From Meghimatium bilineatum (Eukaryota > Mollusca > Gastropoda > Stylommatophora > Philomycidae), in contig CM067316.1 in the NCBI GenBank assembly GCA_034231615.1, positions 29,689,714 through 29,753,713 of the forward strand: 64,000 bases of DNA, in the 5' to 3' direction. The position numbers and the translations under genes were made by a program. The notes beneath the pieces are model-generated. The model was not told the DNA's origin and searched no databases. It worked only from the letters and a program-made list of their open reading frames with translations. Below are positions 1-64,000 of the stretch, piece by piece; the stretch's first letter is position 1, and each line of letters starts with the position of its first letter.

Positions 1-900
1 TGTATTCTGGCCTGTTACACATGACTTCGTTGTTTTGCAGCTTAATAACTAAGAACACTGGCGAATTATACACAAATTAGGTCTCTTGCTGTTTAGTACG
101 TCAAAACTCAGTGTTCTATGGAATATTACTGACAAATTGGGTGTACTGCAGCTTACTACACCAGAAATTGCAGTCTGGACACACGAATTTGGTGTATTCT
201 AGCTTACTACGTTAGAACTCGGTGTATTCTGGCATATTACTCACAAGTTCATTGTTCTGAAGCTTACTACTATTGAATTGAGTCTATTCTGGCCTATTAT
301 ACATCATTTCGTAGTAATGCAGCAAAATACGTCAGAATACTGTCGTATTACACACACATTAGGTCTTGCTGTTTAGTACGTCAAAACTGAGTGTTTTGTG
401 GCATATTACTCACAAATTGGGTGTACTGAAGCTTACTACACTTGAATTGAGTGTATTCTGGCCTGTTACACATGACTTCGTTGTTTTGCAGCTTAATAAC
501 TAAGAACACTGGCGAATTATACACAAATTAGGTCTCTTGCTGTTTAGTACGTCAAAACTCAGTGTTCTATTGCATATTACTCACATATTGGGTGTACTGC
601 AGCTTACTACACCAGAAATTGCAGTCTGGACACACAAATTTGGTGTATTCTAGCTTACTACGTTAGAACTCGGTGAATTCTGGCATATTACTCACAAGTT
701 CATTGTTCTGAAGCTTACTACATTAGAATTGAGTGTATTCTGGCCTATTATAAATCATTTCGTTGTATTTTAGCATAATACGTCAGAATACTGTCGTATT
801 ACACACATATTAGGTCTTGCTGTTTAGTACGTCAAAACTCAGTGTTTTGTGGCATATTACTCACAAATTGGGTGTACAAGCTTACTACACTTGAATTGAG
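1..900 (+). repeat. Two standard 8-mer HORs (A at 1 and 452)
   Basis: The units are 451 and 449 bp. The first has the ACTATTG end of E and CAAAATACG in F. The second has CACATATTGG in C, GGTGAATTCTGG at the D/E boundary (an uncommon EcoRI site) and ATTAGAATTGAG in E. That marker set reappears around 30-30.3, 35.0-35.3 and 39.4-39.6 kb. Confidence 0.9.
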
Positions 901-1180
901 TGTATTCTGACTTGTTACACATGACTGTTGTTTTGCAGCTTAATAACTAAGAACACTGGCGAATTATACACAAATTAGGTCTCTTGCTGTTTAGTACGTC
1001 AAAACTCCGTGTTCTATTGCATATTACTCACAAATTGGGTGTACTGCAGCTTACTACACCAGAAATTGCAGTCTGGACACACGAATTGGGTGTATTCCAG
1101 TTTAGTACGCCAAAACTCGTTGTATTCTGGCATATTACTCACAAATTCATTGTACTGAAGCATACTACACTAGAATTGAG
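901..1180 (+). repeat. 5-mer HOR variant A-B-C-D'-E' (280 bp)
   Basis: This unit goes from E' straight to the next A and lacks F-G-H. D' has GGGTGTATTCCAG and a B-like end (TTTAGTACGCC); E' has GTACTGAAGCATACTACACTAG. Other 5-mers have A at 4167, 5342, 6071 (270 bp), 8538, 12619, 13348 (270 bp), 16170, 24412, 28481, 29657, 33439, 34615, 38949, 41119 (277 bp) and 42463. A further D'E' lies at about 44388-44491. The full form is 282 bp, 94 codons, and contains the 82-codon open frame that begins at TTG. Confidence 0.9.
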
Positions 1181-1238
1181 TGTATTCTGGCCTGTTACAC
1201 ATGACTTCGTTGTTTTGCAGCTTAATAACTAAGAACAC
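1181..1238 (+). repeat. Subunit A (alpha type), 58 bp
   Basis: It opens with TGTATTCTGGCCTGTTACAC and is the landmark used to phase the array. In the gamma-type reading frame it reads PVTHDFVVLQLNN and then TAA. In copies near 8131, 10412, 15767, 18044, 18944 and 26286 that codon is CAA, so the frame stays open into B. Recurrent variants carry a 2-bp loss near the middle (GACTGTTG or GACTCTTG instead of GACTTCGTTG). Confidence 0.9.
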
Positions 1239-1291
1239 TGGCGAATTATACACAAATTAGGTCTCTTGCTGTTTAGTACGTCAAAACTCAG
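1239..1291 (+). repeat. Subunit B (beta type), 53 bp
   Basis: Beta subunits align to gamma subunits but are shorter at the DNA boundary used here. B contains TTTAGTACGTCAAAACTC, shared with G and, with one change, with the D' variant. In the gamma frame it is a full 20-codon repeat: RIIHKLGLLLFSTSKLSVLW in copies followed by a C that begins TGTTCTATGG. Most short ORFs of the window begin at a TTG codon inside B, not at ATG. Confidence 0.88.
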
Positions 1292-1353
1292 TGTTCTATT
1301 GCATATTACTCACAAATTGGGTGTACTGCAGCTTACTACACCAGAAATTGCAG
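1292..1353 (+). repeat. Subunit C (gamma type), 62 bp, carries PstI site
   Basis: It resembles H over its first two thirds but ends in CCAGAAATTGCAG instead of CTTGAATTGAG. Three versions begin TGTTCTATTG, TGTTCTATGG or TGTTCTGTGG and mark sub-families. A fourth version, C', begins TGTTCTATGTC and has a clustered replacement that destroys the PstI site. In the gamma frame C is 19 codons. Confidence 0.88.
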
Positions 1354-1402
1354 TCTGGACACACGAATTTGGTGTATTCTAGCTTACTACGTTAGAACTC
1401 GG
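1354..1402 (+). repeat. Subunit D (beta type), 49 bp
   Basis: D aligns to B and G: ACACRAATT near the start and TACGTTAGAACTCGG matching TACGTCAAAACTCAG at the end. It is therefore a diverged beta subunit, and the middle triplet of the HOR has lost its alpha. In the gamma frame it is 18 codons with a TAG at the eighth position; copies such as 7834, 9754 and 15111 have TCG there instead. A distinct version, D', ends in TTTAGTACGCCAAAACTCG. Confidence 0.85.
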
Positions 1403-1462
1403 TGTATTCTGGCATATTACTCACAAGTTCATTGTTCTGAAGCTTACTACACTTGAATTGAG
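1403..1462 (+). repeat. Subunit E (gamma type), 60 bp
   Basis: A full-length gamma subunit with a HindIII site (AAGCTT). In frame it is 20 codons, HITHKFIVLKLTTLELSLFW. Marker variants include CACGTTC for CACAAGTTC (2-bp loss, for example near 3054 and 63184), CACACGTTC, TTCTACCATATT for TTCTGGCATATT, and terminal ACACATG, ACACTTC, ACTATTG or ACATAAGAAG in place of ACACTTG. Confidence 0.87.
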
Positions 1463-1520
1463 TCTATTCTGGCCTATTATACATCATTTCGTAGTAATGC
1501 AGCATAATACGTCAGAATAC
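1463..1520 (+). repeat. Subunit F (alpha type), 58 bp
   Basis: F resembles A (ATTCTGGCC, then ACATCATTTCGT against ACATGACTTCGT). The marker versions after TTTC are GTAGTAATG, GTTGTATTG, GTTGTATTT, GTTTTAATG, ATAGTAATG and ATACTAATG; they identify the source of recombinant pieces. In frame it is 17 codons, PIIHHFVVMQHNTSEYC, the same length as A, so A and F share one length change. Confidence 0.87.
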
Positions 1521-1530
1521 TGTCGTATTA
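1505..1530. other. 26-bp imperfect dyad at the F/G boundary
   Basis: TAATACG and CGTATTA form 7-bp arms, followed inward by a T-T mismatch, CAG/CTG arms and a 4-nt AATA centre. The motif recurs in most full HORs; some copies lose one base pair (CAAAATACG, for example near 324). It is the strongest short dyad I see in the unit. A hairpin or cruciform role is possible, and so is chance. Confidence 0.6.
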
Positions 1531-1571
1531 CACACAAATTAGGTCTTGCTGTTTAGTACGTCAAAACTCAG
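1521..1571 (+). repeat. Subunit G (beta type), 51 bp, 2 bp shorter than B
   Basis: G matches B closely but reads GGTCTTGCTG where B reads GGTCTCTTGCTG, a 2-bp difference that breaks the long frame in every HOR. A G' version with CACAGATCAGATCTTGCTG occurs near 1984, 19250, 20430, 27050, 29283, 34243, 37960, 40743, 57792, 60315 and 62114. It is followed by a C subunit instead of H, which marks the 13-mer exchange point. Confidence 0.86.
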
Positions 1572-1631
1572 TGTTTTGTGGCATATTACTCACAAATTGG
1601 GTGTACTGAAGCTTACTACACTTGAATTGAG
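1572..1631 (+). repeat. Subunit H (gamma type), 60 bp
   Basis: A full-length gamma subunit close to the inferred ancestral repeat, with a HindIII site. In frame with the following TGG it reads HITHKLGVLKLTTLELSVFW. Two inherited deletions mark sub-families: a 1-bp loss (TGTGCATATT for TGTGGCATATT, about 15 copies) and a 2-bp loss (GTGTACAAGCTT for GTGTACTGAAGCTT, for example 868, 4141 and 12593). Confidence 0.87.
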
Positions 1632-2360
1632 TGTATTCTGGCCTGTTACACATGACTTCGTTGTTTTGCAGCTTAATAACTAAGAACACAGGCTAATTAT
1701 ACACAAATTAGGTCTCTTGCTGTTTAGTACGTCAAAACTCCGTGTTCTATGTCATATTACTCACAAATTGGGTAAAGTTCAGCTTACTACACCAGAAATT
1801 GCAGTCTGGACACGAATTTGGTGTATTCTAGCTTACTACGTTAGAACTCGGTGTATTCTGGCATATTACTCACAAGTTCATTGTTCTGAAGCTTACTACA
1901 CTTCAATTGAGTCTATTCTGGCCTATTATACATCATTTCGTTGTATTGCAGCATAATACGTCAGAATACTGTCGTATTACACACAGATCAGATCTTGCTG
2001 TTTAGTACGTCAAAACTCAGTGTTCTATTGCATATTACTCACAAATTGGGTGTACTGCAGCTTACTACACCAGAAATTGCAGTCTGGACACACGAATTTG
2101 GTGTATTCTAGCTTACTACGTTAGAACTCGGTGTATTCTGGCATATTACTCACAAGTTCATTGTTCTGAAGCTTACTACACTTGAATTGAGTCTATTCTG
2201 GCCTATTATACATCATTTCGTAGTAATGCAGCATAATACGTCAGAATACTGTCGTATTACACACAAATTAGGTCTTGCTGTTTAGTACGTCAAAACTCAG
2301 TGTTTTGTGGCATATTAATCACAAATTGGGTGTACTGAAGCTTACTACACTTGAATTGAG
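1632..2360 (+). repeat. 13-mer HOR variant (A-G then C-H), 729 bp
   Basis: The order is A-B-C'-D-E-F-G' and then C-D-E-F-G-H, as expected if a G of one unit recombined with a B of another. Without small deletions the length would be 731 bp. Here D has GACACG in place of GACACACG. Other 13-mers have A at 6341, 13618, 18896, 20078, 22614, 26689, 28932, 33890, 37604, 47648, 53959, 57442 and 61762. The shorter 40420 unit is a deleted relative. Confidence 0.9.
1771..1780 (+). other. C' replacement tract (GGTAAAGTTC for GGTGTACTGC)
   Basis: Four of six adjacent bases differ from the usual C sequence with no change in length. The tract always travels with the TGTTCTATGTC start and removes the PstI site. 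It recurs about 21 times, near 1771, 2951, 11402, 20218, 20946, 22134, 23481, 31431, 36391, 40108, 43331, 45530, 46719, 51392, 53030, 54830, 57579, 58759, 60102, 61280 and 63079, so it arose once and spread. Confidence 0.85.
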
Positions 2361-2810
2361 TGTATTCTGGCCTGTTACACATGACTTCGTTGTTTTGCAG
2401 CTTAATAACTAAGAACACTGGCTAATTATACACAAATTAGGTCTCTTGCTGTTTAGTACGTCAAAACTCAGTGTTCTGTGGCATATTACTCACAAATTGG
2501 GTGTACTGCAGCTTACTACACCAGAAATTGCAGTCTGGACACACGAATTTGGTGTATTCTAGCTTACTACGTTAGAACTCGGTGTATTCTACAATATTAC
2601 TCACAAGTTCATTGTTCTGAAGCTTACTACACTTGAATTGAGTCTATTCTGGCCTATTATACATCATTTCGTAGTAATGCAGCATAATACGTCAGAATAC
2701 TGTCGTATTACACACAAATTAGGTCTTGCTGTTTAGTACGTCAAAACTCAGTGTTTTGTGCATATTACTCACAAATTGGGTGTACTGAAGCTTACTACAT
2801 TTGAATTGAG
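2361..2810 (+). repeat. 8-mer HOR, TGTTCTGTGG sub-family (450 bp)
   Basis: C begins TGTTCTGTGG, E reads TTCTACAATATT, and H carries the 1-bp loss (TGTGCATATT) followed by ACATTTGAATTGAG. It corresponds to 19627-20077 (E there TTCTACCATATT) and to many units right of 44.5 kb. Confidence 0.88.
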
Positions 2811-3259
2811 TGTATTCTGGCCTGTTACACATGACTTCGTTGTTTTGCTGCTTAATAACTAAGAACACTGGCGAATTATACACAAATTAGGTCTCTTGCT
2901 GTTTAGTACGTCAAAACTCAGTGTTCTATGTCATATTACTCACAAATTGGGTAAAGTTCAGCTTACTACACCAGAAATTGCAGTCTGGACACACGAATTT
3001 GGTGTATTCTAGCTTACTACGTTAGAACTCGGTGTATTCTGGCATATTACTCACGTTCATTGTTCTGAAGCTTACTACACATGAATTGAGTCTATTCTGG
3101 CCTATTATACATCATTTCGTAGTAATGCAGCATAATACGTCAGAATACTGTCGTATTACACACAAATTAGGTCTTGCTGTTTAGTACGTCAAAACTCAGT
3201 GTTTTGTGGCATATTACTCACAAATTGGGTGTACTGAAGCTTACTACACTTCAATTGAG
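2811..3259 (+). repeat. 8-mer HOR with C' and GCTGC A-subunit (449 bp)
   Basis: A ends TTTTGCTGCTTAATAAC, C is the C' version, E has CACGTTC and terminal ACACATG, and H ends ACACTTCAATTGAG. The same allele set heads the A/D cassette at 11263, 20806, 45393, 51251 and 58619; 43196 is similar but has GCAGC in A. Confidence 0.87.
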
Positions 3260-3548
3260 TCTATTCTGGCCTGTTACACATGACTTTGGTGTATTCTAGC
3301 TAACTACGTTAGAACTCGGTGTATTCTGTCATATTACTCACAAATTCATTGTTCTGAAGCTTACTACACATGAATTGAGTCTATTCTGGCCTATTATACA
3401 TCATTTCGTAGTAATGCAGCATAATACGTCAGAATACTGTCGTATTACACACAAATTAGGTCTTGCTGTTTAGTACGTCAAAACTCAGTGTTTTGTGGCA
3501 TATTACTCACAAATTGGGTGTACTGAAGCTTACTACACTTGAATTGAG
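3260..3548 (+). repeat. A/D-fusion HOR (289 bp)
   Basis: The first 26 or so bases of A run directly into D (GACTTTGGTGTATTCTAGC), followed by E-F-G-H. The fused subunit (3260-3319) is exactly 60 bp, so 60+60+58+51+60 gives 289. It also carries TAGCTAACTACG in place of TAGCTTACTACG. Other fusions start at 7516, 9269, 11712, 14793, 16901, 21255, 25143, 30385, 35345, 39680, 43641, 45842, 51700 and 59068. The shared junction implies a single deletion that was then amplified. Confidence 0.92.
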
Positions 3549-3719
3549 TGTATTCTGGCCTGTTACACATGACTTCGTTGTTTTGCAGCTTAATAACTAA
3601 GAACACTGGCGAATAATACACAAATTAGGTCTCTTGCTGTTTAGTACGTCAAAACTCATTGTTCTATTGCATATTACTCACAAATTGGGTGTACTGAAGC
3701 TTACTACACTTGAATTGAG
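3549..3719 (+). repeat. 3-mer unit A-B-H (171 bp), single alpha-beta-gamma triplet
   Basis: One triplet stands between two A subunits. Markers here are GGCGAATAATACAC in B and CATTGTTCTATTGC in the gamma subunit. Other 3-mers (169-171 bp) start at 12001, 22443, 23792, 27418, 28763, 30674, 33721, 35634, 38333, 41396, 47028, 48829, 53339, 55141, 56206, 57271, 61591 and 63390. This is the simplest complete unit in the array and probably resembles the ancestral repeat. Confidence 0.9.
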
Positions 3720-4166
3720 TGTATTCTGACTTGTTACACATGACTCTTGTTTTGCAGCTTAATAACTAAGAACACTGGCGAATTATACACAAATTAGGTC
3801 TCTTGCTGTTTAGTACGTCAAAACTCAGTGTTCTATTGCATATTACTCACAAATTGGGTGTACTGCAGCTTACTACACCAGAAATTGCAGTCTGGACACA
3901 CGAATTTGGTGTATTCTAGCTTACTACGTTAGAACTCGGTGTATTCTGGCATATTACTCACAAGTTCATTGTTCTGAAGCTTACTACACTTGAATTGAGT
4001 CTATTCTGGCCTATTATACATCATTTCGTAGTAATGCAGCATAATACGTCAGAATACTGTCGTATTACACACATATTAGGTCTTACTGTTTAGTACGTCA
4101 AAACTCAGTGTTTTGTGGCATATTACTCACAAATTGGGTGTACAAGCTTACTACACTTGAATTGAG
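3720..4166 (+). repeat. 8-mer HOR with GACTCTTG A-subunit (447 bp)
   Basis: It follows the 3-mer, and the pair (171 + about 448 bp) recurs at 12001, 23792, 47028, 48829, 53339, 55141 and 56206. Markers are GACTCTTGTTTTG in A, CACATATTAGGTC in G and the GTGTACAAGCTT deletion in H. Confidence 0.87.
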
Positions 4167-5341
4167 TGTATTCTGACTTGTTACACATGACTGTTGTTTT
4201 GCAGCTTAATAACTAAGAACACTGGCGAATTATACACAAATTAGGTCTCTTGCTGTTTAGTACGTCAAAACTCCGTGTTCTATTGCATATTAATCACAAA
4301 TTGGGTGTACTGCAGCTTACTACACCAGAAATTGCAGTCTGGACACACGAATTGGGTGTATTCCAGTTTAGTACGCCAAAACTCGTTGTATTCTGGCATA
4401 TTACTCACAAATTCATTGTACTGAAGCATACTACACTAGAATTGAGTGTATTCTGGCCTGTTACACATGACTTCGTTGTTTTGCAGCTTAATAACTAAGA
4501 ACACTGGCGAATTATACACAAATTAGGTCTCTTGCTGTTTAGTACGTCAAAACTCAGTGTTCTATTGCATATTACTCACAAATTGGGTGTACTGCAGCTT
4601 ACTACACCAGAAATTGCAGTCTGGACACACGAATTTGGTGTATTCTAGCTTACTACGTTAGAACTCGGTGTATTCTGGCATATTACTCACAAGTTCATTG
4701 TTCTGAAACTTACTACACTTGAATTGAGTCTATTCTGGCCTATTATACATCATGTCGTAGTAATGCAGCATAATACGTCAGAATACTGTCGTATTACACA
4801 CAAATTAGGTCCTGCTGTTTAGTACGTCAAAACTCAGTGTTTTGTGGCATATTACTCACAAATTGGGTGTACTGAAGCTTACTACACTTGAATTAAGTGT
4901 ATTCTGACTTGTTACACATGACTGTTGTTTTGCAGCTTAATAACTAAGAACACTGGCGAATTATACACAAATTAGGTCTCTTGCTGTTTAGTACGTCAAA
5001 ACTCAGTGTTCTATGGCATATTACTGACAAATTGGGTGTACTGCAGCTTACTACACCAGAAATTGCAGTCTGGACACTCGAATTTGGTGTATTCTCGCTT
5101 ACTACGTTAGAACTCGGTGTATTCTGGCATATTACTCACAAGTTCATTGTTCTGAAGCTTACTACTATTGAATTGAGTCTATTCTGGCCTATTATACATC
5201 ATTTCGTTGTATTTTAGCATACGTCAGAATACTGTCGTATTACACACAGATTAGGTCTTGCTGTTTAGTACGTCAAAACTCAGTGTTTTGTGGCATATTA
5301 CTCACAAATTGGGTGTACAAGCTTACTACACTTGAATTGAG
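4167..5341 (+). repeat. 1,175-bp piece present only in the left 8-kb copy
   Basis: Subunit A starts at 4167, 4447 and 4898 (5-mer, 8-mer, 8-mer). The sequence from 4167 to about 4990 is repeated from 5342 to about 6165, except for a 2-bp loss near 5900 (GAATTGTCTATTC). The right 8-kb copy has one such block (12619-13430). Either this piece was gained here after the large duplication or the other copy lost it. Confidence 0.85.
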
Positions 5342-6340
5342 TGTATTCTGACTTGTTACACATGACTGTTGTTTTGCAGCTTAATAACTAAGAACACTGG
5401 CGAATTATACACAAATTAGGTCTCTTGCTGTTTAGTACGTCAAAACTCCGTGTTCTATTGCATATTAATCACAAATTGGGTGTACTGCAGCTTACTACAC
5501 CAGAAATTGCAGTCTGGACACACGAATTGGGTGTATTCCAGTTTAGTACGCCAAAACTCGTTGTATTCTGGCATATTACTCACAAATTCATTGTACTGAA
5601 GCATACTACACTAGAATTGAGTGTATTCTGGCCTGTTACACATGACTTCGTTGTTTTGCAGCTTAATAACTAAGAACACTGGCGAATTATACACAAATTA
5701 GGTCTCTTGCTGTTTAGTACGTCAAAACTCAGTGTTCTATTGCATATTACTCACAAATTGGGTGTACTGCAGCTTACTACACCAGAAATTGCAGTCTGGA
5801 CACACGAATTTGGTGTATTCTAGCTTACTACGTTAGAACTCGGTGTATTCTGGCATATTACTCACAAGTTCATTGTTCTGAAGCTTACTACACTTGAATT
5901 GTCTATTCTGGCCTATTATACATCATTTCGTAGTAATGCAGCATAAAACGTCAGAATACTGTCGTATTACACACAAATTAGGTCTTGCTGTTTAGTACGT
6001 CAAAACTCAGTGTTTTGTGGTATATTACTCACAAATTGGGTGTACTGAAGCTTACTACACTTGAATTGAGTGTATTCTGACTTGTTACACATGACTGTTG
6101 TTTTGCAGCTTAATAACTAAGAACACTGGCGAATTATACACAAATTAGGTCTCTTGCTGTTTAGTACGTCAAAACTCAGTGTTCTATTGCATATTACTCA
6201 CAAATTGGGTGTACTGCAGCTTACTACACCAGAAATTGCAGTCTGGACACACGAATTGGGTGTATTCCAGTTTAGTACGCCAAAACTCGTTGTATGGCAT
6301 ATCTCACAAATTCATTGTACTGAAGCTTACTACACTAGAG
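5342..6340 (+). repeat. 5-mer, 8-mer and 270-bp deleted 5-mer
   Basis: A starts at 5342, 5622 and 6071. The last unit is a 5-mer whose D'/E' junction lost bases (TTGTATGGCATATCTCAC), with GCTTACTACACTAGAGTG in E'. It ends in TTACAGATGAC, a private base in A shared only with 13618. Confidence 0.87.
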
Positions 6341-7635
6341 TGTATTCTGGCCTGTTACAGATGACTTCGTTGTTTTGCAGCTTAATAACTAAGAACACTG
6401 GCGAATTATACACAAATTAGGTCTCTTGCTGTTTAGTACGTCAAAACTCAGTGTTCTATGGCATATTACTCACAAATTGGGTGTACTGCAGCTTACTACA
6501 CCAGAAATTGCAGTCTGGACATACGAATTTGGTGTATTCTCGCTTACTACGTTAGAACTCGGTGTATTCTGGCATATTACTCACAAGTTCATTGTTCTGA
6601 AACTTACTACACTTGAATTGAGTCTATTCTGGCCTATTATACATCATTTCGTAGTAATGCAGCATAATACGTCAGAATACTGTCGTATTACACACAAATT
6701 AGGTCCTGCTGTTTAGTACGTCAAAACTCAGTGTTCTATGGCATATTACTCACAGATTGGGTGTACTGCAGCTTACTACACCAGAAATTGCAGTCTGGAC
6801 ATACGAATTTGGTGTATTCTAGCTAACTACGTTAGAACTCGGTGTATTCTGGCATATTACTCACAAGTTCATTGTTCTGAAACTTACTACACTTGAATTG
6901 AGTCTATTCTGGCCTATTATACATCATGTCGTAGTAATGCAGCATAATACGTCAGAATACTGTCGTATTACACACAAATTAGGTCCTGCTGTTTAGTACG
7001 TCAAAACTCAGTGTTTTGTGGCATATTACTCACAAATTGGGTGTACTGAAGCTTACTACACTTGAATTAAGTGTATTCTGACTTGTTACACATGACTGTT
7101 GTTTTGCAGCTTAATAACTAAGAACACTGGCGAATTATACACAAATTAGGTCTCTTGCTGTTTAGTACGTCAAAACTCAGTGTTCTATGGCATATTACTG
7201 ACAAATTGGGTGTACTGCAGCTTACTACACCAGAAATTGCAGTCTGGACACTCGAATTTGGTGTATTCTCGCTTACTACGTTAGAACTCGGTGTATTCTG
7301 GCATATTACTCACAAGTTCATTGTTCTGAAGCTTACTACTATTGAATTGAGTCTATTCTGGCCTATTATACATCATTTCGTTGTATTTTAGCATACGTCA
7401 GAATACTGTCGTATTACACACAGATTAGGTCTTGCTGTTTAGTACGTCAAAACTCAGTTTTGTGGCATATTACTCACAAATTGGGTGTACTGAAGCTTAC
7501 TACACTTGAATTGAGTGTATTCTGGCCTGTTACACATGACTTTGGTGTATTCTAGCTAACTACGTTAGAACTCGGTGTATTCTGTCATATTACTCACAAA
7601 TTCCTTGTTTTGAAGCTTACTACACTTGAATTGAA
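6341..7635 (+). repeat. 13-mer (731 bp), 8-mer (444 bp) and 120-bp minimal unit
   Basis: A starts at 6341, 7072 and 7516. The 13-mer uses a G with GTCCTGCTG as its exchange point rather than G'. The 7516 unit is an A/D fusion plus one E-like gamma subunit (60+60 bp) that joins the next A directly; its only other copy is 14793-14912. Confidence 0.87.
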
Positions 7636-9912
7636 TGTATTCTGGCCTGTTACACATGACTTCGTTGTTTTGCAGCTTAATAACTAAGAACACTGGCTAA
7701 TTATACACAAATTAGGTCTCTTGCTGTTTAGTACGTCAAAACTCCGTGTTCTGTGGCATATTACTCACAAATTGGGTGTACTGCAGCTTACTACACCAGA
7801 AATTGCAGTCTGGACACACGAATTTGGTGTATTCTCGCTTACTACGTTAGAACTCGGTGTATTCTGGCATATTACTCACAAGTTCATTGTTCTGAAGCTT
7901 ACTACTATTGAATTGAGTCTATTCTGGCCTATTATACATCATTTCGTTTTAATGCAGCATAATACGTCAGAATACTGTCGTATTACACACAAATTAGGTC
8001 TTGCTGTTTAGTACGTCAAAACTCAGTGTTTTGTGGCATATTACTCACAAATTGGGTGTACTGAAGCTTACTACATTTGAATTGAGTGTATTCTGGCCTG
8101 TTACACATGACTTCGTTGTTTTGCAGCTTAATAACCAAGAACACTTGCGAATTATACACAAATTAGGTCTCTTGCTGTTTAGTACGTCAGAACTCAGTGT
8201 TCTATGGCATATTACTGACAAATTGGGTGTACTGCAGCTTACTACACCAGAAATTGCAGTCTGGACACACGAATGTGGTGTATTCTAGCTTACTACGTTA
8301 GAACTCGGTGTATTCTGGCATATTACTCACAAGTTCATTGTTCTGAAGCTTACTACTATTGAATTTAGTCTATTCTGGCCTATTATACATCATTTCGTAG
8401 TAATGCAGCAAAATACGTCAGAATACTGTCGTATTACACACACATTAGGTCTTGCTGTTTAGTACGTCAAAACTGAGTGTTTTGTGGCATATTACTCACA
8501 AATTGGGTGTACTGAAGCTTACTACACTTGAATTGAGTGTATTCTGGCCTGTTACACATGACTTCGTTGTTATGCAGCTTAATAACTAAGAACACTGGCG
8601 AATTATACACAAATTAGGTCTCTTGCTGTTTAGTACGTCAAAACTCCGTGTTCTATGGCATATTACTCACAAATTGGGTGTACTGCAGCTTACTACACCA
8701 GAAATTGCAGTCTGGACACACGAATTGGGTGTATTCCAGTTTAGTACGCCAAAACTCGTTGTATTCTGGCATATTACTCACAAATTCATTGTACTGAAGC
8801 ATACTACACTAGAATTGAGTGTATTCTGGCCTGTTACACATGACTTCGTTGTTTTGCAGCTTAATAACTAAGAACACTGGCGAATTATACACAAATTAGG
8901 TCTCTTGCTGTTTAGTACGTCAAAACTCAGTGTTCTATGGCATATTACTGACAAATTGGGTGTACTGCAGCTTACTACACCAGAAATTGCAGTCTGGACA
9001 CTCGAATTTGGTGTATTCTCGCTTACTACGTTAGAACTCGGTGTATTCTGGCATATTACTCACAAGTTCATTGTTCTGAAGCTTACTACTATTGAATTGA
9101 GTCTATTCTGGCCTATTATACATCATTTCGTTGTATTTTAGCATAATACGTCAGAATACTGTCGTATTACACACAGATTAGGTCTTGCTGTTTAGTACGT
9201 CAAAACTCAGTTTTGTGGCATATTACTCACAAATTGGGTGTACTGAAGCTTACTACACTTGAATTGAGTGTATTCTGGCCTGTTACACATGACTTTGGTG
9301 TATTCTAGCTAACTACGTTAGAACTCGGTGTATTCTGTCATATTACTCACAAATTCCTTGTTTTGAAGCTTACTACACTTGAATTGAGTCTATTCTGGCC
9401 TATTATACATCATTTCATAGTAATGCAGCATAATACGTCAGAATACTGTCGTATTACACACAAATTAGGTCTTGCTGTTTAGTACGTCAAAACTCAGTGT
9501 TTTGTGGCATATTACTCACAAATTGGGTGTACTGAAGCTTACTACACTTGAATTGAATGTATTCTGGCCTGTTACACATGACTTCGTTGTTTTGCAGCTT
9601 AATAACTAAGAACACTGGCTAATTATACACAAATTAGGTCTCTTGCTGTTTAGTACGTCAAAACTCCGTGTTCTGTGGCATATTACTCATAAATTGGGTG
9701 TACTGCAGCTTACTACACCAGAAATTGCAGTCTGGACACACGAATTTGGTGTATTCTCGCTTACTACGTTAGAACTCGGTGTATTCTGGCATATTACTCA
9801 CAAGTTCATTGTTCTGAAGCTTACTACTATTGAATTGAGTCTATTCTGGCCTATTATACATCATTTCGTAGTAATGCTGCATAATACGTCAGAATACTGT
9901 CGTATTATAGAG
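7636..9912 (+). repeat. 2,277-bp super-repeat
   Basis: A starts at 7636, 8087, 8538 (5-mer), 8820, 9269 (A/D fusion) and 9558 (G/A fusion). A starts recur 2,277 bp later at 9913, 10364 and 10815. The same period appears in the right 8-kb copy (14913/17190, 15268/17545, 15719/17996, 16170/18447). The 8087 and 10364 A subunits have CAA where A usually has TAA, extending the open frame to 95 codons. Confidence 0.86.
9558..9912 (+). repeat. G/A-fusion unit (355 bp)
   Basis: After F, only 15 bp of G remain (9898-9912, TGTCGTATTATAGAG) before the next A, so most of G and all of H are missing. The next A reads GGCCTTTTATACATGAC. The other four copies, at 14913, 17190, 25432 and 32195 (353 bp, with TTTTACACATGAC), share the junction. 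All lie between 9.5 and 32.6 kb. Confidence 0.9.
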
Positions 9913-11262
9913 TGTATTCTGGCCTTTTATACATGACTTCGTTGTTTTGCAGCTTAATAACTAAGAACACTGGCGAATTATGCACAAATTAGGTCTCTTG
10001 CTGTTCAGTACGTCAAAACTCAGTGTTCTATGGCATATTACTCACAAATTGGGTGTACTGCAGCTTACTACACCAGAAATTGCAGTCTGGACACACGAAT
10101 TTGGTGCATTCTACCTTACTACGTTAGAACTCGGTGTATTCTGTCATATTACTCACAAGTTCATTGTTCTGAAGCTTACTACACTTGAATTGAGTCTATT
10201 CTGGCATATTATACATCATTTCGTTTTAATGCAGCATAATACGTCAGAATACTGTCGTATTACACACAAATTAGGTCTTGCTGTTTAGTACGTCAAAACT
10301 CAGTGTTTTGTGGCATATTACTCACAAATTGGGTGTACTGAAGCTTACTACATTTGAATTGAGTGTATTCTGGCCTGTTACACATGACTTCGTTGTTTTG
10401 CAGCTTAATAACCAAGAACACTGGCGAATTATACACAAATTAGGTCTCTTGCTGTTTAGTACGTCAGAACTCAGTGTTCTATGGCATATTACTGACAAAT
10501 TGGGTGTACTGCAGCTTACTACACCAGAAATTGCAGTCTGGACACACGAATGTGGTGTATTCTAGCTTACTACGTTAGAACTCGGTGTATTCTGGCATAT
10601 TACTCACAAGTTCATTGTTCTGAAGCTTACTACTATTGAATTTAGTCTATTCTGGCCTATTATACATCATTTCGTAGTAATGCAGCAAAATACGTCAGAA
10701 TACTGTCGTATTACACACACATTAGGTCTTGCTGTTTAGTACGTCAAAACTGAGTGTTTTGTGGCATATTACTCACAAATTGGGTGTACTGAAGCTTACT
10801 ACACTTGAATTGAGTGTATTCTGACTTGTTACACATGACTGTTGTTTTGCAGCTTAATAACTAAGAACACTGGCGAATTATACACAAATTAGGTCTCTTG
10901 CTGTTTAGTACGTCAAAACTCAGTGTTCTATTGCATATTACTCACAAATTGGGTGTACTGCAGCTTACTACACCAGAAATTGCAGTCTGGACACACGAAT
11001 TTGGTGTATTCTAGCTTACTACGTTAGAACTCGGTGTATTCTGGCATATTACTCACAAGTTCATTGTTCTGAAGCTTACTACACTTGAATTGAGTCTATT
11101 CTGGCCTATTATACATCATTTCGTAGTAATGCAGCATAATACGTCAGAATACTGTCGTATTACACACAAATTAGGTCTTGCTGTTTAGTACGTCAAAACT
11201 CAGTGTTTTGTGCATATTACTCACAAATTGGGTGTACTGAAGCTTACTACATTTGAATTGAG
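9913..11262 (+). repeat. Three 8-mer HORs (451, 451, 448 bp)
   Basis: A starts at 9913, 10364 and 10815. The first has TTGCTGTTCAGTACG in B and GGTGCATTCTACC in D, an allele pair also at 15268, 17545, 25787 and 32548. The last unit crosses the junction between the two 8-kb copies and ends with the TGTGCATATT H allele. Confidence 0.86.
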
Positions 11263-14200
11263 TGTATTCTGGCCTGTTACACATGACTTCGTTGTTTTGC
11301 TGCTTAATAACTAAGAACACTGGCGAATTATACACAAATTAGGTCTCTTGCTGTTTAGTACGTCAAAACTCAGTGTTCTATGTCATATTACTCACAAATT
11401 GGGTAAAGTTCAGCTTACTACACCAGAAATTGCAGTCTGGACACACGAATTTGGTGTATTCTAGCTTACTACGTTAGAACTCGGTGTATTCTGGCATATT
11501 ACTCACGTTCATTGTTCTGAAGCTTACTACACATGAATTGAGTCTATTCTGGCCTATTATACATCATTTCGTAGTAATGCAGCATAATACGTCAGAATAC
11601 TGTCGTATTACACACAAATTAGGTCTTGCTGTTTAGTACGTCAAAACTCAGTGTTTTGTGGCATATTACTCACAAATTGGGTGTACTGAAGCTTACTACA
11701 CTTCAATTGAGTCTATTCTGGCCTGTTACACATGACTTTGGTGTATTCTAGCTAACTACGTTAGAACTCGGTGTATTCTGTCATATTACTCACAAATTCA
11801 TTGTTCTGAAGCTTACTACACATGAATTGAGTCTATTCTGGCCTATTATACATCATTTCGTAGTAATGCAGCATAATACGTCAGAATACTGTCGTATTAC
11901 ACACAAATTAGGTCTTGCTGTTTAGTACGTCAAAACTCAGTGTTTTGTGGCATATTACTCACAAATTGGGTGTACTGAAGCTTACTACACTTGAATTGAG
12001 TGTATTCTGGCCTGTTACACATGACTTCGTTGTTTTGCAGCTTAATAACTAAGAACACTGGCGAATAATACACAAATTAGGTCTCTTGCTGTTTAGTACG
12101 TCAAAACTCATTGTTCTATTGCATATTACTCACAAATTGGGTGTACTGAAGCTTACTACACTTGAATTGAGTGTATTCTGACTTGTTACACATGACTCTT
12201 GTTTTGCAGCTTAATAACTAAGAACACTGGCGAATTATACACAAATTAGGTCTCTTGCTGTTTAGTACGTCAAAACTCAGTGTTCTATTGCATATTACTC
12301 ACAAATTGGGTGTACTGCAGCTTACTACACCAGAAATTGCAGTCTGGACACACGAATTTGGTGTATTCTAGCTTACTACGTTAGAACTCGGTGTATTCTG
12401 GCATATTACTCACAAGTTCATTGTTCTGAAGCTTACTACACTTGAATTGAGTCTATTCTGGCCTATTATACATCATTTCGTAGTAATGCAGCATAATACG
12501 TCAGAATACTGTCGTATTACACACATATTAGGTCTTGCTGTTTAGTACGTCAAAACTCAGTGTTTTGTGGCATATTACTCACAAATTGGGTGTACAAGCT
12601 TACTACACTTGAATTGAGTGTATTCTGACTTGTTACACATGACTGTTGTTTTGCAGCTTAATAACTAAGAACACTGGCGAATTATACACAAATTAGGTCT
12701 CTTGCTGTTTAGTACGTCAAAACTCCGTGTTCTATTGCATATTAATCACAAATTGGGTGTACTGCAGCTTACTACACCAGAAATTGCAGTCTGGACACAC
12801 GAATTGGGTGTATTCCAGTTTAGTACGCCAAAACTCGTTGTATTCTGGCATATTACTCACAAATTCATTGTACTGAAGCATACTACACTAGAATTGAGTG
12901 TATTCTGGCCTGTTACACATGACTTCGTTGTTTTGCAGCTTAATAACTAAGAACACTGGCGAATTATACACAAATTAGGTCTCTTGCTGTTTAGTACGTC
13001 AAAACTCAGTGTTCTATTGCATATTACTCACAAATTGGGTGTACTGCAGCTTACTACACCAGAAATTGCAGTCTGGACACACGAATTTGGTGTATTCTAG
13101 CTTACTACGTTAGAACTCGGTGTATTCTGGCATATTACTCACAAGTTCATTGTTCTGAAGCTTACTACACTTGAATTGTCTATTCTGGCCTATTATACAT
13201 CATTTCGTAGTAATGCAGCATAAAACGTCAGAATACTGTCGTATTACACACAAATTAGGTCTTGCTGTTTAGTACGTCAAAACTCAGTGTTTTGTGGTAT
13301 ATTACTCACAAATTGGGTGTACTGAAGCTTACTACACTTGAATTGAGTGTATTCTGACTTGTTACACATGACTGTTGTTTTGCAGCTTAATAACTAAGAA
13401 CACTGGCGAATTATACACAAATTAGGTCTCTTGCTGTTTAGTACGTCAAAACTCAGTGTTCTATTGCATATTACTCACAAATTGGGTGTACTGCAGCTTA
13501 CTACACCAGAAATTGCAGTCTGGACACACGAATTGGGTGTATTCCAGTTTAGTACGCCAAAACTCGTTGTATGGCATATCTCACAAATTCATTGTACTGA
13601 AGCTTACTACACTAGAGTGTATTCTGGCCTGTTACAGATGACTTCGTTGTTTTGCAGCTTAATAACTAAGAACACTGGCGAATTATACACAAATTAGGTC
13701 TCTTGCTGTTTAGTACGTCAAAACTCAGTGTTATATGGCATATTACTCACAAATTGGGTGTACTGCAGCTTACTACACCAGAAATTGCAGTCTGGACACA
13801 CGAATTTGGTGTATTCTCGCTTACTACGTTAGAACTCGGTGTATTCTGGCATATTACTCACAAGTTCATTGTTCTGAAACTTACTACACTTGAATTGAGT
13901 CTATTCTGGCCTATTATACATCATTTCGTAGTAATGCAGCATAATACGTCAGAATACTGTCGTATTACACACAAATTAGGTCCTGCTGTTTAGTACGTCA
14001 AAACTCAGTGTTCTATGGCATATTACTCACAAATTGGGTGTACTGCAGCTTACTACACCAGAAATTGCAGTCTGGACATACGAATTTGGTGTATTCTAGC
14101 TAACTACGTTAGAACTCGGTGTATTCTGGCATATTACTCACAAGTTCATTGTTCTGAAACTTACTACACTTGAATTGAGTCTATTCTGGCCTATTATACA

Positions 14201-17200
14201 TCATGTCGTAGTAATGCAGCATAATACGTCAGAATACTGTCGTATTACACACAAATTAGGTCCTGCTGTTTAGTACGTCAAAACTCAGTGTTTTGTGGCA
14301 TATTACTCACAAATTGGGTGTACTGAAGCTTACTACACTTGAATTAAGTGTATTCTGACTTGTTACACATGACTGTTGTTTTGCAGCTTAATAACTAAGA
14401 ACACTGGCGAATTATACACAAATTAGGTCTCTTGCTGTTTAGTACGTCAAAACTCAGTGTTCTATGGCATATTACTGACAAATTGGGTGTACTGCAGCTT
14501 ACTACACCAGAAATTGCAGTCTGGACACTCGAATTTGGTGTATTCTCGCTTACTACGTTAGAACTCGGTGTATTCTGGCATATTACTCACAAGTTCATTG
14601 TTCTGAAGCTTACTACTATTGAATTGAGTCTATTCTGGCCTATTATACATCATTTCGTTGTATTTTAGCATACGTCAGAATACTGTCGTATTACACACAG
14701 ATTAGGTCTTGCTGTTTAGTACGTCAAAACTCAGTTTTGTGGCATATTACTCACAAATTGGGTGTACTGAAGCTTACTACACTTGAATTGAGTGTATTCT
14801 GGCCTGTTACACATGACTTTGGTGTATTCTAGCTAACTACGTTAGAACTCGGTGTATTCTGTCATATTACTCACAAATTCCTTGTTTTGAAGCTTACTAC
14901 ACTTGAATTGAATGTATTCTGGCCTGTTACACATGACTTCGTTGTTTTGCAGCTTAATAACTAAGAACACTGGCTAATTATACACAAATTAGGTCTCTTG
15001 CTGTTTAGTACGTCAAAACTCCGTGTTCTGTGGCATATTACTCACAAATTGGGTGTACTGCAGCTTACTACACCAGAAATTGCAGTCTGGACACACGAAT
15101 TTGGTGTATTCTCGCTTACTACGTTAGAACTCGGTGTATTCTGGCATATTACTCACAAGTTCATTGTTCTGAAGCTTACTACTATTGAATTGAGTCTATT
15201 CTGGCCTATTATACATCATTTCGTAGTAATGCAGCATAATACGTCAGAATACTGTCGTATTATAGAGTGTATTCTGGCCTTTTATACATGACTTCGTTGT
15301 TTTGCAGCTTAATAACTAAGAACACTGGCGAATTATACACAAATTAGGTCTCTTGCTGTTCAGTACGTCAAAACTCAGTGTTCTATGGCATATTACTCAC
15401 AAATTGGGTGTACTGCAGCTTACTACACCAGAAATTGCAGTCTGGACACACGAATTTGGTGCATTCTACCTTACTACGTTAGAACTCGGTGTATTCTGTC
15501 ATATTACTCACAAGTTCATTGTTCTGAAGCTTACTACACTTGAATTGAGTCTATTCTGGCCTATTATACATCATTTCGTTTTAATGCAGCATAATACGTC
15601 AGAATACTGTCGTATTACACACAAATTAGGTCTTGCTGTTTAGTACGTCAAAACTCAGTGTTTTGTGGCATATTACTCACAAATTGGGTGTACTGAAGCT
15701 TACTACATTTGAATTGAGTGTATTCTGGCCTGTTACACATGACTTCGTTGTTTTGCAGCTTAATAACCAAGAACACTGGCGAATTATACACAAATTAGGT
15801 CTCTTGCTGTTTAGTACGTCAGAACTCAGTGTTCTATGGCATATTACTGACAAATTGGGTGTACTGCAGCTTACTACACCAGAAATTGCAGTCTGGACAC
15901 ACGAATGTGGTGTATTCTAGCTTACTACGTTAGAACTCGGTGTATTCTGGCATATTACTCACAAGTTCATTGTTCTGAAGCTTACTACTATTGAATTTAG
16001 TCTATTCTGGCCTATTATACATCATTTCGTAGTAATGCAGCAAAATACGTCAGAATACTGTCGTATTACACACACATTAGGTCTTGCTGTTTAGTACGTC
16101 AAAACTGAGTGTTTTGTGGCATATTACTCACAAATTGGGTGTACTGAAGCTTACTACACTTGAATTGAGTGTATTCTGGCCTGTTACACATGACTTCGTT
16201 GTTATGCAGCTTAATAACTAAGAACACTGGCGAATTATACACAAATTAGGTCTCTTGCTGTTTAGTACGTCAAAACTCCGTGTTCTATGGCATATTACTC
16301 ACAAATTGGGTGTACTGCAGCTTACTACACCAGAAATTGCAGTCTGGACACACGAATTGGGTGTATTCCAGTTTAGTACGCCAAAACTCGTTGTATTCTG
16401 GCATATTACTCACAAATTCATTGTACTGAAGCATACTACACTAGAATTGAGTGTATTCTGGCCTGTTACACATGACTTCGTTGTTTTGCAGCTTAATAAC
16501 TAAGAACACTGGCGAATTATACACAAATTAGGTCTCTTGCTGTTTAGTACGTCAAAACTCAGTGTTCTATGGCATATTACTGACAAATTGGGTGTACTGC
16601 AGCTTACTACACCAGAAATTGCAGTCTGGACACTCGAATTTGGTGTATTCTCGCTTACTACGTTAGAACTCGGTGTATTCTGGCATATTACTCACAAGTT
16701 CATTGTTCTGAAGCTTACTACTATTGAATTGAGTCTATTCTGGCCTATTATACATCATTTCGTTGTATTTTAGCATAATACGTCAGAATACTGTCGTATT
16801 ACACACAGATTAGGTCTTGCTGTTTAGTACGTCAAAACTCAGTTTTGTGGCATATTACTCACAAATTGGGTGTACTGAAGCTTACTACACTTGAATTGAG
16901 TGTATTCTGGCCTGTTACACATGACTTTGGTGTATTCTAGCTAACTACGTTAGAACTCGGTGTATTCTGTCATATTACTCACAAATTCCTTGTTTTGAAG
17001 CTTACTACACTTGAATTGAGTCTATTCTGGCCTATTATACATCATTTCATAGTAATGCAGCATAATACGTCAGAATACTGTCGTATTACACACAAATTAG
17101 GTCTTGCTGTTTAGTACGTCAAAACTCAGTGTTTTGTGGCATATTACTCACAAATTGGGTGTACTGAAGCTTACTACACTTGAATTGAATGTATTCTGGC

Positions 17201-18845
17201 CTGTTACACATGACTTCGTTGTTTTGCAGCTTAATAACTAAGAACACTGGCTAATTATACACAAATTAGGTCTCTTGCTGTTTAGTACGTCAAAACTCCG
17301 TGTTCTGTGGCATATTACTCATAAATTGGGTGTACTGCAGCTTACTACACCAGAAATTGCAGTCTGGACACACGAATTTGGTGTATTCTCGCTTACTACG
17401 TTAGAACTCGGTGTATTCTGGCATATTACTCACAAGTTCATTGTTCTGAAGCTTACTACTATTGAATTGAGTCTATTCTGGCCTATTATACATCATTTCG
17501 TAGTAATGCTGCATAATACGTCAGAATACTGTCGTATTATAGAGTGTATTCTGGCCTTTTATACATGACTTCGTTGTTTTGCAGCTTAATAACTAAGAAC
17601 ACTGGCGAATTATACACAAATTAGGTCTCTTGCTGTTCAGTACGTCAAAACTCAGTGTTCTATGGCATATTACTCACAAATTGGGTGTACTGCAGCTTAC
17701 TACACCAGAAATTGCAGTCTGGACACACGAATTTGGTGCATTCTACCTTACTACGTTAGAACTCGGTGTATTCTGTCATATTACTCACAAGTTCATTGTT
17801 CTGAAGCTTACTACACTTGAATTGAGTCTATTCTGGCATATTATACATCATTTCGTTTTAATGCAGCATAATACGTCAGAATACTGTCGTATTACACACA
17901 AATTAGGTCTTGCTGTTTAGTACGTCAAAACTCAGTGTTTTGTGGCATATTACTCACAAATTGGGTGTACTGAAGCTTACTACATTTGAATTGAGTGTAT
18001 TCTGGCCTGTTACACATGACTTCGTTGTTTTGCAGCTTAATAACCAAGAACACTGGCGAATTATACACAAATTAGGTCTCTTGCTGTTTAGTACGTCAGA
18101 ACTCAGTGTTCTATGGCATATTACTGACAAATTGGGTGTACTGCAGCTTACTACACCAGAAATTGCAGTCTGGACACACGAATGTGGTGTATTCTAGCTT
18201 ACTACGTTAGAACTCGGTGTATTCTGGCATATTACTCACAAGTTCATTGTTCTGAAGCTTACTACTATTGAATTTAGTCTATTCTGGCCTATTATACATC
18301 ATTTCGTAGTAATGCAGCAAAATACGTCAGAATACTGTCGTATTACACACACATTAGGTCTTGCTGTTTAGTACGTCAAAACTGAGTGTTTTGTGGCATA
18401 TTACTCACAAATTGGGTGTACTGAAGCTTACTACACTTGAATTGAGTGTATTCTGACTTGTTACACATGACTGTTGTTTTGCAGCTTAATAACTAAGAAC
18501 ACTGGCGAATTATACACAAATTAGGTCTCTTGCTGTTTAGTACGTCAAAACTCAGTGTTCTATTGCATATTACTCACAAATTGGGTGTACTGCAGCTTAC
18601 TACACCAGAAATTGCAGTCTGGACACACGAATTTGGTGTATTCTAGCTTACTACGTTAGAACTCGGTGTATTCTGGCATATTACTCACAAGTTCATTGTT
18701 CTGAAGCTTACTACACTTGAATTGAGTCTATTCTGGCCTATTATACATCATTTCGTAGTAATGCAGCATAATACGTCAGAATACTGTCGTATTACACACA
18801 AATTAGGTCTTGCTGTTTAGTACGTCAAAACTCAGTGTTTTGTGG
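11049..18845 (+). repeat. Segmental duplication of about 8 kb, right copy
   Basis: Subunit A starts in order: 11263, 11712 (A/D fusion), 12001, 12172, 12619, 12899, 13348, 13618, 14349, 14793 (fusion), 14913, 15268, 15719, 16170, 16452, 16901 (fusion), 17190, 17545, 17996 and 18447. The match to the left copy ends at about 18845, where H keeps TGTGGCATATT while 11213 has TGTGCATATT. The right copy lacks the 4167-5341 piece and holds two G/A-fusion units (14913 and 17190) against one in the left copy (9558). Confidence 0.88.
14913..17189 (+). repeat. 2,277-bp super-repeat, right 8-kb copy
   Basis: A starts at 14913 (G/A fusion, 355 bp), 15268, 15719, 16170 (5-mer), 16452 and 16901 (A/D fusion). 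It is followed by a partial second period, 17190-18846. The G/A-fusion unit at 14913 is the 355 bp missing from the left copy, where 7636 is a full 8-mer. Confidence 0.86.
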
Positions 18846-18895
18846 CATATTACTCACAAATTGGGTGTACTGAAGCTTACTACATTTGAATTGAG
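17190..18895 (+). repeat. Partial second period of the 2,277-bp super-repeat
   Basis: A starts at 17190 (G/A fusion), 17545, 17996 and 18447. It corresponds base for base in most places to 9558-11213 at an offset of 7,632, and to 25432-26697 at an offset of 8,242. Confidence 0.84.
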
Positions 18896-20077
18896 TGTAT
18901 TCTGGCCTGTTACACATGACTTCGTTGTTTTGCAGCTTAATAACCAAGAACACTGGCGAATTATACACAAATTAGGTCTCTTGCTGTTTAGTACGTCAGA
19001 ACTCAGTGTTCTATGGCATATTACTGACAAATTGGGTGTACTGCAGCTTACTACACCAGAAATTGCAGTCTGGACACACGAATGTGGTGTATTCTAGCTT
19101 ACTACGTTAGAACTCGGTGTATTCTGGCATATTACTCACAAGTTCATTGTTCTGAAGCTTACTACACTTCAATTGAGTCTATTCTGGCCTATTATACATC
19201 ATTTCGTTGTATTGCAGCATAATACGTCAGAATACTGTCGTATTACACACAGATCAGATCTTGCTGTTTAGTACGTCAAAACTCAGTGTTCTATTGCATA
19301 TTACTCACAAATTGGGTGTACTGCAGCTTACTACACCAGAAATTGCAGTCTGGACACACGAATTTGGTGTATTCTAGCTTACTACGTTAGAACTCGGTGT
19401 ATTCTGGCATATTACTCACAAGTTCATTGTTCTGAAGCTTACTACACTTGAATTGAGTCTATTCTGGCCTATTATACATCATTTCGTAGTAATGCAGCAT
19501 AATACGTCAGAATACTGTCGTATTACACACAAATTAGGTCTTGCTGTTTAGTACGTCAAAACTCAGTGTTTTGTGGCATATTAATCACAAATTGGGTGTA
19601 CTGAAGCTTACTACACTTGAATTGAGTGTATTCTGGCCTGTTACACATGACTTTGTTGTTTTGCAGCTTAATAACTAAGAACACTGGCTAATTATACACA
19701 AATTAGGTCTCTTGCTGTTTAGTACGTCAAAACTCAGTGTTCTGTGGCATATTACTCACAAATTGGGTGTACTGCAGCTTACTACACCAGAAATTGCAGT
19801 CTGGACACACGAATTTGGTGTATTCTAGCTTACTACGTTAGAACTCGGTGTATTCTACCATATTACTCACAAGTTCATTGTTCTGAAGCTTACTACACTT
19901 GAATTGAGTCTATTCTGGCCTATTATACATCATTTCGTAGTAATGCAGCATAATACGTCAGAATACTGTCGTATTACACACAAATTAGGTCTTGCTGTTT
20001 AGTACGTCAAAACTCAGTGTTTTGTGGCATATTACTCACAAATTGGGTGTACTGAAGCTTACTACACTTGAATTGAG
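18896..20077 (+). repeat. 13-mer (731 bp) plus 8-mer (451 bp)
   Basis: A starts at 18896 and 19627. The 13-mer combines the CAA-type A and the GAATGTGGTG D of the 2.28-kb block with an F-G' half (ACACTTCAATTG, CAGATCAGATC) from the 1632 family, so it is recombinant. The 19627 A subunit has GACTTTGTTG, the only such change I saw. Confidence 0.84.
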
Positions 20078-21993
20078 TGTATTCTGGCCTGTTACACATG
20101 ACTTCGTTGTTTTGCAGCTAAATAACTAAGAACACAGGCTAATTATACACAAATTAGGTCTCTTGCTGTTTAGTACGTCAAAACTCCGTGTTCTATGTCA
20201 TATTACTCACAAATTGGGTAAAGTTCAGCTTACTACACCAGAAATTGCAGTCTGGACACGAATTTGGTGTATTCTAGCTTACTACGTTAGAACTCGGTGT
20301 ATTCTGGCATATTACTCACAAGTTCATTGTTCTGAAGCTTACTACACTTCAATTGAGTCTATTCTGGCCTATTATACATCATTTCGTTGTATTGCAGCAT
20401 AATACGTCAGAATACTGTCGTATTACACACAGATCAGATCTTGCTGTTTAGTACGTCAAAACTCAGTGTTCTATTGCATATTACTCACAAATTGGGTGTA
20501 CTGCAGCTTACTACACCAGAAATTGCAGTCTGGACACACGAATTTGGTGTATTCTAGCTTACTACGTTAGAACTCGGTGTATTCTGGCATATTACTCACA
20601 AGTTCATTGTTCTGAAGCTTACTACACTTGAATTGAGTCTATTCTGGCCTATTATACATCATTTCGTAGTAATGCAGCATAATACGTCAGAATACTGTCG
20701 TATTACACACAAATTAGGTCTTGCTGTTTAGTACGTCAAAACTCAGTGTTTTGTGCATATTACTCACAAATTGGGTGTACTGAAGCTTACTACATTTGAA
20801 TTGAGTGTATTCTGGCCTGTTACACATGACTTCGTTGTTTTGCTGCTTAATAACTAAGAACACTGGCGAATTATACACAAATTAGGTCTCTTGCTGTTTA
20901 GTACGTCAAAACTCAGTGTTCTATGTCATATTACTCACAAATTGGGTAAAGTTCAGCTTACTACACCAGAAATTGCAGTCTGGACACACGAATTTGGTGT
21001 ATTCTAGCTTACTACGTTAGAACTCGGTGTATTCTGGCATATTACTCACGTTCATTGTTCTGAAGCTTACTACACATGAATTGAGTCTATTCTGGCCTAT
21101 TATACATCATTTCGTAGTAATGCAGCATAATACGTCAGAATACTGTCGTATTACACACAAATTAGGTCTTGCTGTTTAGTACGTCAAAACTCAGTGTTTT
21201 GTGGCATATTACTCACAAATTGGGTGTACTGAAGCTTACTACACTTCAATTGAGTCTATTCTGGCCTGTTACACATGACTTTGGTGTATTCTAGCTAACT
21301 ACGTTAGAACTCGGTGTATTCTGTCATATTACTCACAAATTCATTGTTCTGAAGCTTACTACACTTGAATTGAGTCTATTCTGGCCTATTATACATCATT
21401 TCATACTAATGCAGCATAATACGTCAGAATACTGTCGTATTACACACAAATTAGGTCTTGCTGTTTAGTACGTCAAAACTCAGTGTTTTGTGGCATATTA
21501 CTCACAAATTGGGTGTACTGAAGCTTACTACACTTGAATTGAGTGTATTCTGGCCTGTTACACATGACTTCGTTGTTTTGCAGCTTAATAACTAAGAACA
21601 CTGGCTAATTATACACAAATTAGGTCTCTTGCTGTTTAGTACGTCAAAACTCAGTGTTCTGTGGCATATTACTCACAAATTGGGTGTACTGCAGCTTACT
21701 ACACCAGAAATTGCAGTCTGGACACACGAATTTGGTGTATTCTAGCTTACTACATTAGAACTCGGTGTATTCTACCATATTACTCACAAGTTCATTGTTC
21801 TGAAGCTTACTACACTTGAATTGAGTCTATTCTGGCCTATTATACATCATTTCGTAGTAATGCAGCATAATACGTCAGAATACTGTCGTATTACACACAA
21901 ATTAGGTCTTGCTGTTTAGTACGTTAAACTCAGTGTTCTATTGCATATTACTCACAAATTGGGTGTACTGCAGCTTACTACACTTGAATTGAG
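20078..21993 (+). repeat. 13-mer, 8-mer, A/D fusion, 8-mer (728, 449, 289, 450 bp)
   Basis: A starts at 20078, 20806, 21255 (fusion) and 21544. From 20806 this parallels 2811-3548 at an offset of 17,995. F of the fusion unit has CATACTAATG, an allele shared with 43787, 45987, 51847 and 59216. The last unit has GTACGTTAAACTC in G, a 1-bp loss seen once. Confidence 0.84.
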
Positions 21994-23342
21994 TGTATTC
22001 TGGCCTGTTACACATGACTTCGTTGTTTTGCAGCTTAATAACTAAGAACACTGGCGAATTATACACAAATTAGGTCTCTTGCTGTTTAGTACGTCAAAAC
22101 TCAGTGTTCTATGTCATATTACTCACAAATTGGGTAAAGTTCAGCTTACTACACCAGAAATTGCAGTCTGGACACACGAATTTGGTGTATTCTAGCTTAC
22201 TACGTTAGAACTCGGTGTATTCTGGCATATTACTCACGTTCATTGTTCTGAAGCTTACTACACATGAATTGAGTCTATTCTGGCCTATTATACATCATTT
22301 CGTAGTAATGCAGCATAATACGTCAGAATACTGTCGTATTACACACAAATTAGGTCTTGTTGTTTAGTACGTCAAAACTCAGTGTTTTGTGGCATATTAC
22401 TCACAAATTGGGTGTACTGAAGCTTACTACACTTGAATTGAGTGTATTCTGGCCTGTTACACATGACTTCGTTGTTTTGCAGCTTAATAACTAAGAACAC
22501 TGGCGAATAATACACAAATTAGGTCTCTTGCTGTTTAGTACGTCAAAACTCATTGTTCTATTGCATATTACTCACAAATTGGGTGTACTGAAGCTTACTA
22601 CACTTGAATTGAGTGTATTCTGACTTGTTACACATGACTCTTGTTTTGCAGCTTAATAACTAAGAACACTGGCGAATTATACACAAATTAGGTCTCTTGC
22701 TGTTTAGTACGTCAAAACTCAGTGTTCTATTGCATATTACTCACAAATTGGGTGTACTGCAGCTTACTACACCAGAAATTGCAGTCTGGACACACGAATT
22801 TGGTGTATTCTAGCTTACTACGTTAGAACTCGGTGTATTCTGGCATATTACTCACAAGTTCATTGTTCTGAAGCTTACTACACTTGAATTGAGTCTATTC
22901 TGGCCTATTATACATCATTTCGTAGTAATGCAGCATAATACGTCAGAATACTGTCGTATTACACACATATTAGGTCTTGCTGTTTAGTACGTCAAAACTC
23001 AGTGTTTTGTGGCATATTACTCACAAATTGGGTGTACTGCAGCTTACTACACCAGAAATTGCAGTCTGGACACACGAATTTGGTGTATTCTAGCTTACTT
23101 ACATTAGAACTCGGTGTATTCTACCATATTACTCACAAGTTCATTGTTCTGAAGCTTACTACACTTGAATTGAGTCTATTCTGGCCTATTATACATCATT
23201 TCGTAGTAATGCAGCATAATACGTCAGAATACTGTCGTATTACACACAAATTAGGTCTTGCTGTTTAGTACGTCAAAACTCAGTGTTTTGTGCATATTAC
23301 TCACAAATTGGGTGTACTGAAGCTTACTACATTTGAATTGAG
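21994..23342 (+). repeat. 1,349-bp tandem super-repeat, first copy
   Basis: A starts at 21994 (8-mer, C'), 22443 (3-mer) and 22614 (13-mer). The same three A landmarks recur at 23343, 23792 and 23963. Inside the 13-mer the gamma subunit at about 23000 begins as H (TGTTTTGTGG) and ends as C (CACCAGAAATTG), a visible H/C recombinant. D there has a 1-bp insertion (TTACTTACATTAG). Confidence 0.84.
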
Positions 23343-24222
23343 TGTATTCTGGCCTGTTACATATGACTTCGTTGTTTTGCTGCTTAATAACTAAGAACAC
23401 TGGCGAATTATACACAAATTAGGTCTCTTGCTGTTTAGTACGTCAAAACTCAGTGTTCTATGTCATATTACTCACAAATTGGGTAAAGTTCAGCTTACTA
23501 CACCAGAAATTGCAGTCTGGACACACGAATTTGGTGTATTCTAGCTTACTACGTTAGAACTCGGTGTATTCTGGCATATTACTCACGTTCATTGTTCTGA
23601 AGCTTACTACACATGAATTGAGTCTATTCTGGCCTATTATACATCATTTCGTAGTAATGCAGCATAATACGTCAGAATACTGTCGTATTACACACAAATT
23701 AGGTCTTGTTGTTTAGTACGTCAAAACTCAGTGTTTTGTGGCATATTACTCACAAATTGGGTGTACTGAAGCTTACTACACTTGAATTGAGTGTATTCTG
23801 GCCTGTTACACATGACTTCGTTGTTTTGCAGCTTAATAACTAAGAACACTGGCGAATAATACACAAATTAGGTCTCTTGCTGTTTAGTACGTCAAAACTC
23901 ATTGTTCTATTGCATATTACTCACAAATTGGGTGTACTGAAGCTTACTACACTTGAATTGAGTGTATTCTGACTTGTTACACATGACTCTTGTTTTGCAG
24001 CTTAATAACTAAGAACACTGGCGAATTATACACAAATTAGGTCTCTTGCTGTTTAGTACGTCAAAACTCAGTGTTCTATTGCATATTACTCACAAATTGG
24101 GTGTACTGCAGCTTACTACACCAGAAATTGCAGTCTGGACACACGAATTTGGTGTATTCTAGCTTACTACGTTAGAACTCGGTGTATTCTGGCATATTAC
24201 TCACAAGTTCATTGTTCTGAAG
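23343..24222 (+). repeat. 1,349-bp super-repeat, second partial copy
   Basis: A starts at 23343, 23792 (3-mer) and 23963. It carries GCTGC in A, C', CACGTTC and GGTCTTGTTG. From about 24223 the sequence switches to the 2.28-kb block family (ACTATTGAATTTAG), so an exchange lies near 24.14-24.22 kb. Confidence 0.83.
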
Positions 24223-26697
24223 CTTACTACTATTGAATTTAGTCTATTCTGGCCTATTATACATCATTTCGTAGTAATGCAGCAAAATACGTCAGAATAC
24301 TGTCGTATTACACACACATTAGGTCTTGCTGTTTAGTACGTCAAAACTGAGTGTTTTGTGGCATATTACTCACAAATTGGGTGTACTGAAGCTTACTACA
24401 CTTGAATTGAGTGTATTCTGGCCTGTTACACATGACTTCGTTGTTATGCAGCTTAATAACTAAGAACACTGGCGAATTATACACAAATTAGGTCTCTTGC
24501 TGTTTAGTACGTCAAAACTCCGTGTTCTATGGCATATTACTCACAAATTGGGTGTACTGCAGCTTACTACACCAGAAATTGCAGTCTGGACACACGAATT
24601 GGGTGTATTCCAGTTTAGTACGCCAAAACTCGTTGTATTCTGGCATATTACTCACAAATTCATTGTACTGAAGCATACTACACTAGAATTGAGTGTATTC
24701 TGGCCTGTTACACATGACTTCGTTGTTTTGCAGCTTAATAACTAAGAACACTGGCGAATTATACACAAATTAGGTCTCTTGCTGTTTAGTACGTCAAAAC
24801 TCAGTGTTCTATGGCATATTACTGACAAATTGGGTGTACTGCAGCTTACTACACCAGAAATTGCAGTCTGGACACTCGAATTTGGTGTATTCTCGCTTAC
24901 TACGTTAGAACTCGGTGTATTCTGGCATATTACTCACAAGTTCATTGTTCTGAAGCTTACTACTATTGAATTGAGTCTATTCTGGCCTATTATACATCAT
25001 TTCGTTGTATTTTAGCATAATACGTCAGAATACTGTCGTATTACACACAGATTAGGTCTTGCTGTTTAGTACGTCAAAACTCAGTTTTGTGGCATATTAC
25101 TCACAAATTGGGTGTACTGAAGCTTACTACACTTGAATTGAGTGTATTCTGGCCTGTTACACATGACTTTGGTGTATTCTAGCTAACTACGTTAGAACTC
25201 GGTGTATTCTGTCATATTACTCACAAATTCCTTGTTTTGAAGCTTACTACACTTGAATTGAGTCTATTCTGGCCTATTATACATCATTTCATAGTAATGC
25301 AGCATAATACGTCAGAATACTGTCGTATTACACACAAATTAGGTCTTGCTGTTTAGTACGTCAAAACTCAGTGTTTTGTGGCATATTACTCACAAATTGG
25401 GTGTACTGAAGCTTACTACACTTGAATTGAATGTATTCTGGCCTGTTACACATGACTTCGTTGTTTTGCAGCTTAATAACTAAGAACACTGGCTAATTAT
25501 ACACAAATTAGGTCTCTTGCTGTTTAGTACGTCAAAACTCCGTGTTCTGTGGCATATTACTCACAAATTGGGTGTACTGCAGCTTACTACACCAGAAATT
25601 GCAGTCTGGACACACGAATTTGGTGTATTCTCGCTTACTACGTTAGAACTCGGTGTATTCTGGCATATTACTCACAAGTTCATTGTTCTGAAGCTTACTA
25701 CTATTGAATTGAGTCTATTCTGGCCTATTATACATCATTTCGTAGTAATGCAGCATAATACGTCAGAATACTGTCGTATTATAGAGTGTATTCTGGCCTT
25801 TTATACATGACTTCGTTGTTTTGCAGCTTAATAACTAAGAACACTGGCGAATTATACACAAATTAGGTCTCTTGCTGTTCAGTACGTCAAAACTCAGTGT
25901 TCTATGGCATATTACTCACAAATTGGGTGTACTGCAGCTTACTACACCAGAAATTGCAGTCTGGACACACGAATTTGGTGCATTCTACCTTACTACGTTA
26001 GAACTCGGTGTATTCTGTCATATTACTCACAAGTTCATTGTTCTGAAGCTTACTACACTTGAATTGAGTCTATTCTGGCATATTATACATCATTTCGTTT
26101 TAATGCAGCATAATACGTCAGAATACTGTCGTATTACACACAAATTAGGTCTTGCTGTTTAGTACGTCAAAACTCAGTGTTTTGTGGCATATTACTCACA
26201 AATTGGGTGTACTGAAGCTTACTACATTTGAATTGAGTGTATTCTGGCCTGTTACACATGACTTCGTTGTTTTGCAGCTTAATAACCAAGAACACTGGCG
26301 AATTATACACAAATTAGGTCTCTTGCTGTTTAGTACGTCAGAACTCAGTGTTCTATGGCATATTACTGACAAATTGGGTGTACTGCAGCTTACTACACCA
26401 GAAATTGCAGTCTGGACACACGAATGTGGTGTATTCTAGCTTACTACGTTAGAACTCGGTGTATTCTGGCATATTACTCACAAGTTCATTGTTCTGAAGC
26501 TTACTACTATTGAATTTAGTCTATTCTGGCCTATTATACATCATTTCGTAGTAATGCAGCAAAATACGTCAGAATACTGTCGTATTACACACACATTAGG
26601 TCTTGCTGTTTAGTACGTCAAAACTGAGTGTTTTGTGGCATATTACTCACAAATTGGGTGTACTGAAGCTTACTACACTTGAATTGAGTGTATTCTG
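24223..26697 (+). repeat. Third copy of the 8.3-10.8 kb block
   Basis: This matches 15981-18455 at an offset of 8,242 and 8349-10823 at an offset of about 15,874. A starts at 24412 (5-mer), 24694, 25143 (A/D fusion), 25432 (G/A fusion), 25787, 26238 and 26689. The copy ends where A reads GGCCTGTTACACATGACTTCG with TTATGCAGC, the allele at 24436, consistent with a crossover one 2,277-bp period away. Confidence 0.87.
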
Positions 26698-28033
26698 GCC
26701 TGTTACACATGACTTCGTTGTTATGCAGCTTAATAACTAAGAACACTGGCGAATTATACACAAATTAGGTCTCTTGCTGTTTAGTACGTCAAAACTCAGT
26801 GTTCTATTGCATATTACTCACAAATTGGGTGTACTGCAGCTTACTACACCAGAAATTGCAGTCTGGACACACGAATTTGGTGTATTCTAGCTTACTACGT
26901 TAGAACTCGGTGTATTCTGGCATATTACTCACAAGTTCATTGTTCTGAAGCTTACTACATAAGAAGTGAGTGTATTCTGGCCTATTATACATCATTTCGT
27001 TGTATTGCAGCATAATACGTCAGAATACTGTCGTATTACACACAGATCAGATCTTGCTGTTTAGTACGTCAAAACTCAGTGTTCTATGGCATATTACTCA
27101 CAAATTGGGTGTACTGCAGCTTACTACACCAGAAATTGCAGTCTGGACACACGAATTTGGTGTATTCTAGCTTACTACGTTAGAACTCGGTGTATTCTGG
27201 CATATTACTCACGTTCATTGTTCTGAAGCTTACTACACATGAATTGAGTCTATTCTGGCCTATTATACATCATTTCGTAGTAATGCAGCATAATACGTCA
27301 GAATACTGTCGTATTACACACAAATTAGGTCTTGTTGTTTAGTACGTCAAAACTCAGTGTTTTGTGGCATATTACTCACAAATTGGGTGTACTGAAGCTT
27401 ACTACACTTGAATTGAGTGTATTCTGGCCTGTTACACATGACTTCGTTGTTTTGCAGCTTAATAACTAAGAACACTGGCGAATTATACACAAATTAGGTC
27501 TCTTGCTGTTTAGTACGTCAAAACTCATTGTTCTATTGCATATTACTCACAAATTGGGTGTACTGAAGCTTACTACACTTGAATTGAGTGTACTCTGACG
27601 TTACACATGACTGTTGTTGTGCAGCTTAATAACTAAGAACACTGGCGAATTATACACAAATTAGGTCTCTTGCTGTTTAGTACGTCAAAACTCAGTGTTC
27701 TATTGCATATTACTCACAAATTGGGTGTACTGCAGCTTACTACACCAGAAATTGCAGTCTGGACACACGAATTTGGTGTATTCTAGCTTACTACGTTAGA
27801 ACTCGGTGTATTCTGGCATATTACTCACAAGTTCATTGTTCTGAAGCTTACTACACTTGAATTGAGTCTATTCTGGCCTATTATACATCATTTCGTAGTA
27901 ATGCAGCATAATACGTCAGAATACTGTCGTATTACACACAAATTAGGTCTTGCTGTTTAGTACGTCAAAACTCAGTGTTTTGTGGCATATTACTCACAAA
28001 TTGGGTGTACAAGCTTACTACACATGAATTGAG
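26698..28033 (+). repeat. 13-mer (729), 3-mer (171) and 8-mer (445 bp)
   Basis: A starts at 26689, 27418 and 27589. The 13-mer has an E ending in ACATAAGAAGTGAG; because of that end a short ORF starts here at ATG or an equivalent codon. The 27589 A subunit is unusual (GTACTCTGACGTTACAC, then TGTTGTTGTGCAGC); the TTGTGCAGC allele recurs only near 38533. Confidence 0.84.
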
Positions 28034-31000
28034 TGTATTCTGACTTGTTACACATGACTGTTGTTTTGCAGCTTAATAACTAAGAACACTGGCGAATTAT
28101 ACACAAATTAGGTCTCTTGCTGTTTAGTACGTCAAAACTCAGTGTTCTATGGCATATTACTCACAAATTGGGTGTACTGCAGCTTACTAATCCAGAAATT
28201 GCAGTCTGGACACACGAATTTGGTGTATTCTAGCTAACTACGTTAGAACTCGGTGTATTCTGTCATATTACTCACAAATTCATTGTTCTGAAGCTTACTA
28301 CACTTGAATTGAGTCTATTCTGGCCTATTATACATCATTTCATAGTAATGCAGCATAATACGTCAGAATACTGTCGTATTACACACAAATTAGGTCTTGC
28401 TGTTTAGTACGTCAAAACTCAGTGTTTTGTGGCATATTACTCACAAATTGGGTGTACTGAAGCTTACTACACTTGAATTGTGTATTCTGGCCTGTTACAC
28501 ATGACTTCGTTGTTTTGGAGCTTAATAACTAAGAACACTGGCTAATTATACACAAATTAGGTCTCTTGCTGTTTAGTACGTCAAAACTCCGTGTTCTATG
28601 GCATATTACTCACAAATTGGGTGTACTGCAGCTTACTACACCAGAAATTGCAGTCTGGACACACGAATTGGGTGTATTCCAGTTTAGTACGCCAAAACTC
28701 GTTGTATTCTGGCATATTACTCACAAATTCATTGTACTGAAGCATACTACACTAGAATTGAGTGTATTCTGGCCTGTTACATATGACTTCGTTGTTTTGC
28801 AGCTTAATAACTAAGAACACTGGCTAATTATACACAAATTAGGTCTCTTGCTGTTTAGTACGTCAAAACTCAGTGTTTTGTGGCATATTACTCACAAATT
28901 GGGTGTACAAGCTTACTACACTTGAATTGAGTGTATTCTGACTTGTTACACATGACTGTTGTTTTGCAGCTTAATAACTAAGAACACTGGCGAATTATAC
29001 ACAAATTAGGTCTCTTGCTGTTTAGAACGTCAAAACTCAGTGTTCTATGGCATATTACTCACAAATTGGGTGTACTGCAGCTTACTACACCAGAAATTGC
29101 AGTCTGGACACACGAATTTGGTGTATTCTAGCTTACTACGTTAGAACTCGGTGTATTCTGGCATATTACTCACAAGTTCATTGTTCTGAAGCTTACTACA
29201 TAAGAAGTGAGTGTATTCTGGCCTATTATACATCATTTCGTTGTATTGCAGCATAATACGTCAGAATACTGTCGTATTACACACAGATCAGATCTTGCTG
29301 TTTAGTACGTCAAAACTCAGTGTTCTATTGCATATTACTCACAAATTGGGTGTACTGCAGCTTACTACTCCAGAAATTGCAGTCTGGACACACGAATTTG
29401 GTGTATTCTAGCTAACTACGTTAGAACTCGGTGTATTCTGTCATATTACAAATTCATTGTTCTGAAGCTGACTACACTTGAATTGAGTCTATTCTGGCCT
29501 ATTATACATCATTTCATAGTAATGCAGCATAATACGTCAGAATACTGTCGTATTACACACAAATTAGGTCTTGCTGTTTAGTACGTCAAAACTCCGTGTT
29601 CTATGGCATATTACTCACAAATTGGGTGTACTGAAGCTTACTACACTTGAATTGAGTGTATTCTGGCCTGTTACACATGACTTCGTTGTTTTGGAGCTTA
29701 ATAACTAAGAACACTGGCTAATTATACACAAATTAGGTCTCTTGCTGTTTAGTACGTCAAAACTCCGTGTTCTATGGCATATTACTCACAAATTGGGTGT
29801 ACTGCAGCATACTACACCAGAAATTGCAGTCTGGACACACGAATTGGGTGTATTCCAGTTTAGTACTCCAAAACTCGTTGTATTCTGGCATATTACTCAC
29901 AAATTCATTGTACTGAAGCATACTACACTAGAATTGAGTGTATTCTGGCCTGTTACACGACTTCGTTGTTTTGCAGCTTAATAACTAAGAACACTGGCGA
30001 ATTATACACAAATTAGGTCTCTTGCTGTTTAGTACGTCAAAACTCAGTGTTCTATTGCATATTACTCACATATTGGGTGTACTGCAGCTTACTACACCAG
30101 AAATTGCAGTCTGGACACACGAATTTGGTGTATTCTAGCTTACTACGTTAGAAGGTGAATTCTGGCATATTACTCACAAGTTCATTGTTCTGAAGCTTAC
30201 TACATTAGAAGTGAGTGTATTCTGGCCTATTATACATCATTTCGTTGTATTTTAGCATAATACGTCAGAATACTGTCGTATTACACACAGATTAGATCTT
30301 GCTGTTTAGTACGTCAAAACTCAGTGTTTTGTGGCATATTACTCACAAATTGGGTGTACTGAAGCTTACTACACTTGAATTGAGTGTATTCTGGCCTGTT
30401 ACACATGACTTTGGTGTATTCTAGCTAACTAGGTTAGAACTCGGTGTATTCTGTCATATTACTCACAAATTCATTGTTCTGAAGCTTACTTCACTTGAAT
30501 TGAGTCTATTCTGGCCTATTATACATCATTTCATAGTAATGCAGCATAATACGTCAGAATACTGTCGTATTACACACAAATTAGGTCTTGCTGTTTAGTA
30601 CGTCAAAACTGAGTGTTTTGTGGCATATTACTCACAAATTGGGTGTACTGAAGCTTACTACACTTGAATTGAGTGTATTCTGGCCTGTTACACATGACTT
30701 CGTTGTTTTGGAGCTTAATAACTAAGAACACTGGCTAATTATACACAAATTAGGTCTCTTGCTGTTTAGTACGTCAAAACTCAGTTCTATGGCATATTAC
30801 TCACAAATTGGGTGTACTGCAGCTTACTACACTTGAATTGAATGTATTCTGGCCTGTTACACATGACTTCGTTGTTTTGCAGCTTAATAACTAAGAACAC
30901 TGGCTAATTATACACAAATTAGGTCTCTTGCTGTTTAGTACGTCAAAACTCAGTGTTCTGTGGCATATTACTCACAAATTGGGTGTACTACAGCTTACTA

Positions 31001-32996
31001 CACCAGAAATTGCAGTCTGGACAAACGAATTTGGTGTATTCTAGCTTACTACGTTAGAACTCGGTGTATTCTGTCATATTACTCACACGTTCATTGTTCT
31101 GAAGCTTACTACACTTGAATTGAGTCTATTCTGGCCTATTATACATCATTTCGTAGTAATGCAGCATAATACGTCAGAATACTGTCGTATTACACACAAA
31201 TTAGGTCTTGCTGTTTAGTACGTCAAAACTCAGTGTTTTGTGCATATTACTCACAAATTGGGTGTACTGAAGCTTACTACATTTGAATCGAGTGTATTCT
31301 GGCCTGTTACACATGACTTCGTTGTTTTGCAGCTTAATAACTAAGAACACTGGCGAATTATACACAAATTAGGTCTCTTGCTGTTTAGTACGTCAAAACT
31401 CAGTGTTCTATGTCATATTACTCACAAATTGGGTAAAGTTCAGCTTACTACACCAGAAATTGCAGTCTGGACACACGAATTTGGTGTATTCTAGCTTACT
31501 ACGTTAGAACTCGGTGTATTCTGGCATATTACTCACAAGTTCATTGTTCTGAAGCTTACTACACTTGAATTTAGTCTATTCTGGCCTATTATACATCATT
31601 TCGTAGTAATGCAGCATAATACGTCAGAATACTGTCGTATTACACACAAATTAGGTCTTGCTGTTTAGTACGTCACAACTTAGTGTTTTGTGGCATATTA
31701 CTCACAAATTGGGTGTACTGAAGCTTACTACATTTGAATTGAGTGTATTCTGGCCTGTTACACATGACTTCGTTGTTTTGCAGCTTAATAACTAAGAACA
31801 CTGGCGAATTATACACAAATTAGGTCTCTTGCTGTTTAGTACGTCAGAACTCCGTGTTCTATGGCATATTACTGACAAATTGGGTGTACTGCAGCTTACT
31901 ACACCAGAAATTGCAGTCTGGACACACGAATTTGGTGTATTCTAGCTTACTACGTTAGAACTCGGTGTATTCTGGCATATTACTCACAAGTTCATTGTTC
32001 TGAAGCTTACTACTATTGAATTTAGTCTATTCTGGCCTATTATACATCATTTCGTAGTAATGCAGCAAAATACGTCAGAATACTGTCGTATTACACACAC
32101 ATTAGGTCTTGCTGTTTAGTACGTCAAAACTGAGTGTTTTGTGGCATATTACTCACAAATTGGGTGTACTGAAGCTTACTACACTTGAATTGAGTGTATT
32201 CTGGCCTGTTACACATGACTTCGTTGTTTTGCAGCTTAATAACTAAGAACACTGGCGAATTATACACAAATTAGGTCTCTTGCTGTTTAGTACGTCAAAA
32301 CTCAGTGTTCTATTGCATATTACTCACAAATTGGGTGTACTGCAGCTTACTACACCAGAAATTGCAGTCTGGACACACGAATTTGGTGTATTCTAGCTTA
32401 CTACGTTAGAACGGTGTATTCTGGCATATTACTCACAAGTTCATTGTTCTGAAGCTTACTACACATGAATTGAGTCTATTCTGGCCTATTATACATCATT
32501 TCGTAGTAATGCAGCATAATACATCAGAATACTGTCGTATTATAGAGTGTATTCTGGCCTTTTACACATGACTTCGTTGTTTTGCAGCTTAATAACTAAG
32601 AACACTGGCGAATTATACACAAATTAGGTCTCTTGCTGTTCAGTACGTCAAAACTCAGTGTTCTATGGCATATTACTCACAAATTGAGTGTACTGCAGCT
32701 TACTACACCAGAAATTGCAGTCTGGACACACGAATTTGGTGCATTCTACCTTACTACGTTAGAACTCGGTGTATTCTGGCATATTACTCACAAGTTCATT
32801 GTTCTGAAGCTTACTACACTTGAATTGAGTCTATTCTGGCCTATTATACATCATTTCGTAGTAATGCAGCATAATACGTCAGAATACTGTCGTATTACAC
32901 ACAAATTAGGTCTTGCTGTTTAGTACGTCAAAACTCAGTGTTTTGTGGCATATTACTCACAAATTGGGTGTACAAGCTTACTACACTTGAATTGAG
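28034..32996 (+). repeat. 4.96-kb tandem duplication, left copy
   Basis: A starts: 28034, 28481 (5-mer), 28763 (3-mer), 28932 (13-mer, 725 bp), 29657 (5-mer), 29939, 30385 (A/D fusion), 30674 (169 bp), 30843, 31293, 31744, 32195 (G/A fusion) and 32548. It matches the next copy at +4,958, or +4,960 after 29957, where this copy lacks 2 bp (TTACACGACTTCG). That loss shifts the local open frame. Matching ends at about 32499. Confidence 0.9.
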
Positions 32997-35900
32997 TGTA
33001 TTCTGTTACACATGACTGTTGTTTTGCAGCTTAATAACTAAGAACACTGGCGAATTATACACAAATTAGGTCTCTTGCTGTTTAGTACGTCAAAACTCAG
33101 TGTTCTATGGCATATTACTCACAAATTGGGTGTACTGCAGCTTACTAATCCAGAAATTGCAGTCTGGACACACGAATTTGGTGTATTCTAGCTAACTACG
33201 TTAGAACTCGGTGTATTCTGTCATATTACTCACAAATTCATTGTTCTGAAGCTTACTACACTTGAATTGAGTCTATTCTGGCCTATTATACATCATTTCA
33301 TAGTAATGCAGCATAATACGTCAGAATACTGTCGTATTACACACAAATTAGGTCTTGCTGTTTAGTACGTCAAAACTCAGTGTTTTGTGGCATATTACTC
33401 ACAAATTGGGTGTACTGAAGCTTACTACACTTGAATTGTGTATTCTGGCCTGTTACACATGACTTCGTTGTTTTGGAGCTTAATAACTAAGAACACTGGC
33501 TAATTATACACAAATTAGGTCTCTTGCTGTTTAGTACGTCAAAACTCCGTGTTCTATGGCATATTACTCACAAATTGGGTGTACTGCAGCTTACTACACC
33601 AGAAATTGCAGTCTGGACACACGAATTGGGTGTATTCCAGTTTAGTACGCCAAAACTCGTTGTATTCTGGCATATTACTCACAAATTCATTGTACTGAAG
33701 CATACTACATTAGAATTGAGTGTATTCTGGCCTGTTACACATGACTTCGTTGTTTTGCAGCTTAATAACTAAGAACACTGGCTAATTATACACAAATTAG
33801 GTCTCTTGCTGTTTAGTACGTCAAAACTCAGTGTTTTGTGGCATATTACTCACAAATTGGGTGTACAAGCTTACTACACTTGAATTGAGTGTATTCTGAC
33901 TTGTTACACATGACTGTTGTTTTGCAGCTTAATAACTAAGAACACTGGCGAATTATACACAAATTAGGTCTCTTGCTGTTTAGTACGTCAAAACTCAGTG
34001 TTCTATGGCATATTACTCACAAATTGGGTGTACTGCAGCTTACTACACCAGAAATTGCAGTCTGGACACACGAATTTGGTGTATTCTAGCTTACTACGTT
34101 AGAACTCGGTGTATTCTGGCATATTACTCACAAGTTCATTGTTCTGAAGCTTACTACATAAGAAGTGAGTGTATTCTGGCCTATTATACATCATTTCGTT
34201 GTATTGCAGCATAATACGTCAGAATACTGTCGTATTACACACAGATCAGATCTTGCTGTTTAGTACGTCAAAACTCAGTGTTCTATTGCATATTACTCAC
34301 AAATTGGGTGTACTGCAGCTTACTACTCCAGAAATTGCAGTCTGGACACACGAATTTGGTGTATTCTAGCTAACTACGTTAGAACTCGGTGTATTCTGTC
34401 ATATTACAAATTCATTGTTCTGAAGCTGACTACACTTGAATTGAGTCTATTCTGGCCTATTATACATCATTTCATAGTAATGCAGCATAATACGTCAGAA
34501 TACTGTCGTATTACACACAAATTAGGTCTTGCTGTTTAGTACGTCAAAACTCCGTGTTCTATGGCATATTACTCACAAATTGGGTGTACTGAAGCTTACT
34601 ACACTTGAATTGAGTGTATTCTGGCCTGTTACACATGACTTCGTTGTTTTGGAGCTTAATAACTAAGAACACTGGCTAATTATACACAAATTAGGTCTCT
34701 TGCTGTTTAGTACGTCAAAACTCCGTGTTCTATGGCATATTACTCACAAATTGGGTGTACTGCAGCATACTACACCAGAAATTGCAGTCTGGACACACGA
34801 ATTGGGTGTATTCCAGTTTAGTACTCCAAAACTCGTTGTATTCTGGCATATTACTCACAAATTCATTGTACTGAAGCATACTACACTAGAATTGAGTGTA
34901 TTCTGGCCTGTTACACATGACTTCGTTGTTTTGCAGCTTAATAACTAAGAACACTGGCGAATTATACACAAATTAGGTCTCTTGCTGTTTAGTACGTCAA
35001 AACTCAGTGTTCTATTGCATATTACTCACATATTGGGTGTACTGCAGCTTACTACACCAGAAATTGCAGTCTGGACACACGAATTTGGTGTATTCTAGCT
35101 TACTACGTTAGAAGGTGAATTCTGGCATATTACTCACAAGTTCATTGTTCTGAAGCTTACTACATTAGAAGTGAGTGTATTCTGGCCTATTATACATCAT
35201 TTCGTTGTATTTTAGCATAATACGTCAGAATACTGTCGTATTACACACAGATTAGATCTTGCTGTTTAGTACGTCAAAACTCAGTGTTTTGTGGCATATT
35301 ACTCACAAATTGGGTGTACTGAAGCTTACTACACTTGAATTGAGTGTATTCTGGCCTGTTACACATGACTTTGGTGTATTCTAGCTAACTAGGTTAGAAC
35401 TCGGTGTATTCTGTCATATTACTCACAAATTCATTGTTCTGAAGCTTACTTCACTTGAATTGAGTCTATTCTGGCCTATTATACATCATTTCATAGTAAT
35501 GCAGCATAATACGTCAGAATACTGTCGTATTACACACAAATTAGGTCTTGCTGTTTAGTACGTCAAAACTGAGTGTTTTGTGGCATATTACTTACAAATT
35601 GGGTGTACTGAAGCTTACTACACTTGAATTGAGTGTATTCTGGCCTGTTACACATGACTTCGTTGTTTTGGAGCTTAATAACTAAGAACACTGGCTAATT
35701 ATACACAAATTAGGTCTCTTGCTGTTTAGTACGTCAAAACTCAGTTCTATGGCATATTACTCACAAATTGGGTGTACTGCAGCTTACTACACTTGAATTG
35801 AATGTATTCTGGCCTGTTACACATGACTTCGTTGTTTTGCAGCTTAATAACTAAGAACACTGGCTAATTATACACAAATTAGGTCTCTTGCTGTTTAGTA

Positions 35901-37457
35901 CGTCAAAACTCAGTGTTCTGTGGCATATTACTCACAAATTGGGTGTACTGCAGCTTACTACACCAGAAATTGCAGTCTGGACAAACGAATTTGGTGTATT
36001 CTAGCTTACTACGTTAGAACTCGGTGTATTCTGTCATATTACTCACACGTTCATTGTTCTGAAGCTTACTACACTTGAATTGAGTCTATTCTGGCCTATT
36101 ATACATCATTTCGTAGTAATGCAGCATAATACGTCAGAATACTGTCGTATTACACACAAATTAGGTCTTGCTGTTTAGTACGTCAAAACTCAGTGTTTTG
36201 TGCATATTACTCACAAATTGGGTGTACTGAAGCTTACTACATTTGAATCGAGTGTATTCTGGCCTGTTACACATGACTTCGTTGTTTTGCAGCTTAATAA
36301 CTAAGAACACTGGCGAATTATACACAAATTAGGTCTCTTGCTGTTTAGTACGTCAAAACTCAGTGTTCTATGTCATATTACTCACAAATTGGGTAAAGTT
36401 CAGCTTACTACACCAGAAATTGCAGTCTGGACACACGAATTTGGTGTATTCTAGCTTACTACGTTAGAACTCGGTGTATTCTGGCATATTACTCACAAGT
36501 TCATTGTTCTGAAGCTTACTACACTTGAATTTAGTCTATTCTGGCCTATTATACATCATTTCGTAGTAATGCAGCATAATACGTCAGAATACTGTCGTAT
36601 TACACACAAATTAGGTCTTGCTGTTTAGTACGTCACAACTTAGTGTTTTGTGGCATATTACTCACAAATTGGGTGTACTGAAGCTTACTACATTTGAATT
36701 GAGTGTATTCTGGCCTGTTACACATGACTTCGTTGTTTTGCAGCTTAATAACTAAGAACACTGGCGAATTATACACAAATTAGGTCTCTTGCTGTTTAGT
36801 ACGTCAGAACTCCGTGTTCTATGGCATATTACTGACAAATTGGGTGTACTGCAGCTTACTACACCAGAAATTGCAGTCTGGACACACGAATTTGGTGTAT
36901 TCTAGCTTACTACGTTAGAACTCGGTGTATTCTGGCATATTACTCACAAGTTCATTGTTCTGAAGCTTACTACTATTGAATTTAGTCTATTCTGGCCTAT
37001 TATACATCATTTCGTAGTAATGCAGCAAAATACGTCAGAATACTGTCGTATTACACACACATTAGGTCTTGCTGTTTAGTACGTCAAAACTGAGTGTTTT
37101 GTGGCATATTACTCACAAATTGGGTGTACTGAAGCTTACTACACTTGAATTGAGTGTATTCTGGCCTGTTACACATGACTTCGTTGTTTTGCAGCTTAAT
37201 AACTAAGAACACTGGCGAATTATACACAAATTAGGTCTCTTGCTGTTTAGTACGTCAAAACTCAGTGTTCTATTGCATATTACTCACAAATTGGGTGTAC
37301 TGCAGCTTACTACACCAGAAATTGCAGTCTGGACACACGAATTTGGTGTATTCTAGCTTACTACGTTAGAACGGTGTATTCTCGCATATTACTCACAAGT
37401 TCATTGTTCTGAAGCTTACTACACATGAATTGAGTCTATTCTGGCCTATTATACATC
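32997..37457 (+). repeat. 4.96-kb tandem duplication, right copy
   Basis: A starts: 32997, 33439, 33721, 33890, 34615, 34897, 35345 (A/D fusion), 35634, 35803, 36253, 36704 and 37155. Differences from the left copy that I noted are few: a 5-bp loss near 33002, single bases near 33710, 33742, 33987, 35591, 35948 and 37383, and the 2-bp indel at 29957. That is very low for satellite copies and implies a recent duplication. Confidence 0.9.
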
Positions 37458-39228
37458 ATTTCGTTTTAATGCAGCATAATACGTCAGAATACTGTCGTAT
37501 TACACACAAATTAGGTCTTGCTGTTTAGTACGTCAAAACTCAGTGTTTTGTGGCATATTACTCACAAATTGGGTGTACTGAAGCTTACTACATTTGAATT
37601 GAGTGTATTCTGGCCTGTTACACATGATTTCGTTGTTTTGCAGCTTAATAACTAAGACCACTGGCGAATTATACACAAATTAGGTCTCTTGCTGTTTAGT
37701 ACGTCAGAACTCAGTGTTCTATGGCATATTACTGACAAATTGGGTGTACTGCAGCTTACTACACCAGAAATTGCAGTCTGGACACACGAATTTGGTGTAT
37801 TCTAGCTTACTACGTTAGAACTCGGTGTATTCTGGCATATTACTCACAAGTTCATTGTTCTGAAGCTTACTACATAAGAAGTGAGTGTATTCTGGCCTAT
37901 TATACATCATTTCGTTGTATTGCAGCATAATACGTCAGAATACTGTCGTATTACACACAGATCAGATCTTGCTGTTTAGTACGTCAAAACTCAGTGTTCT
38001 ATTGCATATTACTCACAAATTGGGTGTACTGCAGCTTACTACACCAGAAATTGCAGTCTGGACACACGAATTTGGTGTATTCTAGCTTACTACGTTAGAA
38101 CTCGGTGTATTCTGGCATATTACTCACAAGTTCATTGTTCTGAAGCTTACTACACTTGAATTGAGTCTATTCTGGCCTATTATACATCATTTCGTAGTAA
38201 TGCAGCATAATACGTCAGAATACTGTCGTATTACACACAAATTAGGTCTTGCTGTTTAGTACGTCAAAACTCAGTGTTTTGTGGCATATTACTCACAAAT
38301 TGTGTGTACAAGCTTACTACACTTGAATTGAGTGTATTCTGACTTGTTACACATGACTGTTGTTTTGCAGCTTAATAACTAAGAACACTGGCGAATTATA
38401 CACAAATTAGGTCTCTTGCTGTTTAGTACGTCAAAACTCATTGTTCTATTGCATATTACTCACAAATTGGGTGTACTGAAGCTTACTACACTTGAATTGA
38501 GTGTATTCTGACTTGTTACACATGACTGTTGTTGTGCAGCTTAATAACTAAGAACACTGGCGAATTATACACAAATTAGGTCTCTTGCTGTTTAGTACGT
38601 CAAAACTCAGTGTTCTATTGCATATTACTCACAAATTGGGTGTACTGCAGCTTACTACACCAGACATTGCAGTCTGGACACACGAATTTGGTGTATTCTA
38701 GCTTACTACGTTAGAACTCGGTGTATTCTGGCATATTACTCACAAGTTCATTGTTCTGAAGCTTACTACACTTGAATTGAGTCTATTCTGGCCTATTATA
38801 CATCATTTCGTAGTAATGCAGCATAATACGTCAGAATACTGTCGTATTACACACAAATTAGGTCTTGCTGTTTAGTACGTCAAAACTCAGTGTTTTGTGG
38901 CATATTACTCACAAATTGGGTGTACAAGCTTACTACACTTGAATTGAGTGTATTCTGACTTGTTACACATGACTGTTGTTTTGCATCTTAATAACTAAGA
39001 ACACTGGCGAATTATACACAAATTAGGTCTCTTGCTGTTTAGTACGTCAAAACTCCTTGTTCTATGGCATATTACTCACAAATTGGGTGTACTGCAGCTT
39101 ACTACACCAGAAATTGCAGTCTGGACACACGAATTGGGTGTGTTCCAGTTTAGTACGCCAAAACTCGTTGTATTCTGGCATATTACTCACAAATTCATTG
39201 TACTGAAGCATACTACACTAGAATTGAG
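37458..39228 (+). repeat. 8-mer end, 13-mer, 3-mer, 8-mer, 5-mer
   Basis: A starts at 37604 (13-mer; CATGATTTCG in A and AAGACCACTGG), 38333 (3-mer, 169 bp), 38502 (447 bp) and 38949 (5-mer, 280 bp, with GTGTGTTCCAG in D' and AAACTCCTTGTTC in B). H at about 38303 reads ATTGTGTGTACAAG. Several private bases here indicate a part of the array that has been homogenised less recently. Confidence 0.84.
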
Positions 39229-40419
39229 TGTATTCTGGCCTGTTACACATGACTTCGTTGTTTTGCAGCTTAATAACTAAGAACACTGGCGAATTATACA
39301 CAAATTAGGTCTCTTTCTGTTTAGTACGTCAAAACTCAGTGTTCTATTGCATATTACTCACATATTGGGTGTACTGCAGCTTACTACACCAGAAATTGCA
39401 GTCTGGACACACGAATTTGGTGTATTCTAGCTTACTACGTTAGAACTCGGTGATTTCTGGCATATTACTCACAAGTTCATTGTTCTGAAGCTTACTACAT
39501 TAGAAGTGAGTGTATTCTGGCCTATTATACATCATTTCGTTGTATTTTAGCATAATACGTCAGAATACTGTCGTATTACACACATATTAGATCTTGCTGT
39601 TTAGTACGTCAAAACTCAGTGTTTTGGTGCATATTACTCACAAATTGGGTGTACTGAAGCTTACTACACTTGAATTGAGTGTATTCTGGCCTGTTACACA
39701 TGACTTTGGTGTATTCTAGCTAACTACGTTAGAACTCGGTGTATTCTGTCATATTACTCACAAATTCATTGTTCTGAAGCTTACTACACTTGAATTGAGT
39801 CTATTCTGGCCTATTATACATCATTTCATAGTAATGCAGCATAATACGTCAGAATACTGTCGTATTACACACAAATTAGGTCTTGCTGTTTAGTACGTCA
39901 AAACTCAGTGTTCTATGTCATATTACTCACAAATTGGGTGTATCGAAGCTTACTACACTTGAATTGAGTGTATTCTGGCCTGTTACACATGACTTCGTTG
40001 TTTTGCAGCTTAATAACTAAGAACACTGGCTAATTATACACAAATTAGGTCTCTTGCTGTTTAGTACGTCAAAACTCAGTGTTCTATGTCATATTACTCA
40101 CAAATTGGGTAAAGTTCAGCTTACTACACCAGAAATTGCAGTCTGGACACACGAATTTGGTGTATTCTAGCTTACTACGTTAGAACTCGGTGTATTCTGG
40201 CATATTACTCACAAGTTCATTGTTCTGAAGCTTACTACTATTGAATTGAGTCTATTCTGGCCTATTATACATCATTTCGTAGTAATGCAGCATAATACGT
40301 CAGAATACTGTCGTATTACACACAAATTAGGTCTTGCTGTTTAGTACATCAAAACTCAGTGTTTTGTGGCATATTACTCACAAATTGGGTGTACTGAAGC
40401 TTACTACACTTGAATTGAG
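39229..40419 (+). repeat. 8-mer, A/D fusion, 8-mer (451, 289, 451 bp)
   Basis: A starts at 39229, 39680 (fusion) and 39969. The first unit carries CACATATTGG and GGTGATTTCTGG with ATTAGAAGTGAG, relatives of the 452-900 markers. H at 39941 has GTGTATCGAAGC and the G at about 40345 has GTACATCAAAAC, both seen once. Confidence 0.83.
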
Positions 40420-41118
40420 TGTATTCTGGCCTGTTACACATGACTTCGTTGTTTTGCAGCTTAATAACTAAGAACACTGGCGAATTATACACAAATTAGG
40501 TCTCTTGCTGTTTAGTACGTCAAAACTCAGTGTTCTATTGCATATTACTCACAAATTGGGTGTACTGCAGCTTACTACACCAGAAATTGCAGTCTGGACA
40601 AACGAATTTGGTGTATTCTAGCTTACTACTCACAAGTTCATTGTTCTGAAGCTTACTACATAAGAAGTGAGTGTATTCTGGCCTATTATACATCATTTCG
40701 TTGTATTGCAGCATAATACGTCAGAATACTGTCGTATTACACACAGATCAGATCTTTCTGTTTAGTACGTCAAAACTCAGTGTTCTATTGCATATTACTC
40801 ACAAATTGGGTGTACTGCAGCTTACTACACCAGAAATTGCAGTCTGGACACACGAATTTGGTGTATTTTAGCTTACTACGTTAGAACTCGGTGTATTCTG
40901 GCATATTACTCACAAGTTCATTGTTCTGAAGCTTACTACACTTGAATTGAGTCTATTCTGGCCTATTATACATCATTTCGTAGTAATGCAGCATAATACG
41001 TCAGAATACTGTCGTATTACACACAAATTAGGACTTGCTGTTTAGTACGTCAAAACTCAGTGTTTTGTGGCATATTACTCACAAATTGGGTGTACAAGCT
41101 TACTACACTTGAATTGAG
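40420..41118 (+). repeat. Deleted 13-mer (699 bp)
   Basis: Compared with other 13-mers, 30 bp are missing where D joins E: TTACTAC runs directly into TCACAAGTTC at about 40628. A short TTAC repeat on both sides suggests a slippage deletion. G' here reads GATCTTTCTG and D after it GTGTATTTTAGC. The 30-bp loss keeps the gamma frame. Confidence 0.82.
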
Positions 41119-42013
41119 TGTATTCTGACTTGTTACACATGACTGTTGTTTTGCAGCTTAATAACTAAGAACACTGGCGAATTATACACAAATTAGGTCT
41201 CTTGCTGTTTAGTACGTCAAAACTCCGTGTTCTATGGCATATTACTCACAAATTGGGTGTACTGCAGCTTACTACACCAGAAATTGCAGTCTGGACACAC
41301 GAATTGGGTGTATTCCAGTTTAGTACGCCAAAACTCGTTGTATTCTGGCATATTACTCACAAATTCATTGTACTGAAGCATACACTAGAATTGAGTGTAT
41401 TCTGGCCTGTTACACATGACTTCGTTGTTTTGCAGCTTAATAACTAAGAACACTGGCTAATTATACACAAATTAGGTCTCTTGCTGTTTAGTACGTCAAA
41501 ACTCATTGTTCTATTGCATATTACTCACAGATTGGGTGTACTGAAGCTTACTACACTTGAATTGAGTGTATTCTGACTTGTTACACATGACTCTTGTTTT
41601 GCAGCTTAATAACTAAGAACACTGGCGAATTATACACAAATTAGGTCTCTTGCTGTTTAGTACGTCAAAACTCAGTGTTCTATTGCATATTACTCACAAA
41701 TTGGGTGTACTGCAGCTTACTACACCAGAAATTGCAGTCTGGACACACGAATTTGGTGTATTCTAGCTTACTACGTTAGAACTCGGTGTATTCTGGCATA
41801 TTACTCACAAGTTCATTGTTCTGAAGCTTACTACACTTGAATTGAGTCTATTCTGGCCTATTATACATCATTTCGTAGTAATGCAGCATAATACGTCAGA
41901 ATACTGTCGTATTACACACAAATTAGGTGTTGCTGTTTAGTACGTCAAAACTCAGTGTTTTGTGGCATATTACTCACAAATTGGGTGTACAAGCTTACTA
42001 CACTTGAATTGAG
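41119..42013 (+). repeat. 5-mer (277), 3-mer (171) and 8-mer (447 bp)
   Basis: A starts at 41119, 41396 and 41567. The 5-mer has a 3-bp loss in E' (GCATACACTAG for GCATACTACACTAG) and therefore an 81-codon open frame. The 3-mer has CACAGATTGGG, and G at about 41929 reads AGGTGTTGCTG. Confidence 0.84.
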
Positions 42014-42744
42014 TGTATTCTGACTTGTTACACATGACTGTTGTTTTGCAGCTTAATAACTAAGAACACTGGCGAATTATACACAAATTAGGTCTCTTGC
42101 TGTTTAGTACGTCAAAACTCAGTGTTCTATGGCATATTACTCACAAATTGGGTGTACTGCAGCTTACTAATCCAGAAATTGCAGTCTGGACACACGAATT
42201 TGGTGTATTCTAGCTAACTACGTTAGAACTCGGTGTATTCTGTCATATTACTCACAAATTCATTGTTCTGAAGCTTACTACACTTGAATTGAGTCTATTC
42301 TGGCCTATTATACATCATTTCATAGTAATGCAGCATAATACGTCAGAATACTGTCGTATTACACACAAATTAGGTCTTGCTGTTTAGTACGTCAAAACTC
42401 AGTGTTTTGTGGCATATTACTCACAAATTGGGTGTACGGAAGCTTACTACACTTGAATTGAGTGTATTCTGGCCTGTTACACATGACTTCGTTGTTTTGG
42501 AGCTTAATAACTAAGAACACTGGCTAATTATACACAAATTAGGTCTCTTGCTGTTTAGTACGTCAAAACTCCGTGTTCTATGGCATATTACTCACAAATT
42601 GGGTGTACTGCAGCTTACTACACCAGAAATTGCAGTCTGGACACACGAATTGGGTGTATTCCAGTTTAGTACGCCAAAACTCGTTGTATTCTGGCATATT
42701 ACTCACAAATTCATTGTACTGAAGCATACTACACTAGAATTGAG
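42014..42744 (+). repeat. Third copy of the start of the 4.96-kb segment
   Basis: A starts at 42014 and 42463 (5-mer). C has CTTACTAATCCAG, an allele found only here and near 28187 and 33145, followed by the TAGCTAACTACG D and the CATAGTAATG F. The match to 28034-28762 is close except for GTACGGAAGC near 42438 and a 2-bp indel before the next A. Confidence 0.86.
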
Positions 42745-44491
42745 TGTATTCTGGCCTGTTACACATGACTTCGTTGTTTTGCAGCTTAATAACTAAGAAC
42801 ACTGGCGAATTATACACAAATTAGGTCTCTTGCTGTTTAGTACGTCAAAACTCAGTGTTCTGTGGCATATTACTCACAAATTGGGTGTACTGCAGCTTAC
42901 TACACCAGAAATTGCAGTCTGGACACACGAATTTGGTGTATTCTAGCTTACTACGTTAGAACTCGGTGTATTCTGGCATATTACTCACAAGTTCATTGTT
43001 CTGAAGCTTACTACACTTGAATTGAGTCTATTCTGGCCTATTATACATCATTTCGTAGTAATGCAGCATAATACGTCAGAATACTGTCGTATTACACACA
43101 AATTAGGTCTTGCTGTTTAGTACGTCAAAACTCAGTGTTTTGTGGCATATTACTCACAAATTGGGTGTACTGAAGCTTACTACATTTGAATTGAGTGTAT
43201 TCTGGCCTGTTACACATGACTTCGTTGTTTTGCAGCTTAATAAGAACACTGGCGAATTATACACAAATTAGGTCTCTTGCTGTTTAGTACGTCAAAACTC
43301 AGCGTTCTATGTCATATTACTCACAAATTGGGTAAAGTTCAGCTTACTACACCAGAAATTGCAGTCTGGACACACGAATTTGGTGTATTCTAGCTTACTA
43401 CGTTAGAACTCGGTGTATTCTGGCATATTACTCACGTTCATTGTTCTGAAGCTTACTACACATGAATTGAGTCTATTCTGGCCTATTATACATCATTTCG
43501 TAGTAATGCAGCATAATACGTCAGAATACTGTCGTATTACACACAAATTAGGTCTTGCTGTTTAGTACGTCAAAACTCAGTGTTTTGTGGCATATTACTC
43601 ACAAATTGGGTGTACTGAAGCTTACTACACTTCAATTGAGTCTATTCTGGCCTGTTACACATGACTTTGGTGTATTCTAGCTAACTACGTTAGAACTCGG
43701 TGTATTCTGTCATATTACTCACAAATTCATTGTTCTGAAGCTTACTACACTTGAATTGAGTCTATTCTGGCCTATTATACATCATTTCATACTAATGCAG
43801 CATAATACGTCAGAATACTGTCGTATTACACACAAATTAGGTCTTGCTGTTTAGTACGTCAAAACTCAGTGTTTTGTGGCATATTACTCACAAATTGGGT
43901 GTACTGAAGCTTACTACACTTGAATTGAGTGTATTCTGGCCTGTTACACATGACTTCGTTGTTTTGCAGCTTAATAACTAAGAACACTGGCTAATTATAC
44001 ACAAATTAGGTCTCTTGCTGTTTAGTACGTCAAAACTCAGTGTTCTGTGGCATATTACTCACAAATTGGGTGTACTGCAGCTTACTACACCAGAAATTGC
44101 AGTCTGGACACACGAATTTGGTGTATTCTAGCTTACTACGTTAGAACTCGGTGTATTCTGTCATATTACTCACACGTTCATTGTTCTGAAGCTTACTACA
44201 CTTGAATTGAGTCTATTCTGGCCTATTATACATCATTTCGTAGTAATGCAGCATAATACGTCAGAATACTGTCGTATTACACACAAATTAGGTCTTCCTG
44301 TTTAGTACGTCAAAACTCCGTGTTCTATGGCATATTACTCACAAATTGGGTGTACTGCAGCTTACTACACCAGAAATTGCAGTCTGGACACACGAATTGG
44401 GTGTATTCCAGTTTAGTACGCCAAAACTCGTTGTATTCTGGCATATTACTCACAAATTCATTGTACTGAAGCATACTACACTAGAATTGAG
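42745..44491 (+). repeat. 8-mer, 8-mer, A/D fusion and 10-mer (451, 445, 289, 562 bp)
   Basis: A starts at 42745, 43196, 43641 (fusion) and 43930. The 10-mer is A-G followed by C-D'-E', joined at a G with GTCTTCCTG, and contains the last D'E' pair in the window. At 43196 A has lost ACTA (TTAATAAGAACAC). The part 43301-44300 recurs at 45502-46501. Confidence 0.85.
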
Positions 44492-46580
44492 TGTATTCTG
44501 GCCTGTTACACATGACTTCGTTGTTTTGCAGCTTAATAACTAAGAACACTGGCGAATTATACACAAATTAGGTTTCTTGCTGTTTAGTACGTCAAAACTC
44601 AGTGTTCTGTGGCATATTACTCACAAATTGGGTGTACTGCAGCTTACTACACCAGAAATTGCAGTCTGGACACACGAATTTGGTGTATTCTAGCTTACTA
44701 CGTTAGAACTCGGTGTATTCTGGCATATTACTCACAAGTTCATTGTTCTGAAGCTTACTACACTTGAATTGAGTCTATTCTGGCCTATTATACATCATTT
44801 CGTAGTAATGCAGCATAATACGTCAGAATACTGTCGTATTACACACAAATTAGGTCTTGCTGTTTAGTACGTCAAAACTCAGTGTTTTGTGGCATATTAC
44901 TCACAAATTGGGTGTACTGAAGCTTACTACACTTGAATTGAGTGTATTCTGGCCTGTTACACATGACTTCGTTGTTTTGCAGCTTAATAACTAAGAACAC
45001 TGGCTAATTATACACAAATTAGGTCTCTTGCTGTTTAGTACGTCAAAACTCAGTGTTCTGTGGCATATTACTCACAAATTGGGTGTACTGCAGCTTACTA
45101 CACCAGAAATTGCAGTCTGGACACACGAATTTGGTGTATTCTAGCTTACTACGTTAGAACTCGGTGTATTCTACCATATTACTCACAAGTTCATTGTTCT
45201 GAAGCTTACTACACTTGAATTGAGTCTATTCTGGCCTATTATACATCATTTCGTAGTAATGCAGCATAATACGTCAGAATACTGTCGTATTACACACAAA
45301 TTAGGTCTTGCTGTTTAGTACGTCAAAACTCAGTGTTTTGTGCATATTACTCACAAATTGGGTGTACTGAAGCTTACTACATTTGAATTGAGTGTATTCT
45401 GGCCTGTTACACATGACTTCGTTGTTTTGCTGCTTAATAACTAAGAACACTGGCGAATTATACACAAATTAGGTCTCTTGCTGTTTAGTACGTCAAAACT
45501 CAGCGTTCTATGTCATATTACTCACAAATTGGGTAAAGTTCAGCTTACTACACCAGAAATTGCAGTCTGGACACACGAATTTGGTGTATTCTAGCTTACT
45601 ACGTTAGAACTCGGTGTATTCTGGCATATTACTCACGTTCATTGTTCTGAAGCTTACTACACATGAATTGAGTCTATTCTGGCCTATTATACATCATTTC
45701 GTAGTAATGCAGCATAATACGTCAGAATACTGTCGTATTACACACAAATTAGGTCTTGCTGTTTAGTACGTCAAAACTCAGTGTTTTGTGGCATATTACT
45801 CACAAATTGGGTGTACTGAAGCTTACTACACTTCAATTGAGTCTATTCTGGCCTGTTACACATGACTTTGGTGTATTCTAGCTAACTACGTTAGAACTCG
45901 GTGTATTCTGTCATATTACTCACAAATTCATTGTTCTGAAGCTTACTACACTTGAATTGAGTCTATTCTGGCCTATTATACATCATTTCATACTAATGCA
46001 GCATAATACGTCAGAATACTGTCGTATTACACACAAATTAGGTCTTGCTGTTTAGTACGTCAAAACTCAGTGTTTTGTGGCATATTACTCACAAATTGGG
46101 TGTACTGAAGCTTACTACACTTGAATTGAGTGTATTCTGGCCTGTTACACATGACTTCGTTGTTTTGCAGCTTAATAACTAAGAACACTGGCTAATTATA
46201 CACAAATTAGGTCTCTTGCTGTTTAGTACGTCAAAACTCAGTGTTCTGTGGCATATTACTCACAAATTGGGTGTACTGCAGCTTACTACACCAGAAATTG
46301 CAGTCTGGACACACGAATTTGGTGTATTCTAGCTTACTACGTTAGAACTCGGTGTATTCTGTCATATTACTCACACGTTCATTGTTCTGAAGCTTACTAC
46401 ACTTGAATTGAGTCTATTCTGGCCTATTATACATCATTTCGTAGTAATGCAGCATAATACGTCAGAATACTGTCGTATTACACACAAATTAGGTCTTCCT
46501 GTTTAGTACGTCAAAACTCAGTGTTTTGTGCATATTACTCACAAATTGGGTGTACTGAAGCTTACTACATTTGAATTGAG
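44492..46580 (+). repeat. 8-mers and A/D cassette, start of the uniform domain
   Basis: A starts at 44492, 44943, 45393, 45842 (fusion) and 46131. From 45502 to 46501 the sequence repeats 43301-44300 at an offset of 2,201, including AGCGTTCTATG and GTCTTCCTG at either end. The 449+289+450 order from 45393 is the same cassette as 20806-21993. Confidence 0.85.
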
Positions 46581-47027
46581 TGTATTCTGGCCTGTTACAC
46601 ATGACTTCGTTGTTTTGCAGCTTAATAACTAAGAACACTGGCGAATTATACACAAATTAAGTCTCTTGCTGTTTAGTACGTCAAAACTCCGTGTTCTATG
46701 TCATATTACTCACAAATTGGGTAAAGTTCAGCTTACTACACCAGAAATTGCAGTCTGGACACGAATTTGGTGTATTCTAGCTTACTACGTTAGAACTCGG
46801 TGTATTCTGGCATATTACTCACGTTCATTGTTCTGAAGCTTACTACACTTCAATTGAGTCTATTCTGGCCTATTATACATCATTTCGTTGTATTGCAGCA
46901 TAATACGTCAGAATACTGTCGTATTACACACAAATTAGGTCTTGTTGTTTAGTACGTCAAAACTCAGTGTTTTGTGGCATATTACTCACAAATTGGGTGT
47001 ACTGAAGCTTACTACACTTGAATTGAG
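46581..47027 (+). repeat. Recombinant 8-mer (447 bp)
   Basis: B has AAATTAAGTCTC, shared only with 60040. C' is followed by the short GACACG D and by E with CACGTTC. F has ACACTTCAATTG with GTTGTATTG, and G has GGTCTTGTTG. These alleles otherwise belong to three different unit families, so this HOR is a mosaic of several exchanges or conversions. Confidence 0.83.
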
Positions 47028-48828
47028 TGTATTCTGGCCTGTTACACATGACTTCGTTGTTTTGCAGCTTAATAACTAAGAACACTGGCGAATAATACAC
47101 AAATTAGGTCTCTTGCTGTTTAGTACGTCAAAACTCATTGTTCTATTGCATATTACTCACAAATTGGGTGTACTGAAGCTTACTACACTTGAATTGAGTG
47201 TATTCTGACTTGTTACACATGACTCTTGTTTTGCAGCTTAATAACTAAGAACACTGGCGAATTATACACAAATTAGGTCTCTTGCTGTTTAGTACGTCAA
47301 AACTCAGTGTTCTATTGCATATTACTCACAAATTGGGTGTACTGCAGCTTACTACACCAGAAATTGCAGTCTGGACACACGAATTTGGTGTATTCTAGCT
47401 TACTACGTTAGAACTCGGTGTATTCTGGCATATTACTCACAAGTTCATTGTTCTGAAGCTTACTACACTTGAATTGAGTCTATTCTGGCCTATTATACAT
47501 CATTTCGTAGTAATGCAGCATAATACGTCAGAATACTGTCGTATTACACACATATTAGGTCTTGCTGTTTAGTACGTCAAAACTCAGTGTTTTGTGGCAT
47601 ATTACTCACAAATTGGGTGTACTGAAGCTTACTACACTTGAATTGAGTGTATTCTGGCCTGTTACACATGACTTCGTTGTTTTGCAGCTTAATAACTAAG
47701 AACACTGGCTAATTATACACAAATTAGGTCTCTTGCTGTTTAGTACGTCAAAACTCAGTGTTCTGTGGCATATTACTCACAAATTGGGTGTACTGCAGCT
47801 TACTACACCAGAAATTGCAGTCTGGACACACGAATTTGGTGTATTCTAGCTTACTACATTAGAACTCGGTGTATTCTACCATATTACTCACAAGTTCATT
47901 GTTCTGAAGCTTACTACACTTGAATTGAGTCTATTCTGGCCTATTATACATCATTTCGTAGTAATGCAGCATAATACGTCAGAATACTGTCGTATTACAC
48001 ACAAATTAGGTCTTCCTGTTTAGTACGTCAAAACTCAGTGTTCTATTGCATATTACTCACAAATTGGGTGTACTGCAGCTTACTACACCAGAAATTGCAG
48101 TCTGGACACACGAATTTGGTGTATTCTAGCTTACTACGTTAGAACTCGGTGTATTCTGGCATATTACTCACAAGTTCATTGTTCTGAAGCTTACTACACT
48201 TGAATTGAGTCTATTCTGGCCTATTATACATCATTTCGTAGTAATGCAGCATAATACGTCAGAATACTGTCGTATTACACACAAATTAGGTCTTGCTGTT
48301 TAGTACGTCAAAACTCAGTGTTTTGTGGCATATTACTCACAAATTGGGTGTACTGAAGCTTACTACACTTGAATTGAGTGTATTCTGGCCTGTTACACAT
48401 GACTTCGTTGTTTTGCAGCTTAATAACTAAGAACACTGGCTAATTATACACAAATTAGGTCTCTTGCTGTTTAGTACGTCAAAACTCAGTGTTCTGTGGC
48501 ATATTACTCACAAATTGGGTGTACTGCAGCTTACTACACCAGAAATTGCAGTCTGGACACACGAATTTGGTGTATTCTAGCTTACTACATTAGAACTCGG
48601 TGTATTCTACCATATTACTCACAAGTTCATTGTTCTGAAGCTTACTACACTTGAATTGAGTCTATTCTGGCCTATTATACATCATTTCGTAGTAATGCAG
48701 CATAATACGTCAGAATACTGTCGTATTACACACAAATTAGGTCTTGCTGTTTAGTACGTCAAAACTCAGTGTTTTGTGCATATTACTCACAAATTGGGTG
48801 TACTGAAGCTTACTACATTTGAATTGAG
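47028..48828 (+). repeat. 1.8-kb super-repeat: 3-mer, 8-mer, 13-mer, 8-mer
   Basis: A starts at 47028, 47199, 47648 and 48379 (171+449+731+450 = 1,801 bp). The same order fills 53339-55140 (1,802 bp), and a re-ordered version with 729 bp fills 60692-62490. The 13-mer joins through GTCTTCCTG at about 48012. Confidence 0.86.
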
Positions 48829-51250
48829 TGTATTCTGGCCTGTTACACATGACTTCGTTGTTTTGCTGCTTAATAACTAAGAACACTGGCGAATTATACA
48901 CAAATTAGGTCTCTTGCTGTTTAGTACGTCAAAACTCATTGTTCTATTGCATATTACTCACAAATTGGGTGTACTGAAGCTTACTACACTTGAATTGAGT
49001 GTATTCTGACTTGTTACACATGACTCTTGTTTTGCAGCTTAATAACTAAGAACACTGGCGAATTATACACAAATTAGGTCTCTTGCTGTTTAGTACGTCA
49101 AAACTCAGTGTTCTATTGCATATTACTCACAAATTGGGTGTACTGCAGCTTACTACACCAGAAATTGCAGTCTGGACACACGAATTTGGTGTATTCTAGC
49201 TTACTACGTTAGAACTCGGTGTATTCTGGCATATTACTCACAAGTTCATTGTTCTGAAGCTTACTACACGTGAATTGAGTCTATTCTGGCCTATTATACA
49301 TCATTTCGTAGTAATGCAGCATAATACGTCAGAATACTGTCGTATTACACACAAATTAGGTCTTGCTGTTTAGTACGTCAAAACTCAGTGTTTTGTGGCA
49401 TATTACTCACAAATTGGGTGTACTGAAGCTTACTACACTTGAATTGAGTGTATTCTGGCCTGTTACACATGACTTCGTTGTTTTGCAGCTTAATAACTAA
49501 GAACACTGGCTAATTATACACAAATTAGGTCTCTTGCTGTTTAGTACGTCAAAACTCAGTGTTCTGTGGCATATTACTCACAAATTGGGTGTACTGCAGC
49601 TTACTACACCAGAAATTGCAGTCTGGACACACGAATTTGGTGTATTCTAGCTTACTACGTTAGAACTCGGTGTATTCTACCATATTACTCACAAGTTCAT
49701 TGTTCTGAAGCTTACTACACTTGAATTGAGTCTATTCTTACCTATTATACATCATTTCGTAGTAATGCAGCATAATACGTCAGAATACTGTCGTATTACA
49801 CACAAATTAGGTCTTGCTGTTTAGTACGTCAAAACTCAGTGTTTTGTGGCATATTACTCACAAATTGGGTGTACTGAAGCTTACTACACTTGAATTGAGT
49901 GTATTCTGGCCTGTTACACATGACTTCGTTGTTTTGCAGCTTAATAACTAAGAACACTGGCTAATTATACACAAATTAGGTCTCTTGCTGTTTAGTACGT
50001 CAAAACTCAGTGTTCTGTGGCATATTACTCACAAATTGGGTGTACTGCAGCTTACTACACCAGAAATTGCAGTCTGGACACACGAATTTGGTGTATTCTA
50101 GCTTACTACATTAGAACTCGGTGTATTCTACCATATTACTCACAAGTTCATTGTTCTGAAGCTTACTACACTTGAATTGAGTCTATTCTGGCCTATTATA
50201 CATCATTTCGTAGTAATGCAGCATAATACGTCAGAATACTGTCGTATTACACACAAATTAGGTCTTGCTGTTTAGTACGTCAAAACTCAGTGTTTTGTGC
50301 ATATTACTCACAAATTGGGTGTACTGAAGCTTACTACATTTGAATTGAGTGTATTCTGGCCTGTTACACATGACTTCGTTGTTTTGCTGCTTAATAACTA
50401 AGAACACTGGCGAATTATACACAAATTAGGTCTCTTGCTGTTTAGTACGTCAAAACTCAGTGTTCTATTGCATATTACTCACAAATTGGGTGTACTGCAG
50501 CTTACTACACCAGAAATTGCAGTCTGGACACACGAATTTGGTGTATTCTAGCTTACTACGTTAGAACTCGGTGTATTCTGGCATATTACTCACAAGTTCA
50601 TTGTTCTGAAGCTTACTACACGTGAATTGAGTCTATTCTGGCCTATTATACATCATTTCGTAGTAATGCAGCATAATACGTCAGAATACTGTCGTATTAC
50701 ACACAAATTAGGTCTTGCTGTTTAGTACGTCAAAACTCAGTGTTTTGTGGCATATTACTCACAAATTGGGTGTACTGAAGCTTACTACACTTGAATTGAG
50801 TGTATTCTGGCCTGTTACACATGACTTCGTTGTTTTGCAGCTTAATAACTAAGAACACTGGCTAATTATACACAAATTAGGTCTCTTGCTGTTTAGTACG
50901 TCAAAACTCAGTGTTCTGTGGCATATTACTCACAAATTGGGTGTACTGCAGCTTACTACACCAGAAATTGCAGTCTGGACACACGAATTTGGTGTATTCT
51001 AGCTTACTACGTTAGAACTCGGTGTATTCTACCATATTACTCACAAGTTCATTGTTCTGAAGCTTACTACACTTGAATTGAGTCTATTCTTACCTATTAT
51101 ACATCATTTCGTAGTAATGCAGCATAATACGTCAGAATACTGTCGTATTACACACAAATTAGGTCTTGCTGTTTAGTACGTCAAAACTCAGTGTTTTGTG
51201 CATATTACTCACAAATTGGGTGTACTGAAGCTTACTACATTTGAATTGAG
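48829..51250 (+). repeat. 3-mer and five 8-mers with a 1,352-bp partial duplication
   Basis: A starts at 48829, 49000, 49449, 49900, 50350 and 50801. Private alleles ACACGTGAATTG (49266 and 50618) and TATTCTTACC (49735 and 51087) are both spaced 1,352 bp, which shows that about 49045-49840 was copied to about 50400-51190. Confidence 0.86.
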
Positions 51251-53338
51251 TGTATTCTGGCCTGTTACACATGACTTCGTTGTTTTGCTGCTTAATAACT
51301 AAGAACACTGGCGAATTATACACAAATTAGGTCTCTTGCTGTTTAGTACGTCAAAACTCAGTGTTCTATGTCATATTACTCACAAATTGGGTAAAGTTCA
51401 GCTTACTACACCAGAAATTGCAGTCTGGACACACGAATTTGGTGTATTCTAGCTTACTACGTTAGAACTCGGTGTATTCTGGCATATTACTCACGTTCAT
51501 TGTTCTGAAGCTTACTACACATGAATTGAGTCTATTCTGGCCTATTATACATCATTTCGTAGTAATGCAGCATAATACGTCAGAATACTGTCGTATTACA
51601 CACAAATTAGGTCTTGCTGTTTAGTACGTCAAAACTCAGTGTTTTGTGGCATATTACTCACAAATTGGGTGTACTGAAGCTTACTACACTTCAATTGAGT
51701 CTATTCTGGCCTGTTACACATGACTTTGGTGTATTCTAGCTAACTACGTTAGAACTCGGTGTATTCTGTCATATTACTCACAAATTCATTGTTCTGAAGC
51801 TTACTACACTTGAATTGAGTCTATTCTGGCCTATTATACATCATTTCATACTAATGCAGCATAATACGTCAGAATACTGTCGTATTACACACAAATTAGG
51901 TCTTGCTGTTTAGTACGTCAAAACTCAGTGTTTTGTGGCATATTACTCACAAATTGGGTGTACTGAAGCTTACTACACTTGAATTGAGTGTATTCTGGCC
52001 TGTTACACATGACTTCGTTGTTTTGCAGCTTAATAACTAAGAACACTGGCTAATTATACACAAATTAGGTCTCTTGCTGTTTAGTACGTCAAAACTCAGT
52101 GTTCTGTGGCATATTACTCACAAATTGGGTGTACTGCAGCTTACTACACCAGAAATTGCAGTCTGGACACACGAATTTGGTGTATTCTAGCTTACTACGT
52201 TAGAACTCGGTGTATTCTGTCATATTACTCACACGTTCATTGTTCTGAAGCTTACTACACTTGAATTGAGTGTATTCTGGCCTATTATACATCATTTCGT
52301 AGTAATGCAGCATAATACGTCAGAATACTGTCGTATTACACACAAATTAGGTCTTGCTGTTTAGTACGTCAAAACTCAGTGTTTTGTGGCATATTACTCA
52401 CAAATTGGGTGTACTGAAGCTTACTACACTTGAATTGAGTGTATTCTGGCCTGTTACACATGACTTCGTTGTTTTGCAGCTTAATAACTAAGAACACTGG
52501 CTAATTATACACAAATTAGGTCTCTTGCTGTTTAGTACGTCAAAACTCAGTGTTCTGTGGCATATTACTCACAAATTGGGTGTACTGCAGCTTACTACAC
52601 CAGAAATTGCAGTCTGGACACACGAATTTGGTGTATTCTAGCTTACTACATTAGAACTCGGTGTATTCTACCATATTACTCACAAGTTCATTGTTCTGAA
52701 GCTTACTACACTTGAATTGAGTCTATTCTGGCCTATTATACATCATTTCGTAGTAATGCAGCATAATACGTCAGAATACTGTCGTATTACACACAAATTA
52801 GGTCTTGCTGTTTAGTACGTCAAAACTCAGTGTTTTGTGCATATTACTCACAAATTGGGTGTACTGAAGCTTACTACATTTGAATTGAGTGTATTCTGGC
52901 CTGTTACACATGACTTCGTTGTTTTGCTGCTTAATAACTAAGAACACTGGCGAATTATACACAAATTAGGTCTCTTGCTGTTTAGTACGTCAAAACTCAG
53001 TGTTCTATGTCATATTACTCACAAATTGGGTAAAGTTCAGCTTACTACACCAGAAATTGCAGTCTGGACACACGAATTTGGTGTATTCTAGCTTACTACG
53101 TTAGAACTCGGTGTATTCTGGCATATTACTCACGTTCATTGTTCTGAAGCTTACTACACATGAATTGAGTCTATTCTGGCCTATTATACATCATTTCGTA
53201 GTAATGCAGCATAATACGTCAGAATACTGTCGTATTACACACAAATTAGGTCTTGTTGTTTAGTACGTCAAAACTCAGTGTTTTGTGGCATATTACTCAC
53301 AAATTGGGTGTACTGAAGCTTACTACACTTGAATTGAG
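51251..53338 (+). repeat. 8-mer, A/D fusion and 8-mers (449, 289, 451, 450, 449 bp)
   Basis: A starts at 51251, 51700 (fusion), 51989, 52440 and 52890. The A starts 50801, 51251, 51700, 51989 and 52440 correspond to 58169, 58619, 59068, 59357 and 59808 at a constant offset of 7,368, marking a longer-range duplication within the right domain. Confidence 0.85.
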
Positions 53339-55140
53339 TGTATTCTGGCCTGTTACACATGACTTCGTTGTTTTGCAGCTTAATAACTAAGAACACTGGC
53401 GAATAATACACAAATTAGGTCTCTTGCTGTTTAGTACGTCAAAACTCATTGTTCTATTGCATATTACTCACAAATTGGGTGTACTGAAGCTTACTACACT
53501 TGAATTGAGTGTATTCTGACTTGTTACACATGACTCTTGTTTTGCAGCTTAATAACTAAGAACACTGGCGAATTATACACAAATTAGGTCTCTTGCTGTT
53601 TAGTACGTCAAAACTCAGTGTTCTATTGCATATTACTCACAAATTGGGTGTACTGCAGCTTACTACACCAGAAATTGCAGTCTGGACACACGAATTTGGT
53701 GTATTCTAGCTTACTACGTTAGAACTCGGTGTATTCTGGCATATTACTCACAAGTTCATTGTTCTGAAGCTTACTACACTTGAATTGAGTCTATTCTGGC
53801 CTATTATACATCATTTCGTAGTAATGCAGCATAATACGTCAGAATACTGTCGTATTACACACATATTAGGTCTTGCTGTTTAGTACGTCAAAACTCAGTG
53901 TTTTGTGGCATATTACTCACAAATTGGGTGTACTGAAGCTTACTACACTTGAATTGAGTGTATTCTGGCCTGTTACACATGACTTCGTTGTTTTGCAGCT
54001 TAATAACTAAGAACACTGGCTAATTATACACAAATTAGGTCTCTTGCTGTTTAGTACGTCAAAACTCAGTGTTCTGTGGCATATTACTCACAAATTGGGT
54101 GTACTGCAGCTTACTACACCAGAAATTGCAGTCTGGACACACGAATTTGGTGTATTCTAGCTTACTACATTAGAACTCGGTGTATTCTACCATATTACTC
54201 ACAAGTTCATTGTTCTGAAGCTTACTACACTTGAATTGAGTCTATTCTGGCCTATTATACATCATTTCGTAGTAATGCAGCATAATACGTCAGAATACTG
54301 TCGTATTACACACAAATTAGGTCTTGCTGTTTAGTACGTCAAAACTCAGTGTTCTATTGCATATTACTCACAAATTGGGTGTACTGCAGCTTACTACACC
54401 AGAAATTGCAGTCTGGACACACGAATTTGGTGTATTCTAGCTTACTACGTTAGAACTCGGTGTATTCTGGCATATTACTCACAAGTTCATTGTTCTGAAG
54501 CTTACTACACTTGAATTGAGTCTATTCTGGCCTATTATACATCATGTCGTAGTAATGCAGCATAATACGTCAGAATACTGTCGTATTACACACAAATTAG
54601 GTCTTGCTGTTTAGTACGTCAAAACTCAGTGTTTTGTGGCATATTACTCACAAATTGGGTGTACTGAAGCTTACTACACTTGAATTGAGTGTATTCTGGC
54701 CTGTTACACATGACTTCGTTGTTTTGCAGCTTAATAACTAAGAACACTGGCTAATTATACACAAATTAGGTCTCTTGCTGTTTAGTACGTCAAAACTCAG
54801 TGTTCTATGTCATATTACTCACAAATTGGGTAAAGTTCAGCTTACTACACCAGAAATTGCAGTCTGGACACACGAATTTGGTGTATTCTAGCTTACTACG
54901 TTAGAACTCGGTGTATTCTGGCATATTACTCACAAGTTCATTGTTCTGAAGCTTACTACACATGAATTGAGTCTATTCTGGCCTATTATACATCATTTCG
55001 TAGTAATGCAGCATAATACGTCAGAATACTGTCGTATTACACACAAATTAGGTCTTGTTGTTTAGTACGTCAAAACTCAGTGTTTTGTGGCATATTACTC
55101 ACAAATTGGGTGTACTGAAGCTTACTACACTTGAATTGAG
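53339..55140 (+). repeat. 1.8-kb super-repeat, second copy
   Basis: A starts at 53339, 53510, 53959 (13-mer) and 54690. Compared with 47028-48828 the unit order is the same. F in the second half of the 13-mer has CATCATGTCG at about 54543, an allele also near 4751 and 6926. The last unit has C' with an intact CACAAGTTC E. Confidence 0.85.
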
Positions 55141-56205
55141 TGTATTCTGGCCTGTTACACATGACTTCGTTGTTTTGCAGCTTAATAACTAAGAACACTG
55201 GCGAATAATACACAAATTAGGTCTCTTGCTGTTTAGTACGTCAAAACTCATTGTTCTATTGCATATTACTCACAAATTGGGTGTACTGAAGCTTACTACA
55301 CTTGAATTGAGTGTATTCTGACTTGTTACACATGACTCTTGTTTTGCAGCTTAATAACTAAGAACACTGGCGAATTATACACAAATTAGGTCTCTTGCTG
55401 TTTAGTACGTCAAAACTCATTGTTCTATTGCATATTACTCACAAATTGGGTGTACTGCAGCTTACTACACCAGAAATTGCAGTCTGGACACACGAATTTG
55501 GTGTATTCTAGCTTACTACGTTAGAACTCGGTGTATTCTGGCATATTACTCACAAGTTCATTGTTCTGAAGCTTACTACACTTGAATTGAGTCTATTCTG
55601 GCCTATTATACATCATTTCGTAGTAATGCAGCATAATACGTCAGAATACTGTCGTATTACACACATATTAGGTCTTGCTGTTTAGTACGTCAAAACTCAG
55701 TGTTTTGTGGCATATTACTCACAAATTGGGTGTACAAGCTTACTACACTTGAATTGAGTGTATTCTGACTTGTTACACATGACTGTTGTTTTGCAGCTTA
55801 ATAACTAAGAACACTGGCGAATTATACACAAATTAGGTCTCTTGCTGTTTAGTACGTCAAAACTCAGTGTTCTATTGCATATTACTCACAAATTGGGTGT
55901 ACTGCAGCTTACTACACCAGAAATTGCAGTCTGGACACACGAATTTGGTGTATTCTAGCTTACTACGTTAGAACTCGGTGTATTCTGGCATATTACTCAC
56001 GTTCATTGTTCTGAAGCTTACTACACATGAATTGAGTCTATTCTGGCCTATTATACATCATTTCGTAGTAATGCAGCATAATACGTCAGAATACTGTCGT
56101 ATTACACACAAATTAGGTCTTGTTGTTTAGTACGTCAAAACTCAGTGTTTTGTGGCATATTACTCACAAATTGGGTGTACTGAAGCTTACTACACTTGAA
56201 TTGAG
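55141..56205 (+). repeat. 1,065-bp super-repeat, first copy
   Basis: A starts at 55141, 55312 and 55759 (171+447+447). The next 1,065 bp repeat the same order and the same alleles. One difference I see is AACTCATTGTTC near 55415 against AACTCAGTGTTC near 56480. Confidence 0.88.
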
Positions 56206-57270
56206 TGTATTCTGGCCTGTTACACATGACTTCGTTGTTTTGCAGCTTAATAACTAAGAACACTGGCGAATAATACACAAATTAGGTCTCTTGCTGTTTA
56301 GTACGTCAAAACTCATTGTTCTATTGCATATTACTCACAAATTGGGTGTACTGAAGCTTACTACACTTGAATTGAGTGTATTCTGACTTGTTACACATGA
56401 CTCTTGTTTTGCAGCTTAATAACTAAGAACACTGGCGAATTATACACAAATTAGGTCTCTTGCTGTTTAGTACGTCAAAACTCAGTGTTCTATTGCATAT
56501 TACTCACAAATTGGGTGTACTGCAGCTTACTACACCAGAAATTGCAGTCTGGACACACGAATTTGGTGTATTCTAGCTTACTACGTTAGAACTCGGTGTA
56601 TTCTGGCATATTACTCACAAGTTCATTGTTCTGAAGCTTACTACACTTGAATTGAGTCTATTCTGGCCTATTATACATCATTTCGTAGTAATGCAGCATA
56701 ATACGTCAGAATACTGTCGTATTACACACATATTAGGTCTTGCTGTTTAGTACGTCAAAACTCAGTGTTTTGTGGCATATTACTCACAAATTGGGTGTAC
56801 AAGCTTACTACACTTGAATTGAGTGTATTCTGACTTGTTACACATGACTGTTGTTTTGCAGCTTAATAACTAAGAACACTGGCGAATTATACACAAATTA
56901 GGTCTCTTGCTGTTTAGTACGTCAAAACTCAGTGTTCTATTGCATATTACTCACAAATTGGGTGTACTGCAGCTTACTACACCAGAAATTGCAGTCTGGA
57001 CACACGAATTTGGTGTATTCTAGCTTACTACGTTAGAACTCGGTGTATTCTGGCATATTACTCACGTTCATTGTTCTGAAGCTTACTACACATGAATTGA
57101 GTCTATTCTGGCCTATTATACATCATTTCGTAGTAATGCAGCATAATACGTCAGAATACTGTCGTATTACACACAAATTAGGTCTTGTTGTTTAGTACGT
57201 CAAAACTCAGTGTTTTGTGGCATATTACTCACAAATTGGGTGTACTGAAGCTTACTACACTTGAATTGAG
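56206..57270 (+). repeat. 1,065-bp super-repeat, second copy
   Basis: A starts at 56206, 56377 and 56824. Markers include GGCGAATAATACAC, GACTCTTG, CACATATTAGG, GTGTACAAGCTT, CACGTTC and GGTCTTGTTG in the same order as in the first copy. A third 171-bp 3-mer follows at 57271, so the period breaks inside the following unit. Confidence 0.88.
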
Positions 57271-59807
57271 TGTATTCTGGCCTGTTACACATGACTTCGT
57301 TGTTTTGCAGCTTAATAACTAAGAACACTGGCGAATAATACACAAATTAGGTCTCTTGCTGTTTAGTACGTCAAAACTCATTGTTCTATTGCATATTACT
57401 CACAAATTGGGTGTACTGAAGCTTACTACACTTGAATTGAGTGTATTCTGACTTGTTACACATGACTCTTGTTTTGCAGCTTAATAACTAAGAACACTGG
57501 CGAATTATACACAAATTAGGTCTCTTGCTGTTTAGTACGTCAAAACTCAGTGTTCTATTGCATATTACTCACAAATTGGGTAAAGTTCAGCTTACTACAC
57601 CAGAAATTGCAGTCTGGACACGAATTTGGTGTATTCTAGCTTACTACGTTAGAACTCGGTGTATTCTGGCATATTACTCACAAGTTCATTGTTCTGAAGC
57701 TTACTACACTTCAATTGAGTCTATTCTGGCCTATTATACATCATTTCGTTGTATTGCAGCATAATACGTCAGAATACTGTCGTATTACACACAGATCAGA
57801 TCTTGCTGTTTAGTACGTCAAAACTCAGTGTTCTATTGCATATTACTCACAAATTGGGTGTACTGCAGCTTACTACACCAGAAATTGCAGTCTGGACACA
57901 CGAATTTGGTGTATTCTAGCTTACTACGTTAGAACTCGGTGTATTCTGGCATATTACTCACAAGTTCATTGTTCTGAAGCTTACTACACTTGAATTGAGT
58001 CTATTCTGGCCTATTATACATCATTTCGTAGTAATGCAGCATAATACGTCAGAATACTGTCGTATTACACACAAATTAGGTCTTGCTGTTTAGTACGTCA
58101 AAACTCAGTGTTTTGTGGCATATTACTCACAAATTGGGTGTACTGAAGCTTACTACACTTGAATTGAGTGTATTCTGGCCTGTTACACATGACTTCGTTG
58201 TTTTGCAGCTTAATAACTAAGAACACTGGCTAATTATACACAAATTAGGTCTCTTGCTGTTTAGTACGTCAAAACTCAGTGTTCTGTGGCATATTACTCA
58301 CAAATTGGGTGTACTGCAGCTTACTACACCAGAAATTGCAGTCTGGACACACGAATTTGGTGTATTCTAGCTTACTACGTTAGAACTCGGTGTATTCTAC
58401 CATATTACTCACAAGTTCATTGTTCTGAAGCTTACTACACTTGAATTGAGTCTATTCTGGCCTATTATACATCATTTCGTAGTAATGCAGCATAATACGT
58501 CAGAATACTGTCGTATTACACACAAATTAGGTCTTGCTGTTTAGTACGTCAAAACTCAGTGTTTTGTGCATATTACTCACAAATTGGGTGTACTGAAGCT
58601 TACTACATTTGAATTGAGTGTATTCTGGCCTGTTACACATGACTTCGTTGTTTTGCTGCTTAATAACTAAGAACACTGGCGAATTATACACAAATTAGGT
58701 CTCTTGCTGTTTAGTACGTCAAAACTCAGTGTTCTATGTCATATTACTCACAAATTGGGTAAAGTTCAGCTTACTACACCAGAAATTGCAGTCTGGACAC
58801 ACGAATTTGGTGTATTCTAGCTTACTACGTTAGAACTCGGTGTATTCTGGCATATTACTCACGTTCATTGTTCTGAAGCTTACTACACATGAATTGAGTC
58901 TATTCTGGCCTATTATACATCATTTCGTAGTAATGCAGCATAATACGTCAGAATACTGTCGTATTACACACAATTTAGGACTTGCTGTTTAGTACGTCAA
59001 AACTCAGTGTTTTGTGGCATATTACTCACAAATTGGGTGTACTGAAGCTTACTACACTTCAATTGAGTCTATTCTGGCCTGTTACACATGACTTTGGTGT
59101 ATTCTAGCTAACTACGTTAGAACTCGGTGTATTCTGTCATATTACTCACAAATTCATTGTTCTGAAGCTTACTACACTTGAATTGAGTCTATTCTGGCCT
59201 ATTATACATCATTTCATACTAATGCAGCATAATACGTCAGAATACTGTCGTATTACACACAAATTAGGTCTTGCTGTTTAGTACGTCAAAACTCAGTGTT
59301 TTGTGGCATATTACTCACAAATTGGGTGTACTGAAGCTTACTACACTTGAATTGAGTGTATTCTGGCCTGTTACACATGACTTCGTTGTTTTGCAGCTTA
59401 ATAACTAAGAACACTGGCTAATTATACACAAATTAGGTCTCTTGCTGTTTAGTACGTCAAAACTCAGTGTTCTGTGGCATATTACTCACAAATTGGGTGT
59501 ACTGCAGCTTACTACACCAGAAATTGCAGTCTGGACACACGAATTTGGTGTATTCTAGCTTACTACGTTAGAACTCGGTGTATTCTGTCATATTACTCAC
59601 ACGTTCATTGTTCTGAAGCTTACTACACTTGAATTGAGTCTATTCTGGCCTATTATACATCATTTCGTAGTAATGCAGCATAATACGTCAGAATACTGTC
59701 GTATTACACACAAATTAGGTCTTGCTGTTTAGTACGTCAAAACTCAGTGTTTTGTGGCATATTACTCACAAATTGGGTGTACTGAAGCTTACTACATTTG
59801 AATTGAG
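57271..59807 (+). repeat. 3-mer, 13-mer, 8-mers and A/D cassette
   Basis: A starts at 57271, 57442 (13-mer, 727 bp, C' with G'), 58169, 58619, 59068 (fusion) and 59357. G at about 58972 reads CACAATTTAGGACTTG, seen once. The fusion unit supplies 59216-59343, the exact source sequence of the inverted copy about 520 bp further right. Confidence 0.86.
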
Positions 59808-59863
59808 TGTATTCTGGCCTGTTACACATGACTTCGTTGTTTTGCAGCTTAATAGTTATTAAT
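59808..59863 (+). repeat. Truncated A subunit and 9-bp filler at the inversion breakpoint
   Basis: A runs normally to 59854 (CAGCTTAATA) and then switches to GTTATTAAT (59855-59863), which matches no subunit in place. TTAATA (59849-59854) and TATTAA (59857-59862) form a small inverted repeat with a 2-nt centre. Short inverted filler at a breakpoint fits replication template switching, but an assembly fold-back must be excluded. Confidence 0.8.
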
Positions 59864-59991
59864 TAGTAAGCTTCAGTACACCCAATTTGTGAGTAATATG
59901 CCACAAAACACTGAGTTTTGACGTACTAAACAGCAAGACCTAATTTGTGTGTAATACGACAGTATTCTGACGTATTATGCTGCATTAGTAT
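59864..59991 (-). repeat. 128-bp exact inverted copy of 59216-59343
   Basis: The sequence is the perfect reverse complement of the end of F, all of G and most of H. It includes the CATACTAATG allele of F, which occurs in only five other places (21403, 43787, 45987, 51847 and 59216). The 59216 copy, about 520 bp upstream, is the nearest and matches over all 128 bases. It is the only minus-strand satellite sequence I found in the window. Confidence 0.93.
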
Positions 59992-60022
59992 TAGTAATGC
60001 AGCATAATACGTCAGAATACTG
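59960..60022. other. Perfect palindrome, 28-bp arms with 7-nt loop
   Basis: The left arm (59960-59987) lies in the inverted segment and the right arm (59995-60022) in the resumed plus-strand F; the loop is GTATTAG. It arises because the inverted and direct copies of the F end face each other, and each arm contains half-sites of the 26-bp F/G dyad. A hairpin of this size is a likely polymerase stall site. Confidence 0.92.
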
Positions 60023-60691
60023 GCGAATTATACACAAATTAAGTCTCTTGCTGTTTAGTACGTCAAAACTCCGTGTTCTATGTCATATTACTCACAAATT
60101 GGGTAAAGTTCAGCTTACTACACCAGAAATTGCAGTCTGGACACGAATTTGGTGTATTCTAGCTTACTACGTTAGAACTCGGTGTATTCTGGCATATTAC
60201 TCACAAGTTCATTGTTCTGAAGCTTACTACACTTCAATTGAGTCTATTCTGGCCTATTATACATCATTTCGTTGTATTGCAGCATAATACGTCAGAATAC
60301 TGTCGTATTACACACAGATCAGATCTTGCTGTTTAGTACGTCAAAACTCAGTGTTCTATTGCATATTACTCACAAATTGGGTGTACTGCAGCTTACTACA
60401 CCAGAAATTGCAGTCTGGACACACGAATTTGGTGTATTCTAGCTTACTACGTTAGAACTCGGTGTATTCTGGCATATTACTCACAAGTTCATTGTTCTGA
60501 AGCTTACTACACTTGAATTGAGTCTATTCTGGCCTATTATACATCATTTCGTAGTAATGCAGCATAATACGTCAGAATACTGTCGTATTACACACAAATT
60601 AGGTCTTGCTGTTTAGTACGTCAAAACTCAGTGTTTTGTGGCATATTACTCACAAATTGGGTGTACTGAAGCTTACTACACTTGAATTGAG
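59992..60691 (+). repeat. F/B-junction unit followed by 13-mer remainder
   Basis: Plus-strand sequence resumes inside F and passes at 60020/60021 directly into B (GTCAGAATACTGGCGAATT). Normally F is followed by G (GTCAGAATACTGTCG). The rest is B-C'-D-E-F-G'-C-D-E-F-G-H and matches the later part of the 20078 and 57442 13-mers, with the AAATTAAGTCTC B allele of 46581. The open stretch from 59997 into B is a consequence of this junction and is not a gene. Confidence 0.88.
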
Positions 60692-62490
60692 TGTATTCTG
60701 GCCTGTTACACATGACTTCGTTGTTTTGCAGCTTAATAACTAAGAACACTGGCTAATTATACACAAATTAGGTCTCTTGCTGTTTAGTACGTCAAAACTC
60801 AGTGTTCTGTGGCATATTACTCACAAATTGGGTGTACTGCAGCTTACTACACCAGAAATTGCAGTCTGGACACACGAATTTGGTGTATTCTAGCTTACTA
60901 CATTAGAACTCGGTGTATTCTACCATATTACTCACAAGTTCATTGTTCTGAAGCTTACTACACTTGAATTGAGTCTATTCTGGCCTATTATACATCATTT
61001 CGTAGTAATGCAGCATAATACGTCAGAATACTGTCGTATTACACACAAATTAGGTCTTGCTGTTTAGTACGTCAAAACTCAGTGTTTTGTGCATATTACT
61101 CACAAATTGGGTGTACTGAAGCTTACTACATTTGAATTGAGTGTATTCTGGCCTGTTACACATGACTTCGTTGTTTTGCTGCTTAATAACTAAGAACACT
61201 GGCGAATTATACACAAATTAGGTCTCTTGCTGTTTAGTACGTCAAAACTCAGTGTTCTATGTCATATTACTCACAAATTGGGTAAAGTTCAGCTTACTAC
61301 ACCAGAAATTGCAGTCTGGACACACGAATTTGGTGTATTCTAGCTTACTACGTTAGAACTCGGTGTATTCTGGCATATTACTCACGTTCATTGTTCTGAA
61401 GCTTACTACACATGAATTGAGTCTATTCTGGCCTATTATACATCATTTCGTAGTAATGCAGCATAATACGTCAGAATACTGTCGTATTACACACAAATTA
61501 GGTCTTGTTGTTTAGTACGTCAAAACTCAGTGTTTTGTGGCATATTACTCACAAATTGGGTGTACTGAAGCTTACTACACTTGAATTGAGTGTATTCTGG
61601 CCTGTTACACATGACTTCGTTGTTTTGCAGCTTAATAACTAAGAACACTGGCGAATAATACACAAATTAGGTCTCTTGCTGTTTAGTACGTCAAAACTCA
61701 TTGTTCTATTGCATATTACTCACAAATTGGGTGTACTGAAGCTTACTACACTTGAATTGAGTGTATTCTGACTTGTTACACATGACTCTTGTTTTGCAGC
61801 TTAATAACTAAGAACACTGGCGAATTATACACAAATTAGGTCTCTTGCTGTTTAGTACGTCAAAACTCAGTGTTCTATTGCATATTACTCACAAATTGGG
61901 TGTACTGCAGCTTACTACACCAGAAATTGCAGTCTGGACACACGAATTTGGTGTATTCTAGCTTACTACGTTAGAACTCGGTGTATTCTGGCATATTACT
62001 CACAAGTTCATTGTTCTGAAGCTTACTACACTTCAATTGAGTCTATTCTGGCCTATTATACATCATTTCGTTGTATTGCAGCATAATACGTCAGAATACT
62101 GTCGTATTACACACAGATCAGATCTTGCTGTTTAGTACGTCAAAACTCAGTGTTCTATTGCATATTACTCACAAATTGGGTGTACTGCAGCTTACTACAC
62201 CAGAAATTGCAGTCTGGACACACGAATTTGGTGTATTCTAGCTTACTACGTTAGAACTCGGTGTATTCTGGCATATTACTCACAAGTTCATTGTTCTGAA
62301 GCTTACTACACTTGAATTGAGTCTATTCTGGCCTATTATACATCATTTCGTAGTAATGCAGCATAATACGTCAGAATACTGTCGTATTACACACAAATTA
62401 GGTCTTGCTGTTTAGTACGTCAAAACTCAGTGTTTTGTGGCATATTACTCACAAATTGGGTGTACTGAAGCTTACTACACTTGAATTGAG
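60692..62490 (+). repeat. 1,799-bp super-repeat
   Basis: A starts at 60692, 61142, 61591 (3-mer) and 61762 (13-mer), giving 450+449+171+729. The next period begins at 62491 with the same order, and the G' marker recurs exactly 1,799 bp apart (60315 and 62114). The match spans about 60147-62030 against 61946-63830. Confidence 0.88.
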
Positions 62491-64000
62491 TGTATTCTGG
62501 CCTGTTACACATGACTTCGTTGTTTTGCAGCTTAATAACTAAGAACACTGGCTAATTATACACAAATTAGGTCTCTTGCTGTTTAGTACGTCAAAACTCA
62601 GTGTTCTGTGGCATATTACTCACAAATTGGGTGTACTGCAGCTTACTACACCAGAAATTGCAGTCTGGACACACGAATTTGGTGTATTCTAGCTTACTAC
62701 ATTAGAACTCGGTGTATTCTACCATATTACTCACAAGTTCATTGTTCTGAAGCTTACTACACTTGAATTGAGTCTATTCTGGCCTATTATACATCATTTC
62801 GTAGTAATGCAGCATAATACGTCAGAATACTGTCGTATTACACACAAATTAGGTCTTGCTGTTTAGTACGTCAAAACTCAGTGTTTTGTGCATATTACTC
62901 ACAAATTGGGTGTACTGAAGCTTACTACATTTGAATTGAGTGTATTCTGGCCTGTTACACATGACTTCGTTGTTTTGCTGCTTAATAACTAAGAACACTG
63001 GCGAATTATACACAAATTAGGTCTCTTGCTGTTTAGTACGTCAAAACTCAGTGTTCTATGTCATATTACTCACAAATTGGGTAAAGTTCAGCTTACTACA
63101 CCAGAAATTGCAGTCTGGACACACGAATTTGGTGTATTCTAGCTTACTACGTTAGAACTCGGTGTATTCTGGCATATTACTCACGTTCATTGTTCTGAAG
63201 CTTACTACACATGAATTGAGTCTATTCTGGCCTATTATACATCATTTCGTAGTAATGCAGCATAATACGTCAGAATACTGTCGTATTACACACAAATTAG
63301 GTCTTGTTGTTTAGTACGTCAAAACTCAGTGTTTTGTGGCATATTACTCACAAATTGGGTGTACTGAAGCTTACTACACTTGAATTGAGTGTATTCTGGC
63401 CTGTTACACATGACTTCGTTGTTTTGCAGCTTAATAACTAAGAACACTGGCGAATAATACACAAATTAGGTCTCTTGCTGTTTAGTACGTCAAAACTCAT
63501 TGTTCTATTGCATATTACTCACAAATTGGGTGTACTGAAGCTTACTACACTTGAATTGAGTGTATTCTGACTTGTTACACATGACTCTTGTTTTGCAGCT
63601 TAATAACTAAGAACACTGGCGAATTATACACAAATTAGGTCTCTTGCTGTTTAGTACGTCAAAACTCAGTGTTCTATTGCATATTACTCACAAATTGGGT
63701 GTACTGCAGCTTACTACACCAGAAATTGCAGTCTGGACACACGAATTTGGTGTATTCTAGCTTACTACGTTAGAACTCGGTGTATTCTGGCATATTACTC
63801 ACAAGTTCATTGTTCTGAAGCTTACTACACTTGAATTGAGTCTATTCTGGCCTATTATACATCATTTCGTAGTAATGCAGCATAATACGTCAGAATACTG
63901 TCGTATTACACACAAATTAGGTCTTGCTGTTTAGTACGTCAAAACTCAGTGTTTTGTGGCATATTACTCACAAATTGGGTGTACTGAAGCTTACTACACT
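62491..64000 (+). repeat. Second 1,799-bp super-repeat, cut by the window edge
   Basis: A starts at 62491, 62941, 63390 (3-mer) and 63561. Up to about 63830 it follows the previous period; then E ends ACACTTG and F has GTAGTAATG, so the last unit is a standard 8-mer and not a 13-mer. The window ends inside H, so the array continues to the right. Confidence 0.87.

Follow-up and report, generated by a model that had tools for sequence, protein, structure and literature searches.

A short inverted templated insertion in an assembled satellite array

Introduction

In a four-point template switch, DNA is transiently copied in reverse orientation before synthesis goes back to the original strand (Walker et al. 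2021, PMC7954356). In the great-ape gold-standard set described in that report, the reverse pieces have a median length of 12 bp and a maximum length of 128 bp. Insertions linked to MMBIR have also been described, and in one set 80% of the junctions carried 2-12 bp of microhomology (PMC8421209). For satellite DNA, large inversions are known in alpha-satellite arrays, including one of 3.2 Mb (PMC11062924), and a break-induced-replication model has been proposed for satellite HORs (PMC8997354). A search of titles and abstract openings found no published description of a satellite array that carries a short, templated insertion in inverted orientation.

Template switches are hard to spot in satellites, where all templates are repeats. 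At the locus described here, HOR markers reveal what the site was like before the event and to which class the donor belonged, and the event can thus be read base by base. The tract is a real feature of the assembly, and it is of an ordinary kind, a template-switch insertion, that happens to be unusually well resolved. It is a new and well-marked example of a known mutation class.

Results

The stretch of DNA that was analysed (the window, 64 kb, C19:29,689,714-29,753,713) belongs to a genome assembly of 1.61 Gb in 32 contigs, and it was studied together with 160 kb of flanking DNA as a 224-kb block. The window is a satellite of head-to-tail units, for which autocorrelation gave strong lags at 451, 280, 169, 111, 60 and 30 bp, and the 30- and 60-bp peaks under the 451-bp HOR point to a possible old unit of approximately 30 bp. 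Twenty probes of 500 bases placed the array between approximately 29.2-29.3 and 30.2-30.4 Mb of the 66.95-Mb contig. Nine of the 20 probes were satellite and had a uniform orientation, and those near both array ends were less window-like than the middle ones. Outside the array, C19:27000001-27000500 contained a different short tandem repeat in its first 60 bases. At C5:7195000-7234999 there is another array of this satellite family; it has diverged, and its orientation along the contig is the opposite one. The satellite was also looked for by exact pattern in viral and in prokaryote contigs, in scans that may omit entries from the window's own genome, with 0 matches each, and a comparison of positions 57001-64000 with Rfam gave 0 matches at gathering score.

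The whole 224-kb block is on one strand except at a single tract, the parts of which are listed in Table 1. The initial annotation had reported a 128-bp perfect reverse complement of an upstream stretch and had called it the sole strand switch in the 64 kb. Both statements hold: all 128 of the 128 bases match, direct comparison showed that neither end of the match extends, and no other strand switch was found across the 224 kb of array. The inverted tract is far beyond chance. When 59855-59991 was masked, non-self inverted matches in the rest of the window reached at most 12 bp. Similarly, the longest inverted match of 392 random 128-bp stretches of the 224 kb within their own ±2 kb had a median of 9 bp and a maximum of 12 bp, compared with 128 bp for the tract. 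When the 224 kb was divided into 40-bp bins, 14 bins were dominated by reverse words, and every one of them was located at the tract. The second-longest run of window-unique words (16 start positions, compared with 148 at the tract) was located at 27584-27610, where a small local variant has several changes clustered together.

Table 1. Features of the tract, its flanks and its candidate donors (positions in the window).
Feature	Position	Strand	Remarks
Whole novel tract	59855..60018		164 bp replacing the nine bases ACTAAGAAC of the sister units; net +155 bp (joined flanks compared with 8 intact sisters)
Inverted piece TAGTTATTAA, 10 bp	59853..59862	-	reverse complement of TTAATAACTA, which is the position in the monomer that copying had just departed from; 2 bp common to the left flank
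Single T	59863..59863		templated by neither adjoining piece
Inverted templated copy, 128 bp	59864..59991	-	exact reverse complement of 59216-59343
Forward piece, 31 bp	59992..60022	+	different monomer type; 89 other forward copies in the window
Resident unit resumes	60019..60318	+	nine bases past the departure point
Perfect 28-bp palindrome	59960..60022		arms 59960-59987 and 59995-60022; 7-nt loop GTATTAG; at the second turn
Nearest exact donor	59216..59343	+	CATACTAATG class; other exact copies in the window at 21403, 43789, 45990 and 51848
Rival donor, unit immediately upstream	59667..59794	+	2/128 bases differ from the inverted copy, both within the last four copied
In-window sister unit, intact site	45629..46932	+	ACTAAGAAC at 46628-46636

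The site as it was before the event is preserved in sister units. When the left flank (58855-59854) was joined to the right flank (60019-60318) and aligned with the in-window sister unit, 1298 of the 1300 bases aligned with 3 mismatches and 12 gap bases, nine of which were ACTAAGAAC at the junction. The right-flank marker AATTAAGTCTC was found at eight other sites in the 224 kb, and the site was intact at all eight. Five of these sister units differed from the joined flanks by 3-5 mismatches over 1,495-1,499 columns (900 + 600 bp of flank). The remaining three had 31, 32 and 50 mismatches over the same flanks, and the sister with 50 is the in-window unit, which matches only nearer the site. 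Two substitutions were private to the flanks of the tract; they were located in columns 29 and 37 of the 1,582 alignment columns, at the far left end and away from the junction. The spacing between CATACTAATG and the marker was 662-666 bp in six of the eight sisters, compared with 822 bp at the tract, and the other two did not have the CATACTAATG allele within 1.5 kb.

These intact and, in five cases, nearly identical sisters place the right flank in the same HOR unit as the left flank, contrary to an earlier suggestion that the right edge enters a different HOR. The apparent change of HOR at this edge is the forward templated piece. There is good support for template switching with templated inverted copying, since the state before the event can be seen in the intact sisters. 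In addition, the absence of mismatches in 128 bp and the near-identity of the intact sisters imply that the template-switch event would be younger than the local amplification of its HOR unit.

The pieces of the tract were mapped by exact matching and by a Viterbi copying model that was run on the local pre-event sequence. Resident sequence continues to 59852-59854 and is followed by the 10-bp inverted piece, the single T, the 128-bp inverted copy and the forward piece, after which resident sequence resumes; the junction overlaps are 2, 0, 0 and 4 bp. The copying model explained the locus with five pieces and one mismatch in total, while forward-only copying required 12 pieces and was 375 log units worse. 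Short pieces are assigned by this model to arbitrary members of many identical copies, and what it gives for them is the class alone. Templates account for all bases of the pieces except the T, for which an 11-bp inverted match to 3 variant copies, at 59862-59872, could be the source. The complement of the 10-bp inverted piece, TTAATAACTA, has 133 forward copies in the window. At the far end of the tract, the last 4 bases of the forward piece, ACTG (60019-60022), are common to the resident sequence.

The left edge had previously been described as a 9-bp filler with a TTAATA/TATTAA inverted repeat. The inverted repeat is indeed there, as TTAATA-GT-TATTAA at 59849-59862, and it is formed by the 10-bp inverted piece. 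The filler, in contrast, is mostly templated and consists of 8 bp of inverted copy and one T. Random filler is largely rejected, as 8 of the 9 bases continue the in-register inverted copy. This argument from the 10-bp piece is weakened by the fact that approximately 3% of random 8-mers with the composition of the array match an inverted array word somewhere.

Both turns of the path are in register. After the first turn, copying runs back over the monomer position from which it has just departed, and after the second it goes forward from the position at which it has arrived. Such turns are expected by chance for 2.0% of inverted starting points and for 1.2% of forward re-entry points, and the figure of 2.0% for the first turn weighs less because the piece is short (10 bp). 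If both inverted pieces were derived from the 59216 unit, they would be collinear in the reverse direction with 54 bp (59344-59397) skipped. The left turn is located within CTTAATAACTAAG, which by inspection is a weak quasi-palindrome (CTTA/TAAG) and is present in 133 copies in the window and 473 copies in the 224 kb. At the second turn, the 28-bp palindrome sits inside an imperfect inverted repeat with arms that are 111/124 identical. As single-strand DNA, the segment 59840-60125 gave a fold of -105.8 kcal/mol with a z of -23.6.

Exact forward copies of the 128 bp were found at five positions in the window and at 13 positions in the 224 kb. The stretch at 59216 is therefore merely the nearest of these copies, and not the unique donor approximately 520 bp upstream that had been proposed. 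The copying model favours a donor of the CATACTAATG class, within which the specific copy among identical donors is indistinguishable. A search of the whole genome for the 128 bp gave at least 17 matches. Among the matches listed, two were on the + strand, namely the tract itself and a 96% match on C5, where the array is oppositely oriented.

The choice of donor bears on a second way to produce the tract. In a local snap-back, the nascent strand would fold on the unit immediately upstream, copy back, and make its forward turn with an untemplated or slipped loop, GTATTAG. Such an event is of the same class as the one favoured here and differs from it in the donor. It would accommodate the exact match of 124 bp of the tract to the immediate unit (59671-59794) and the register of both turns, and it could obtain the left piece from the departure site itself and the 28-bp palindrome from self-copying. 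In the simple copying model, the immediate unit was 16 log units worse than a CATACTAATG-class donor, with 3 mismatches in the turn and inverted pieces compared with one; the real gap is smaller than this value, as the model takes no account of distance or junctional filler. We consider a snap-back on the immediate unit to be unlikely.

The tract was also considered as an assembly, chimeric-read or library artefact, for which a single occurrence is what would be expected. Three junction words, those at 59844-59873 and 59977-60006 included, each occur once in the 224 kb, which is also the scope within which the right junction is known to be private. A full-length match to the left junction was found nowhere else in a genome search in which 40 of 44 candidates were scored and very common words were skipped. 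Partial matches to the left junction were observed on eight further contigs (C6, C7, C8, C11, C13, C20, C24 and C25). Against an artefact, the insert is short and interstitial, it is back in the same unit nine bases on, and its flanks are otherwise near-identical to the sister units. Missed-adapter palindromes, for example, would extend to the end of the read. An origin of this type is judged to be improbable.

Double-strand-break end joining with a polymerase-theta-type templated insertion would account for a nine-base deletion with templated inserts that include reverse-complement sequence, as is seen in known scars (PMC5068794). However, the inserts described in that report are mostly and typically shorter than 25 bp, with snap-back as a minor part, while the inverted piece is 128 bp here, and this makes end joining a rather improbable source of the tract. 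A simple in-place inversion of an array stretch would likewise place inverted sequence between forward flanks, but it is very improbable indeed, as the intact sisters have only nine bases at the site and re-inversion of five intervals failed to restore the ancestral sequence (the restored junction words of 10, 12 and 16 bases occur 0 times in the 224 kb).

Discussion

Our data are best explained by one mutational event with four template switches, in which 164 bp probably replaced nine resident bases in one HOR unit. At TTAATA, the growing 3' end would have come off its template and reversed direction in register, copying approximately 10 bases of the complementary strand. Without another change of direction, it would then have jumped 54 bp onward and copied 128 bp from a unit of the CATACTAATG class. 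A forward turn, in register, would have followed at TAGTAATG, with approximately 31 bp copied, and the original monomer would finally have been rejoined at ACTG, nine bases beyond the departure point. The templated match of each piece, the intact site of the sisters, the succession of the pieces and the in-register turns can be read directly, while the occurrence of a single event, its direction of synthesis and the polymerase are inferred. The event may have been driven by fold-back, or by switching between leading and lagging strands, where a fork had stalled or a break had been resected.

Several observations count against this sequence of four switches, among them the small junction overlaps and the shortness of the 10-bp piece on which the register of the first turn depends. 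The quasi-palindrome CTTAATAACTAAG at the left turn is common, and there is only one such event in the 224 kb. In addition, the second turn is blunt and needs two different units, with CATAC... going back and TAGTAATG coming forward.

The initial annotation had interpreted the tract as template switching of a FoSTeS/MMBIR-like kind. The templated inverted copying is upheld by the intact sisters, while FoSTeS/MMBIR is one of several pathways that lead to such an outcome, and the junction overlaps are scant (2, 0, 0 and 4 bp). An origin by FoSTeS/MMBIR is possible, and a return that is short and in register is at least equally compatible with the short-range class of four-point template switches.

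If reads confirm the tract, strand-orientation scans of complete satellite arrays could provide a direct rate for this mutation. The tally so far is one event in 224 kb of the C19 array, and no strand switch was seen in 40 kb of the C5 array at 1-kb resolution. As a tentative suggestion, which we regard as somewhat doubtful, in-register antiparallel switching between HOR units may recurrently reverse strands in satellites and leave quasi-palindromes, which could give rise to larger inversions or be lost rapidly. Such switching perhaps takes place on sister strands that are misaligned where a fork has stalled. In the quasi-palindrome that was left here, 28 base pairs are perfect and lie within an imperfect inverted repeat that measures approximately 125 bp. 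If the suggestion is true, rapid loss of such structures would help to explain why arrays stay on one strand.

The tract shares features with several known systems. Like the inversions reported for alpha-satellite, it is a strand switch inside a HOR array, but those inversions are large, whereas the present case is a templated copy of 128 bp (PMC11062924). Polymerase-theta insertions, as described in the report cited above, are similar in their small resident loss and flank-derived inserts; the insert here is much longer and is mostly reverse-complement (PMC5068794). ODIRA, or inverted triplication by leading-lagging switching at short inverted repeats, also has two reversals and an inverted piece between forward copies. 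The described products are gene-sized, in contrast to the 128 bp observed here, where the second of the forward copies extends over only about 31 bp (PMC10766183). With regard to reversal at short inverted repeats, CTTA/TAAG is present at the left turn; for the right turn no such pair could be established, and the 28-bp palindrome there belongs to the product.

The likeness to MMBIR lies in the serial copying of several pieces from nearby templates, followed by a return to the locus (PMC8421209). Serial templated pieces, which MMBIR and FoSTeS have in common, are what is found in the tract. The junctions of the reported set mostly carry microhomology, of which there is little at this locus.

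The four-point template switch resembles the tract in its local reverse copying and return, its net gain in length and the perfect inverted repeats in its product, and the inverted length found here equals the maximum of the gold-standard set (PMC7954356). In fact, the inserted piece is the reverse complement of sequence approximately 520 bp away, and copying returns to the original strand at 60019 with the ancestral state known from the eight intact sisters. The donors here are repeats, so that the exact source is ambiguous, and the setting is a satellite. A four-point event has two switches and one inserted piece, a single reverse piece between them (PMC7954356), while the best path through this tract takes four switches and has three inserted pieces. 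It is therefore a serial form of template switching, and not a strict four-point event.
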